A DNA stretch of 64,000 nucleotides from Yarrowia lipolytica. Its lineage: Eukaryota > Ascomycota > Dipodascomycetes > Dipodascales. The position numbers and the translations under genes are program-made. How positions within the stretch are numbered: the first letter of the stretch is position 1; the number at the start of each line of letters is the position of its first letter. The DNA lies in the NCBI RefSeq assembly GCF_001761485.1, contig NC_090774.1:992001-1056000 (forward strand), written 5' to 3'. Below are positions 1 to 64,000 of this stretch, piece after piece. The notes beneath the pieces were generated by a model. The model did not search any database. It saw nothing but the letters and a program-made list of their open reading frames with translations, and was not told where the DNA came from.

Positions 1-417
1 GTGCACCCACTTCTTGCCGGTTTCGAGAGATCGCACGTTCACATACCACAACTTCTCGTCAGCATTCCACTTGCAGCCCTCGATTTCCGTACGGAAAGTC
101 GCCATGTGCCGCAACTCGTACTTGGCCACCAGCTTCTGGATGTAGTCGTAGATCTCGTCTCTGGGAGGGAAGGCCTTGCTCCAATCGCCCTTGGGGTCGC
201 TTGTGAGACAGTACCAGATGGCAGGAATGTCCGATCCACAGCCAGGGTACGTGTTGGCCGCCCAGGTTCCTCCCCAAGAGTGATCTCGATCATAGAGATG
301 GAAGTCGGCCTCGTTCCAGGAGGTTCTGAGCTTGATGGAGGTGGCGAGGCCGGAAAACCCGGTGCCGAGAATCAACACGTTGGAAAACAACGATCCGTCT
401 GCAAATACTGTCGACAT
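1..417 (-). CDS. Baeyer-Villiger type flavin monooxygenase, N-terminal part
   Basis: The first 139 codons are present and the rest lies beyond the window edge. A Rossmann FAD-binding motif GTGFSG sits at residues 18-23, with the acidic residue ending the second strand near residue 43 (LYDRD). It is followed by GGTWAANTYPGCGSD at about 49-63, which matches the GGTW-x2-N-x-YPG-x3-D signature of type I Baeyer-Villiger and related class B flavin monooxygenases. Such enzymes use NADPH, FAD and O2 to insert oxygen into ketones or to oxidise N/S atoms; the substrate cannot be read from this part. The start is the first ATG, with no in-frame ATG before it. An overlapping plus-strand reading frame is its antisense shadow. 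Confidence 0.88.
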   Translation of the reverse strand, partial: MSTVFADGSLFSNVLILGTGFSGLATSIKLRTSWNEADFHLYDRDHSWGGTWAANTYPGCGSDIPAIWYCLTSDPKGDWSKAFPPRDEIYDYIQKLVAKYELRHMATFRTEIEGCKWNADEKLWYVNVRSLETGKKWVH

Positions 418-1813
418 GTTGCTGATTATGAAAGGGATACAGCAGGGTTTATATGGGTGATGGATGGCGTACTTGAGCTTAACCAGCGAGGGGAAAGAGT
501 TACCCGGAGATGGAGGGCCCGAGGGGGGGTCATATATGTATCGGTCGACGCAGAATAAGCACGCGAATCGATTGCCGTTGTCAGATTTGCTCTACCATTT
601 GAATTCCGCACAAGATAACCAATCTCCGACATATGCACTTAATAAGCACGTGAAAAGTACCCCCCAGACGACGCTAAAAATCAACGGCCTGGAACAACAC
701 GAGTTGGGACAATGCCCATTTGCCGCCTAAACGTTAATATATTACCCCAGACGCGCCAAACATGGGTATTCCTCAACCTCATCGGGTTTAATAGGCTTTT
801 GGACAAGTCTCAAGTCGGATATACGGAAGGAATCTCCACAGCGGTTGGTAGTGGGCCATTCAGAATTTTTAAAGAGAAAATCAATCCACGACATCAAGAC
901 CAACTAAACTCGCTTTTCAGAATCCCGCTATCTTTCCTGGAACACGCTCTAAAACCCAGCCCTTGTTCGCACACCCACTTTCACGTTGCTGCTTAAACTT
1001 CGACCAAACATGTTGGGTCATTTGGTGAGCTGGTTATCAGACAAGGTGTGAAAGAAGAAAAAACGGCCTAACTGGGGAAAAAAAATTCTCCCACGGTCAA
1101 AAAGCCACCCCCGCTATTTCGAACCCCGGGGCGCCGTTATATCCCGGTCACGTGACCCGAAATAAACCCAAATAACCCCCGTCGATGCGCTCGAGTCGTC
1201 CAAGTCTAAAGTTTTTCAACCCACCGTTGAGCCCCGCTTCGCTACTTCGTCATCCCCACTCACCCCAAAACTTTACCTCGGCTCAACATGAAAATGTACA
1301 ATGTGGTGTGACGGACAGACAAACAAATAGAAAACTAAACCACCAACGACCAACCTTGTGCCACCAGGCCAATCACGTGACGATAGGGCTTGTGGGCTGG
1401 TCGGTTACTGGCTGTCGTACTCTGTCAGGAACGATCCCAGGCACGTGCAGCAAACATGCATGATCTGCTCAACAAAAATTTAATGAAAAATGTAGGAATC
1501 TGCGTGGGGCAAAGAGGTCATGTGACCGAACCACAAGGTGACAAGGTGGGGGGGGGGGGCTGTGCATGGGGGTTTGGAGATAGATGCGACCGTTGAATCA
1601 CGTGTACGACGATAATGAGAAGAGTCGGACTTTCGAATGGTCCCGAAATTTGGGTCGTATTAATAGATTGAGATTTAAAAGCGTCAACAGGCATCGAACT
1701 CGCTAGCATCAAGTGTCGAGTGTGGTAGTTGGATGAGTTTGATTCTCAAGTAAAATATCAGTAAATCACTGATCACTGATAGAACCGTTACTTGATGTTT
1801 CCCTCTGATCTGG

Positions 1814-1826
1814 TAAAATAATAAAA

Positions 1827-1874
<48 letters not shown>

Positions 1875-1949
1875 AAATAAATAAAATAATAAATAAATAA
1901 ATAAATAAAAAATAAATAATAAATAAATAAATAAATAATAAATATAAAA
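1814..1949. repeat. AAAT/AAATA microsatellite
   Basis: About 135 bases of almost uninterrupted AAAT units, with a few AAATAAT and AAAAT variants. Two long low-complexity reading frames on the minus strand (Leu/Phe/Tyr/Ile only) come from this repeat and are not genes. Confidence 0.95.
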
Positions 1950-2396
1950 AATGGTAGAGGAGGAATAAGAAAAACAAGAGGAGGAAGAGGACAACGGCGA
2001 GCATGAGTCCGTGCGACCTACAAGTAGCAAGTTTGTATCGTCAACTCCAGTCTGATACGAAGATATTTTACCAAGACCGAGATACGGATCAACCCTGTTC
2101 TGCTCTCAAAGTCTTCATGGTGGAAAAAAGGCTTTATAGAAGATATCTGACCGAGGAATCGTCTACGGACAGGAGAAGTTCTGGGCCAGCACATGCTGGA
2201 TGAACTTGAAGACATGAGTCACACTGAGGGATCTTGCCGGTGATTCCATTATCGAAACTGCGAAGAAGAAACATTGGACGCTCCTCTAAGCACATCTGAG
2301 GAAACCGGACAGCACGAACTGCGTAGCAGCCATCCACTTGGCAGACGTCGCAGCCATCATTCTTTTTTTTCTATAATTTCTTTTTTCCAAATTTTT

Positions 2397-2460
2397 AATT
2401 TACCAAATTTTCAATGTTTCAAATTCTCAATTTACCAAAAATTCAATGTTTCAATTTTTC
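2397..2460. repeat. AT-rich direct repeat, two 32-base units
   Basis: Two adjacent imperfect copies of a 32-base unit (AATTTACCAAA at 2397 and 2429, TCAATGTTTC at 2411 and 2443). It sits inside a T-rich tract and no function is evident. Confidence 0.75.
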
Positions 2461-3042
2461 TTTTTTGAGAAATTGTCATACTGGAATTTGATACATGCCA
2501 TAGTAATAGCCCATGCTGCATACCGGCCTTCTCCGGCGTAGCAAAGGTCTTGTACGGAAGATCTAAGTATGAACAACGGTTCAAGATGGGCGGTATCCTG
2601 GACACTCATTCTTGTGGTGGTGGACAGCAACGAAACACCGTGGTAATCCTGACGGCAAGCTGAATGTGGGAGTTTTCAGAAAGCTATGGCTAAAATATGA
2701 CAGTAATTAGCTAGCATAGAGCCGCCAAGTAACAGATTCTTTGGTTCGAAAAATAATCATTCTCCTTCGATGATTCAGACTAATATTCCAGAGTACAGGG
2801 AAGCTTGGGATGCTGAAGAAGACGACAATAACGATACCCATTTCTTACCAACCATTGTCAGAGGTAGTTTTATATTTACATGAGAAGAAAGCGGGTAATA
2901 GTCAGCTTCCAACAGCCCTAGATCACTTGTAGGACCAAAACCCATCGGGTTATGCGATGCAAGCGGTCTCAGAGGATCAACTGTACACTCAAGACCCCTT
3001 CGTAGTGCATTCCCGCCCATTGCCTCCCACCTCCAATGTCTA

Positions 3043-3246
3043 ACTCTGTCGAATGTAACATCCTGTACTTCCTGTTTCGGAAAGGAATATCGTTTGAAGA
3101 TGTCTGTACATGGAAGGAAGAAGCCTTGTCGGCCTCTGTATCGACACAGATATGTTCACTGTTTCTACTGCACGACTGGTTGCAGGCAGTCCAAACACTG
3201 CCATGCCCCTCTAAGACCGCAAGACATTCTTAGCTGTTATATCTGA
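3043..3246 (+). pseudogene. Cys/His-rich reading frame, probably a relic
   Basis: One frame stays open from 3043 to the TGA at 3244-3246. It encodes a small basic peptide dense in Cys and His: CTSC near the start, then KPCRPLYRHRY, HCFYC, TTGCRQSKHCH and a final SCYI. The first ATG in this frame is at 3100 and would give 48 residues; the CTSC pair lies upstream of it with no start codon. The spacing of CxxC pairs and His looks like a metal-binding fold, and the residue mix is far from random for this AT-rich region. I do not recognise the family. It may be the tail of a decayed gene or DNA transposon, or a small gene with an unseen first exon. Confidence 0.3.
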
Positions 3247-3857
3247 TCACTAACTCGAGAAATACCACTAACCCCATCTAAATACCGGAGACAGACGTAT
3301 ACTATATACATTACTAACACACCAGTAGTTAATTACCTTGAGTCAAACGGGCAAGGCGTTACTGTACTGTTCTTGGACGAGAGAGTCTGCTCTGAAGCGA
3401 GCAACACGTGCTGTCGATACAAACCCACAGAGGAGTCTCATTCCAAAACAGACAGAAAAAATATGTGACACAAGCAGGCCATGGGTCTCTTGAATGCTCA
3501 TCTTCCTCTTCCACTTTTTGATTCTCCACACTCTTCCAGCCGTACATCAAACCTCTTTATTAGAGACGCGCTAGTGTCAAGACCTCCGAACCTATGGATT
3601 GGACATGTGTCTGGAAAAGGGGCGTATCTCGGGCCACAGTAACAGGAGAAGAATTCAAAGCACACCACTGGACTCTTCACGTGATGAATACTTCATTTCT
3701 TCTCTTTGATTCGTCACGTGACCACTTTTACCCCCTGTAGTACCGGCTTCCAGTTAACTTCGTCACATGACCAAAACACAAGAACACAAGAACATACCCC
3801 TCTTCAGGTATATAACCACGCGGGGGGCCGTCTTGAGACTCACTGTTACGCAAAAAT

Positions 3858-4010
3858 ATGTTTTCCGACCTGGGTTTCTCAATTTCTAAGGCGCCTTCTC
3901 TGGCAGCAAGGGCAGCCCTCATTCTGATGGCCATAGCAGTCTCGTTATCGGCCATTTACTTCTTTCAGCTCGTGGTAGTCGGAGGCGTGGGATGGTTAGT
4001 GGTTGGGTAG
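3858..4010 (+). CDS. Possible 50-residue single-pass membrane protein
   Basis: A short ORF of 50 codons starts at the first ATG downstream of a TATATAA box (about 3809-3815). The peptide has a short polar N-terminus (MFSDLGFSISKAP) and then an almost continuous hydrophobic stretch from about residue 18 to the end, including ALILMAIAVSLSAIYFF and LVVVGGVGWLVV, which would give one or two membrane spans. CACGTG boxes lie about 140-180 bases upstream of the ATG. I do not recognise the protein and see no Yarrowia-type intron. The TATA position and the biased composition favour a real gene, but its size makes chance possible. Confidence 0.4.
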   Translation: MFSDLGFSISKAPSLAARAALILMAIAVSLSAIYFFQLVVVGGVGWLVVG

Positions 4011-5202
4011 GATTTGGAGGTCAAGAAGTGGTGGAGGATTGGCACTGGCTGTTTTCTAATATTTATTTGTGGTTTGGTGTTAGTATGATGCGAGTCAAGT
4101 GAATGTCAAGTAGAAATCTAGGCTGAGGAGGTGTCGTAGTTAAGATACTAATTGAGATTAGTCAACTAAAAAGGCGTTAAATAAATTAAATACCAACAAA
4201 CAAATGAATGTATATGCAGAAAAAAAACAAAACATCTTTCATCTTTACAAAAATCTATCTAAATAGGTGTGGACAAACGGCTATCGTTATAGCGGTCTAG
4301 GACACTAGCAGCATGCTAAAAACTCCACCACTTTGACCGTTTAAACCACTCCAACGCCAGCTTGAACCACCGGCAGCACATCAACACACCTGTCTCCTGC
4401 TGTCAATCAATTTACGTGCATAGTCCGGTTGAAATTGAGAACGCGGTTATGTGGCCTAGTTTGGGAGCAAATATAAATCTGAAAAAACCAGCAAGCACAA
4501 AAATGTCTTTATAAATACCTCTCCGAAGTCTTCCACCTCCCAAACAGCTCCTCTCATCGTTTCCCTTGCAGTCTCCGTATCCAAAAAATTGTGCATATTA
4601 TGCATAAACATTTAGGTTGGGAAAATATATCTGAACTGTAATCTGGAAATATTTGGTGATTTAAGATCGAGTTTGGTCTTTACAAGAGCTCTTCTTGACA
4701 GAATTGTACCTTGTTTGGTATCACTGGAACGAAAATAATGTCTATATTCTTATGAACAACTCAGTATGTTTATAAAACCACATTTACAGCTTTTGTGTCG
4801 AAAATAATGTTTATTAAGCAGAAAGACATGCGATTCAGAATTTGACCATATCATTGTGTTCCTCTCGGTGTCAAAAATCTATCGATACCAACCAAACCCT
4901 AATCATACCTCAAAATAACTTAGTATCTCTGGGTCCTCCTGTTTCAGCACATTCTTGCTGCCACTTGGTCCCAACGAAACTTAACCTTAGCTTGCGTCGG
5001 CAATTTTTATTTAAGACGGGCTTGTCCCCAAATTTCGAGAGCACCGAAAGCATAAAAACACGTCACGTGATCTGAGATAACGAGATCACGAATCGGAAAT
5101 TACGAGTGAAACGACCAAAAAAAACAAAAATCACATCGACACGAACTGTGCGACAGCTACACCACCAATTGCTAAACATTCTACGCATCACACAAGGACA
5201 CA
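4011..5202. other. Intergenic region upstream of BUR6
   Basis: AT-rich, with no ORF that looks coding. It contains a LINE-type tail at 4202-4227, a TATAAATA box near 4510 with no obvious gene behind it, and a CACGTG box at about 5066 that probably belongs to the BUR6 promoter. Confidence 0.6.
4202..4227 (+). mobile_element. Short LINE-type 3' tail, copy 1
   Basis: AAATGAATGTATATGCAG followed by eight A. The same 18-base tail followed by poly(A) or an A-rich run recurs at 31948-32009 and 35245-35306. The element is so strongly 5' truncated that only its end remains. Flanking AACAAAC and AACAAAAC could be a worn target duplication, but this is not clear. The L1-like element Ylli of Yarrowia is the natural candidate source, by inference only. 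Confidence 0.55.
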
Positions 5203-5547
5203 ATGTCTGAAAAGCCTCGAGAAATCAAGACGCGTTTCCCAGTTGCGCGAATCAAGAAACTGATGCAGAGCGACGACGATATCGGCAAGGTGGCCCAAGC
5301 AACCCCCACTGCCGTGGCCAAGGCGCTGGAGCTGTTCATGATCTCATTGATCGAGGAGACGTGCAACCAGGCGCGGATGCGAAACTCGAAGCGAGTCAGT
5401 CCCAGTCACCTCAAGCAGGCCGTTTTGGAGACGGAGCAGTTTGACTTTCTGCAGGACATTGTCAGTAAACATCCCGACGCGGTCGCTCCGGCAACGGGTG
5501 AGGAGGAGCAGCCCAAGCGACGGGGAAGAAAGCCTGCCCAGGAGTAG
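5203..5547 (+). CDS. BUR6: NC2 alpha, histone-fold transcription repressor subunit (BUR6)
   Basis: A 114-residue protein of the histone-fold NC2 alpha/DRAP1 family. Residues about 8-90 form the fold: [21 protein letters not shown], then [16 protein letters not shown], then [20 protein letters not shown]. The tail is short and basic ([10 protein letters not shown]). In yeast, Bur6 pairs with Ncb2 to form negative cofactor 2, which binds TBP on promoter DNA in the nucleus and blocks TFIIA/TFIIB entry, and can also activate some promoters. The length matches the compact fungal form and the start is the first ATG. A CACGTG box lies about 140 bases upstream. It is flanked by long intergenic regions. 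Confidence 0.92.
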
Positions 5548-8500
5548 GCGACTTTACCAGCTTGGCCTTGTACGCAGTGCCGGTTTGGAGAGTCCAGTAC
5601 CAAGCTCAGTGCAGTGCTAAAGCCTGTGTGCTTCTGCCATTTGAAGCTAATGGTCAAGGCACAAGCATGGAGTATCGAACGATCAAGACCAAGTGGTCGT
5701 CTTGTGCTAACGAAACACTAATGAGGAGGATAGACGGTTGCATGTGTATTATAGATAATGAAGACTTTGTTTTGGATGTGGTTTGGAAGGTTTGAGCAGG
5801 TGATCCAATAAGTGGCGAAGGAGGGTATGACGAGTGCGCCATATTCTGGTATCGTACTGTTCCCATTTCTCCAAGACAACTTGAAAAAATGTGGATTCCG
5901 TAGAGCCATTCCGCATTGGTAAAGATGACAAAGGTGCTACGGGTGTTTGTTGTGAGTTGATGTAACTGGTGTATTGGCTCCGGGTATCAGCCTTGGTCCC
6001 TAGGGACGTCTGCTGCAGCTTGTAGGGAACGGAGTCTGACAGATGAGGAAACAAGAGCTCCTGAGTTTGTATTGGTGAATATCCCAACCTCCTTTTGTTA
6101 AGGAATGGCACTGATTCATGGGCATGTACATAGTTATATCCCCTCTACATGCACTGAGTCCAGCACATGGCGAGTTGATCATTTGGTTGATATACCAATA
6201 ACTGGAATTTTTTTTGTATCAATCGAATCAGCTTGAAAATAGTAATTGAATGGTCTAACATAATTTACAATATGTCATAGTAACACTGCCGCAATGGAGT
6301 GCTGTCATTCGTATTGGTGCAACTATCGTGCGGCTCACAATTTTTTTTCGGCAGCCTTCAATGATGACCTCTACAACACTTTTTGGGCCAGAATTTTCGA
6401 TTGGCAGACTGAAATTTCATCGACACAACTATGATCCGTTCAAAATCGCTTTCTCCAACACTTTTCCACCTCTAGTCAATCCATTCCATGCCAGCACTTG
6501 CACCTCTATCAGAGTTGTCGTGCATTATCGGTCCAATTTTGTGTGTATCGGCAGAGGTGTGTTCGTAACTGAGCAGAAGGAAGAAGCAGAAGGAAATGTG
6601 CATTGATACTCATCTACATTGTAGCTTACACATGTCTCACCATCTCCTTGTGTCTCAGAATAAGCGGCTGCTTGAGTTATCTGGCTGAACACGGGCAAAC
6701 GAAGGCAAACCACTTCTGGTTTAGAGGCAGTAGTCTATGTGGAGATCGTCACAGCGACTTAATTATTTCGTGGAGTTTACCATGGGCCGAGGTTGCTAGT
6801 ATCCGCACTGTGCTCTTCGAAACGAGGGCTTCTGTAATGCGATTTTGAAAAAACACGGCGAACCAAACCAAGAGGCTCTGATGCGCCATTTTCGAAAACC
6901 GCCGCCGTCGTTAGTATTAAATTACTGCGAGGGCAACACCCTGTCTCAGTCTGATCACACGTTTCAACGTTTCTCTTGTTTACAGTGAAATGCGCTGTAA
7001 ACTTCTGCAAAGACGCTAAAAACCATATACAGTATGTACACTAGCGGCTAGGAGGAATACGGAGGAGCTCTTGGAAAGACTCAAATTTGAGACTATTTTG
7101 AAAAACAAGTAGACGGATATATTCCCCGCCCCGAGAAGATGGCCAAAACATACTCAATTACGGTCTTTGGTCCAGATTTCTGAGACTAACTCCCCCATCG
7201 CCAAGACGTTCCCTGCATCACCTCCACCTAACGAAAAAAAGTAAGCTTTTGTTACAGCGTATAACGTATAAGCCTGGAAGGAGGTCAAAGTGTGTTTCCA
7301 GCCACCGTCTGCACGTGGGCTTTTTTGAGCTTTTAACCGGCGTCAAGCTTGCTGAAACTAGACAATTCCACACTTGCCGCTCTTGCAGATTTTATGGCAT
7401 TTTTTCCACATTTTTCCGCTAACGCCTTGCCCCTCAATTGTATAACTCCGACGTTACATCATGCGGCTGGGCGAAATGGCTTTATCTGTGCAGTCTTTGC
7501 TTTTTGAGCAGCCAGACAACGGCCAAACATCGGGTTCAACACGGCTCTTGGTGAGCCCTTCCTTCCCAAAAAAAGCCTCAAGAGGCCCGTAACCAGTGTA
7601 CACAGCAATTTCCGTTGTCACACAATCATTTCTCTCCCCCCCATTACATGTACTTGGCCGACTCCAGTACCCCTCCCCATAAACGGCTCACCACATGAAT
7701 GGATAAAAGCATGTTCTTATTTACCACTCTCTTGTGCCACCACTTTTTTTTCTGCCCATCACGAGACTTGCTCAAAGTCATTTTGCGGGAAATGCACTTT
7801 AGAGTTGATTTGAGGGAATCAAAAGAGTCCTACAAAGGGCGGTCACGTGCCCCGAAACTGCGGGGGTTGCTGTCCAGGCCATGTGACGTCTCCACCATGC
7901 GCAAATACCTCACATGGTCACCGCGTATATGATAAAAGTCAATAGATTCGCCGCAGCGGTTTTTAATTTCGGCTCAATCGTCGACGCAGCTTTAAACCCT
8001 ATACAAAGCTTGGTGCCTTGAGAGAATTCGAGCGAAGCACAAGTGTACAAAGAAAAGGGATATTTGGAATTTGACAGGACGGACGTTCTAACACGATCCA
8101 GACAATTCGATTGCCGTTTTCAGATTTCAAAAAGAGCCAAAAACCAGCAAGTTAGACCCCCTCTAACACCCCCCTAAGGCTACTCTGCTCATGCGGCACC
8201 AAAATGTGGTGTTTGGGTACCGCCAAAAGAAATCAAAAGGCGAGAAAAGCCAGAAAAAAAGAACGGAGACGGAATATATCCAGTCACAAAAGGCAGGAAT
8301 GGGGTTTTCCGAAGCCCCAGCGAAAAAGCAACTCGTATTCCGACCGCTTCCCCAATTCGGAGATGACCATTGACATTATCGTAGCTATAATGGGGACTGA
8401 GTTAAGGTGGTTTTATGCGGGATTTTCGGGACATGGCATTTGCAAGGCGACAAGTGCTCGGATTCGCACCGGAGTTGGTTCAATCGATAGTCCCGGAGAC

Positions 8501-8667
8501 CCACATTCTAATCCGAGACTCAACCCACTAAATACCCGCTGCGTCGCCCTCCCCACTGCTCCCATGTTATCTCCATCATCCGGACTTTAACTCTAACTCT
8601 AGAGGGATATAACCGTCGACGATACTAAAGGCCCGTTATCCGTCAGTTGAACCCCAGCCGTGGCAAA
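5548..8667. other. Long intergenic region
   Basis: Some 3.1 kb without a convincing gene; reading frames here are short and lack coding bias. Bases from about 7000 onward, with CACGTG boxes near 7312 and 7843 and a GATATAA box near 8607, are probably the promoter and leader of the next gene. Polypyrimidine tracts are scattered through the region. Confidence 0.55.
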
Positions 8668-11600
8668 AGTGAGTATGTTGAGGAGCGTGCTGTGTGTGGC
8701 ACGAAAAGACATGGAATAGGACACAAAAACGGCAACATGGCCACAGACAATGCAGTTATGCGACGCGCGACAAAGACAGATCTGACTTGGGTCCTACAAG
8801 ATGGGATTAGTGGTGGGCTGGTATGGAGTGAGAGGGAAGAATGACACAGGCGGACAAGTGGCAAGAGGAGGTGCGGCAGACTCGAATGGCTGCCGTGTGG
8901 CTACAGCTTGAGATTTCGTGTGGAGGTGGAGTGAATGCTAGGTATGGTTGTCACTCTGCACGAGCTGATACTGTGAAGAACATTATGATACTTACTCTTA
9001 CCCTGTGCCACCGGTCATATCACTTATCACCTATTATTCTCTCACTACTTCTCCCCACTCTCACCATTAGACCACACTAATGCCCTCTCCTGCACGCTAA
9101 TGTCATGCTGTAGTGTGTGATTATGTCAGGGACCAGACTATGCGCTTGGCAAGTTGACGCAGTTGACCGGAAGGCAGGTAGGCACTCTACTATTCTTGTG
9201 GAAATGACGAGCTTTCCGCCACAACGAAAGTGCTTGATCTGGAAGTCATATCATTGCACTTTCCACATTCTTCCTCAAGCAGGTGTTCTGGCTACAATGA
9301 TGTGATGCCAGTTTGCGTCTACGAACAGGCTTGTTCATTGAGTCAGTCAGAGACCAGTTGTCTTGCTAATGTTATAGTAGTCTGATGTTACAGTAGTCTT
9401 CTGTGTGTTGTCCGCTTGGTACGATGGCACTTCCCCGTACTGTACTAACCCAGTGATTCCCACATCCGAACTCGACCATTCCGTCGACCACCAAATCTCC
9501 ACCGAGTACCGCGCTAATGGCGATCACAACCCCCATTTCAATGAACATAAAGACCACCACCACCCCGAAGGGGCAGAGCAAGGGTTCACCGGGAACCTCG
9601 AGCTGCGTTCGGACGAAGACGTCGAATCGGACTCAACCATGAGCGACATTGAGAGCGAGGAGGAGCTGGAGGACGACGAGTTTGTCGACCATGCCGAGGA
9701 GGTGCTGGACCGTCAGAAGCATCATGAGGACATTATTGGTGGGGTGCACCAGATTCACCATCACCACCACCATCACTACCATCGACACAAGCCCGAGGGG
9801 AATGAAGGTCGAGGGCGCGAAAGTCTGTCTCCGGCACGATCCACCATGTCTATGGGTGGAAGCATGCCGGACGGTGAACAATTGTCTCCGAAAGCAAGTG
9901 CTATTGCGGGGATTGTGAGATCGGACACCACCGATTCTCGCCGAGAAGACTCACCCGACATGCTCACCCACAAGTCCAAACACAAGACGTTCACGTTTGG
10001 CATGCCCTTCTCCAACCCTCTGGCTAATAAGGAGTCCAAGAAGGGCAAGAAGGAGAAGAAGGAGAAGAAGGAGAAGAAGGAGAAGATCAAGCGAGCCGCA
10101 ACGTTTGGCTCTGTCTTCAACAAGGAGGAGGACGAGGCTGAGTTGGCCAAGATGGACTCTGCCACCCAGGCCGAGCATGAATCTGTTGCCCAGATCAGAC
10201 AGAAGCTCAACCGCAACCTGTCCATCACCACCGAGGAAGAAGACAAGTTGTTCGGCAACAAGCACGATCTACAAAGTGTGCGTGTCAACAAGATTGTCAG
10301 CAACGCGACTATGCCAACTGTTTTGGACTCCATGAAGATTGGAAACAAACAGAAGCTGTCCAAACACGACGCTTTCAACGCTCTGGAAGGTGACTTTGTT
10401 ATTCTCGGTGGATACCGAGGCTCAGTACTTCGAGATGCCAAGTCCAAGCGTAGGGTGTGGATCCCCATCAAAGTGGGTTTCAATCTGCGAAAGATTGATC
10501 TTACTGTTGACACTTCGGACGATTCAGAGACCAACATGGAGAAGAAGATCTACCCCGATGGCATGCTGACTCACATTGGACCGATTGATCTGAGTAAGCG
10601 TCTGATACAGAAGATTTCATACAACCCCAAATGTCGCATTAGAGACTTTGGATACGACTGGCGTTTGGACTGCGGGCTCAACTCCAAGAAGCTCATTGAG
10701 TTCCTTGAGAAAATTTACGCTGAAAACGGAAACAAGAAGATCACCGTCATGGCCCACTCCATGGGTGGTCTCGTCACCCACAAGGCAATGCTCATGCGTC
10801 CAGATCTGTTCAAGGGCGTACTTTATCTCGGCTCCCCCTCCGAGTGCCCGGCTATCATTGGACCTATCAAAAACGGAGATGCCGTGTTGTTGTCTTCCAA
10901 GGTGCTTACTGCCCAGATCAATTTCCTGATGCGATCTTCATTCATCTTCCTGCCTGAAGACAAGCAGCTATTTGTGGACAAGAACACCGGCCAGCGAATC
11001 GACATTGACTTCTATGACCCCGAGCAATGGAAGAAGTACGCTTTGTCCCCCTGTGTCTCCGAGGAGCACCGACAACGATGCCTGCAGAAGAAGCGACGAG
11101 GAACCGAGTTGTCAAAGCTCAAGCCTTCCAATCTGAGTGAACACGAACACCACCATCATCACCATGGCGTCGGAGAGAAGCTGCACAAGCTTGCTAGTGT
11201 GATTGCTCACCCCCGAGAACACAAGGATCACTACGAGAACATGCATCCCGAGGCCACTGCCTCTGGAGCTGATGCTATGGCTGTCGCTACTGGCCATTCA
11301 GGTCTCGTTACTATGGGTTCTTCCACCGGTAACAACGATGCCAACATCCCCACTATTGATTACGATGACGCCTGCAACTACCTGGAGCGAACTCTCAAGC
11401 GAACCAAGGAACTCAGAGCTTCCTTCTGGTATGATGAGAAGCGAAAGGACGAGTATCCCCCCCTTGCCTGCGTGATTGGAACCACTGTACCCACTCTCAA
11501 GGCCTGCAGAGTCGACGGCTTTGAAGGCATCTACAAGGGCGACTTTTCCGACTTTGTGCTAGGATCAGGCGACGGTGTGGTCTACTCCAAGTGGAACATG

Positions 11601-11897
11601 CCCGAGCCGTTTGGTTTCAAGGTCGTGGCCAAGGTCAAGACCAATCGGGGTCACGTGGGTCTTATGACCGACCACGTTGCTGTGGCTAAGGCTCTGATAG
11701 CTCTGCAGGAGGCTGCTGAGAAGCGAGAGAAGGGCGAGCCTTACCTGCCCGACATCACCCCTGTCCACTCCATCCCCGTGACAGACGATGACTCTGGAGC
11801 AAGTACTCCTGTCCATTCACAGCCCGTCAGCGCCCAGAATAGCCCGGCTCCCGGCCATCCTCCCCAGTTCAGCTCGCCGCTGAAGTATTCGGCATGA
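8668..11897 (+). CDS. LCAT/lipase-like alpha/beta hydrolase, spliced, split start codon
   Basis: The coding sequence is proposed as A at 8668 joined to 9454-11897. The intron 8669-9453 starts GTGAGT and ends CTAACCCAG, so the start codon A|TG is created by splicing in the context CAAAATG; this gives 814 residues. A TATAA box lies near 8608. The core (about 320-740) is an LCAT-type hydrolase: FVILGGYRGSVLRD, nucleophile Ser436 in AHSMGG, Asp707 in GSGDGVV and His734 in RGHVGL. The N-terminal 300 residues are disordered, with acidic runs, a His-rich tract and a lysine block of KKE repeats near 195-212; a second His cluster lies near 570. There is no signal peptide, so it is probably intracellular. 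Substrate unknown, perhaps a phospholipid or sterol ester. A later ATG at 9639 would also give the full hydrolase domain. Confidence 0.85.
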
Positions 11898-12072
11898 TAC
11901 AGGGACACATTCGTTGATAGATCAGTTTTGTAATAGTAATATATATATTAGATGTGACAGGCGTAATCAGCACATATATATATATATGAAATGCAGTTGT
12001 CGTATGGTTGCAGCATGTAGAAAAAGCAAGTTGGTCTACAATCCACTCGGAATCTCCGGCAACTCGTTCACT

Positions 12073-13476
12073 CTACCCCCTCAACTTCCGAATCAACCCA
12101 GCAAGACGAGAAATCAACAACATGGCCTCCTGGTCTCCTGCCATGACATGCACATCGCCAATAATATGTCTCGTCTTCCGATCAATAACTCCTCGTGATT
12201 TGAGAATCTTCAACAGCGGATTCATCAGCTCAGTACCACACGCCATACCAATCATCTCCTGTAATAAAGAATAATGGCCCCCAAAGTGGGCATGGAGGGC
12301 ATCCACAGGTGTGTCTCGAGCCATGTTTTCCATGGAACCGATAGCCGAAATCGGAGGCTGCAAGTATGGTTTAGACATGTCACCATCCGGATGGTCCTCC
12401 TTGGGAAACGGCTTACGGTCAAAATACCGTTGTCGGATGAAATCATTGTACTCTTGGAACTTGCTTGACACGGGGCCGGGTCCAGTGACAATTTCCTCCA
12501 TGTCTCGAGACTCATTATTGGCACCCCACCAGATTTGCTGGGTGATAATGGTGTTGAAAAGCTTCATCAACGAGTGCAAAAGAGCCATCCGAGATACTCG
12601 CTTTCGAGTAGAAGAAGGTCCCTCATTCTTGTTGAGATCAAAGAAACCGGCCACCAGATCCAACTCACAGTGAGGAGCAGTAGAGTCCATCCAGTGCTCA
12701 ACAGTGAGGAAGTCAACGAATGAAACACGAGTGGGGTGACGTGATAGGTTGTAAAGGCGCACGATATTCTCTTGGGTGGCGTCTGGTCGGTCGTCTCCGG
12801 ACACTATGGTATATGTTGCAATGAGCTTTGAGTGGGAGATGTAGAAAGACGTCGATTTGATCTCTGAGGGTTCTGGGTCTCGCTCGTCACAAAGCACAAA
12901 AAACTTTCTCCAAGCCTTTTGCACAGCATTCGGCTCGATTCCTGTCTGAGCAGATATCGTGTGTTTCTCCTTGTCGGACAGATCGTCCTGAGGTGGATCG
13001 TTAGATAAGACGTGAGCCTCCATGTGATTGGTATCAGAATCATTCTTGTCACATGGCTCATCACGTGACCCATTAGTTTCCTCCTCCTTGACATTTGTTC
13101 TCGTAATGACGTCATTGTCGCATCCAGTCCAGCCCTCACATACCCATTGGGGGGAATACTTCAAGGGGGCAGGGATCTTGATCTTGATAAGCACGTGACT
13201 CCATTGGTGCTTGCGAAGTACAACACAGTATTGGCACAGATCCACGTCCACGCATTCGCTGCAATGATACCTGGTTCCCACTATTGGAGACGTCCCACAT
13301 CCGTCACAAGTGATGCCTCGGTGCACAACGCCAATGTTCTTGGAGCATGTTTCTGCCAGGTGGTACAGAAGCCCAAGAATCTCAGAGTTGTTCGAGGGAT
13401 GCGGCTGTTTGAATAGATCAGCTAATGACGTCGATATGTCTGCCGTAGACAGAGGTCGAGTGAATGGTCTGTCCAT
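12073..13476 (-). CDS. ZZ-type zinc finger protein, function unknown
   Basis: A 467-residue protein with a complete ZZ finger at about 52-99. The ligands are C57, C60, C72, C75, C81, C84, H90 and H94, giving C-x2-C-x11-C-x2-C-x5-C-x2-C-x5-H-x3-H. ZZ fingers bind N-degron or histone tails and SUMO in other proteins. Residues 100-185 are acidic and disordered. The rest (about 185-467) is mostly helical, with conserved-looking stretches such as VQKAWRKFFVLCDERDPEP and VSFVDFLTVEHWMDSTAPH, and an EF-hand-like feel without clear calcium loops. It is probably a fungal family of unknown role. Its 3' end converges on the hydrolase gene, 175 bases away. A CACGTG lies inside the coding region near 13061 and another near 13192. 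Confidence 0.85.
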   Translation of the reverse strand: MDRPFTRPLSTADISTSLADLFKQPHPSNNSEILGLLYHLAETCSKNIGVVHRGITCDGCGTSPIVGTRYHCSECVDVDLCQYCVVLRKHQWSHVLIKIKIPAPLKYSPQWVCEGWTGCDNDVITRTNVKEEETNGSRDEPCDKNDSDTNHMEAHVLSNDPPQDDLSDKEKHTISAQTGIEPNAVQKAWRKFFVLCDERDPEPSEIKSTSFYISHSKLIATYTIVSGDDRPDATQENIVRLYNLSRHPTRVSFVDFLTVEHWMDSTAPHCELDLVAGFFDLNKNEGPSSTRKRVSRMALLHSLMKLFNTIITQQIWWGANNESRDMEEIVTGPGPVSSKFQEYNDFIRQRYFDRKPFPKEDHPDGDMSKPYLQPPISAIGSMENMARDTPVDALHAHFGGHYSLLQEMIGMACGTELMNPLLKILKSRGVIDRKTRHIIGDVHVMAGDQEAMLLISRLAGLIRKLRG

Positions 13477-14688
13477 GTGTGTATGTGGTTTGATGCGATG
13501 CGGTTGTAGTTGTTGGTATGTACGTGTGATGGGTTTTGTATTGCGTGAGATTGTGATGTGTTTGTGTAATGTGCTGCGATTGTGTTTAATGAGTTGAATG
13601 CATCGGTGTAACAGCAGAATGAATCAATGGATGTTGCAATATGGAGAGTTCTAGCGGGAGTTGATGTGAGAGGTGATGCAGTCTAATCATAACTTACAGT
13701 ACGGTATATACTGTTTGGAGTGTAGTTTAGAAGAAGTTCATGGGAAGATAAGAGGGAGAGAAAGGTGACCGGGGCTAGAAGCGATCTAGTAAAAGAAATA
13801 TCTCTCTCCTTTTAAGTCTCATCAAACTACTTTTACCAATGCCTTGGTGAATTTGTATCTTGAGAAACTATAACCACTTTTTCGGAGTGAAAAACTGGAG
13901 GAATTGTGTCCAGGAGATCTTTGCAATCAAAACTATACCAAACACTACCATTTTACTTGGAATATTGCCAAAATTTCGGGGTAATTTTCATTAAAGCCCA
14001 AACCCATGCTGTGGAAGTGTATTGCGAAATGTCGATTACATAAGCACACTCAGTTAGGGCTGACAAGAATGCTCCTTTAGTGTCGAAATGCTTGTTCGAG
14101 TTCACCCATATTGATATACATCGACTGCGGTAAGTACAGAAACGACACCAGATTTCATTTAGTCCAAAAACATCACCAGATCATCTTCCAGCCTCACTTG
14201 TAACTTCTCACAAATCACGCGATCTCTAGGCAGGACATTATGCCATGGCAGCAGAATGGGAAGATATGTTATGAATTTTGATGTGAAAGATTATCAAGCG
14301 TAAATAAACACGCGATTGAGAACTATCTCAGCTTTCAGTTTTCAAATCCGATAATAGTTCGATTTTATATGTGTTATTTTACAATTAATATTTTCCTGCA
14401 CTGTGAACCTCACGATATATCACGATAATCAACTTAATTCCAAAAAATTCGAGAAAAAATCCTAACGAGGACATACAGACTAAACAACGCGAAGGGTGAT
14501 ATATATTTCATCTAAAATACATTACCGTTTACCAATTACTCACAAATCATCCTTACCGCCTAGTCACCCTTTCCCCCAAGTTGCCAGTCACACTTCCTTT
14601 CATCCTCTTATGAAACAGCCCCAAACAAAATATATAAAACGGGAAATGTCCAATAAATGACGCCTGAAACCTCACCATTCGTCCAAAA
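13477..14688. other. Divergent promoter region
   Basis: About 1.2 kb between the ZZ-finger gene (minus) and the PRM1-like gene (plus). AT-rich, with no ORF of note. A TATATAAAA box near 14629 fits the PRM1-like gene. Confidence 0.6.
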
Positions 14689-17439
14689 ATGTCACAGCCA
14701 TACCATATGACACTTCCTCTGTCGCAAGAAAGTCCAGCCGACTCACCCAAGGGAGACTCACGGTTCTCTCGCTTCTTCAAGAACTTGCGAGGAAACGACT
14801 CCAGAGAAAGCATTGCCACGCGGAAATCAAGCGTTGGAAAACAGCCTCAAGTGCATTTTCAGTCGACAGAATTCCTCTCCCGCGACTCCCCGGACTCAAG
14901 CGAGTCACGTGGTCTCCCCACCACTCCAGACGTGGACATCAACCAGTACTTTTTGCAGTTCAACAAACTCACAGGTTATGATTCTAAGATCCCCGAGAAG
15001 CCACGTGACCTGGATACCCCCGAACAGAGAGGAATGCTTGGTGTCTATGAGGACTTTATGCGAGCCCAGAGAGGCACACAATGGAGAGACGGAGACTTGG
15101 GTCCGATGGAAAGAGAGGCCAAACTCAAGGACGATTACTCAGCTCACAGCAGACCTTCAGATGACTTGAAAATCTCACCAGTAGACCCCAAGTCACATGA
15201 TCTAGGCACTTCCAGACCCTATGATTGGTCACGTGACGTCGACAACGCTACACTGACCCCCATGACTCCTCATGTTCCCTCTTCGTGCTACAGTATCCAC
15301 AAGGAGAACCCCTACCTGGAGTCACGTGATGCATCAAGAGATGGAGATAAGTCACGTGAAATCTATGACTTTGTCACCAAGTCTGATGGTAGTTCCAAAC
15401 CGCGGGGTTACGACAACTGTCATTCTACGACTTCTGATCCTCCTTCGCGCGCGTCCAGAGCGTCACGTGTTTTTTTTGCACTCACTCTGACATGCTTGCT
15501 CATAATTCTCAAGACACGTGTAACGACCATTATTCTCAACTATGGCATTGAAGACTCCCAGATATACTCTCAGACTGCTTGTGCTACTCTTAACACCTAT
15601 GCCGCCACCACTCATTTCGGCCCCAATCTTCTGTACAGTGCAATCACGGGACAGGCAGCTGGTTATGTGGGTGATATGGCTCAGGGTCTGCTACCCGGCA
15701 GCGATGTGACTATGAGGACCCCAGGGTTCGTGGATGGCTTGTTAAGTCAAATGAAGCAAGACTATGTCCACAGTCTTACACATACTATTGATTTTGGGGT
15801 TGATCTGACCAAGAATACCACCTCCAAGAATGCACGAGACGCTCAGAAGATTCTTTCAGAGGAGCTCAAGCCTCTTCAAGACAATATCACCCTCTTCGAG
15901 ACCTCTCTCAATTCTCTTTCTGCTAATCTTCTCAAAAATCCAATATTCGGCTTTGAGAAGTCAGGAAACACTTCCCAGCTCAGTCTCGATAGACTCAAGA
16001 ACGTGAATTTCAGTGACATTTTCTTCTCGGACTTCCTACCTCATTTCCAATCCTCTTTTGACGTTTCCAAATCTTTCCAAAGTCCCTTCTCTTCCGCCAA
16101 AGATGCCATTTTGACTGATCTCGACAATTTTAACAATGGAGTGAGGAAGCTGGCGCTCAATTTGCCCACAGCTAAGGCTGTTGCCAAACAGCTGGACAAT
16201 TCGAGCTACAATCAGCTGTTTTCAACTTTCAAGCTGTGTACCAAAGAGGATGAGATCAAAGAACACTACGAGAAAATGGTACAGAGCATCAATTCAAAGA
16301 GCGGAGCTGTTGTGATTCTGTTTGTCGTTTTTGCAGTTATCTTTCTGCTCATCACGTGTTTCCTGGAGTTGTTTGGTTTGACCCGAAAGAAACAGCTCCA
16401 GAAGGTGAGCTACCTAAGAAAGCTCAAATTGACAGAGTCCCATGTGGAACCCACCCACTCAAAAAACAAAAGCCACAAACCTCGGGACTTTATTCCCTTC
16501 CCACACCACCTGTCTACTCTCACTATCGTCACTGTTGCTGTTGCTGTGTCTTGTATTTGTGACCTTTCTCTGTTGAGCAGTCTGAGGATCTCTGGGGGAG
16601 CTCAGATCGAGTTTGTCAGTGACATGTACGAGTATCCCACTGATAATGTCCCAGGCAGTGTCTCTGAGAACGTGAGTGAGCCTGTGGAACATGCGAATGA
16701 ATTGAATGCTAGAGATCTAGAGTCTGAAGACGACGCGAAACCATTGGGGTACACTGCTGTCGATTACATGGCTATCTTTTCCACAGCAGACAAGCCCTCT
16801 GCCACTTTGGTTGAGACTGCTGCTTCTGTTGCTACGCCTGTTCACATCACAGACCTCACGAACAACAGCATTGCGACTCTCCACAACATTTCGTCAGACA
16901 TTATTAGACTAGTCGACTCTGCAAACATCTACCTGGAGGGCCTGCAGACCAATCTGGAAACCGAATGTCTGTCTTTTCAAAGCCAGCTCCTCAAGGGTGT
17001 CAATTCTACGCTGATGAAACTGGAGAAAGACCTTAACGAAGCCGTCGCAAACCGATTTGGATTTGAAAGAGGAGATATTGGATCTCTCAACTCTGACAAG
17101 TTCCTAAGTGCTATCTTGGATAAATCTAGACATAAAGTGGCTGCTGGTACAGCCAAACTATTCAAGATAGACTCCAAACAAGCAGTTCTGGCATTCAGCC
17201 AGGCCCATATTAACTCACTTCCGGGGTTCGCCCCTCTTCAGACCAAGACCACTATTGCTACAAGTCTCGAGAACCTCGTCGACATGATGCAGAAGGTGGT
17301 ATTGAGTCAGCAGTGGTTTGCCCTGGGACTCTTCATTGTTTGGATTCTGATCATGATCATTGGAGGAGTGAGGTGGATTCTCGCAATCAAACGAGAAGTG
17401 GGTTTTATCAACATGAGGGTCAAAAGATGGGAAGTTTGA
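14689..17439 (+). CDS. PRM1-like multispanning membrane protein with long cytosolic N-terminus
   Basis: A 916-residue protein. Residues 1-255 are polar and disordered. Predicted membrane segments lie at about 257-280, 540-562, 608-632 and 875-897. Two large loops (about 285-535 and 635-870) carry many N-x-S/T sites. This order matches PRM1, the pheromone-induced protein that helps plasma membranes fuse in mating. The segment before the second span, LCTKEDEIKEHYEKM, resembles [14 protein letters not shown] at the same place in the clear PRM1 gene at 50296-52368. I infer a divergent paralogue, but similarity beyond topology and this block is weak. The N-terminal region contains six in-frame CACGTG boxes read as (S/P)R(D/E/G/V). 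A TATA box lies 60 bases upstream. Confidence 0.8.
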   Translation: MSQPYHMTLPLSQESPADSPKGDSRFSRFFKNLRGNDSRESIATRKSSVGKQPQVHFQSTEFLSRDSPDSSESRGLPTTPDVDINQYFLQFNKLTGYDSKIPEKPRDLDTPEQRGMLGVYEDFMRAQRGTQWRDGDLGPMEREAKLKDDYSAHSRPSDDLKISPVDPKSHDLGTSRPYDWSRDVDNATLTPMTPHVPSSCYSIHKENPYLESRDASRDGDKSREIYDFVTKSDGSSKPRGYDNCHSTTSDPPSRASRASRVFFALTLTCLLIILKTRVTTIILNYGIEDSQIYSQTACATLNTYAATTHFGPNLLYSAITGQAAGYVGDMAQGLLPGSDVTMRTPGFVDGLLSQMKQDYVHSLTHTIDFGVDLTKNTTSKNARDAQKILSEELKPLQDNITLFETSLNSLSANLLKNPIFGFEKSGNTSQLSLDRLKNVNFSDIFFSDFLPHFQSSFDVSKSFQSPFSSAKDAILTDLDNFNNGVRKLALNLPTAKAVAKQLDNSSYNQLFSTFKLCTKEDEIKEHYEKMVQSINSKSGAVVILFVVFAVIFLLITCFLELFGLTRKKQLQKVSYLRKLKLTESHVEPTHSKNKSHKPRDFIPFPHHLSTLTIVTVAVAVSCICDLSLLSSLRISGGAQIEFVSDMYEYPTDNVPGSVSENVSEPVEHANELNARDLESEDDAKPLGYTAVDYMAIFSTADKPSATLVETAASVATPVHITDLTNNSIATLHNISSDIIRLVDSANIYLEGLQTNLETECLSFQSQLLKGVNSTLMKLEKDLNEAVANRFGFERGDIGSLNSDKFLSAILDKSRHKVAAGTAKLFKIDSKQAVLAFSQAHINSLPGFAPLQTKTTIATSLENLVDMMQKVVLSQQWFALGLFIVWILIMIIGGVRWILAIKREVGFINMRVKRWEV

Positions 17440-18146
17440 AGGACAACTATGGAGTATGATTTTTATGTTTGTTTATCAAAACGAGACGTAGAAGATTTCA
17501 CTATAGAGTAACAATAGGAGAAGAAATACTCGACAATAAGTTCGTTGAGAAAGTACACACAAGTTCAAGAGCTTCCATTAAAAATATTAAAAGGACTAAA
17601 GACCTTTATGACTTTCAGAGCTTCCTTAATGAGTAATAAAGATACCTAGACTTGACATTATTTTAATATTTTAATATTTTTTATTCTAGGAAATAGATTT
17701 TAGCTACTTGAGGCCTAAGGACAATATTATACCCGCAAATCGGATTCGGATTCAGTTGTTCAGAAGAGGGAATGTTTGTGTTCGCTTGTTCACGTATTCT
17801 TCCTGTTTCTTCTCTCGACTTTTTAAATTTTTTCTATATTTTTTTTCTATATTTTTTATTTATCCTGATGATTCATTTTTTTTTATTTATACTAATGATT
17901 CATTACACTCTATCCACTTGTAGTAAGGGTGCGTTCAATAAATCATACACTTCGAATCTTTGCGAATGTGCGCTGCGGGGCGCTGTCGTTGGTTTGTCGA
18001 CGCTTCGTCTTTTTATTATGTAAATCAATTTTTGATTGCCAGTGGTCACATTTTCTTTGAAATTTGTGAACACAGGCCACTGGCCCTTCGTCGTAAGTAC
18101 TCACTGCACGGCTTCTTATAGGAGTAAAGAAGCTACTGATCAAAAC
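17440..18146. other. AT-rich intergenic region
   Basis: No gene seen. There are TATTTTAATATTTT repeats near 17660, T-rich tracts near 17820-17890 and GATGATTCATT/AATGATTCATT repeated near 17870 and 17896. It borders the LTR fossil. Confidence 0.6.
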
Positions 18147-18502
18147 TGCTGGGAAAATAATTGTTTATTCAATACATGGGAAATGAGAGTATTTATAATA
18201 ATGGCACCGGACAACCGAGGGGGCCGTAGGTGACGGTCGAGCCTGGGGACTCGGACAGACCCCCCACAATAGTGGATCCTTGCCAGGCACTGACGGGACC
18301 CTCTCGAGAGTTGACAGGCAAACGTCAACGCTGCTGACGTTCCGTAGTCGCGATCATCCGCGACGGCCCGGACGTCATACCAGACGGTGATCGAGAGGTG
18401 CAGGACTGACAGTTGATGGCAGAGACAGCAACTGAGCTCCGACAGGTCGATGGTCCCGCGGCCGTAGACACAAGAAAATACCAAAAGAAACGTTTCCTAA
18501 CA
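18147..18502 (-). mobile_element. Solo LTR of a retrotransposon (fossil)
   Basis: A 356-base block that begins TGCTGGGAAA and ends TTTCCTAACA on the plus strand, so its ends are the near-inverted TG...CA of an LTR. On the minus strand it has a GC-rich body, then a TATAAATA box, then an AATAAA-like signal just before the end, as expected for an LTR in that orientation. No internal coding region accompanies it. A clean target duplication is not seen (CAAAA occurs at both borders if the ends are shifted by one or two bases). It lies 12 bases upstream of a tRNA-Lys-like sequence, the placement typical of Ty3/gypsy-like elements. Family otherwise unassigned. Confidence 0.65.
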
Positions 18503-18514
18503 AAATTAAAAAAT

Positions 18515-18597
18515 GCCGGCTAGCCTCAATCGAAAGCGTGAGACTTTTAATTCTAAAAAAGCAATCAAGCTGTGGGTTTCAAGCCCCACGTCGGGCT
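18515..18597 (+). pseudogene. Decayed tRNA-Lys (UUU)-like sequence
   Basis: The order of parts follows an elongator tRNA-Lys: GCCGGCTAGC at the 5' end, GTGAGACTTTTAA around a UUU anticodon, a T arm GTGGG...CCCAC and a 3' end GTCGGGC, then a T5 terminator at 18600-18604. But the 5' acceptor strand lacks a base, the D arm is short, the 3' anticodon stem does not pair, and the T loop has eight bases. I read it as a pseudogene. The LTR fossil ends 12 bases upstream. Confidence 0.5.
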
Positions 18598-18736
18598 TAT
18601 TTTTAAATTTTCAACTTCTCAAATGCTACAGTATAATTGAACGTTGCGCATCACTTCTTTTTGGAAACAAAAGAATCATAAAAATTAAGATAAAATACAC
18701 CAGTCGCCGCCAATCCATCTAATAAGTACATACAAG

Positions 18737-21379
18737 TTAGTTAAACATCTCTTCTTCCTCGTCATCATCGTCTTCTGGCACAAAGGCCTCGTCCTTATCT
18801 CTCTTCTCCTTTTCTTCGGCCGGCTCAGGTCGCATAGCAGCAGCAGCAACAGCCACATCCACCACATTGGGTTCCATCAAGATGTGGTCATCGACAGAAT
18901 TGGTAGCGTTCTGAACAGCACGCATGAGATCCTCCTCGTTGATGGAGTCGACTGAAAGATCCATCATAGACATATCATCGCCCTCAATGGGAGCTTGCTG
19001 CGACTGCTGCGATTCGGAAAGCTGTTCGTCGTGCTCTTCGATTTCAGCTTCCGCAAGAGATCCAATCTGAGCAGCAGCCTTTCGCTTTCTACGAGGTCTG
19101 AGACCGTCAGCAGCAGCAGGGTCCTTGGGATCCACATGGCCCTCGTCAACAGCATCCTGAACCACGGTACGAATGAGATCCTCAGCCTTGAGTTGCTCAG
19201 CCTCGTCCTTCAACAGCTTGGTGCGTTTCTTTCGAGACTTCTTGGGGGCTGAAGTTGTAGGGGCAGCAGGAAGAGACTTCTCAGACTCGGCATTGGGCTC
19301 GTCCACATGAACACGCTTGCTCTTGAGCGGTTTAAGAGGATACCGAGAGCCTTCAGTTCGAGGCTTACCCTTGGGGTTGTGATTGTTGTCAACAACGGTT
19401 CGAATCACCTCCTTTGCACCATAGTATTCGGGGAACGACTTAGTAAAGTGCTCTTTGAAGGTGACGTGGTCATACTCCTGTTTAGCGACTCGAACCTCTT
19501 CCAGGTAGTTCGGCTTGGATTTGAGAATTCGCAAAGAGTCACTCCAGGCGTGTCTTGATCGATGAGGGTACAGGCTGTGGAGTTTCATCATGGCAGCCAC
19601 AGGAGTCTTTTCCGAGTGAGCGATCGCCAGGAGAGCCTTTCTCTCCTTGTCATCCAGTCGCTTCTTGACGTTGAATGCTCGAGAACGGGTATACAGCTCA
19701 TTCCAATCAACAGCCTCCTTTGGTTTGCTCTGGGCAGAGATCAGGAAGTCCTTTATTTGATGCCAGTCAATTCCATAGGGGTAGTTGTGACGCTGGAGGC
19801 GGGCGATCTCGTTCTGAGACATTTCGGTGGTGATAGTGACGAGTCTCTGACGAACTAGCTCAGGGTCTCTGTTCAAAACATACGACACCGTCTGAACAAG
19901 CACCTCAATGGTGACATTGTTTTCTGTGGCGGTCTTGTTAGCTGCGTAAATCACCTTATCCTGAGTTCGGGTGAACTTGGAGGTATCATAACCAGAGGGC
20001 AGGGTCTGTTGAGGCCTGGGAACATTAGCAAGCACCTCCTCAGGTTCGGGAATGGGGTTGGGAATATGTTCGGGGATAGGCTCGGATGGAGGCTCTGGTT
20101 GGGGCTCTTCAACAACTGTATCTTCTTCACCAATGATGCTGAACTTATTGTCCTTGAACCTGTAAACATCGGGATACTGCTCCACAAACAGCTCTTCACT
20201 TTCTCGTTCGCTGAAACGAGCTGCAGCGATTCGAGTGGTTTTCGAAACACTGCCCTTGTCTGCCAGCAATCTATAGTATCTCTTGTGCCACTGCTGAAGG
20301 CTCTTGTGCGGATACTTTCGATGAACAGCTCGAGCTCCATCGAAAATGGTAGCAGCTACCTCCAGATGCGCCATCAGACATCGGTCTTCGTTGGTCGAGA
20401 ACTTGCCAGCCTCCCATGACACAGCCTCGGTGATTTCGGGCCATTTCAGGTCTGCCACCGTCGAGTTTTCGTCCAAATTCATGATTGCAGATTCGAATTT
20501 TGGCCAATCGACGTTCTCAGGCAATGCGGACTCTTTGAGCGCAAGTGTGACCATCTCCGACTCTTGTCGCAGCTCAGCCAGATGTTTCCTGATAGTATAG
20601 GGACCGATCGAAAGCACAAATTCAAGAATCTTGAGCAACAAACGGTCGGGAACGCGCTTGGAGGCAAACAGGGCATTTGTGTCTAGGATGAACTTGTCCT
20701 CAGAGCTGGAAAACATGGTCTGGGGTCCATCGGCGTCTCCTTCGTCGTCCTCCTTGTCATCTTCATCAAACCACGGTCGATTGGGGTCTGAATTTGTCGA
20801 ATAGAACCGCGGGAACTTTTGTTGAAAGTATGCGAGGGTTGTATCAAGAATGAACATGCGCTCAGCGTCCTTCATTCGAGTCTCCAGCTGTTCAGGAGAA
20901 TACTGGTTCTTCAACAGCGTGTATCGGCTTCTCCAATGTTTCTTCAGGCGATGCGGAAACTGCTGTCCAAGCTGGTCGATGGCATCGTGTAACGACGTAC
21001 TCGTGTACACGTGATATAGCAACAGCACATCTTCAATGGGGTCAAACTTGGCCCACACATTATCTCTGGAGTTGGAAGAAGCCCGTAGAGCGCTCCAGTT
21101 TCTGTCTGAGAGAAAGGTGAATAGCGACTCCCAATCAATCGTGCTTGGGTACCGTGCGTGTCGTATTCGCTTGATTTGAGATTCGTCCAACCCGCTCAGA
21201 TAGTCCAGTCTGTGTTTGATATTGTCGACAGAACGGTTCATGGTATGAGACAGCGCTAAAAGCAGGTCATTGTCGGAGACCCTGCCTGTCTGGGCCAGAT
21301 CCTTGGAGTCGATGATCACCCGGTCATAACCTCTGGTGTATGGCAGAGACAGGGTCGACGAGGTGTTGGGTTCAGTCAT
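18737..21379 (-). CDS. Triple-module Myb-like (possible DNA-binding) protein
   Basis: An 880-residue protein whose first 650 residues consist of three diverged modules of about 190 residues. Each module has the same blocks in order: a helical block (DRVIIDSKDLAQ, DKFILDTNALFA, DKVIYAANKTAT); an x-DW motif (STIDWESLFTFL, ENVDWPKFESAI, YGIDWHQIKDFL); a Myb-like helix trio ending FPHRLKKHWRSRYTLL, YPHKSLQQWHKRYYRLL and YPHRSRHAWSDSLRIL; and a closing block ending PRFY, PDVYRF or PEYYG. The third helix resembles Rap1/Myb recognition helices (W-x2-RY). A Pro/Glu-rich linker splits modules 2 and 3. The C-terminus has basic patches (KKSRKKRTKLLK, RPRRKRK) and an acidic tail. I infer a nuclear, perhaps telomeric or promoter-binding protein; no name can be given. 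Confidence 0.85.
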   Translation of the reverse strand: MTEPNTSSTLSLPYTRGYDRVIIDSKDLAQTGRVSDNDLLLALSHTMNRSVDNIKHRLDYLSGLDESQIKRIRHARYPSTIDWESLFTFLSDRNWSALRASSNSRDNVWAKFDPIEDVLLLYHVYTSTSLHDAIDQLGQQFPHRLKKHWRSRYTLLKNQYSPEQLETRMKDAERMFILDTTLAYFQQKFPRFYSTNSDPNRPWFDEDDKEDDEGDADGPQTMFSSSEDKFILDTNALFASKRVPDRLLLKILEFVLSIGPYTIRKHLAELRQESEMVTLALKESALPENVDWPKFESAIMNLDENSTVADLKWPEITEAVSWEAGKFSTNEDRCLMAHLEVAATIFDGARAVHRKYPHKSLQQWHKRYYRLLADKGSVSKTTRIAAARFSERESEELFVEQYPDVYRFKDNKFSIIGEEDTVVEEPQPEPPSEPIPEHIPNPIPEPEEVLANVPRPQQTLPSGYDTSKFTRTQDKVIYAANKTATENNVTIEVLVQTVSYVLNRDPELVRQRLVTITTEMSQNEIARLQRHNYPYGIDWHQIKDFLISAQSKPKEAVDWNELYTRSRAFNVKKRLDDKERKALLAIAHSEKTPVAAMMKLHSLYPHRSRHAWSDSLRILKSKPNYLEEVRVAKQEYDHVTFKEHFTKSFPEYYGAKEVIRTVVDNNHNPKGKPRTEGSRYPLKPLKSKRVHVDEPNAESEKSLPAAPTTSAPKKSRKKRTKLLKDEAEQLKAEDLIRTVVQDAVDEGHVDPKDPAAADGLRPRRKRKAAAQIGSLAEAEIEEHDEQLSESQQSQQAPIEGDDMSMMDLSVDSINEEDLMRAVQNATNSVDDHILMEPNVVDVAVAAAAMRPEPAEEKEKRDKDEAFVPEDDDDEEEEMFN

Positions 21380-24146
21380 AAGGTGTCGAGGTGGTTCTAG
21401 AGGAAAAATAATACTGCCGTTGGGAGCACTGGATTCTAATGTCCTGGGGTTTTTTTTTCTTCAGTAATGTAGTGTGGCGTTTTGAGTTGCGAGGCTCGGT
21501 AGGGTAAGGGTTGAGATCGGACGATGCACGTACGATCACGACAGCTTTGAGTTGGTCTTAATCTGTGCTGAACCGGCCGTTTTGCGTACGAGTTTTGCGG
21601 GTTTTTATGTTTCTGACGAAAAGAAGCAAAATCTATGATCTTTTCTGACCTTCTTCTGGTTTATATGTCTCGGAATTATGGACTGCTCGTATCGTGCAAA
21701 AGTATGTGCGATAAAAAGTGGTAGTCCATAAACTCAACAATCTAAACTTTATGCCATGCGGGTTGGGGAGGGAACCGCTGTAGTGGGCGCTATAGGCCAG
21801 TTGGACCTGATATTTTTTGAATTGCCATTCTCTGCTGCTTTCCAGATGTATTGACAAGTTTTCAGCGAGTTTTACCGCCTCTACCACCCCTTTTTCAACC
21901 TCCCTCAAAACTGCTGAAATTAACGGAACTCTAATTTAACGACTCTAGTTGGAGGCTCTTTTGTTAGCACAGTAAAACATCCAGACTTAGCAAGTGGCAC
22001 CATCTTCTCTTTGGCACTTCTCCGCGGCAATGCACTTATATAACGGTGGTGATTCGGTATCGAAAAGAGCGCAACGAACTCGGGCTTCTTCTGAGTAAGA
22101 AAATCGCTGACTAGTGATAAGGACCAGGCATGCTGCTACAGTGGCCGATCTCTGACTTCAGAACCATGGACTACTCTGGTATGTTCCCATGTGCCCTTAT
22201 CAAAACGGAATTACCTCCCGCGGGTACAGTACCCCTGCTTAGCGCAACTCGTATTTGACAATTTGATACGTCTGAAGACGCCCGAAAACTCACCTTTTGT
22301 GGCGGAACATTTCCCCGAGGTTACTCACTAGTGCGGGTGGCAGGTTGCACGCTACTTGTACTCGCAGTTGCCGTGGGGTACAGTACAGTCCGAGGTCGAT
22401 TGGGTTTAAGGAGTTGAACCTGAGTGATGTATGGTGATAAAATGGATACTGGGCCATCACGAAGGGTCGAACACAGCAGGTGCACTTCAGCAGTTGAGAC
22501 CCCTGTCGTATGTCTGCATTGCTGCCGGGTCTGCTCTCTGGAATGTCTCCAGATTATTCGAGTCTAGCCTGCAACTAAAGCGCTCACATGGGTTGCGACT
22601 CTTGTGGAAAGCAGGTTTTGCCGACATTAGTCTGGGGAAATGTAGGCAGACGTTCCACGCTGAGTTGCGTGTTGCTGCCTATGTCAGGAGTTGCGAATGG
22701 CTTTTTGATTAAAACTTCTCCGGGGCTGGACCAAGGTCACATGCACTTGTTTCAGGGCAATGGTGATATGCGACTGTCTCTTTGGACGGGTGAAGTGAAG
22801 TTCGCTTTCAGAAATTGCTTTTCGACAGCTGAAAGCGGAGAGGAATGAGAACTCTTGAGGCACATTTGACTGATGCTGGTAGGGGTATGGTACTACAATC
22901 AGTAGAGGTTCATCATCTACTACACATTACCGAACAGTACTTACTACTCGAAACCCTCCTATCAAGTTCCAGTACAGTCGCGTAACAAAATAATCAGTGC
23001 TTTCTCGAGAGACTAGCCTCTGCCTACAAGTACTATACCGCCGAGAGTTGTTTACAAGTACCAGGGCAGTACAGGGTTGAAATATTGAAGGATTATAAGT
23101 ACTGTACTTGTACTTGTACACGACTTCGATTTAGAACATTGTTAATGAACCTCACGCTGAGATAACACTACCAACTTGCCGTATCTTATATCCATTACAC
23201 CCATATTCGTCTCGAGGAAGAACATGACTTCTCGTTACACTACAGATTGAACTGCAACAGTATCCCCTTTATCTGTTCCAATTATTGGAATAGTTGAATT
23301 GGAACTCTTTATCTGGTAATAGTCGAGTCCCTAAGGGAAGATGTTTACATGTCTACAGATCATGATGGTTCGCTCTTGGGTCAGGGAAAAGGACATGTTA
23401 CATCAATCAAGATATGTTACAGTCATCAGTAACGACATATAATCTAGACTTGCTCAGTTCAGCATCCTTTCTTTGATAGATATACTTTGGAGATACAAGA
23501 TACCGTACCTCCAAGCAGTGCTTTCATCCGGACCTCTTGCTAATCAAGAGAGCCCTAACCAAGGGAGCGAGACCGCAAGCACAACACACTACAAGCACAA
23601 ATACTGCAAGCTACAAATCCCTCACGAGATCCAACTTCCCTTTTATCACCCTATGTCACACCTCTATCTCCAAGTACTGTACAGTAACTACAGAACTTGG
23701 AGATACAGAATTACAGAACTACTACTCCAACCACTCCAACAAGATATGCAAGATTAGCTCTATTTGGTATGAAACTCAGACCTAATAATCGTCATCTGAC
23801 TGGGTACTCAGGGGAGATAGCAGGGACTCTTGGAGGCTATCAATGAGAAAGGGATAGTTCTGGAAGTAGTTGAATGTAGTTAGTAAGTCGTTTCCCCTTC
23901 TCTCTATGCATTTACGGTCTCGCTAAGGTCTCCCGTTCTTCCCCACTTGGCCCGCCCTCTACACTCCCTACACTCCCAACAAAGATAGTTACATCTCACC
24001 TTATCGTTGCCTGGACGGTAATTAAACTTTGACCCACATGATAGTGCATCATGGCACAGCTGCAGACCCCTCCGAAAACACCACCTTCATAACCTGACAC
24101 ACAACACACAACAACACTTCCCGCATCTAATACACCGCTTCAACAC
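21380..24146. other. Long intergenic region upstream of ATG2
   Basis: 2.8 kb with no convincing gene. A TATATAA box near 22035 is followed by a 42-codon ORF at 22130-22258, which I do not trust. GTACAGTAC-type palindromic motifs recur (about 22220, 22375, 23030-23115 and 23670-23690). The last 200 bases are pyrimidine- and CA-rich and look like the ATG2 promoter. Confidence 0.55.
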
Positions 24147-27100
24147 ATGAACTGGATCCCCAACGTGCAGAAGCGGGCGTTTCACTACGTGCTGAACCGC
24201 CTGGCGCTGTTTTCGGACCTGGAGCTCGACAATATGGACATTTCGCTAGGGACGGCGCAGAAGGCGGCGCTAACTAACGTCAAACTCGATCCCGACCGTG
24301 TCAGTCTTCCAGCAGGCATGTACATGCGCTCTGGAAAGATCGACGAGGTGTCGGTGGAGATGCGGCTTTTGGGGGGCGCGGGAATTGCCGTCAAGATCGA
24401 TGGCGTGCATATCACGGCATCCATGAAACAGATGGACGTGGAGACCGCCACCGAGCACGTGGAGGAGTTTCTGGAAAGGACGACGGCTGATCTGGCGGCA
24501 TCGATCCTGTCGGAAGACCTGTCCGCGTCACTACAGATCGATCCAGCAGAAGAGCCACCACTGCTGGGCATGGGCGGGTCAGGAATCAGTGAGGCACTAG
24601 TCAAAAAGGTGACACAGACAGTGCTAAGTCAACTGACAGTGGATGTCACAAACGTGCACGTGACGCTATTTGTGGCTGCAGACGACAAAATGGATCTAGT
24701 TGTGGACGAGGTCAGACTGAGACCACAAGGAGGACAGGAGATGGCCCTGGAAGTGAGGGGAGTCAAGATGAAGGTAATGGACAAGAAGGCTCGAGGCACA
24801 AGCGGCCCGGTAACAGCAGGATCCACAGCACATGCAACAACAGGGTTCACCTCAGAATCAGATTCAGATTCAGACACAGACCCGTTCTCAAATGCAAAGA
24901 AGTCTCTCCTTCAATCAACCATTTTTTCGCATGAGGAGGCCAGCAGCATTTACATGAGTGCGATAGCCGAGTCTGCCAATCTCGGATTTGAGTCTGATCC
25001 ACTCTTTGGGGTGTTTTACGTCGACACTATTGACGTTCTGGTTTTCCTAGGAGAGGAAATGAGAGTCAGTTGTGAGGTCGGTATTGTCAGAGCCAGTCTC
25101 GACCTGTTGCCGACTGTGATTCTATCATTGGTTAAGGTGGGAAATGGTGGAAGTGGTGGTAAGAAGTCTCGTGATTCAGAAACAAAAGAGGGGACTGCTA
25201 TGGACTTGAATATGAGCATCAAGTCGATTTCGGCATCGATTTGCCAGTTGGGTGACGACTGGGAGTTTAAGAACATTGACACAAATCTGCTTTTCTCTCT
25301 CTCCGATATTTCTGGATCGTCTGGAGCTTTCCACAAGCTCCAGATTGGTGTTTGTGAGGTGAAGAGGGGCTCTACTCGAGTGTTTGGCTTCGAAAGCGAC
25401 GAGAAGAACACAGACGATGAGGAACCCACACCACGAGATTCCGATATTCTCCTCAAAGCCTCTTCGGCTTCTTTCACGTTGGTTCTACCCAAGAAGGCTG
25501 TTGGCGTGTTTACCATCCCTGATCTCATCGACGTGGTTAGCTTGATTACTTATCTCTTGTCGTTAATTGAGTCCAAGCAGCAGAAGGCGGCAACTATGAC
25601 TGAATGTAGTGAAAGGGCCGGCGCATCGAAGACTACTGTTCAAACAAACACTTTTGATTTCGACGTCGCCGGACACAAGCTGTACATTTTGCCTATTCGA
25701 CTATCTAACGGCCAGATGTCACTATCACGTGTTTCGTTCGGCGATGTTCATGTCAAGGGAATTTCGTTTGAGAATTCTATCGTGTCGGTTGACAAGGTGG
25801 ATTTTGATATTGGTCTGCCGATCGTTGAGGAGCTCCACCAGCTACTTCTACCTATCATCGATGCGATGAACAGTGCAAAGAACCGACCAGTTCCCGCATC
25901 AGTACAGACCGCACCCCCCAAGCTGCTTCGGATCGTCGAGGAGCCTGTGAATGCCTCCTCTCTAGTCATCAATGTGGCGAGGGTGAAAGGAAAGGTTGAT
26001 CTAGGTGGAAAAGTCGGGGTCATTGAGGTAGTTCTAGGTGGGATTTCTGTTACTGGACCTACTGACAGGATTGAGATCTCCACCGTCGAAATCGGAAGAG
26101 ATTTGAGCGATCTGGGATTATCAAAGAAGTGGCTTTTGCATCCGCTTAAAAGAGTGAGTATCAATGCGTGATGGAGTATTGACATTTTACATATACTAAC
26201 ACAGGAAAGTAATGTTGTGGTGGAGCTCTCCAGCGGTCAGATTCAGCTCATTACGGTGAAGAACTGTGCACTTGAGTTTTACACTGAGCTACTGGAGCTA
26301 TTTGGAGGTAAAGGTGATGACACCAAGGCAGCTGAGTTGCAAGAGTCATCTTCACCAGACTCGAGTTCACGTGAGTCCTCCTCTGGCTCGGAATCACCTC
26401 CTAAAAGAATTCCTTTGCAGATTCACAACTGCGCTGTTGGACTGAATCCTACAAACTCATCTTCCTCAGCCCAGTTCATTGTCAAGCATGTGACATGTGA
26501 AATCAAACCATCACCCACTTTCTCCATGACGTCTTTCATTGGATCAGCATCTCTTCTTTTGATTGATGATGCATCACTGGTTACACCTAATCCTACGGAT
26601 CTTATGTCTTCCTACCTCGAACAGTACACCTCTGTTGCTAGCTTGACTGCTACGTCTATCTCCATTTCTACTTCGCCTGGTAACCCCACCTGCATCAATA
26701 TCAATGGAGATACAGTCACACTGAGCACTTGCGCAGATTCTACACAGACTCTTATCCATCTGATCAACAGTCTGAAGCCGGCTGTTGAATTGAGCGGTGC
26801 CAAGTTCCAGCTGGAGACTCTGGACCCGTTTCTCAACACATTCCAAGACGTGGATGACTGCTTCTTCAAGGCGAAAAACAAAGACGCGTGTGAATCGTCT
26901 TGTTCCTCTGACAATGACGACATTGATATGGTGTCAGACGATGTTCCCAACAACATGTCTTTTGTAGAGAGTTATTATGGGGGTGACAAGCCGAGTCAGA
27001 GTCGAAAGAGTGGACGTCAAAAGATGGCTGAAAGCTACACTCATGCTGATTTCCTCCTTGATTCCGATCTGGATAGTCTGGTGAAGAGGGAGAGAGTCCG

Positions 27101-28775
27101 GTTCGAGGAGATCTGCTTTGAAGAGGATTATTTCGATAAAGAGGAGGAAGACATGCCCGTCATGAGCCGTCCTCGTGCATCTTCTCATGATCTAGCTTCT
27201 TCAAATGAGCTACTCACACCGCCCACGGTGGTTATCAACATTGACTTGATTCACAACATTGTCTGCAACTTTCATGACGGTTACGACTGGCAGTACACAC
27301 GAAATGAAATCAATGGAGCTGTCGACGGCCTCAAAAAACGCATGAAGGAGCGTCCAGTGGTAGAAGAGCCACCCGTAATGACCACCGACCTACTCTTCAA
27401 CTCAATCTACATTCAGGCAAAGGACGAAGACGATCTGGATGATGTTGTCGGGGAACAGACTGAGCCAGCCAAACCGAAGGAGGCCAATAAATCGCGACGT
27501 GGACTTCTTTCTCGGTCAAGCAATCCCCTAGTCCAGGTCTGGCTCCAAGGAATTGCATGTCTTCTTACTGTCTATGCTGGTCTTGAAGACCCCGATCTTC
27601 CTCCTGGCCAGGTTCTCAACTCTCTGGATGTTAAAATCAAGGACGTGGAAATCATTGACCATGTGCCAACGTCTACGTGGAACAAATTCCTGACGTACAT
27701 GCGATCACGTGGAGAACGAGAAGCAGGCGCAGTCATGGCTCACATCACCATGCAAAACGTGAAACCTGTTTCTACACTGTCTTCCCAAGAGGTGATTTGT
27801 CACGTGACCATTTTGCCTCTCCGGCTCCATGTGGATCAGGACACGCTTGACTTTTTGACCCGGTTCTTCAACTTCAAGGATGTGCGTACCACTGCTCCCC
27901 CAGATGAAACGTTCATTCAAAAGTTTGATATTCGTGATGTGCCTGTCAAGCTCGACTACAAACCTAAGAAAGTGGATTATTCGGGTCTCAAGTCCGGCAA
28001 GTCGACCGAGCTTATGAACTTTTTCATCCTGGACGAGTCGGACATGGTGCTTCGGCGCATCAAGCTGCGTGGTATCACCGGGTTTGCTGATCTTGGCCAG
28101 AAGCTGAACGATATCTGGATGCCAGACGTACGACGAACGCAATTACCAGGAGTTCTGGCCGGTGTGGCTCCTGTTCGTCCCCTTGTGAACCTCGGAGGTG
28201 GAATCCGCAACCTCATTGTTGTACCTGTTCGAGAGTACAAGAAGGATGGACGGGTGGTTCGTTCACTCAACCAAGGAGCATATGCATTTGCCAAGACGAC
28301 CACCAACGAGCTGGTACGGTTTGGAGCAAAATTGGCGGTTGGTACGCAGAATTTACTGGAGGGTGTGGTGAGTACAGAACGAGCGGGCGAGTCTCGTGAT
28401 TTGGACGACTCGGATCTCGAGTCCACAACCAAGTACTACACTTACATGGGCTACTCCGACTCCAACAACAAGCTTATTTCTCTATATGCCAATCAGCCCT
28501 TGGGTGTGTATGCTGGTCTTCAGGATGCATACTCTTCGTTCGGCAAGCATATGAATGTGGCCAAGACCGCCATTCACAATCTGAGTGAAGACATATCTGA
28601 GGCAGATACGGCCGGAGCAGCCGCCTACGCAGTGGTCAAGGCTGCCCCCGTGGCTTTGATCCGTCCTATAATCGGAACTACGGAGGCAGTTTCCAAGACG
28701 CTGTTTGGAGTGGCCAATGAGATGGATCCCAGTGGTCGAGAGCTTGCCCGCGATAAGTATAAGGAGGCAAACTAG
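24147..28775 (+). CDS. ATG2: ATG2, autophagy lipid-transfer protein (two exons)
   Basis: Exons 24147-26153 and 26205-28775 give 1525 residues. The 51-base intron 26154-26204 starts GTGAGT and ends CTAACACAG, and the frame is kept across it (...LKR joined to ESNVVV...). The N-terminus NVQKRAFHYVLNRLALFSDL with LELDNMDISLGTAQKAAL is the chorein/VPS13-type domain, and the C-terminal part has the Atg2 signature around NLGGGIRNLIVVPVREYK and AYAFAKTTTNELVRFG. Atg2 bridges the ER and the growing phagophore edge with Atg9 and Atg18, and moves phospholipids in bulk along its hydrophobic groove. The length matches other fungal Atg2 proteins (about 1500-2100). Without splicing, exon 1 would end five codons into the intron. 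Confidence 0.95.
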
Positions 28776-29062
28776 TATATAGGAGGAATGCATCGGCTTA
28801 TTATCTTCCGAGTACAGTACTACTACAATCGTAGTACAGTACAGTGTATTATACACAGCTGACGATCGTTCTTAGGCGTGGCTGATGACGTCAAAACAAG
28901 CTTCCCCCACTTTCCAATCAGGAATTATTAGTCGATGGACAAGTGTAATTGAGGAGGTTGGAGCGGTGAATACGTTCCAGATTCTTCGTTGATCAAATAT
29001 TAGGGCCTGTAACTCTAGATTCATACAACAATCATTTCCATCGCTCTACTAAAACACTTTCT

Positions 29063-30481
29063 ATGGTCGTTAGTATTAATCCATCTATCCCCGCCGACAG
29101 CCTTGTCCGGAAACTCAAATGTGCACCAAATCATGCACTCCACATCTTATCTCTTCTGACACATCACCACACGAAATACGACAAGATGATCAACCTGTTC
29201 AAAGGCCACCCCAGCGACGACTTATTTCCGGAAAAGGAAGTGTTGGCCGCCGCCGCGTCATTGCTGTCACGTGACCGCCCGGAAGACGACGACGACGAAA
29301 ACCGACATCCCCTTACCTATGGGCCTGATCAGGGTGCTTTGTACGTCCGGCAGCTGATCGCCAAGTGGGTCACGGAGCGGGAGCTGCTGGAAAAGACTCC
29401 GATTGCTGCCAATTGCATTAATCTCACCTGTGGCGCTTCTTTTGGTTTTGCAGATATTCTGCAGTCTTGCACTCTTCCCCAGACTGGTTACACTCGACGG
29501 GCATTCATTGTTTCGCCGTGCTACTACCTCATCAATTCGGTTTTCATTGATTGTGGGTTCAAGGGCAAACTGACCGCAATTCGAGAGGATTTCGGACGCC
29601 TGGATCTGACCAAACTGGAAGCGGATCTGGAGAAGTACTCTTCCGAGGAGGGCCATGAACACGAAAAGTCACCTCTGGACGTTGTGGGAGACGAATCGCG
29701 ACCCACCAAGAAGATTTACAAGTTTGTCTTCTACTTTGTGCCCACATTCAGTAACCCCGGAAGTGCAATCATCCCTCTGGAGGACAGAGTCAAGCTGCTG
29801 GAACTCGCTCGAAAGTACGACATGCTCATTGTGTCTGACGACGTGTATGACTTTCTGGAGCACTCGATTGAGCGGGAGAATCTGCCTCCCAGAATGGTCA
29901 CCCTCGATCGTGAGACTGTAACCTCTACCCATGGAAACACAGTCTCCAACCTCAGCTGCAGTAAACTGCTGGGCCCTGGTCTGCGTGTTGGGTGGCAGGA
30001 GACTGCTACCGGCGCTCTCGCCCTCCAACTGGCCGATTCCGGTGCCTCTAGATCTGGAGGTACCCCTGCTCACCTCAACACCATGATTGTGGGCGAGATG
30101 ATTAAGCTGGGTCTGTTTGATAAGGTCGTTAACCATCTCAACAAGATTTACAATGCACGAGCTACCGTCTACAAGGAAGCCCTCAAGAAATACCTTCCCG
30201 AAGGTACCCATATCGAGGGTGGCGATGGAGGCTACTTCATTTGGGTGACTCTGGACAAAGTGGATGCGCGAAAGATGGTTGAGCTTGCCAAGGAGCGAGG
30301 TCTGGTTCTGGCGTCTGGAGACAAATTTGAGGTAAATGGTGATCCCCAGAACTGGGGAAAGACCAGTGTCCGTGTCTCTGTTAGTTATACTGATGCTGAT
30401 AAGGCTCTGGAGGGAATCAAAATCTGGGGCGGGGTTTGCGATGATCTGATCAAGTGGGACGAGGCCATTGATGTGTGTTAA
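29063..30481 (+). CDS. Class I/II PLP aminotransferase (YER152C-like)
   Basis: A 472-residue fold-type I aminotransferase. The substrate-binding N-terminal motif is HPLTYGPDQGALYVRQLIA, SDDVYDFL carries the Asp/Tyr pair that contacts PLP, and Lys301 in SCSKLLGPGLRVGW is the Schiff-base lysine. The closing Arg is in SVRVSVSYTD. It resembles yeast YER152C and the 2-aminoadipate/multi-substrate aminotransferase group; the true substrate is not known. Homologues begin near INLFKGHPS, and an in-frame ATG at 29186 would start exactly there. The ATG at 29063 adds 41 residues with few acidic and several basic residues (LVRKLK, HHHTKYDK), possibly a mitochondrial leader. It follows ATG2 in the same direction after 287 bases. 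A CACGTG is read in frame as SRD near 29268. Confidence 0.9.
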   Translation: MVVSINPSIPADSLVRKLKCAPNHALHILSLLTHHHTKYDKMINLFKGHPSDDLFPEKEVLAAAASLLSRDRPEDDDDENRHPLTYGPDQGALYVRQLIAKWVTERELLEKTPIAANCINLTCGASFGFADILQSCTLPQTGYTRRAFIVSPCYYLINSVFIDCGFKGKLTAIREDFGRLDLTKLEADLEKYSSEEGHEHEKSPLDVVGDESRPTKKIYKFVFYFVPTFSNPGSAIIPLEDRVKLLELARKYDMLIVSDDVYDFLEHSIERENLPPRMVTLDRETVTSTHGNTVSNLSCSKLLGPGLRVGWQETATGALALQLADSGASRSGGTPAHLNTMIVGEMIKLGLFDKVVNHLNKIYNARATVYKEALKKYLPEGTHIEGGDGGYFIWVTLDKVDARKMVELAKERGLVLASGDKFEVNGDPQNWGKTSVRVSVSYTDADKALEGIKIWGGVCDDLIKWDEAIDVC

Positions 30482-30586
30482 ACGACAATAATGAGATTGA
30501 TTTGCCAAGATCAAGAGAGATTAGAGCAGTGCAGCTTAGTAGTACGTAGATGTATTCAATAAATATAGACCTCTGCTTCTCGTTGC

Positions 30587-31345
30587 TTACAAGAACTGAA
30601 GGAAAAAGTAGTAGTAGAAGAGTATACCCTTCCATACGGATGCCAGTTCAGTCTTGTAGAAGCTGTACAATGAAGAGTCGTTCCAGGCTGTAACCCCAGA
30701 TTCACTCTCGACAGGGTATCTGAAGTAGAGGTCAGCTGCGAAATACAGGTAGGCAGCAGCTCGGAAGCCCTCTAGGGTCCAGGCTGGAAGGAAGGTCACG
30801 TTCAGATACAGTGCTACGAGCACCGACTCCAGAACCTGTGGGTATAGGAATGCAAACAGGAAGGCGTACTTTGTGGCTTTGATTTGCTGGTCAGCAGGGT
30901 AGAGGCGTTTGACAAAGTAGGCCTGGGAGTATTTGATTTGGTTTCCCAGGAAGCCGGTAACTAGATTGAGGGCGCTGATTTGCAGGACCTTTGAGAATTG
31001 GTTGGAAGGGTTGAAGTCCAGACACAGAAACTGGACGCCCAGTTGCAGCAACCAACACGCGTAGAAAACGATGGCTGTGAATTTGTGGGGAGCCATGTTG
31101 GGCGTCCACATTGGAGGTGTCCAGAAAGGTAGGATTGAAGTCGCCAGAATGAGTACTCCCTCAAGAGTTGCATTGAGTGATGCGCCTTGAGACACGAGAA
31201 CCACCACTGCAATTGCGATTGATTTCTTCACTTGCAGAAAGATGAAGTTCTGGATCAGCCCAGCTTTGGGTGACGATGGTTGAGGAACTGCGACCACCCC
31301 TGGGGCTGAATCTGTTGGTTCCGATGGAATTGCGCTGTATGACAT
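30587..31345 (-). CDS. Multipass membrane protein, function unknown
   Basis: A 252-residue protein with a short Ser/Pro-rich N-terminus (to about residue 28) and then five to seven hydrophobic segments, for example SIAIAVVVLVSQ, GVLILATSILPFW, FTAIVFYACWLLQLGVQFL, KYAFLFAFLYPQVLESVLVALYL and AAAYLYFAADLYF. The C-terminus is aromatic-rich (GILFYYYFFLQFL). No family comes to mind. It is convergent with the aminotransferase gene, whose stop is only about 105 bases from its own. The start is the first ATG. It may act in an internal membrane, but the sequence gives no substrate. Confidence 0.8.
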   Translation of the reverse strand: MSYSAIPSEPTDSAPGVVAVPQPSSPKAGLIQNFIFLQVKKSIAIAVVVLVSQGASLNATLEGVLILATSILPFWTPPMWTPNMAPHKFTAIVFYACWLLQLGVQFLCLDFNPSNQFSKVLQISALNLVTGFLGNQIKYSQAYFVKRLYPADQQIKATKYAFLFAFLYPQVLESVLVALYLNVTFLPAWTLEGFRAAAYLYFAADLYFRYPVESESGVTAWNDSSLYSFYKTELASVWKGILFYYYFFLQFL

Positions 31346-31947
31346 TGCTTAAGGAGGGGACAATTGGTGTCAAGGAGTTACAAAGTTCTGTCGGGGAGGT
31401 GGCGAAGATAACAGTTTTTGAGTTTTGATAGTGCCGTGCGTGGAGAAGGGGTGCATGCGCTCTCTTGGCGGGTGAAACTACGCCGAATCAGGCTGAAAAG
31501 TAGTATTGATGTAGTTTTATGGTGTTAGAGATCCGCTTGCTATGTGCCATTCATACATATATATTTATGTACCCTGAAGTACCGCAGTGGAATCCTTCAG
31601 TAGTATTGGGGTGGTGATAAGGATAACCAGCTTTCTCAGTATCAGCTTTCTCAGTACCAGCTTACTTGAGCTAAAATGCAAAAAAACAGAGAGATTCTCA
31701 AAGAGTCCTTCATTTACCTTGTGTTGATGGCTCCAATTGGTACTGATTACCTAGTATTGAATGTTTGAAGGTCTTGATCTATTATGTTTTCATGGTAGGA
31801 TACATTTTTTCTTGTTTTTCTCTGTTGACTGTGTATAATATATAGATCATCCATCTCAGTAAGTGTTATATTTATCAACAAATCCATGCGTTCTCCCAAC
31901 TACAGTAAATATAAACAATACTAAATTCATTGCTATACGTTTACATT
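31346..31947. other. Intergenic, promoter of the membrane protein gene
   Basis: No ORF of interest. A tandem CAGCTTTCTCAGTA/CAGCTTTCTCAGTACCAG occurs near 31630-31665. AT-rich toward the LINE tail. Confidence 0.5.
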
Positions 31948-32009
31948 ATTCTTTCACAGCAAAGTTATAATTAAATGAATGTATATGCAGAAAGAAAAAA
32001 AATAATAAA
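31948..32009 (+). mobile_element. Short LINE-type 3' tail, copy 2
   Basis: A 62-base insertion ending AAATGAATGTATATGCAG plus an A-rich run, almost identical over 45 bases to the copy at 35245-35306. It is flanked by TACATT on both sides (31942-31947 and 32010-32015), a possible short target duplication. It is a severely 5'-truncated non-LTR element, probably an Ylli relative. It lies 58 bases beyond the metallothionein stop codon. Confidence 0.7.
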
Positions 32010-32066
32010 TACATTGTTATGCATCAACATTTTATATACATTCGCAGAACACTCGCGATCCGGCTT

Positions 32067-32234
32067 TTAGTACTTGCAGGCCTTGCAGCCGCACTTTTTG
32101 CAAGCACAGGTGTCGGGCATGTTTTGGGACGAGCAGCAGCAGTTGTTGACCAAGTCTCGTTTGTTGAAGTTGGACTCAGAGGAGATGGAGTTGGAGATGA
32201 GAGAAGCTCCAAACATGGCAGATGAGAATCCCAT
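32067..32234 (-). CDS. Metallothionein
   Basis: A 55-residue copper/cadmium-binding protein. The first 30 residues are polar and Cys-free (MGFSSAMFGASLIS...). The last 25 hold eight Cys: NCCCSSQ at 31-37 and then TCACKKCGCKACKY to the end. The overall plan, including AMxGASLIS, LVNNCCCSS and CACxKCGCKxCK, matches what I recall of the Yarrowia lipolytica metallothioneins (MTP genes). These proteins bind Cu(I) or Cd(II) in the cytosol and are induced by metal. The start is the first ATG after a CA-rich leader (context ACAATG). A TATAAATA box lies 118 bases upstream of the ATG, and the leader carries four 15-base repeats. It is too short to appear among ordinary ORF calls. Confidence 0.92.
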   Translation of the reverse strand: MGFSSAMFGASLISNSISSESNFNKRDLVNNCCCSSQNMPDTCACKKCGCKACKY

Positions 32235-32247
32235 TGTATCAATGTTT

Positions 32248-32307
32248 GTGACAATGGTAGTTGTGACAGTGGTAGTTGTGACAGTGGTAGTTGTGATATT
32301 GGTGGTT
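32248..32307 (-). repeat. Four 15-base tandem repeats in metallothionein leader
   Basis: On the plus strand the units are GTGACAATGGTAGTT, then GTGACAGTGGTAGTT twice, then GTGATATTGGTGGTT. In the transcript they read as CA-rich AACTACCACTGTCAC units, placed between the TATA box and the ATG and therefore probably in the 5' leader. Confidence 0.9.
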
Positions 32308-32351
32308 GTTGGATATGTTTGAGTGGTATTAATATAATGTTGGCTGCTGTC

Positions 32352-32359
32352 TATTTATA
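32352..32359 (-). promoter_or_regulatory. TATA box of the metallothionein gene
   Basis: TATAAATA on the minus strand, 118 bases upstream of the ATG, with GCTG cores nearby that could serve a copper-fist type regulator (inference). Confidence 0.6.
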
Positions 32360-33193
32360 ATCATCCGCTGCTATTATATTTTTGAGCATGCGCACTTTTT
32401 GCGATATACTGTAGGGTCAAGTTTAACGTTTTCAGCCCTTCGCGATAATGTCGCTTCTTGCATACAAAGACCGAACCTAAACAATCCTCTCGAATGTTTT
32501 AGGTCTGGAAAATTGTCGCTCCGGCGACATTTCTGTAATATTTTTAGTATTTTTTGACAGTAGTAAGTGTTTAAGCTCTCACAGTTGACCAATTGTCTCT
32601 GTAAACCAACGTCAATGCGACTTAGATGGCTGTGTTGTTCGGAATCCGTCTAGGTTGGACCCGTCGATGCATGAACTCCGGATTGGCATCTTCTGGAAGT
32701 GTGAAGATTGAATAAGGAAAATAATAGTCGAGCCAAGTTCATTCTGATGACTGCTATTACATTTATCTCTAAGTATCGCATAAATCCCGTAACTCAGACA
32801 ATACCGGCGGTTTCGCTTTTGGAGATGGAATCGCCATATCATCAACACTCTTACTGCACTGCACTGCCCTACGACTGCCCCTTTCCAAGTCGTTCTAGAA
32901 AGACGTTGTTATTAATGTTTGACTTATCCAAATATCCTCAGATCATTCCAAATCTGAGCTCTTCACGCCACAGCCTCGCCACCTTTGTGTATCGGCACTT
33001 TTCGAATCGTCCAGTGCCACTTTCTGCAAGATTCGTGCATTCTACCACGGCTGAATACAACTTTATCGTGGAGATCTGGGAACCAGAGTTTTATATAATA
33101 AGAGCCGAATTCCCCATTCTCTTCCTTCACACATGCACATCAGCTCAATCATCTCTCTGGACCTCTCTCAAACAAAACACACAATCTATACTA
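32360..33193. other. Intergenic between metallothionein gene and its decayed copy
   Basis: No intact gene seen. CGACATTT and AAATTGTCGCTCCGGCGACATTT near 32510-32532 form a short inverted repeat. A TTTTATATAATAAG box near 33090 is placed where the promoter of the decayed metallothionein would be. Confidence 0.5.
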
Positions 33194-33361
33194 AAGGAAT
33201 TTGCATACACAAGGCTCAGAGCTTCTCTCATCTGTTCCAAGCCCCCAGACCATGAACAAACACAATCGTGTTGACAGCTTGCTGTTGCTCCAAGGGCCGT
33301 TGAGAGGCTCACCAGCACCTGCTCTTGCACCAAGTGTGCTTGCGACTCTTGCCAATGCTAA
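33194..33361 (+). pseudogene. Decayed metallothionein
   Basis: This stretch is exactly 168 bases from the start position to the stop, the same as the intact gene at 32067-32234. The N-terminus reads KEFAYTRLRASLICS in one frame, where family members have MEF...GASLIS; the start codon is AAG. A second frame gives NKHNRVDS, matching the family's KHNLVNN. The three-Cys cluster CCCSKG is in a third frame. The end TSTCSCTKCACDSCQC is back in the first frame and keeps every Cys of the family's last block. So small compensating indels and an internal TGA have broken a metallothionein gene whose length is unchanged. A TATATAATAA box lies about 100 bases upstream, so transcription may persist. Confidence 0.7.
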
Positions 33362-33591
33362 GTTATCTCATATTCTAATGTATCATTGACCATATTCGTT
33401 TGATGTCGTAGCACCTTGTAACATGACATCAGAACAGTTATAGCCCCTTTCTAGATTTACAAACGGACTTCAGAAAGTTGTAGAGCAACTTCTGAGGACT
33501 TGTATTCTTTCAGTGATGAAGAATTTCGCGCTATAATGGGCACGTTTGTCCTTGAAATACCCCATCCCTTTTCCCCCCGACATCATCTTTC

Positions 33592-33672
33592 GGGCGGTTG
33601 GTGTAGTGGCAACATATCTGCCTTCCAATTAGTTGCTAGCAGGTGCCAGGGGTTCAATTCCCCTACCGCTCA
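33592..33672 (+). tRNA. tRNA-Gly (UCC) with a 10-base intron
   Basis: The acceptor GGGCGGT pairs with ACCGCTC, the anticodon stem TCTGC with GCAGG, and the T arm is AGGGG-TTCAATT-CCCCT. The anticodon loop is CTTCCA plus A, split by a 10-base intron (ATTAGTTGCT) after position 37. Discriminator A. A TTTTT terminator follows at 33676-33680. The A and B boxes (TGGTGTAGTGG, GGTTCAATTCC) are in place. Confidence 0.88.
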
Positions 33673-35244
33673 TCATTTTTGCCTTCTCCATCGTTATAGC
33701 CCTTGTAATTCTTTTGTTGGTGGTATTCGTTGCAGTCTTCAGCTCCAACGCAGTCTACTTCCAGCACCGTCCTTCATTTACACTGTACGTAAAAGTGTTG
33801 TTTGAAGATACTCTTTTTGAAATACAAACTCATCTCCCCTTTGAAACCATCCGTTCAACCCTCAAGTGCGGGCGGTCTGCGTTATAGGGGTCTTCGAAAC
33901 ACACGCAAGGTAAATTGTCTGGAAATCCTGCCATTACACAATTATGTCTCAGAATTCCGCATCGGAACATCGCCAGTTGTTTTCAGCATTGAATCGAGCA
34001 TGAACCGAGACTGTATGGGAGTACAATATTTGAGACTGAAAGACTATATATCCGCTTGACTACCGGTTGAATTCATACATCCAACCTGTCCTGCACCAAA
34101 AATTGCACCCATTCCGACAAGAGCCCGATCAGTACCAGTAGACTGAAACGTCTTGCCATGTGTACACCTTGCTGTCGGCCATCCCACATGGTTCTTGGTC
34201 TTGGTCTAGCTCTCTCTTTGGGAGTGACATTTAACCAACGATTTCCAAACCCATCGAGAAGCAGTGCCAGTATGTCTAGGGCCGAAACAGCTCCCATAAC
34301 CCATTTGGACATGTACCCGTGGTCCAGAGAAAGACCATGGTGACTTTTGAATCCGCCCTTACGATTGTAGCTGTCAATGTTCCACTTCGCGTTCAATGGA
34401 AGGAGAATGTCTCCAGTGTATATACCATTAGATAACATGATACAGTACAGTAGCCACAATTGAAGGTCTCCAACATAGAATCGTTTGGAACCTGTTGATC
34501 GTCCCAAAGATACTTTCCAATGCACTCAAGTCTCGAGGAAGTCGGCTGTCGCTCAAAACGTTCATGAGAAAGTTGATTATCATGCCCGAGTTCAGACAGT
34601 TCTCCACTGTCGTCTCTTGGGCTCTTAAGTTCTGAAAGAATAGACATTCTCCCCAGGACCTGTTGGAGAAGCTTCCCGATGGAAGAAGGACTGCACTTTC
34701 TGAGGGTAAAATGCAGCCATCCTCAGTGACTGATTGGTACAACAGTTGAAACGTTTGCACTTCGTCGATGGAGCGATTTTTTTATGATTTTTTTATGATT
34801 TTTTTTGCAGTGCAGCTTCTGGATTGGCACTATGAGCACCCCAGATAAGATCCCAGAAAGATTTGGACTCTGAATACTCTTAGTTTTCTTCCAGTGAAAG
34901 CTGACATCATTCAAGCTCCTTCAATTCTGTCAACATGATGTCTCATGCCCCTCGACTTACTGTAACGCATAGCAGAACCAACATGGACATGAAAAGGTCG
35001 GTTTGTTCGCTGCTTGGTTGGGTGACATAGAAGTACTGTATAGTGTACCGTACATACTGTACTACAAGTAATACTTGTACAGTCCACGGAAAAGAGAGAG
35101 AAAAAAAACATTTTTCGCTGTCCAGAAAGCTCAGAGATACCGCTTCTACCCCAGACTCCTTTGTCAACAAAAAACTCAACAAATATAGTTATTTATACTT
35201 ATAATTTAGCCGCTACTAACTGAACACCAACTATTACTTCAAAG
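33673..35244. other. Intergenic region
   Basis: No convincing gene in 1.6 kb. A short repeat TTTTTTTATGA appears twice near 34780-34800. A GTAC-rich stretch lies near 35030-35085. Several overlapping minus-strand frames of 60-150 codons lack coding bias. Confidence 0.5.
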
Positions 35245-35306
35245 GTTATTCTTTCACAGCAAAGTTATAATTAAATGAATGTATATGCAGAAAAAAAAAA
35301 AAAAAA
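35245..35306 (+). mobile_element. Short LINE-type 3' tail, copy 3, with target duplication
   Basis: A 62-base insertion ending AAATGAATGTATATGCAG and a run of A. It is flanked by a perfect 9-base direct repeat ACTTCAAAG (35236-35244 and 35307-35315), the target-site duplication of a retroposition event. It shares about 45 bases with the copy at 31948. Confidence 0.8.
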
Positions 35307-35545
35307 ACTTCAAAGAGCGAAGGAAGCTTAAAAAATTGAAGCCATGCTTCCCAGAAATGAGATTGCTATCCAGATATTTCTGTAGTTCATACGGCTTCAA
35401 GTTATGGCACTCAAATGACCCATTCATCTCCTTCGTAAACACTAGAAAACTCGCACTCGTTACTTGTACTTGTGTTAAATATATGCTCTAGTCCATTTCT
35501 CTATTCCATTTTTCAAACCAATTGTCCCTCTCCATGATTTTGACA

Positions 35546-37021
35546 TCACTTCTGCTTATCATCCACACTGAGACCCTTCAGTGCCTGTCGCAAATCATCA
35601 ACCTGCTGCAGACCAGTGGAGTTATTGAGTGTGGATGCCTTCTTCTTGTACATCTTTTTGCCAACCACAGAGTAGTTGTCCATAAAGTCGTCCATGATGG
35701 ACTCAAAGTCGTTTCGCTCCTTCTTCATGTCAAATTCGGGCTGGGGCTCATCCTTGGATTCATCATTGTACTCAGCCTCGACCTTGTCGAACCGGTCGTC
35801 CAGGAATGTCAGGCCCTCGTTTCGGAACAGGGCAGAAGAGGTCATGGAGTATCCAGACATGGCGGTTCCGTTCTTGGCAGCCTTCTCTCGCTTTCGACGA
35901 GACCGTCGGCTCATGGCGGTGTAGGCAGCTCCGTCGATTTCGCTCTCCACCTCCTCGCCTCGCTTCTTCTTCTGGTCCTTCTTGAACTTGTCAAAGTCCT
36001 GCTGCCACGAGTACTGGGGGTCAAACTCGTCTTCCTCCTCCTCTTCGGCCTCAACGTCCAGCTCGGCAGCCAGAGGCTGGGAGACCTCTACCTCCTTTCC
36101 AGCTTCTTCCTCCTTGTTACCCTTAGACCGCCCCATGGCTCGGGCCTGCTTGATGGCCTGCTGTCGAAGAGCTTCAATCTCCTCATCGTTGTGTTCCTCC
36201 TCAACTGTGTCAAAGGCGCCCTGGATGGTGCCGACATCACTGTAGTCATCGTAGTAGTCCTCATCGTCGTATTGGTCGTCCAGAGCGGCCTCCTCTTCCT
36301 CATCGTACTCTCCAGACTGAATCAACTCGCCAAAGACATCATCCTCGGCATCCTCCTCCACGTAAGCCTCGTCCTCCAGAGCCTCCAGGACCTCCCGCAG
36401 ATCGGGGTCCATCAGCAGCTGTCTGTGAGCATCAGGGATGTCCTGCTGGTCCTGGTAAGTCAGCTTCTTCTTGACCTCAGAAGGAAGGGCCTCAGCGGGC
36501 AGCTGAACTCCATTCTTGGCAGCGTAGTCAGCCTTGAGAATCAAATCGGTGCCCTTGCCCCGCCGTCCTCCAGGTCCAGAGTGCTCCTTGTTGTTAGTCT
36601 TTCGCTCCAGATAGACGGAGTCAGACATGCCCATGGGTCGCAGATGCTGCATATAGTCGTACTTGGAATCATCGTACTCGATACCGTAGAGAGCGGCCTC
36701 TCCCTCGTTTTCTCGTCGGCCCTGTTTGGCAAACTTGTCCAGCTCAGCCTCCAGGTCAGCTCGAGTCAGAGCTCTGTGGGGGTCCTGAGAGTCGTCGTGG
36801 AGCTCGGGAACGTCTCCGGCCTCGCTAGCCTGACTGGCAGCCTCAGAAGCGGCTACAGATCGAGCCACAGCCTCTCGCTCCCTTCGTTGCTGGTTGAGAT
36901 TGTCGACTTTGACAAAGACTCGCTCGGAGGCGTCTTCATCATGATAAAGAGGATCGTCTTGCGCTCGGTACACCAGCGAAAAGGTCTCGGCGTCTTTTTT
37001 CTTAACCCACGTTTTTCCCAT
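35546..37021 (-). CDS. LTV1: LTV1, 40S ribosomal subunit assembly factor
   Basis: A 491-residue acidic protein. The N-terminus MGKTWVKKKDAETFSLVYRA and QDDPLYHDED are hallmarks of the Ltv1 family. It is followed by long Asp/Glu-rich stretches (for instance QSGEYDEEEEAALDDQYDDED) and a C-terminal basic helix (MSRRSRRKREKAAKNGTAMSGYSMTSSALFRNE, quoted here only to mark the family's conserved SMTSSALFRNEGL block). Ltv1 binds Enp1 and Rps3/uS3 on the nascent 40S head; its phosphorylation by Hrr25 allows late cytoplasmic maturation. The length is close to the yeast protein (463). A TATATA element lies near 37047 on the minus strand. A 542-codon frame on the plus strand across the gene is its antisense shadow. 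Confidence 0.95.
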   Translation of the reverse strand: MGKTWVKKKDAETFSLVYRAQDDPLYHDEDASERVFVKVDNLNQQRREREAVARSVAASEAASQASEAGDVPELHDDSQDPHRALTRADLEAELDKFAKQGRRENEGEAALYGIEYDDSKYDYMQHLRPMGMSDSVYLERKTNNKEHSGPGGRRGKGTDLILKADYAAKNGVQLPAEALPSEVKKKLTYQDQQDIPDAHRQLLMDPDLREVLEALEDEAYVEEDAEDDVFGELIQSGEYDEEEEAALDDQYDDEDYYDDYSDVGTIQGAFDTVEEEHNDEEIEALRQQAIKQARAMGRSKGNKEEEAGKEVEVSQPLAAELDVEAEEEEEDEFDPQYSWQQDFDKFKKDQKKKRGEEVESEIDGAAYTAMSRRSRRKREKAAKNGTAMSGYSMTSSALFRNEGLTFLDDRFDKVEAEYNDESKDEPQPEFDMKKERNDFESIMDDFMDNYSVVGKKMYKKKASTLNNSTGLQQVDDLRQALKGLSVDDKQK

Positions 37022-37520
37022 TGTCGTGTTCTTTTTTCTTCTTGGGTATATATGAAGCTGGATATTGTAATTACTGCCTTATGCACGATACGAAATTTTT
37101 ATATTTTAGGCTTTTGGGTTTACTGTAGTGGCGAGAGATGGGGACTGTGAGTTCGAATTTCAGAAGGTGTCTTGAATGGAAGCCCGGGGGAAAGATGATG
37201 GATCAAGCAACTAAACAGACCATATGGCACAAGCCTATGATTTTTTAATACTCTCAATGACAGGTTTAACCCTGTCTCACCCTCTCCTCTTTTTATATAT
37301 AAAAGTATTGTTGTATAGATTTTGTAATCCCAACTTTTTGTACTTTCTCCTGTATAATCACTTAGAGTTGTTAAGAATAATGTTGAAATCAGTTGGGAGT
37401 TAGTTGATGTTAAAACTCAGTCTCTCTGACCATCACACCGAAACAAGTGATGGTTCAAAGCAACCCCGCCTTTGACACCCCAAAAGACTTCTCATCACTT
37501 GTTTATCATCACACACAGGC
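37022..37520. other. Divergent promoter, LTV1 and orphan gene
   Basis: Contains the LTV1 promoter near 37047 and a TATATAAAAG box near 37300, in the correct orientation for the orphan gene at 37521. No ORF of note. Confidence 0.55.
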
Positions 37521-38657
37521 ATGGCGAAAATAAATCCGAATCCCAGAGCAACAAGACGCGGTGTGGCCGACTACGTGAGACCTGGTACTCGGATCGCTCG
37601 TCCTTCTCACCACACGCCAACCATAGAGCGAAATACTAGAGATACCAACCACACTGAGTCAGACGCGACAGTCCCCCAACAATGCATTCGGGTGGAGGTT
37701 ATTGCAGAGAAACCCTCGACGCGCCCACTGCCGCGAACGTTCGAAACGATGCTGGCGTTCTACGGGATCCTCTTCATGTCCACGTTGGCGTCAGTAGTGA
37801 CCAGGGACACATACCTGAAAATCGCTTCCTACATGTGCAGCCTGACCAGCACCGAGATGAATACCCGCTACTGGTTCCGAACATTCACCAGGCGCAACAA
37901 GCATCTCTTTGACGATACTATGGAAACCCTCAAGAAGTTACCCTCAATGGTCCAGCCAGTTGATATCTATGGGATGGACAGTACGTGGTTGTCGGATGAC
38001 GGACACGTTGACCTCCACACTGCACCTGTGACGACAAAGATGGAATGGCTGAAAACTTTCCTCAAAGATACCGATAATGGTGGCGTTTTAAGAATGCTTG
38101 TGGTGCCATACCATGAAGGGCTGGAGGAGTTTGTTGCCGCGTGCCTGGTCAACTATGTGCTGGTATCTCACGAGAGTACCACATACGTCTTAGGGGACGA
38201 CACAGATATCCATGACATGGAAGCTCACTCAATCTCTGTTGGGGTGCCTGAACCCGAGGTCATTGGAGTCGATGCTGTCGACCCTAACTCGCAAAGACTG
38301 GACTCACCCGCTCCGGCAGAAGGAAGTGACAACGCAGATGCCTGTGGCTCCACCGACACAGATACCCGAGATGACTCCAGCAACGATAATAAGCAGCACC
38401 CAGGAGATATCCCCGAGACTGCTGATACTGAAGATACTATTACGGAGCCCCCTTCTAGCCAGCTCGTGATAGTGAGCCGAAAGTCTACAGAGGAGGAAGA
38501 AGGGGTCACTGTTTGCACGGAATTCTCCGATAAGGCTCTCTCTTACCCCTCTGGAGATGTTCTGAAGCTGCTGGAACACACGCTGGAAGAGAGAACCAAG
38601 CTGATTATGAAAGTCATCACCATGGAGAAGGAGCTAAGAGCTGCTCGGGGCGGCTGA
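37521..38657 (+). CDS. Orphan protein, acidic linker and C-terminal coiled coil
   Basis: A 378-residue protein I do not recognise. Residues 1-70 are basic and polar. Residues 70-110 include a hydrophobic stretch (TMLAFYGILFMSTLASVV) that could be a membrane or buried helix. Residues 110-215 look folded, with YWFRTFTRRNKHLFDDTME and VLRMLVVPYHEGLEEFVAACL. Residues 225-330 are an Asp/Ser/Thr-rich disordered stretch. The last 45 residues form a charged coiled coil (LKLLEHTLEERTKLIMKV). Codon use is ordinary and the frame is uninterrupted, so it is probably a real, fast-evolving, lineage-restricted gene. The start is the first ATG, 220 bases after a TATATAAAA box. The gene is convergent with the lipase gene. 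Confidence 0.75.
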   Translation: MAKINPNPRATRRGVADYVRPGTRIARPSHHTPTIERNTRDTNHTESDATVPQQCIRVEVIAEKPSTRPLPRTFETMLAFYGILFMSTLASVVTRDTYLKIASYMCSLTSTEMNTRYWFRTFTRRNKHLFDDTMETLKKLPSMVQPVDIYGMDSTWLSDDGHVDLHTAPVTTKMEWLKTFLKDTDNGGVLRMLVVPYHEGLEEFVAACLVNYVLVSHESTTYVLGDDTDIHDMEAHSISVGVPEPEVIGVDAVDPNSQRLDSPAPAEGSDNADACGSTDTDTRDDSSNDNKQHPGDIPETADTEDTITEPPSSQLVIVSRKSTEEEEGVTVCTEFSDKALSYPSGDVLKLLEHTLEERTKLIMKVITMEKELRAARGG

Positions 38658-38818
38658 AAGTTACGTTGCTAGAGGGAGTCTGTATGGGTGTTTATTTATA
38701 TATCTTTCAAAAGCGGTTAGTTGCTAGTGTCACTATATATGTTCAAGAAGCGTCAAGTCGTAAGGTATTATATGGAGGAAATGTAGGCGTAGAAAAGTAT
38801 ATAGAAACGAAAATCTTG

Positions 38819-40039
38819 TTAGTTTGATTTACTGATCCGGGTGGGAACCTTGGTATCGTAATTGTAGTTGGGGTCGATGTTGTGCTGGTACGAGAAGTTG
38901 CCCTGGTATTGTGGCATGTTGAGCACGTCTCTTCGGCCAATGTTGAAAGCACACAGACCAATGTAGAAGATATAAGCCAAATGGTTCTGCAGGAAGTTGA
39001 TTCGTGACCACAGGTTGAAAGTTCCTCGGTGGCACAGGGGGTTCTCTCCTCCCTCGCACACCACCACCTTGTCCAGCTTGGGGTAAACGCTCTCCTCGTC
39101 TATGAACACCTCTCCGATAGAGTGGGTGTAATTGAGCCAGTCGGGCACTCCCACGACGATATCGTTCCAGTGAGTCACTCGGTAGAATCGTCGGGCATCA
39201 TTGACAACCAGACCAGTATCGTTGAACCACAGCTGGTTGATGTAGGCGGCGAACTCAGGGTTTCCAAGTCGAGGCTGTCCAAAGTTGATCATGTAAGGGT
39301 CAAATCCCAGCAGTTTGAACTGTGTAGCAAACAGCTGGGCCTGAGCAGCTCCTAGAGAGTGGCCAACAACAAACATCTTGTAGTCGGTGTTATTTCCCAG
39401 GAACTTTTCAATCTGGGGTCCGGCATGCTCGATAGTCTCGTTGAAGCCCTTGGCGAATCCGTCATGGATCTGGCAGTTCTCGCACTTGTCCATTTTCTTG
39501 GGAACCAGGCTAGGGTCTTCATGCACAACATCCTGTCGCTCTTCCAGGTTGCTGAGACCCTTGTTTTCGGCAGCGTAGTGCTTCAGGATGGCCTGCTTGT
39601 GTTCAAAGTCCTCCTTGGTAGGGATCAGATGCGTGGGCAGAGAGGTCAACCAAGGGGCAGTCTGAAATTGAATGTCTGTGACGATATCAGGGATACTGAA
39701 AGTTCCTCGAAACACAATGTACTTTTCCTTCTTCTTGTGGTCGTATGCAATGTAGCCGGTAGTGGAGGCTGAGGAGAAGTTACCACCAAACACTGAGTCC
39801 AGCTGGAGGTCGGGGAAGTACCGACAGCTTTCTCCGCAGGTGAAGTCCGTTCTGAGAGGCGTGAAGGGGGCATTGATACAGTACGCGATGTTTGAGAGTC
39901 GCGAAAACTTGGCTGTGAAGTCGTACAGATCCTGGGTGGCCTGGATTCGAGTGGAGGACGAAGTGGCATCCACCTGTCCATAGAGCATGGAAGCCAGGTA
40001 CGAAATCACCTGCCCGAAAGTGAAGTTGAACCCTGCCAT
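38819..40039 (-). CDS. Class 3 (Rhizomucor-type) lipase
   Basis: A 406-residue lipase. The nucleophile is Ser228 in VGHSLGAAQA; KYIVFRGTFSIPD is the conserved strand and oxyanion region; the acid is likely the Asp of HWNDIVVGVP; and the His is likely in the C-terminal part. The cap region between about 130 and 190 is charged. The N-terminus (FTFGQVISYLASMLYG) is only weakly hydrophobic, yet paired Cys (CINAPF, CGESC, CENC) and several N-x-S/T sites suggest entry into the secretory pathway. It would hydrolyse triacylglycerol or related esters. Secreted lipases are abundant in lipid-growing Yarrowia; this one is longer than the about 330-residue LIP2 group. A TATATATA box lies near 40080. Confidence 0.9.
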   Translation of the reverse strand: MAGFNFTFGQVISYLASMLYGQVDATSSSTRIQATQDLYDFTAKFSRLSNIAYCINAPFTPLRTDFTCGESCRYFPDLQLDSVFGGNFSSASTTGYIAYDHKKKEKYIVFRGTFSIPDIVTDIQFQTAPWLTSLPTHLIPTKEDFEHKQAILKHYAAENKGLSNLEERQDVVHEDPSLVPKKMDKCENCQIHDGFAKGFNETIEHAGPQIEKFLGNNTDYKMFVVGHSLGAAQAQLFATQFKLLGFDPYMINFGQPRLGNPEFAAYINQLWFNDTGLVVNDARRFYRVTHWNDIVVGVPDWLNYTHSIGEVFIDEESVYPKLDKVVVCEGGENPLCHRGTFNLWSRINFLQNHLAYIFYIGLCAFNIGRRDVLNMPQYQGNFSYQHNIDPNYNYDTKVPTRISKSN

Positions 40040-42455
40040 TATTTTTGGAGATATGTCTTATCAAACGGGCCCCGACGATCTATATATACCAGCCAATATG
40101 CTCTGTAGAGTATACCTACTCCGACACCCCTGCATGATAGCATTATTCGGAACTGGTGGAGGAGGTGTTAGATGGGCTCTTGGAAAGCTGAAAATTGGAG
40201 TATGGCGTTACCGGCGCACGACGAATCGATTGGTGTTATCACCATTTCCCCTGGAGCTCCCTATCACTGGCAACTGTCTGATGTCGTCAATATCACGTTT
40301 GAAGAACATCTGGATCGACGTATGATCGGCAGTCCACATAGGTAGTGCGGCGAGTCCAGAGAGTGTGCATTAATTGAAGGTCGCATGCACTGTTCCGGTC
40401 CCCGGTGCCCTTACTTGTACAACTGTGGGAAATTTGGTGGCAGGAGACCCGTTGGTGATCATGTTTGTCGCCCAGAGTGTACTACAAATAGTTGTACCCT
40501 ATGCAAGACAGCAACACGGGAGGACCGCTATCTACAAGCAGATCCGTCCTGTGATTCGGGACCCAAAAGAACGAGTAGACTTCCCGCAAATTGAACCAGA
40601 GTACATAGAGACAGGCTTCGTTCTATTTCCCACGCATGTCTGCTGCACCCCACAGTTCCATGAAAATACAATGATGAACAATTCTCCGAATAATACATCG
40701 TCGACCTCAGAACTGGATTCCACTACCTTGATGAACCTCCATCTCGAGTAAATTCGACACTAGCAGTTCTCTATAGTTTTTATTATCGTTGCTACAACAC
40801 TGTATGAGACAGATTGTAGACTGGGCCAACTTATAGGGCAAATTCTCTTTTCCCACAGCACCCAGTTGCGGATCTCGTGGATCTGCAAATCATTTTGTTT
40901 TATTGCCGACTTACACTTTTTAGGAAAAAAGGTGTAAACAGAGTGTCGTTATTATATACAGCGACGACAAACTACAGTATAAGTACAGTAGTCCATCGTT
41001 TGCAAGCAACATGTCCCATAATGCTGGCCCTTTCACCAAGTCTCAATAGATTCTGGCTCTTCGTCGGTAAAATCCTGTGGTCCAGTTCCTCTAAAAGCAG
41101 GTACCAACCCTTGGCCATGCTGTACTCCATGTGATTATTTCACACCAAAGGTTCTAGTTCTCATGTTGTCTGCAGAAGCGAAAACGCCGATCTGTCGATC
41201 TTTGACAGGCTACACACAGCGAAGTAGCGGAAGTGAGTGAGACTAGGGCAGGCTTTAGCCTGAAAGCGACGTATTGTAGATACACTACAATAACTAAATC
41301 CAATCTCGTGAAAACTGTGTCGGATGAAATGTCTGACACAGATCAAGAGCCTTAAGAAAATGGACAAACTCATAACTTGGAGAGTACAACATGGTACTAT
41401 AGAAACTCTTGGACCGCAAGCTGTGACAGCTATATAGTTTATGTAATTAAATCAGTTGAGTAATTTAAGTTGTTGAATCACATGCTTTCAGGTCCAAGTC
41501 TGTTTGGAAACGGCCCGTTCAGAGAACATGTACCCGACTTCATCCTTTACAGTTCATGTTGATATCATCGTGAACTCGTGGAGTACTGTACTGTAGTGTT
41601 TTACGGCAGTCCATGTCAAGCTGGAATGATGAACATACCATTGTGATCTCCAGTTCCGGCCGAGTACGAATACGAAGTCCAATACTCTCTGTCGCCAACA
41701 ACCACACAGCTATCTAGAATCGTCTGTATTACTCCTAACCAAAAAGATCGACATAAGGACATTGTCTAACATTGTCGATCTTCCCAGAGTGGTGCCATGA
41801 GCAAAGATACAGCGCAAGGGGACCATGCGTCTGCTGTTCCAGATCCATTGGCTTCATTTTGACTTCTGGGGAATGACTTCTGGGGAGGCCGAAAGTAGTT
41901 GCAGCATCCACGGATGTCTTAGATTCAGCCCATAAGCACGTCTGACAAGTGCAGGGAACTTCTCAGCGGTACCGAATTGCTTTTTTCAGAGGTGAGGGGA
42001 GGACCAGTTGAGTGGAAGAAGAGCATGTGAGAACCTATTGGGAGGTTGCAAAGTCGAAAGAAACCGGAATAGGAAGGTCGACAAGGGACGAACCAGCTGT
42101 GAGTCATGAGAGATGAAAGACGTTAGCAGCCTTCACAACTTATCAAACAAGTATGTGCTGTACGGGTATGTACCGCTACTTGTAGGATCCAAAATACGAA
42201 AAGCTCTATCAATAGCTGACGCACACGTTTGACCCCGTGTCGCATTCTCCATGGAGAATTGATTTTCCAAGATGCACTCCGTAAGACGAACCTCACAAGA
42301 TCATCAATCGAATAGAATTCATATCCATCTCAACCTGCCACTATACATTTTTGTTTAACCGCATGGAACTGTTCTCCCACACATCTTCAGATCAATTCCT
42401 CTACGGCATATAATCAACGATGCCCGCTCACTATATACAACTCATTACACCTGGT
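40040..42455. other. Long intergenic region
   Basis: 2.4 kb with no gene I can support. A frame at 40458-40751 (97 codons from its first ATG, ending ...TSELDSTTLMNLHLE) has some coding flavour but no recognised motif. A GTACTGTACTGTAG motif lies near 41585. TTCTGGGGAATGACTTCTGGGGA near 41863-41886 is a short tandem duplication. Confidence 0.5.
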
Positions 42456-43856
42456 CTAAGCCCGGATGTAACTGGATCGTTTGATCTCTCGGACCACGCT
42501 GACCAGCTTCTTTTTTTCATCCTGCTCCTTCTGTAACTCCTGTAAGTGCTCCTCGCGCATGGTGCGAATCTGGTCTCTGAACTTGTGCACCAACATGGTC
42601 ACCGACTCAGATTCGGAACCCCCAGAAGCCTCCAACCCAGTCACCGCTCGTGAAGTATCAGCCTCTTGCAGTTTGCATCGCAACTGGTTAATCTGATCTT
42701 CCATCTTCTGCCGCTCTGACTCATAATCCACAGTCTGAACAGTCAGGTCCTCAAGCGACTGCACAACAGAGTCCAGTTCCCGACTCAGAGAATCACACTT
42801 GTCTCGGTACTCTGAGACCTGTTCTGTGGCGAGCGTCAACTCAGAATTGAGATCCTGAATCTGAGCAGAAGATGCAAATTTGTGTGATCGAAGGGCATCC
42901 TGCAGATCAAGCAAGTCACGCGAATCTGACTTGAGCACAGGTGTAGACACCACATCACGTGTCTGACCCATCTCATGAGCTCCAGTAGGCTTGATTTCAT
43001 GTCCAGCACCGACCTCACGTGACTTGCTCACCTCACCATTACCACCACTTCCTCCTCCCTCCTGTAGATAAGCCAACATGTCGTGGAAATGAGGATACTG
43101 CCGCTGGTCAAAAGCTTGGTCACGGGACTCCAGAACTCGGCCTAGCATGTCTGTGTTGTAGTCAATCTGGTCGCGACACTGCTGGGTCAGTTGCTGACAG
43201 AGTCCAGAAAGAGCATGCACCTTGGCGGGGAGGTCACGGGACTCAGTCTGCTGCATCACGTGATCGTCACCTAGCTGGCTGATCAGCGTGTCGAGCTGCT
43301 TGCCCACCTTTACTGGATCCTCTGCCTGGGCTGCTGCGGCGGCGGCTGGGTTGAGTTGCGAGTAAGCCAGCACAGCTACCGAATGTTGTAGGACTGTCTC
43401 CTTGAGAGCTGTGATGCGGTTGTGCAGTTCAATGGCGTCTGTGTTCATTTCGGTGATTTTACGCACACTGATGATGTGTTCGTCAGTGGCCTGTTGGCTG
43501 TGTCGTTTGGTTGATTTGAGGAAACTTGATCGTTTACTGCCATCTTCATGCAGACGTGCGAGCGATTTGGCAGCCTCCCCGACCTTCTTTTCGAGCTCAA
43601 TTTTGTGCAGGAGAGTCTCGTATCGTGACTCGAGCAGCTGTAGCTCCTTCTTCTTCTCGTCCAGCTCATCGTAGGACAGAATGTGGTAGTTCTTTGCGTC
43701 AACGATGGCTGCCTGGACTAGGAAGTTGAACGAAACGGGATCTTTTTCGATGTTTATGAAGGGAGACACGGAGATGTGCGTGTCTGACGGGTTGGGTGGT
43801 GGCAGGAAGTCGTTTGCATCACTGAAATTATCCGGCGAATAGTTGTAGTTGGACAT
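42456..43856 (-). CDS. Uds1-domain coiled-coil protein
   Basis: A 466-residue protein. Residues about 40-165 match the fungal Up-regulated during septation (Uds1) domain: DPVSFNFLVQAAIVDAKNYHIL, DELDEKKKELQLLESRYETL and KIELEKKVGEAAKSLARLHED. The rest is long coiled coil (about 165-235 and 330-460) broken by a disordered Gly/Ser/His linker. Related proteins in fission yeast and other fungi are tied to septation or polarity sites, but the molecular role is not settled. The linker and neighbouring segments contain CACGTG boxes read as TRD and SRE. The start is the first ATG. It is divergent from the MCY1-like gene across a 570-base region rich in GTAC palindromes. Confidence 0.85.
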   Translation of the reverse strand: MSNYNYSPDNFSDANDFLPPPNPSDTHISVSPFINIEKDPVSFNFLVQAAIVDAKNYHILSYDELDEKKKELQLLESRYETLLHKIELEKKVGEAAKSLARLHEDGSKRSSFLKSTKRHSQQATDEHIISVRKITEMNTDAIELHNRITALKETVLQHSVAVLAYSQLNPAAAAAAQAEDPVKVGKQLDTLISQLGDDHVMQQTESRDLPAKVHALSGLCQQLTQQCRDQIDYNTDMLGRVLESRDQAFDQRQYPHFHDMLAYLQEGGGSGGNGEVSKSREVGAGHEIKPTGAHEMGQTRDVVSTPVLKSDSRDLLDLQDALRSHKFASSAQIQDLNSELTLATEQVSEYRDKCDSLSRELDSVVQSLEDLTVQTVDYESERQKMEDQINQLRCKLQEADTSRAVTGLEASGGSESESVTMLVHKFRDQIRTMREEHLQELQKEQDEKKKLVSVVREIKRSSYIRA

Positions 43857-44428
43857 TGTGATGGTGGTTAGTAAAAGTGGTGAAGATTTAGGGTTGCATG
43901 TTGGTGTTTAGGTTGGGTCACGATGCACGGCTGTGACGAAAGCACATAGATGACCATAGCATGGCATGTTCATGTATAGTACAGTATGTACAGTACTCGG
44001 ATTGAAAGTGAGAATGTGGCCTTTTATATGGCAGAGCCTGTACTTGTTTGTCTTTATCTGGGCTTTATCAATGACTTTCAGATACGTGTTGAATTAAGGT
44101 TAGGATGTTGGCCAGGGGAACACCGAAAATCACGAAATAGTGTGGTCTTTTTATTATGGCCTCTTCTTGTCGTGTACTCAATAAATATTTGACGAAACAG
44201 TATTCACTGCTGTACAGTAGTATTATTGTACTGGTACGTACGAGTACGCGTACAGTACAGTACAGTACGTACAGTACATACTGCACTATATATACTTATA
44301 CTACTTCTCATAGTCCCCAGTTCGAATCCCAAACTCGCCCTCTGCCATCCCAATATGGAACTCTAAAACCCTGATTATGCAGCATTTTACTTGTGTACCT
44401 TTTCCTCCCCACTCATCTCAAAGATACC
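43857..44428. other. Divergent promoter rich in GTACAGTAC motifs
   Basis: Between the Uds1 gene and the MCY1-like gene. A dense run of TACAG units lies at about 44246-44280, with another GTACAGTA cluster near 43978-43996, and a TATATATA box near 44288 serves the plus-strand gene. Confidence 0.65.
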
Positions 44429-45601
44429 ATGAGTCGCTGGATATACACGGCTTCGGGCGTGCTTATAGGAATATCCATTTCTGGAATTCTCTATACCGCT
44501 TTTCTGCGACCTGAATCGCAGAAGAAACGATCGAAATCTAACAAGAATACCCCCTCACAGCCCATTGTTGACCCGCCAAAGGCCCGGATAGGACTCCAGG
44601 GACTCATTGGAAATACCCCAATGGTCCTAGTGCCGTCGTTGAGTCACGCAACTGGCTGCAAGATATATGCCAAAGTTGAGGCGTGCAACCCGGGAGGTTC
44701 AGCCAAGGACAGAGTTGCGTTGGGAATCATTCAGGCTGCCGAAAAATCGGGGGCCATTGCTCCTCACGAGGGTCACGTGATTTACGAGGGAACAAGTGGC
44801 TCTACAGGAATTTCTCTCGCCATGCTGTCGAAGGCTATGGGCTACAATTCGCATATTTGTCTTCCAGACGACACTTCAAGTGAGAAGGTGGATCTTCTTA
44901 CTAACCTGGGAGCCGTTGTTGACAAGGTGCGACCTGCTGGAATCGTTGACAAAAACCATTATGTTAACAGTGCACGTGACAAGGCTGTTGAGTGCGACAC
45001 CGGTGCTGTGTTCTCAGACCAGTTCGAAAACGACGCCAACTGGAGAATTCATTACAACACCACGGGACCTGAGATCTTCATCCAGACCGACGGAGAGGTA
45101 GATTTGTTTGTGACTGGCTCTGGAACCGGAGGAACCATTTCTGGTGTGGCCAAGTACCTCAAAGAAAAACTGGACGACGTCAGGGTGGTCCTTGCAGACT
45201 GCCAGGGGTCTGGGTTGTATCGAAAGATTAAGTATGGAGTTATGTACGACTCCGTGGAAAAGGAGGGCACTCGTCGACGACACCAGGTGGACACTCTTGT
45301 GGAGGGTATCGGTATCAATCGAATTACTCACAACCTGTCCCAGGGTCTGGAGTTCATTGATGATGCCATCCGGGTCACTGATGAGGAAGCCGTCAAGATG
45401 GCCAAGTATCTGGTTGACAACGACGGTATGTTTGTGGGCTCTTCCACTGCTGTCAATATGGTGGCTGCTTACAAGTGTGCCAAGAGCCTGGGACCCAATC
45501 ACACCATTGTCACTCTATGGTGTGATGGAGGCCATCGCCATTTGAGTAAGTTCTGGAAGCAGGCCAGAGAGCTTGGGGAGATCAAGTTGGAGGATTTTTA
45601 G
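44429..45601 (+). CDS. MCY1: MCY1-like cysteine synthase homologue of the mitochondrial outer membrane
   Basis: A 390-residue fold-type II PLP protein. An N-terminal membrane segment (WIYTASGVLIGISISGILY, about residues 4-22) is followed by a basic stretch (KKRSKSNKN), as in the tail-in outer-membrane protein Mcy1 (YGR012W) of yeast. The catalytic domain has PLP Lys93 in NPGGSAKDRVAL, the substrate loop EGTSGSTGISLA and the phosphate loop GSGTGGTISG. It resembles O-acetylserine sulfhydrylases, but the physiological reaction of Mcy1 is not settled. The true start is the ATG at 44429; a longer frame from 44393 begins with GTG. In-frame CACGTG occurs twice. A TATATATA box lies about 140 bases upstream. 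Confidence 0.9.
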   Translation: MSRWIYTASGVLIGISISGILYTAFLRPESQKKRSKSNKNTPSQPIVDPPKARIGLQGLIGNTPMVLVPSLSHATGCKIYAKVEACNPGGSAKDRVALGIIQAAEKSGAIAPHEGHVIYEGTSGSTGISLAMLSKAMGYNSHICLPDDTSSEKVDLLTNLGAVVDKVRPAGIVDKNHYVNSARDKAVECDTGAVFSDQFENDANWRIHYNTTGPEIFIQTDGEVDLFVTGSGTGGTISGVAKYLKEKLDDVRVVLADCQGSGLYRKIKYGVMYDSVEKEGTRRRHQVDTLVEGIGINRITHNLSQGLEFIDDAIRVTDEEAVKMAKYLVDNDGMFVGSSTAVNMVAAYKCAKSLGPNHTIVTLWCDGGHRHLSKFWKQARELGEIKLEDF

Positions 45602-46239
45602 AGAGACGGCGACATCATGATACTTTCATACAGAAGAGGCATGTCTAGAAATGTATAACATTCACATGGTTCGGTGAGGGCAATAGTTATGGTCGTGAGG
45701 ATGTCCATGATAAAGAGTAGATGGATTTACTGCTCCGTATGATGTTATAGTGATGTAATGCAATTATATTACTGTACTTAACATACTGTACAGACTTTAG
45801 TTAAGAGCTCTGCTGTATTGTGGTCAGTCTATCATACTGTGCCGTACCGTGTCTATGTATGTATGTACTGTACAGTACAGTATGTATACACATTCAGTTC
45901 AGAGGTACGGTAGGGGTAATATATTCACATAACAGAGTGAAGAATTCCCAGCAATGCCTTCATTTATTTCAGCAAACACTTTACAAGTTTGTTGGCCTCC
46001 TATGAAGAATTGTTCCGGCGCAAATTGATCAATCAAGAGTTGTCACAAATTAGGTCATAATTGAGTACGTATATCGTGTGTCGGGAACTAAAAAATACGC
46101 ATAACTTGTATTCTACTCGTAACAGTAGACTCTGTTTCTGAGATGCCATTAGCTAGTCTATCTGATCGGATGCTACACTACAAACTACCAAAGGTCCATT
46201 TGCGACATTTATTCAATTACTTGAAGTTCTCCATCACCC
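45602..46239. other. Intergenic, GTAC-rich
   Basis: No gene. The 14-base palindrome GTACTGTACAGTAC lies at 45865-45878 and further TACTGTA motifs near 45770-45795. Confidence 0.6.
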
Positions 46240-46377
46240 TCAATTGGTTGTCTTCTCCTGACCCTTGTTGAAAAAGTCGTTCATGCAATGCCGGTAGTGG
46301 TCGTCGAATAGTTCCTTGAGAAAGAAGTTCTTACACCAGGGACATTGGAAGTCTGTTAGGGGAGGTGTTTTTGACAT
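46240..46377 (-). CDS. Tiny CX2CX11HX3C zinc-finger protein, member A
   Basis: A 45-residue ORF. The N-terminus MSKTPPLTDF leads into C12-PW-C15, then KNFFLKELFDD, H27, and C31 (HYRHC), giving C-x2-C-x11-H-x3-C, a single C2HC knuckle filling most of the protein. Two other minus-strand ORFs within 1.8 kb (46540-46674 and 48013-48150) have the same length within one residue, the same knuckle spacing and the same pattern of hydrophobics between ligands. Such agreement is hard to get by chance. It may bind nucleic acid or act as a small protein adaptor; the function is unknown. No clear TATA box is seen. Confidence 0.7.
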   Translation of the reverse strand: MSKTPPLTDFQCPWCKNFFLKELFDDHYRHCMNDFFNKGQEKTTN

Positions 46378-46539
46378 GACTGGTTGTTTAGGGGACAGAA
46401 AGGGCTTGAAGCTGGGCGCCTACTCCGTCTTATGTACCCGACCAAGAATGACCTGTTACATCAGCCTCAAGTGGGCCCCATATTTCCACCGCGCATTCAT
46501 GTCTCACAAGAGTAGCCCATTCCCACCCACGATTTCGAA

Positions 46540-46674
46540 TCATCGTCTCAAGTCGCTTTTGAAGGCTATCACGTACGAACAGTCACGATAATGAACTTCA
46601 ATCATCTCCTTGAGTATGAATTTCAAACACGAGGGACATTCCACGTAATCTGAAGGAGGTGCCGAGTTCGACAT
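46540..46674 (-). CDS. Tiny CX2CX11HX3C zinc-finger protein, member B
   Basis: A 44-residue ORF. MSNSAPPSDYVE precedes C13-PS-C16, then LKFILKEMIEV, H28 and C32 (HYRDC). It is clearly paralogous to member A: both begin MS, have PP before the knuckle, and share FxLKE and HYR-x-C. The tail is short and basic (FKSDLRR). The reading direction is the same as member A, and the two genes are 162 bases apart, which suggests tandem duplication. Function unknown. Confidence 0.7.
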   Translation of the reverse strand: MSNSAPPSDYVECPSCLKFILKEMIEVHYRDCSYVIAFKSDLRR

Positions 46675-47147
46675 TGTGAAGATTGGTTGTGAAGGTTGAG
46701 GAGAGTGCAGAGGAGAAACTGGAGACAGCTGCCGTATACGAGTACTTGTACCCCACGAGCCCCATAATAAGTGGTGTCAACTGATTTAATTCTTTACCCA
46801 CCTAGGTAACCTATTGAAGAGATGATTTATGTAATGTTTTTGAGGCTTGACATGGTGTTCCTTGTAGAGAAGTAATGCTTACCCAGAAGTACTGTATGTA
46901 CTATATGTACTGTATGTACTATAGTTACTGTAGGATTCCGTGAAGAATAATGTGTACAGTTCAGTATGTACAGTATTATATTATGTTTATAAACAAGAGC
47001 CGTAATACCCTTGTATAGCATCAAAAAAAACTGTGTATTGTCATAGCGCCAAAAACTGTGTATTTACTTGATTACCTATAGACAATCGAAAATCGACTCA
47101 TCAAGATGAGTCTCCAATCTTCCAGGAGCAACTTTCAACTTGCTCGT
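46675..47147. other. Spacer within the zinc-knuckle cluster
   Basis: No gene seen. It includes a run of TGTACTATA/TGTACTGTA units near 46888-46930, with GTACAGTA near 46965. Confidence 0.6.
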
Positions 47148-47222
47148 TTATCCGCATGGGTTGTAGAGCCACTTGTATCGTGGACATACAGTAGTTTGTA
47201 TAGTTGGAGGAGACAAGGACAT
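47148..47222 (-). pseudogene. Possible decayed member of the zinc-knuckle family
   Basis: The ORF reads MSLSPPTIQTTVCPRYKWL and stops after 24 codons. It shares the start MSxSPP and the first CP pair position with members A and B on the same strand, but the second Cys is Tyr and the frame ends before the His. It lies between members B and C, as expected for a lost tandem copy. The evidence is only this short match. Confidence 0.3.
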
Positions 47223-48012
47223 GATAGGCACAGTAGTAGTTTGGTCTGTAGTTTTGAACAGGTAGTTTGATCTGTACTTGGAACAGTTTGTTGAGATTAG
47301 AATGAACATCAACAGGACGTTTATTTTTTGTTGGCCTCAATACCTTTGGTTAATGTGACTACAACCCCAAAACTGTTATGTTCTTTGCTGTACTGCGCTA
47401 CAGTACTTGCAGGCTGACTGGTCAACGGACTAGTCAACGAGGGATGATGAGGATTTCTGCGATAAGTGGGGCTCAGGTACTCTCAAATGCCATGTCATTT
47501 CTGCGTCTGAAACCGTCATGAGCTCTTCTACAAGCTCTCCTCCGTGCTATACATTGTCAGTAAAGATCTTCAGCATCCAGATGTGCCTGCGCTCCTCTGG
47601 AGGTCTGATACGGCACTCCATTCCATATTCGTTTGTGATGAATCTGAGATCGATATGCACAGTCAGGAAATCAATTTCTTGTATAAATTTATTCGAGAGT
47701 AATACAAGCATTTGTATGACCGAGTTCTTGTCCGGCTACTGTGCCAATATGGTTATGAGCCGCCGCATGGTACAATATGTACGATACTCGCTGAGGCTCA
47801 AAAAACAAGAGGCATTCCATCATTCAAATACTCCTTCCCATACAAGTACATACTCGTACATGTTCTGCCTTTAGAAGCTCTGCTATTAGCCACAGGATGG
47901 TACTGTAGTTATTGTAGCTACGATATTGTATTGTATTCGTACAGAGTACGACGTACTCGTATATACTGTAGCCGGTTAATCAATGGTTAAGTTACAGTAA
48001 AGTAGCCAGTCT
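47223..48012. other. Spacer with a possible protein relic
   Basis: One plus-strand frame from 47520 reads as plausible helical protein (DVPALLWRSDTALHSIFV, EINFLYKFIRE) up to a stop near 47697, then continues in the same frame (YKHLYDRVLVRLLCQYGYE) to about 47850. It has no good start codon. It may be an old pseudogene of an unrecognised gene. GTAC-rich sequence follows near 47940. Confidence 0.3.
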
Positions 48013-48150
48013 CTAGCCTGTTGAAAACACTCTTCTCCTTTTCCTCTTGTCGACGCACTTTCTGACATGTTTCCAGAACAGATCCTTGGCGACAAGTACA
48101 GAACACACTGGACACTTTGGAAATTCAAGAGTGGGGAACGTGAAGTACAT
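48013..48150 (-). CDS. Tiny CX2CX11HX3C zinc-finger protein, member C
   Basis: A 45-residue ORF. MYFTFPTLEFPK precedes C13-PV-C16, then SVLVAKDLFWK, H28 and C32 (HVRKC), then a strongly basic tail (VDKRKRRRVFSTG). Knuckle spacing is identical to members A and B, and AKDLF matches LKELF of member A. The basic tail suggests nucleic-acid binding or a nuclear location signal. A TATATAA box lies on the minus strand at 48193-48199, about 43 bases upstream of the ATG, which supports transcription. Confidence 0.7.
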   Translation of the reverse strand: MYFTFPTLEFPKCPVCSVLVAKDLFWKHVRKCVDKRKRRRVFSTG

Positions 48151-48751
48151 CAAACACAATATGGAGCTGTTGAACATGACCTTGAGAGGACATTATATAC
48201 CCATAGAATTGCCTCCAGCCAATAGTATACGATGATTTGGGGCACCAATGAGTTGACCAATCGAGTTACTTGAACTTGAAGAATCAGCTTGTATCATACG
48301 ATATTAGCTGTATAGTAAATACAGCACGTATGATACCACAATTGGTTCAGTACTCCTAGAGCTACCTATTCGCTACCAAACGTCTCTTCCAGGCACCATG
48401 AACCTGTTTCTTATATTTCCTGATAGCAAATTGATGGTGTTTTTAGCAGTCGCAGTGAGTGTAGTATGTACTCTTGACACAGCTGTATGAATGTATCTTT
48501 GGACATACTCCATTCTTGAGGGACCCAAACAACACACTTTCCAGAAGTACAATTCTGAATGGGGTCTTTAGAGTCTCATTATCCCATCGTTTCAGCAGAA
48601 AAAGAAGTCTCGGGTTTAAAGATACAGCGTCACGTAGTATCATGCTTGAGAGGCACGATTGCTGTATGTATCGTACTAGTACAAGCCCAAAGTGTATGAT
48701 AACTACAGTGCTGTCTGCACCCGCTGCAACCGAATCAAAACACCCTCCCGG
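48151..48751. other. Intergenic, promoter of member C
   Basis: The TATA box for member C lies at 48193-48199. CATACGATATTAGCTGTATAG...GTATGATACC near 48295-48335 holds a loose inverted repeat (TATCATACG and CGTATGATA). A 66-codon minus-strand frame (48443-48643) ends in a Cys-rich stretch (VCPKIHSYSCVKSTYYTHC) that I could not align to the knuckle family. Confidence 0.5.
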
Positions 48752-49678
48752 TCACGTCACAGTCTTCTTCACATTCAAAAAGGGCGTCCTTCTGGGCACC
48801 TCAGTGTCTTCGTTCAGTAGTTCAAATACCTCGGTCCAATACTCCAAATGCTCCTCGTCGACATCGAGTGACTCGATCTCCGTTCTCACCTCTTCTCCCC
48901 CCATAATGTCCCTGAGATACCCGCTGTGATCAAACTTCTTCGGCACTCTCTTTTCTTGTCTGTCCCCTCCAGACTGAGCACGCAACCCTCCAATCCTCAA
49001 CAGCTCTTCACTTATGTGCTTGCCTGGGGCATCGTCCAAACTCCCGCGTGATGGCTCGGAGAGTCGACGTAGATCTGTGAACACTGTTCTTTGGCTCATG
49101 TATCCCTCCTGAAACTCCACTCTTCTTTTGGCCGCCCTTCTGTCTGGCGGATATATCGGCTTACCAGCTTGATCTGGCTGCTTGTCAATAACCACAGACA
49201 GCATGGGAACAAACCGGTGCTGTAAGGACGCGCCCTGGGCAATCTTATGGACTGGCTGAGTCACCACGACAATCATACGAGCATCAGAGATGCCCATGTA
49301 CTTGGAGGGGTCATATTGCACAGGTAAGAACAGAGGAAGTGAGTCCACAAACGATCCAGACACCAAACTGAGGTATGGAGCATTTAAAAATTTAATGACC
49401 AAACTGGTCTCTTCCGTCAACTCGGTGTGATACTTGTCTTGAAACTGCTTCGCCACCTCTGGACTAATAGCACAAAGGACGCGCTTTCGACGGTCATCAA
49501 CACAGCAAATCAGCCAAGAAGAACCGGGAGAGTCACGCGGACGGTTGTAAAACTTGCTGATTAACACGTTTGTGTGTTCAAGCTGAGGAATAGGTGTTGG
49601 AAACGGTTTCTTGCTTCGTATCGTCGCGTTGAGGGTAGGTAGAATGGCATTCTCGAGGGTAGTTCCCAAGAGATCCAT
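48752..49678 (-). CDS. Unassigned 308-residue protein, possible OB fold
   Basis: The start is taken at the ATG 49678 (MDLLGTTLENAILPTL); the frame is open 15 codons further, but only to a TTG. Residues about 30-165 alternate short strands (NVLISKFYNR, SSWLICCVDDRRKRVLCAIS, TSLVIKFLNA, ARMIVVVTQPVHKI) in a way that suggests an OB-like beta barrel, perhaps of the TPP1/Est3 or CST kind, but I see no decisive motif. The second half is charged and disordered, with DLRRLSEPSRGSLDD, KKFDHSGYLRDIMGGEE and an acidic helix (DVDEEHLEYWTEVFELLNED). The intact frame and codon bias make it a real gene. Promoter CACGTG at the start codon (GTCACGTGA-like at 49681). Confidence 0.8.
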   Translation of the reverse strand: MDLLGTTLENAILPTLNATIRSKKPFPTPIPQLEHTNVLISKFYNRPRDSPGSSWLICCVDDRRKRVLCAISPEVAKQFQDKYHTELTEETSLVIKFLNAPYLSLVSGSFVDSLPLFLPVQYDPSKYMGISDARMIVVVTQPVHKIAQGASLQHRFVPMLSVVIDKQPDQAGKPIYPPDRRAAKRRVEFQEGYMSQRTVFTDLRRLSEPSRGSLDDAPGKHISEELLRIGGLRAQSGGDRQEKRVPKKFDHSGYLRDIMGGEEVRTEIESLDVDEEHLEYWTEVFELLNEDTEVPRRTPFLNVKKTVT

Positions 49679-50295
49679 CTTCACGTGATTTCGTTTATTT
49701 GGGTAGGTGAAATCACGTACCAAGATCTCATGTGATTGGGTATGAGAGGTATCAAGGTTGAGTACAGTACCTACTGTACAGTATTTACTCGTACTAAGTG
49801 GTGGTGATGTTTTCGGCTGTCTGAAAATGGGTGGATTGGGAAAGGGTAAGATAAGGTTTGTGTTATATTTTAGAGGGTCTGTTTGGGGGGTGGTTATTCT
49901 GGAACCATTATTTGATCTGCTACGGGTTTGTCTATTACACTAGGATTGGGTGTATTGTGGCCAAGAAATCCTCAGGTCACTTCCTGCTCTGTTCTGTCAT
50001 TGTTTATGTGCTAATCATAGTTATAATGTCAATACAACCCATGTTAAGAAAAAATGCCGCTTCATTGCCATAAGGCAGGCTTTTTAGATAGTGAGACTCT
50101 GTGCCTCAATTCAGCGGGATCTGAACATGGTAGTGTATTTATCCAGATGCCTGAACTCCGTAGGAGTACCCGACAGAAACAAATTGGTTTGCAAACGTGC
50201 CTGTTGATGGTTCCCAACGATTTGAAGATTTTTGAAGTTCTCTTCACCTACAGCTTACCCTTGACTAATTGGACAATTGGTTAACAGTTCTCTTA
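49679..50295. other. Intergenic between the 308-residue gene and PRM1
   Basis: Promoter of the 308-residue gene with CACGTG at about 49681, GTACAGTACC and CTGTACAGTA near 49763-49785. No ORF of note. Confidence 0.55.
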
Positions 50296-52368
50296 TCAGG
50301 ACTTCCGCAAGACAGGAGACTTGAGGTTGAACAGCCACGAAGAGCTCTTGTTGCGTCTAATAGGGTACTCCTCAAACGGATCAGTGGCTGGAGAAGGAAT
50401 GTGGTTGCGCATGAACAAGGCCGGCTTGGGAATAGTGATTTGAGGAGGAAGAACTCGCGGGACGTTGATGTCACGTGAAGTGTCAACCATATCGAATTTC
50501 AACTCACGTGACGGCTCAAAGTTGATTGTTCGGTCACGAGATTTGATCAAAACGTAGACCAAAGCAATCAGACACATGAACAGCCAAATGCCTAGACAAG
50601 CTAGAGCAATGTACAGCTCGGTGAACAGCAACTTCTCCACCGTCTTTATGATTCTCGCAATTCCGTCGCTGACGTAATCTGCCTTCTCTGAAGCCTCCTG
50701 CTCTATGTCTTGATGGCTCATGAGTTCCTTGTCGATTCGAGGCAATGTCACGTGAGCATTATCGCTGACCCAGCCCATTCCATCGGCAACCTTTTGTAGT
50801 TTCAGTGTAACTAGGCATTTTGTGACGCCCTGAACGGCCCCATGGAGCGGAGTGTCTTTGAACACTGAGTCAATGCCATTGTTCATAGTATCAATGAAGG
50901 TGGACAGAGTAGTGTTGACTGTGGATGTGGAGTCTACGACCCAACCAAGCAAGTTCTTGTTTATGTGAGTCTCTTGGGAGTTGAGAAACAGGTTTGTGTC
51001 GTTCTTCCAAGTCTCAATTTCCCGCACAACTGTCTCAGTAATGTCAGCACCTACCTCTGAAGTGAGCACAGTGAGGCTTTGTAGACCACTCTTAAGGATA
51101 GACAAAAGACCGAGCTGTAGGAGAAACGCTAGAATACCAAATAATCCAACCAGAAGAAGAGTCAGCATGTAGGGATACAAAATGTATGCCCAGTACCACT
51201 GACTGAGGTTGCGTTGGTACAGTTTCTTTCCCCAGGCGAGTTTCTGTTTGACCATGGTGACGTACTTGTGCTGGGCCTGGAATAGAACAGTGTGGAAAGC
51301 GTGTCTCTTCTCCTGTTTCACGTCCACAGTGCTTTGTTCAACCCACAACTCCTCGTGGTACCTCCACAGTCTCCATTCAGACCATGCCACAGGCACTATC
51401 ATGATTAGTGCTAGAATCAAAAGTAGGGAAATAATTACCTTGAGGCCGGTGTTCAAACCAGAGTTGAGCTTTGCATACACTTCAGGGATGTTTGCGTCTT
51501 TGCAGAATTGAGCTGACTTGAGAGCAGGCACCTTGAGCGAGTCAGACACATTCAATGGCGTTGCAAGAGTCTCGTTCATGCTCTTTGAAATGGTCTGGAA
51601 TGGTTTTCGGATAAGAGACTCGATTTCGTTCTTGACTGTCTCGAAATCAGGCACCTTGTCCTTCACAGAGTCGAGTTTTTCGTTGACAGACGCAGGAATT
51701 GAGACATTCTTGAGCCCATCGAGCTGGAGCTTGACGAAATCAATCTGACCAGTGTACTCCTCGGCTTGCTTGCCCGTGATGAGATTTCCCAGGTCCACAA
51801 AGGCGTTGGTGGCGGTGTTGAGACCGTCAGCAAGGCCATTGAGACCCTTTTCAATCTCAGGAACCACTGTGCTGATGGTGTCATTGACAAATGAGATTAC
51901 GTGCTTCGAGGTGTCGACAGCCAGAGAAACAGCACCTTGAACCACAAGTGTGATAAGACAGGTGTAGGTGGAAATGAGCATATTGACGGCGAATATCAAC
52001 AGCTCCTGAACTCCAGTAATGATCAAAAGAACCATCTTAATCAAACCGGAGACAAACTTCTGGATAGCCGTGGCAATCACGTGATTCATCCCCGTGGCCG
52101 TGTAGTGAGGAATGGACATCATTTTGCTGACTGAGCGTTCAAGGGCCGAACAAGACCGTTCGGAGTTGGATTCGGCGCCGTCAAGTTGTCCGGACAACGA
52201 CATCTTGAACATCCACAGCTTGATGCTCACCAGCAGCAGACCGATAGTCCATTTGTTGAGCCAGGTCTGACTGAGACGGGCCTTGAGAAGTGGTATGGAC
52301 GAGTGCTCCGTGGGACTGTTTTGCGTGTTCCACCAGAGTTTTATTTGTGAAGCGAGCGACATTGCCAT
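50296..52368 (-). CDS. PRM1: PRM1, plasma membrane fusion protein of mating
   Basis: A 690-residue multispanning protein. Hydrophobic segments lie at about 39-55, 104-150 ([20 protein letters not shown] and [14 protein letters not shown]), 303-322 ([19 protein letters not shown]), 393-425 and 580-610. Two extracellular loops carry several N-x-S/T sites. [14 protein letters not shown], before the third hydrophobic stretch, is the conserved Cys block of the family. Prm1 is induced by pheromone and promotes fusion of the two plasma membranes during yeast mating. The length is close to the S. cerevisiae protein (661). A TATATAA element lies on the minus strand near 52421. CACGTG boxes in the last exon part are read in frame as SRD/SRE, and the tail is Pro-rich and basic. 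A candidate pheromone gene lies 2.6 kb away. Confidence 0.9.
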
Positions 52369-53504
52369 AGTGTGTTTGAGGGTAAATACAGAGTGGTTCC
52401 GTGGGGTCGTAGTGTTATATATGACTGCCTCATGGATGGTCGTGGGGCTGTTTCATGTTGGAAAGAAAAGGGTATCAGGTAAAACTGAGAAGTGCTTGGA
52501 TCAAGAAGCGAAAACTCGGAGTATTGGGTATTTCGACGCTTTAAAATCATCTGAGATACTTTTGGAGCGATCTGAGCATTTTGTAGGCCCCTAGAGAACA
52601 CTGATGTGGACAGTGATATCTGCCTCATCGTTTAAGTTGCGTCATGTGAAGTGTGGTGTGAAGCTGAGGCTGTATACGAAAAACGAGGTCCAACAACACA
52701 GCAGGAATACGGCGGGCTGAGAAATCACGTGATCCCTCTTAACAACATTCCCCTCGCCCCACCCCCCCAAAAAAAAGTTGTCTTATGTAAGCATCCAAGC
52801 GAGCGACAGTCGAAATATGAACATTTCTTCTGAGTTGTTTTTTTTTTCTTCTGTCAGTGTCTTGGTTGCTTTAACAACCCTCAAGTACTTTATTCACCCT
52901 TCTAGTTTATCTTGAGCTTTTTTTTCACACACTGAGAAACATATTTCAGTCGATCTAGCCCTATGAAAAAGCGTCAAGTCATTCCTGGGTGCTTCGACTC
53001 CAGCAGTATCAATCTGTGATTCGGGTTACTACAGTTAATTAGAGCGAGCAAAAACCGGTCAAACTGATGCCAGGAATACGAACCCAGCAGCGTATATATC
53101 TACGGATACTCATACGGTGACTAACTGTCTTGTACGTACAGTACTGTACTATATATATGACCTTCCACCTCTCACTCTCATTCTCCCAGTGAACGTTGGG
53201 GTTAGGGTTGCATATTTGGAACATAAAAGCCTGTCTTCTATTAGTGGAGAACAAGAGGGGTCTACAGAAGGGTCAGCAATAGTTCAATCGCATAAGTTTG
53301 GACTTTCAGTGCGACAATAATGTTCTAAACACTGAGCCTGTAACTTCATCGCGGTGTTTGCATACAAAAACACCGAGTATAGACCTCCTCCATTTTCACC
53401 ACTCCACCTCAAATAAAGTTTGATTTTTCGCTCCCAAATTTCACTCTGATTCAAGGCTTGAGATTCCACTCTACAACCACACAAGTCTCCACTTTCTTTA
53501 CAAC
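52369..53504. other. Divergent promoter, PRM1 and PET123
   Basis: 1.1 kb without an ORF worth keeping. It contains a CACGTGAT box at about 52725, T-rich tracts near 52840 and 52920, and the palindrome GTACAGTACTGTAC (53136-53149) followed at once by TATATATA. Confidence 0.6.
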
Positions 53505-54497
53505 ATGAGCAGCAGAGTGTCTGGAGTTTTGCCCAAGCCGCGATCCATCGTGGTTCCGTACGCGTCTCGGCGAGGCTTTCCTGTGGGCCAGGGCTATGCT
53601 GACGAGAAGATGGTGCCTCGGGGCTCTCATCGATTCCCCAAGAAGAAGACCGTTCCCACTGAAGAGCAGCTGATTGCCACTCGAAACCCCCCTCGAACCT
53701 CCGCCAAGCATGCCACTCCCCGGTCCGAGATCCACAAGTGGCATTTGAAGATGGCAGATCTGCGTAAGCAGTATTTGGCTGACTCGCTGGTGTCTGCTGA
53801 GCGAGCTGACAAGGCCAAGTACCACTACCACAAGCGGTACCTTGCTGCCGCCGAGAAGGTCAAGGAGGATGCTCGAAACGCCGGTCTGACCGAGGCCGAG
53901 CTTCTGACTCTGCCCACAATTTCCGGTCTTCTTACCAACTCGCAGCTCAAGCGACAGACTGAGGACGAGTATGAACAGAAGCGTCTGGAGCGGCAGTACA
54001 ACGACCAGCTGCAACAGCTCAAGGATGAGGAGGAGCGAGCTCGAGTGACCGTCCAGCTGATTGACCAGGCCGACGACTTCATTGTGACCGAGGAGCAGCT
54101 GATTGCTGGCGTGGAGAAGGCCTTTGTCAACGGCTCTTCTTCCGGCAGAAACCCTGTGGGCGGCTGGTCCATCACCTCCTTCAAGGAGGACTCCATCATG
54201 GGCGTGGGCCGAAACTCGGCCGGCCTCGAGAAACTGGTTTCTCTGGCCAGCGAGTCCGAGGAGTCCAAGCTGACCGAGATTGGAGACGCCATTGCTCTGG
54301 AGCTTACCGGCGTCACCAACAACGGCAAGCCCGGTCTGGGCCGAATCGCCGAGATCCTCCGAGGAGACAATGTGCTGGAGCGAGCCGAGAAGCTGCGACT
54401 TGATCAGACCAAGGCCGGCAAGGCCCAGATCAAGAAGGACATGGGAGAGGCCGAGGATCTGGCCGAGATCCGACAGGCTCTCAAGGATATGGAATAA
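53505..54497 (+). CDS. PET123: PET123/mS26, mitochondrial small-subunit ribosomal protein
   Basis: A 330-residue basic protein matching the fungal Pet123 (mS26) family: a basic N-terminus (SRVSGVLPKPRSIVVPYAS) that doubles as import signal, the conserved SEIHKWHLKMADLRKQYLADS block, and a long charged helix (YEQKRLERQYNDQLQQLKDEEERARV). Pet123 sits on the body of the mitochondrial 37S subunit near the mRNA exit side and is needed for mitochondrial translation. The C-terminal half (ELTGVTNNGKPGLGRIAEIL and QALKDME) is less conserved. Codon bias is strong (CGA, GAG, CTG), as expected for a well-expressed gene. A long minus-strand frame over it is antisense. Confidence 0.82.
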   Translation: MSSRVSGVLPKPRSIVVPYASRRGFPVGQGYADEKMVPRGSHRFPKKKTVPTEEQLIATRNPPRTSAKHATPRSEIHKWHLKMADLRKQYLADSLVSAERADKAKYHYHKRYLAAAEKVKEDARNAGLTEAELLTLPTISGLLTNSQLKRQTEDEYEQKRLERQYNDQLQQLKDEEERARVTVQLIDQADDFIVTEEQLIAGVEKAFVNGSSSGRNPVGGWSITSFKEDSIMGVGRNSAGLEKLVSLASESEESKLTEIGDAIALELTGVTNNGKPGLGRIAEILRGDNVLERAEKLRLDQTKAGKAQIKKDMGEAEDLAEIRQALKDME

Positions 54498-54994
54498 TGT
54501 ATATAGCAACCGAGCCCGGCATGAGAATGAGTGACTGGGCAAAACAACTGTCTGAGAGAAGTAACTCGCAGAGCAAAGTGAATAAAATTACTGATATGAC
54601 AAACGCTAGTGTGGGTGGTGTTCTGGATGTCTTGGTGACGCAGAACACAGTGGGTTTGAGAACATTCTTACTACACTGTGACTATGGACATGTTGATCAT
54701 ACACGACTGCCAGAGGTGAGTCTGTTGACTCTGAACAGAATAGAGACTCTTTCCACATGGCAACGAAGATTTCATCTACATCTGTCGACGGTAATATTAA
54801 TACAGCAGTATGGACAGACCATGAATAACACTTACATTGCTATGCATATCAGTGTTCATTCAGTGATATTCCGGTACTGTACTGTATAGTGTCATCTAGG
54901 CAAACTGGTAGACTACGATCACTCTCATATTGTAGTAATAAATCAATCCATTAACATGTCCTGCATGTGAAGATGAATTTCCACTCGACTCTGG
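54498..54994. other. Intergenic, convergent 3' ends
   Basis: Between PET123 and the small CaaX gene. No gene seen. A TACTGTACTGTATAG motif lies near 54872-54890. Confidence 0.55.
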
Positions 54995-55108
54995 TTAAGC
55001 AATAACACAAGAGGAGGGTTGGAAAGTTCGGTAGCCTCCAACGATGGTCACGTTGGAGTTGACTCGGTAGGAGTCGGTGCCGTAGTCTCGAGGGATAGCC
55101 TTGCTCAT
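54995..55108 (-). CDS. Candidate a-factor (lipopeptide mating pheromone) precursor
   Basis: A 37-residue ORF, too short for usual gene calling. It ends C34-V-I-A, a CaaX box with the same four residues that end the S. cerevisiae a-factor precursors MFA1 and MFA2 (36 and 38 residues). Just before it is VGGYRTFQPSSC, with aromatic residues and a Pro as in a-factor (YIIKGVFWDPAC). The N-terminal part (MSKAIPRDYGTDSYRVNSN) would be removed by proteolysis. By analogy the Cys would be farnesylated, VIA cleaved by Rce1/Ste24, the end carboxymethylated by Ste14, and the peptide exported by a Ste6-type pump. Codons are strongly biased (AAC, GTC, CGA, TCC), the leader is CA-rich, and a TATATAT box lies 70 bases upstream. 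It could instead be another small prenylated protein. Confidence 0.75.
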   Translation of the reverse strand: MSKAIPRDYGTDSYRVNSNVTIVGGYRTFQPSSCVIA

Positions 55109-55176
55109 TGTAGTAGTGTGGTAGTTGTAGTTGTAGTATCTGTTTGATGGAGCTCAACAGCGGGTCCCGGTGGGCC

Positions 55177-55183
55177 ATATATA
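55177..55183 (-). promoter_or_regulatory. TATA box of the candidate pheromone gene
   Basis: ATATATA in GGCCATATATACTGG, about 70 bases upstream of the ATG at 55108 on the minus strand. Confidence 0.65.
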
Positions 55184-55205
55184 CTGGATTTGGGAGATTA
55201 GTAAT

Positions 55206-55232
55206 GACCTGGATGTGATATCAATCCAGGTC
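55206..55232. promoter_or_regulatory. Perfect 9-base inverted repeat upstream of the pheromone TATA box
   Basis: GACCTGGAT, a 9-base spacer GTGATATCA, then ATCCAGGTC. The arms are perfectly complementary and the centre holds GATATC. It lies about 23 bases upstream of the TATA box, the usual place for a yeast activator or repressor site. Dimeric binding is inferred; no known site is recognised. Confidence 0.5.
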
Positions 55233-55892
55233 AATCAATAAGCAAATCTTTCAAGGCACATTCAATAATGGTCCATCGCATCTCATTGTCACTTCTCGTT
55301 TCGGTGGGTTGATATCTGCATGCATGCAGGGGCTTTATTGACCTGTCCTAAAGAGGAAAGACGAAAGAGGACAATTCAATGGGTTTTCATTTCAAAGATC
55401 GATCTTGAACCTTTACGTGTGCGCTATTGAGCACTCTGAATGTCCTTTTCGGTTCTGGTTTGTCCTCGTCATCTCATTGTTGAAGCGATTTGATATGCAC
55501 ACCCTGTTCAGGATGCGCATATGAATAATATTCAGTTTTTCGATTCCGATATCCAAACGGGATCACTTGTTAAAAAAGATAATATCAGCCTGGAATTAAC
55601 GAAAGAAGAAGGGAACAATTGTCCTTAATCACCAGTTCATGGTGGATGGTTGTCCTGCTCTGTTCCGGTACCTGTTCCTGTTCTTGTACCCTTATAAACA
55701 TAACTGCCCCTTCTACTAAGCCTCCTACGGCCACTACATTTCCATACCTCTATTCATTAACTAAATATCATGTTATCCTCTTGAGGGCGAAATATCCAAA
55801 TGCAGGGTTATATTGCACTAGCATCCCGTCTCAAGGTCTCGTCTCAAAGCCGCCGTAACAGCAACCGTTGGCTAGCCCACCGTCTACTCTGC
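55233..55892. other. Upstream region of the candidate pheromone gene
   Basis: No gene seen. GCATGCATGC lies near 55317-55328. It borders the VMA13 3' end. Confidence 0.5.
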
Positions 55893-57261
55893 TTATTTAA
55901 GCGACTGGGCAACAAAGACCTGTGTGGCCTTCAACGCCTCGAATCGCACCTCCGAGTTATCACTGCTCATGAGCTCCATAATCTTCAATTTTGCCCCGTC
56001 GTCCTGCAGCACCTGGATAGCATCAGGCAGCAACTTGCACACGTTAGCAACGTCAGAGCAGGCCACAGCCTGAACAGTGGGATCAGTGGCGCTCTTGACA
56101 ATTCCCGCCAGCATCTTCAGCACCTTCCAGTCGTCGTCTTTGAACTGACCAACGTTTTCCTGCCAGAAAAACTCGGATTTGTGAGCAGGAGTCCAGGACA
56201 ACTTGCCGCTCTTGATTTCGGCGTAATACCGGTCGAAAGTGGTCATTCGAGCGACCTCTTCGTTGAGCTGTGTGTAGACCACCTCAATGTCTTCAATAAG
56301 CTCTTCATCAGTCCATTTTCGGTCGCTAAAGTTTTTGAACACTGCCTGGCCCTGGTTCAGCAGCAGCGAGGCAACCGTGTCCTTGGGGGCGGCCTTAAGC
56401 ACGTTGACGATGATAGCGACACAAAGCCGCGTGATTTTCTCCTTGACGGAGGTTCGTGCAGCCTGCAGAAGAGTGGGGATGAGTTCGGAGAAAGAGGACA
56501 CCAGCTGGTGGGCAGCCTTGTTGTCGAAGCTCTCCAGCCAGATGACCAGCAGGGTGTAGTACTGCAGATGCAGACCACCCTTGTCGGCCTTGATGATGTC
56601 CAGCAGTTTGGGGACCAGCTCGGAGTTGAACTTCCAGAACAGAGGTCGGTAGGATCTGTTGGACAGCAGTACGGCCAGAGACACGGTGCCCACGTCCTGG
56701 ACCTGCACAGATGCAGATGAGCCGATCAGAAGACCCACAAACTGCAGGTACTGGGCTGCGTACTTTTCTGTGGTGAGATCGACCGTCTTGGAGTCGGCCA
56801 AAAGCACGACGATGGACTTGACAGCCAGCAGTTGAATCTGCTCGTCCTCAGACTCGAGCAGCTTGAGAAGGGGACCAAAAGGCGAATCCGAGTCCAGTTT
56901 ACTCAGTTCCAACATGGCCTGTGCGAACTCAGGGAGCTCCTGGACCAGGCTAGCAACAAACGACAGAATGTACTTGGCCACATCTTCCCGGGGAATCTTT
57001 CGCAGCAGCGACACAAATGAGGTCGCATAGTGGGTTAGGTCCTTCTTGACGGTCTCCTTTCGGGCCTCCGGGCTCTGCTTCTCAATAGTCTTGATCAGAG
57101 CAGCCTCGTCGGGGGTCAGCAGGTTGGCCCGCACATAGCCGTCCCAAGGAATGGGTCTGGACCGAATGGCGGTCTGGATTTCGTCGAGATAGCTGCTGTT
57201 GAATGCAATTGACTGGGTTAGTGGGGGAAAGACGCCATAGCTGGACCTGGACACTCACCAT
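55893..57261 (-). CDS. VMA13: VMA13, V-ATPase subunit H, intron directly after ATG
   Basis: Exon 1 is only the ATG (57259-57261). The intron 57213-57258 (46 bases) starts GTGAGT and ends CTAACCCAG, and exon 2 is 55893-57212. The product is 440 residues and begins MSIAFNSSYLDEIQTAIRSR. Subunit H is an all-helical HEAT/armadillo protein; repeats are visible (PFGPLLKLLESEDEQIQLLAV, VQVQDVGTVSLAVLLSNRSY), and the end KLKIMELMSSDNSEVRFEALKA is typical. It links the V1 sector to the stator and silences ATP hydrolysis when V1 detaches. The yeast protein has 478 residues. An unspliced reading would have no ATG in this frame near the right place, so the intron decides the start. Confidence 0.93.
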
Positions 57262-58020
57262 AATGTGCTGTTATGTCGTTTGAGGATGTCGACGACACTA
57301 TGATGTTGATAGGTGCAGTGCATGGTAGGAGTAAGATTAGGGTTACTGAGGGAAGTAAGCGGTTGTGGGTTCGACTTTGGGTGGGGACAAATATGGGGAA
57401 GACTGTAGAATTGGTTAACTGGCAATGGAGGCAATATAATTGACTGTAATTGGGCATTTAAACTGCTTTTAATTTACTTTTGATTCAGTGCTGTGTCTTT
57501 TACAGGGCAATAATAGTGGTGATATCTTGATAGGGGGGCGGGCTACGTAAGTTACGACGGATATCAAGGGAGTCTCTATTTTGGGCAGATCCTCTCCGAT
57601 TCTGCTTTTGAGAAATAGAATAGTATGTAGATAGACGAGTATTGCACAAGTACGGTACTCGTCTCTTGTTTCAGCAATGTCTGTGGAGGTCTTGCTCGAC
57701 AGACTCCTACATATAACCAGTTGAGTCTACACACACCTGCTTACTAACATTGAGAGCACGTTGTGGGAGTGGTTCAGGAAAGGTGCTCAAAATGAGCCAT
57801 AATTGAGCAAGAACGTTTCTGATGGTTCACGTAATAGAATGAGTATGTTTTTCTCTCTACTATGGCCGGTTTTCCACCTACAATTTCACACTCTTCGATC
57901 CACCCAACTTCGGTCGTTCCACCACGCATAAAATTAACTTCACACACGTCACGATATGCATGTCGAGGCTCTCCATCTCGACAAGTTGCAACACTACAAC
58001 CTCAACACAAACCGCACACA
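57262..58020. other. Divergent promoter, VMA13 and OST2
   Basis: No separate gene. The frame of OST2 is open upstream to an ATG at 57862, but the sequence there looks like a CA-rich promoter and leader. Confidence 0.55.
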
Positions 58021-58959
58021 ATGGCACCGAAAAAGAGCGTAAAGAAGAACGTGGATGCCACCCTGGAGAAGAAGGATGCGCCCCCGGTCGCTGTTCCTGT
58101 TCACGTGACCAAATCCGCCGACAACGATAACACAAACGTCTTTACCAAGGTGCTCAACAACTACACCAAGCAGAGCACCCCCAAGCTCAAGCTGATTGAC
58201 TCGTTTCTAGCCTTTCTGGTGGTTCTCGGGGTCTTTCAGTTTGTCTTCTGTTTGCTCGTCGGAAATTTCGTGAGTAATATGCGTGACTAGGATCTCAAGG
58301 GCGAGAAGATCCATGTGGTAGAAGGACACTTACCAGTAACAAATGTGTGCTGGGGACACGTTAGTGAAGTATTGGGGAGAATCCGAAGTTATGTTTGAAA
58401 CAGCAGGTGTATAGGGGAGGACTCCGGGTGGAAGTTTTTGTTGCCTCTTCCTAAACTACATCTTATGGATGTGAACAGATCTGATTGATCACTGATGACA
58501 TCGGCATAGCGGTTTGCGAAGCTGATACATAATATCGTGTTTGACACGTTCTACGACTTGACCTCTTGCATCCATGGTCTTCTCCACTGTCGACTCTTCT
58601 GACAGTACCATCACTCTAGCATACCAGATCATTTTCGTGGGAGATCTATGGGATTCTTTAGACACTGAGAAGAGTCTTGCACCATCAATCCCTACATTAC
58701 ATTCTCCTCCATCCAACTATTACTGCTGCCCATTTGACGCCTTCACTTACTGAATACCGTACTAACACAGCCCTTCAATGCCTTTCTTGGTGGCTTTGCC
58801 AGCACTGTGGGCCAGTTTGTACTCACTGCCGCTCTGCGAATCCAGACCGCAAAACAGAACGCCAAGGAGTTTCCTGGCGTCAGCAGCGAGCGATCATTCG
58901 CCGACTTTCTGCTCGGCTCTCTGGTGCTGCATTTCTGTGTCTACCACTTCATCAACTAG
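58021..58959 (+). CDS. OST2: OST2/DAD1, oligosaccharyltransferase subunit (two exons)
   Basis: Exons 58021-58269 and 58771-58959 give 145 residues. The 501-base intron 58270-58770 starts GTGAGT and ends CTAACACAG. The join restores the family core: LIDSFLAFLVVLGVFQFVF then CLLVGNF|PFNAFLGGF, ASTVGQFVLTAALRIQTA, and the end FADFLLGSLVLHFCVYHFIN. Ost2 (DAD1 in animals) is a small ER membrane subunit with three spans that stabilises the complex transferring the preformed glycan to Asn of nascent proteins. The N-terminal 45 residues are Lys-rich and specific to yeasts (130 residues in S. cerevisiae). The start at 58021 is chosen for its ACACAATGGC context and the usual length. Confidence 0.95.
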
Positions 58960-59597
58960 GCCAAAAATGGGATATATTATAGAATAGACTGGACGGAATG
59001 GAATCGAACCCTTATGAAAACGAACGAGTGAGTCTTATATGGAGAGTTGTGGCGTATGAATACTGTAGCTATGGCATCACACGCCACGTCGGTACCATAC
59101 ACAACTGTAGAAAGGTGTGTAAACAGATAGATACAATATAGAGATAGGGAAGATATCACACATGCCACGCGGTGCTACCACATTGGCCAAATACATGATG
59201 AAATACACAGCGAGGGCAACTAATTCGAGGCATTGTTGCGGTGTGGATCGTTGCGGAGACCAAGACGTTTCTAGAGTCATGTCAAAAAGACAAAGACGTA
59301 GATGCGAATTACCAAGATGTAATTCAACATTTGAAGCGAGTGGGATACTTTCCTGTAAGCAATTAAGACGCTAGGAGGTGTTGTTGAAGAAGCAGAAGGT
59401 ACTCCATGGTGGAACCAGCCATGCCCTAGCCACGCTGAGGGTACCCTCTCTCAAACAGAAACGGATAAGAAGCAGGTATATCTCTTTTATGTTAAAAACG
59501 TGGTGTACAAGTACAGTACAGTACTAGAATATGTACCAGTTTGTAGACTTTTGTTGATGGCTTCTGTGTCGCTTTTGGCCATGGGACAAGTGATGAA
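58960..59597. other. Intergenic region
   Basis: No convincing gene. A lone tRNA B-box-like GGGTTCGATTCC on the minus strand near 58987-59000 has no tRNA around it. A GTACAGTACAGTAC motif lies near 59512-59525. Confidence 0.5.
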
Positions 59598-60038
59598 TCA
59601 GAACTCACTGCCGACAACAGCCGACATGCCAACCGTCTTCGTTTTATGGCTTTGCAGGATTTGCTGTGGCTCATTGCTGCACCATATTTGGCCTGTTTCT
59701 CTATCGACAATCAAGTATCGACCCCCCTGGATGGGTGGATACATCTGTTGATGATCAATAGGAGAACCATTGGTATCAGGTTTGTGATCCATGTGGTCTG
59801 GGCGGTCGTGTGAACGAGTAATATCAACGAGACCACGTGGCTGCACAGGGCGCGGGTGATACTGGTATCTGCAACTGGGAATCTGTCGAGCTGGGCTCCC
59901 TTTCGAGAACTGGTGTCTCTCCTGACTGGGATATCGAGGAGGAGGATCTTCGTAGAGATATCTCAAGGGGTGCCCGATGGGGTATGGGTTCATTGGTTTC
60001 TCCGTAGGAGAAGATCCAGGGTCATCAGATCTGTTCAT
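59598..60038 (-). CDS. Hypothetical Pro/His-rich protein
   Basis: A 146-residue ORF from the ATG at 60038; the frame is open a further 30 codons without another ATG. It is rich in Pro, Arg, His and Gln: PMNPYPIGHPLRYLYEDPPPRYP, RYQYHPRPVQPRG, DRPDHMDHKPD and MYPPIQGGRYLIVDRETGQIW. A TATATATAG box lies on the minus strand near 60205. There is a GTGAGT at the very end of the frame (about 59603), so a downstream exon is possible, though I could not find a matching CTAAC-CAG acceptor. No family is recognised, and low-complexity composition weakens the call. Confidence 0.4.
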   Translation of the reverse strand: MNRSDDPGSSPTEKPMNPYPIGHPLRYLYEDPPPRYPSQERHQFSKGSPARQIPSCRYQYHPRPVQPRGLVDITRSHDRPDHMDHKPDTNGSPIDHQQMYPPIQGGRYLIVDRETGQIWCSNEPQQILQSHKTKTVGMSAVVGSEF

Positions 60039-60357
60039 TTGGTGCTGCTGGGACGGAAGGAGTTGTAGAAGACAGGGTGGGCATGGGCTTTCGCCAGTTA
60101 AAATATTAACACAGGGGCTTTGTTGCAAGTCCCAACAACGTTAAAGAGGACCTAATTTGTTTGAACCCCAAGTAATACTTGTCCCAATCCCGTAGTAAAA
60201 TCTATATATACTCAACTAAACCCACTCAAATACTACAACATCAGGTTGACACACTTGAAAGGTAAACAAAATGAGTACCTGCCAAAAAAAAGCCATGAGA
60301 GAGATACACAAACACACAGGCAAAAACAATGGCGCGCCTGGGTATCCAAAAAAGACG
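60039..60357. other. Promoter region of the Pro-rich ORF
   Basis: Contains the TATATATAG box near 60205 and, at 60349-60353, the run of A that is the T-run terminator of the minus-strand tRNA-Asn. Nothing else seen. Confidence 0.5.
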
Positions 60358-60451
60358 CGACCGCGGGAAGGGGTCGAACTCTCGATCTTACGATTTCAGA
60401 ACCCGAATGTTTCTAACAGTCGTACGCCTTAACCAACTTGGCCACGCAGTC
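60358..60451 (-). tRNA. tRNA-Asn (GUU) with a 19-base intron
   Basis: The acceptor GACTGCG pairs with CGCGGTC, discriminator G. The D arm TGGCCAAGTTGGTTAAGGCG is the classic tRNA-Asn form. The anticodon stem TACGA/TCGTA encloses CTGTTA plus A, split by a 19-base intron (plus-strand 60395-60413). The T arm GAGAG-TTCGACC-CCTTC has one A-C mismatch and one extra C before the acceptor strand. A T6 terminator follows within five bases. It may be a functional but imperfect gene, or an early pseudogene. Confidence 0.75.
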
Positions 60452-61283
60452 TCAGATGTTTGCTAGGGCAGCCTTTGTTAGTTTTGAGAATGAAAATATG
60501 TTTTTGAAAATTTTTCCAGCAATGAAATTACTTATTCGACCTTAACTGACCGCCTTAAGTACTTGTGGAGCCAGATTTTTCAGTCCTTTGGCATTGTTTT
60601 GGGAGCTCTATCGCCAATCGCAAGAGGAAACCTCTGGCATCTGGATACACCCTTCTTTGAATAGTATGAACACTGTATGACTGACAACTACAGTTCAAAA
60701 ATGAGTAGTTCTGAGGATTACAAGCACTTTGACAAACCACTGGTTGGATGTAGTAGGCTTACTTACCTGCTCTTGTTCAACCGACTCTACGGTGGTGACT
60801 GCACTTTCCTCCATGTAAAAAAATGGAAAAAAATAGTAAAAAAAACGCCTAGAAGACACCATGGAAATTTTTAGGGAGCTTGGAAAAATAAAGTGGAGAC
60901 AATGTTAACAATTGGGCGTTCTCTATCATCCTTTCGATGCCATTGATGCATCACTCGTGACTTTTCACAATGGCAATACCTCCAAGAAGAGTCGAGGACC
61001 TTGGAAGTATCTCAGGGTTGAAATTGTTGGTTAGAAAGTGAAATATATATCTTCCACTATCAAAAGATTACAATACTGGTTGTTATGCTAGCAGTTGTGT
61101 GTTAATCCTTAGAGGTATGTTAGGTCCGATATATGTGTATTGATACGTGAAAGCAACGAGAGTGTAGACAGTTCAAGTTCATTACCTACCCACTCAGAAG
61201 GGACTTTGTGGTCAAAATAATCGGCATGAAAGCGTTTTCTTCCCGCTTTTATACTCATTCACAAGCCCAAACGACACCCAGGA
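60452..61283. other. Intergenic between two tRNA genes
   Basis: AT-rich, with runs of A near 60820-60845. No gene seen. Confidence 0.55.
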
Positions 61284-61371
61284 TCCGCAATAGTTTAGTG
61301 GCTAGAATTTCCGCCTGTCAGAACATCAGTTCAGCTCGCGGGGGACCGGAGTTCAATTCTCCGTTGCGGAG
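61284..61371 (+). tRNA. tRNA-Asp (GUC) with a 16-base intron
   Basis: The acceptor TCCGCAA pairs perfectly with TTGCGGA, discriminator G. D arm TAGTTTAGTGGCTAGAAT, anticodon stem TCCGC/GCGGG, loop CTGTCA plus C with a 16-base intron at 61321-61336, T arm CGGAG-TTCAATT-CTCCG. A TTTTT terminator lies at 61377-61381. All canonical parts are present. Confidence 0.92.
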
Positions 61372-62848
61372 TGTTCTTTTTGGAATCCATACCCCATCAT
61401 CTTCCTGTGCTGGTTCTGGCCGTTTTGATACACATGTCGGTGGTATGATTTGGATAACCAGATTATGAGTACAGTATGTGGAATGTTGAGTAGAAAGAAA
61501 ATATCACAAGTGGAGACATCATAGGGAACCAGACCGTCTAACCTACACTACGGTATGACACGACACAGTAGGCGCCGTATACCTATTGCGAAACGCTGTC
61601 CGGTGGAGTACGACTTCTTCCATACAAACGAGATGTTAGAAGCTTTCATGACAACGGTGGGAATTGACGATCTTGTAGCATTCATAAGACTACAAATACG
61701 CAGACTGTCGAAATATTCAGTCTCAATTGTATCAATTTGACAAACTGGAGCGTATCAGAGAATGCAAAGTCAGCAGATCTGTAACTTGATTCAGTTTTTT
61801 ATCAAGTAAATTGGAGATGTCTGACAACATTCCAAGTTCATCAGTTATAATTATGAATATTCTGAACACGTCTAATCCTCAATTCAGTACGTGATCAACG
61901 AGGTTCAACAGTACGAGTACTGTACATATTGTTGACTATACTTGTGCGAAACTAAGCACAACTATGGGTACAGTACTGTACGTGGACTCGTGAGAAGAGC
62001 CAGTGCTAGTTCTTGTTGCAATAGAATATATAGAGGCATCTTCAGTTGTTCGATCACGGTTGAGGTATACTGCACATTATATGAGCAGGCTACGGAGATT
62101 ATGGCGAGCACTGGCCAACATGCTCACACTTCTGACACTCTCGTGGAAGACCATACCTTCAGATGCCCAGAAGACACACAAGAGCAATAAGTACCTGCTT
62201 CAATGGTAAGTTGACCTACAAGTGTATCTTCAACATCTTTTATTGAAAGTGTGGGCAACTTCTGCTAAGAACATATCTCACACAACTCTCCGTTCATAGA
62301 AACATCCGTCCGGAGTTCCTATTTTTTGTACTTCTGACTTCGGAGACACTAAACATCTCTCGAAACTACGACCGGCAAAAGCTTTTCACCGACCTCCGTT
62401 CTCGTTTTTTGTCGTCGAGGAACGATGTCTTGGGTTACGAGAAGGTTGGGTGGAGTATTGCAGTACAGGCCTTGGCGAGCGATGAGCACAAGAATACTGT
62501 ACTTGGCACAGAGTTTTCATATTTATCAATCTATGTGAAAGGGAGGCTCTATTTCTGCTTGTACAACGTACTCTGTGGTAGTAGAGCTAGATTGAACAGG
62601 AGTATATCGCGTGAGAGTACTGTACAGTACCGGAACTTGTACATCCCGGTCCTCTTCTCACTTACTGCTCTCCAACAAGTCCCCCAAGACTTTCTGAACG
62701 AGCCTCCCGACTCTCAGTACTCATTACAAGTACTCATCGCAGTAATACCCCATTGCATCCACGAGACCGCCTCGGCCGGAACACTCTACCAGTATACTGA
62801 AATCAATCCTCACTATACAGCACATCGAAGTCAACTCCATCATTCTAC
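61372..62848. other. Intergenic region
   Basis: No gene I can support. GTACAGTACTGTAC lies at 61968-61981 and GTACTGTACAGTAC at 62617-62630, both perfect 14-base palindromes. Small ORFs overlap them and are probably chance. Confidence 0.5.
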
Positions 62849-62986
62849 ATGGTGTGTGTCGACGACGATGATCTACCCGAAAAATGTCGCAGCCGTTTTG
62901 AAAAAAAGCAATTCTTCCCTAACACAAGACACCCTGATTATAGGGACAAAAGAAGAGACATGAGAAAACAAACAATTCTGACGTAA
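62849..62986 (+). CDS. Possible 45-residue charged protein
   Basis: The ORF starts ATGGTGTGTGTC and encodes MVCVDDDDLPEKCRSRF and then a strongly basic tail (RDKRRDMRKQTILT). It has a sharply polarised acid-then-base charge pattern, unlike the surrounding sequence. No TATA box is clear and no family is recognised. Low confidence because of size. Confidence 0.25.
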   Translation: MVCVDDDDLPEKCRSRFEKKQFFPNTRHPDYRDKRRDMRKQTILT

Positions 62987-64000
62987 GACCAGACCCCAAA
63001 TGATCACAACATCAGTTTTCTCTTTATGCTAAGTCAGTTCTAATGGTATGGGGATGTTTGGAAGGATTTGTCATTTGAGTTTCGGTTGAGATTATTTACG
63101 ACAGCAGGATGTTATCGTGAAATGAGAAGTAATAGTGCAATCCGTACATGGACTTCATAGATATGCTGCCCACCCTTTGGAGATGGCAATGGTACAAAAA
63201 TCATCTCTCTCATGTCCCTATATCTCATTTTATACTGCGCCTCAGCAACATGTTTTTATGCACCAGCTAGGTTTGTCGATCAGGAGCAAGAGTTGATCTA
63301 AGAAGATCCCAAGCCGATCCAAGTTGCTGATCCACGTCGATCTCAAGATGTGGTTGGTAGATCAGATTTGAAGATCTCCGGTATGACGAAGGTCACGAGC
63401 CTTGAACTAGTCTGAAAGTGAACGTGAGTGTGAGTAAAGATAGGATAGTGATACAGCACGTGTCACTGGCCTCATATGACATAGACGGAGGCTCTTCTAC
63501 ATGCTTGCTCTTCGTATTCACTCGCGTAAGGCTCCTCAAACCTAGTCTCTGTTGATGGATGCTCGAGGCTTAGCTGGACTGATTGAAAAAAGTGGATTTT
63601 GGAGCCATTTGGACAGAAATTGGCGGAAATCGAAGATATTACTAACATAGAACGATGCTGGACATCTTAAAGAGGCATCGTAACCCCCGAACACCCTCCA
63701 TCGCTGACTCCAACAACTGCATTTACACCTTGCTCCAGACATCTATGGCTGCTGCTTGGCTGCTTAAGCTAGAGCTAGATGTCGATTAACTCCCCAGTAG
63801 CGATTGGCAGGTTCTAGTTGACGACAGAAAAACGCGGAAGTCGAGGGAGGGTCTCAGAAGCGAGCTTGCAAAAGATTTAAACAATAACAAAGGACCATTG
63901 GTGGCTTCTGGACGTCAGGGGTGTCATTTTGACATGTGTTCTGAGCTTCTGGAACGCTAGAAAAAGAACCACCGAATCAGTGCCCTCTCTATCATCATTG
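62987..64000. other. Intergenic end of the window with GATC cluster
   Basis: No gene seen up to the window edge. Eight GATC sites fall within 96 bases (63278-63376); CACGTG near 63458. Confidence 0.5.

Follow-up and report, generated by a model that had tools for sequence, protein, structure and literature searches.

The a-factor genes MFA1 and MFA2 of S. cerevisiae encode precursors of 36-38 aa that end in CVIA, with more than one gene specifying a near-identical pheromone, and the Y. lipolytica gene described here shares this organization. It differs from MFA1/MFA2 in that the Y. lipolytica peptide shows little similarity outside the CaaX box and has a longer predicted mature part, and in that Y. 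lipolytica possesses four genes, one of which carries an intron-like insert.

As for Y. lipolytica itself, Srikant et al. reportedly found in 2023 that a-mating-type cells fail to mate once the four related genes have all been deleted. A passage of an earlier article, which cites a 2019 thesis, already describes a farnesylated pheromone of this yeast as identified and validated (PMC7243462; Srikant, Gaudet and Murray 2020), and the same source reports very poor mating of ste6-delta MATA cells. Subsequent papers cite Srikant et al. for yeast pheromone genes found by successive computational filters (Curr Biol 2023/preprint).

The gene analysed here is probably already known. We equate it with the published, farnesylated pheromone by species and by copy number, the four related genes reported by Srikant et al. 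having their counterpart in the four intact copies found here. Three strings taken from the peptide gave no match in the literature searched. What may still be of use to specialists is an intron-like insert in one copy, two decayed copies and, above all, a candidate operator in the promoters.

The window gene and its precursor peptide

The window, i.e. the whole stretch of 64,000 nucleotides of Y. lipolytica DNA that was analysed, had been read in a first-pass annotation as containing a 37-codon frame that ends in CVIA, probably an a-factor gene. This frame, for which no strand had been given, was confirmed and lies on the minus strand (Table 1); the ATG is at 55108, the stop codon at 54995-54997 and the product is MSKAIPRDYGTDSYRVNSNVTIVGGYRTFQPSSCVIA. 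Other landmarks read from the bare letters, namely a Gly-Gly-Tyr and a Phe-x-Pro segment preceding the Cys, a CA-rich leader immediately upstream of the ATG and a TATA box, are likewise present. A 9-bp inverted repeat (GACCTGGAT / ATCCAGGTC, separated by a 9-nt centre) occupies positions 55206-55232 of the window, in the promoter of this copy, with the TATA box on one side and the composite element described below on the other.

Table 1. Positions of the window gene, its neighbouring features and the related copies in the genome
Feature	Position	Strand	Remarks
a-factor precursor gene E_win (C5 copy), 37 codons + stop	window 54995..55108	minus	intact; recognized from ORF, paralogues and selection
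CA-rich leader, directly 5' of the E_win ATG	window 55109..55150	minus	roughly the limit of upstream sequence alignable between copies
TATATA box at -75 of E_win	window 55178..55183	minus	promoter sequence
Composite element CCTCTTTAGG-ACAG-GTCAATAAA at -248	window 55334..55356	minus	candidate operator; Mcm1-like box + GTCAATA
PRM1 homologue (mating-cell fusion), 690 aa	window 50296..52368	minus	database matches
F_A	C6:2129785-2129898	plus	intact
F_B	C6:2134462-2134575	plus	intact
F_int	C6:1323543-1323706	minus	intact once the 50-nt insert is removed
C_ps	C3, about 3133215-3133326		decayed: no ATG at the start position, frame shifted
F_ps	C6, about 754420-754529		decayed: shifted frames

The CaaX end alone is weak evidence, because a Cys at position -4 is carried by 18 of the 569 small ATG-initiated frames (20-100 aa) of the window; three of these 569 fit a strict CaaX pattern and a single one ends in CVIA. 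When a 52-aa open frame was used as the query against a protein collection that includes Y. lipolytica proteins, from which short proteins are possibly excluded, no candidate was obtained. Reading of the raw sequence can thus recover a 37-codon pheromone gene that protein searches miss. Within the peptide, the likely mature part follows Asn17 and Asn19, and the copies found in the genome are too alike to mark where it starts.

According to the article cited above, the a-factors of Y. lipolytica and S. cerevisiae share no sequence similarity at all (PMC7243462). This stands in mild tension with the emphasis of the first-pass annotation on CVIA and Phe-x-Pro, the CaaX box being a general signal.

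Related copies and an intron-like insert

Combined DNA and protein searches of the same genome yielded at least six related loci, four of them intact and two decayed; the figure is a lower bound, only the best candidates having been scored by the search. Five loci, including the window copy, came from the DNA search, while the seven rows returned by the protein search correspond to six loci with the split copy F_int counted twice. F_A and F_B lie 4.7 kb apart. AAGTAC units are repeated in tandem over a short distance just downstream of F_int.

In F_int, the first 73 nt of the coding sequence are separated from the remainder by a 50-nt insert (C6:1323584-1323633) that reads GTGAGT...CTAACACAG (also given as GTGAGT...TACTAACACAG), and whose removal restores the same 37-residue protein. 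The insert is confined to this copy and is found neither in E_win, F_A and F_B nor in the two decayed loci. It resembles the consensus of Yarrowia introns; a pattern built from this consensus also matches four stretches of the window, a count that has no chance estimate attached and serves as an illustration only. On these features the insert is best described as intron-like, and it would presumably be removed by splicing.

Mating partners and CaaX-enzyme families

A PRM1 homologue had been proposed to lie 2.6 kb from the pheromone gene and is indeed found there, the gap extending from 52368 to 54995. The protein is 99 % identical to a conserved hypothetical protein of Y. lipolytica, and 'Plasma membrane fusion protein' is the name given to two of its nine matches, which come from Yarrowia sp. 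B02 and E02. Each of the two pheromone receptor families has one strong locus in the genome (STE3, E 2.7e-69; STE2, E 2.6e-59). The STE6 homologue is an ABC transporter encoded at C5:717885-721721. The best 120 of its 596 matches include a protein of Y. lipolytica with 100 % identity as well as the STE6 proteins of Saccharomyces and K. lactis with 31 % and 33 % identity, respectively, over 96-97 % of the length. By the matches of this protein and of the PRM1 homologue, the genome is that of Y. lipolytica. An identity of 31 % between the Ste6 proteins of Y. lipolytica and S. cerevisiae is also given in a passage of PMC7243462.

Families to which enzymes acting on CaaX proteins belong are represented as well: one genome match was obtained for PF16491 (M48 N-terminal), two for PF04140 (ICMT), one of them strong, and four for PF00432 (prenyltransferase), these last being matches at the level of the family. 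A genome search with MATalpha_HMGbox, in which no positive control responded, gave no match; eight HMG-box matches were recorded, none of them placed at MAT.

A composite promoter element shared with STE6

The promoters of all four a-factor genes and of the STE6 homologue contain the pattern CC-N6-GG-N4-GTCAATA with the same spacing. The word GGACANGTCAATA is common to the upstream regions of E_win (-240), F_A (-252) and F_B (-248), which together provide three of its five exact matches in the genome; allowing up to one mismatch, there are 96 matches compared to 86 in a backward control. In the case of GGACNNGTCAATAGA, the six exact matches comprise F_A, F_B, STE6 (at -101) and three sites elsewhere, and a single mismatch separates it from the sites of E_win and of F_int, the latter inverted at -170; with up to one mismatch, its 29 matches are equalled by 29 in the control. 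Since these counts are near or equal to the backward control, the one-mismatch matches are, as a set, background. The STE6 site was picked from 91 one-mismatch matches with the approximate position of STE6 in mind, a choice that was not blind. In the regions upstream of the two decayed loci, GGACNNGTCAATAGA is matched with three and four mismatches at best, which corresponds to the background for 1000-bp pieces.

A weight matrix was constructed from the four a-factor sites only and run on 400-bp promoters, the background consisting of 530 overlapping 400-bp pieces from 109,807 bases, mostly positions 1-50000 of the window. The STE6 promoter scored 26.8, a value reached by none of the 530 background pieces, and the element is clear at this gene. 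The score of the STE2 promoter, 9.5, was attained by 27 of the 530 pieces, and the element there is suggestive. The 400-bp promoters of STE3 (7.4, with 52 of the 530 pieces scoring as high) and PRM1 (2.3, with 277 as high) showed nothing beyond this background.

A looser composite pattern that includes STE2, fitted post hoc to six promoters, has 15 matches in the genome compared to three in the backward control, i.e., the six fitted promoters and nine others. All of these nine except C6:1711459 were checked for nearby ORFs, and four ORFs near four of the extra matches, at distances of 0.3 to 1.8 kb, were scanned with Pfam; they comprise a SurE family member, a D-2-hydroxyacid dehydrogenase, VID27 and one protein without a family, and no known a-specific gene is among them. 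Likewise, none of the remaining exact GGACNNGTCAATAGA matches (C1:1361565, C1:1582098 and C2:1666937) clearly precedes a mating gene. About 750 bp separate a strong composite match at C1:1582090-1582110 from the divergent start of a protein that is rich in Ser/Thr and looks secreted; it has broken or repeat-rich frames and no Pfam match, and might be of the cell-wall or agglutinin type.

The composite element is a candidate operator for a-specific genes, its two halves resembling an Mcm1 box and an adjacent HMG-type site. Mcm1 and the HMG protein of MATA would be the factors that bind it. We advance tentatively, as a possibility that falls just short of the probable, that the two proteins act through this operator to switch on STE6 and the four a-factor genes together, and perhaps STE2 as well, with an intron in F_int and none in the other three intact copies.

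The same element bears on the origin of the intronless copies. An explanation of these as retrocopies was considered; it is disfavoured because E_win, F_A and F_B, the three intact copies concerned, retain the distant promoter element at about -250, and they are probably not simple retrocopies. Where TATA boxes were found (E_win and F_B), the element lies upstream of them.

Selection on the peptide and identity of the gene

Alignment of the four intact coding sequences reveals 23 variable columns, 22 at third and one at second codon positions. The only residue that differs is residue 8, D in E_win and F_int and A in F_A and F_B. Pairwise dS ranges from 0.33 to 1.46 and dN from 0 to 0.018. With 74 % of random substitutions expected to change the amino acid sequence, the binomial P of so few replacements under neutrality is about 7e-11, a rough value as the copies have a common ancestry. 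In same-strand BLAST comparisons of the six surroundings, similarity is confined to the coding sequence and small segments next to it, apart from an overlap between two of the C6 stretches and two weak pieces concerning C_ps and F_ps; between E_win and F_A, for example, it begins about 43 nt upstream of the ATG and ends about 12 nt beyond the stop. The silent sites have thus diverged and the flanks barely align, which argues that the protein was held constant while most of its surroundings drifted. This is a multi-copy CaaX peptide under strong purifying selection.

These comparisons also decide between several readings of the gene. That E_win is a chance frame with a CaaX-like end gains some plausibility from the frequency with which small frames of the window carry a Cys at -4, but the paralogues refute it: four intact members exist whose differences are silent except at residue 8, and excision of the insert from F_int gives exactly the same protein, leaving this reading a practically negligible probability. 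The alternative that recent duplication or gene conversion keeps the copies alike, which would make their conservation uninformative, draws on the general knowledge that yeast gene families can be homogenized by conversion. However, conversion would keep silent sites alike as well, and their divergence contradicts it; nor does the likeness between the copies reflect a recent duplication, because it covers little beyond the coding sequence and the leader. We regard such an explanation as exceedingly improbable.

Judged by the CaaX box, which in itself says nothing of processing, export or sensing, the gene might instead encode a small peptide that is prenylated and sits in a membrane without being a pheromone, for instance an intracellular CaaX microprotein. 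Against this reading speak the near-invariance of a multi-copy family, the promoter element common to these genes and the STE6 homologue, and the validated farnesylated pheromone of Y. lipolytica described in the passage of PMC7243462; it appears very unlikely. The original a-factor reading, in comparison, draws support from the same family, the CaaX box and the shared element together with the presence of STE3 and STE6 homologues, and E_win is very probably an a-factor precursor gene, which Y. lipolytica possesses in four intact copies.

The path that we infer, from cell-type expression and its regulators through splicing to the individual processing steps and the cut site, would run as follows. 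Mcm1 together with a MAT factor of the HMG type would activate the four genes and STE6 in the mating type that corresponds to a of S. cerevisiae. The 37-residue precursor would be farnesylated at Cys34, VIA cleaved off and the Cys carboxyl-methylated. Proteases would remove the N-terminal part, perhaps after Asn19 to yield VTIVGGYRTFQPSSC, a start in which we have low confidence. Finally, Ste6 would export the lipopeptide, which partner cells would detect via Ste3.

Comparison with known regulatory systems

The composite element in the a-factor and STE6 promoters is possibly new, although it may be known. The literature searched on Mcm1 and a-specific genes makes no mention of it in the excerpts consulted. 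Mcm1-like motifs have been reported, in a passage of PMC2253631, at ribosomal genes of Y. lipolytica.

The arrangement resembles MATa2-Mcm1 control in that an Mcm1-like box adjoins a possible HMG-type site before the a-factor genes and STE6. The second half-site is GTCAATA (in reverse, TATTGAC), unlike the a2 site of C. albicans, which is of the CATTGT type. It comes closer to the site of MAT1-1-1 of P. chrysogenum, but this protein belongs to the alpha-like side, and the parallel is a loose one. MAT1-1-1 binds CTATTGAG in vitro (PMC10512297); CTATTGAC, the reverse of the second half here, differs from this site in the last base. A section heading of the same article gives the tom1 probe as bound by both MAT1-1-1 and MAT1-2-1 (PMC10512297).

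The candidate operator offers a direct test of the regulation of a-specific genes in a yeast that belongs to neither the S. cerevisiae nor the C. albicans lineage, and it bears on the question of an ancestral positive control by a2-Mcm1. If true, it would mean that such positive control operates in an early-branching lineage of budding yeasts, through a half-site unlike that of C. albicans.
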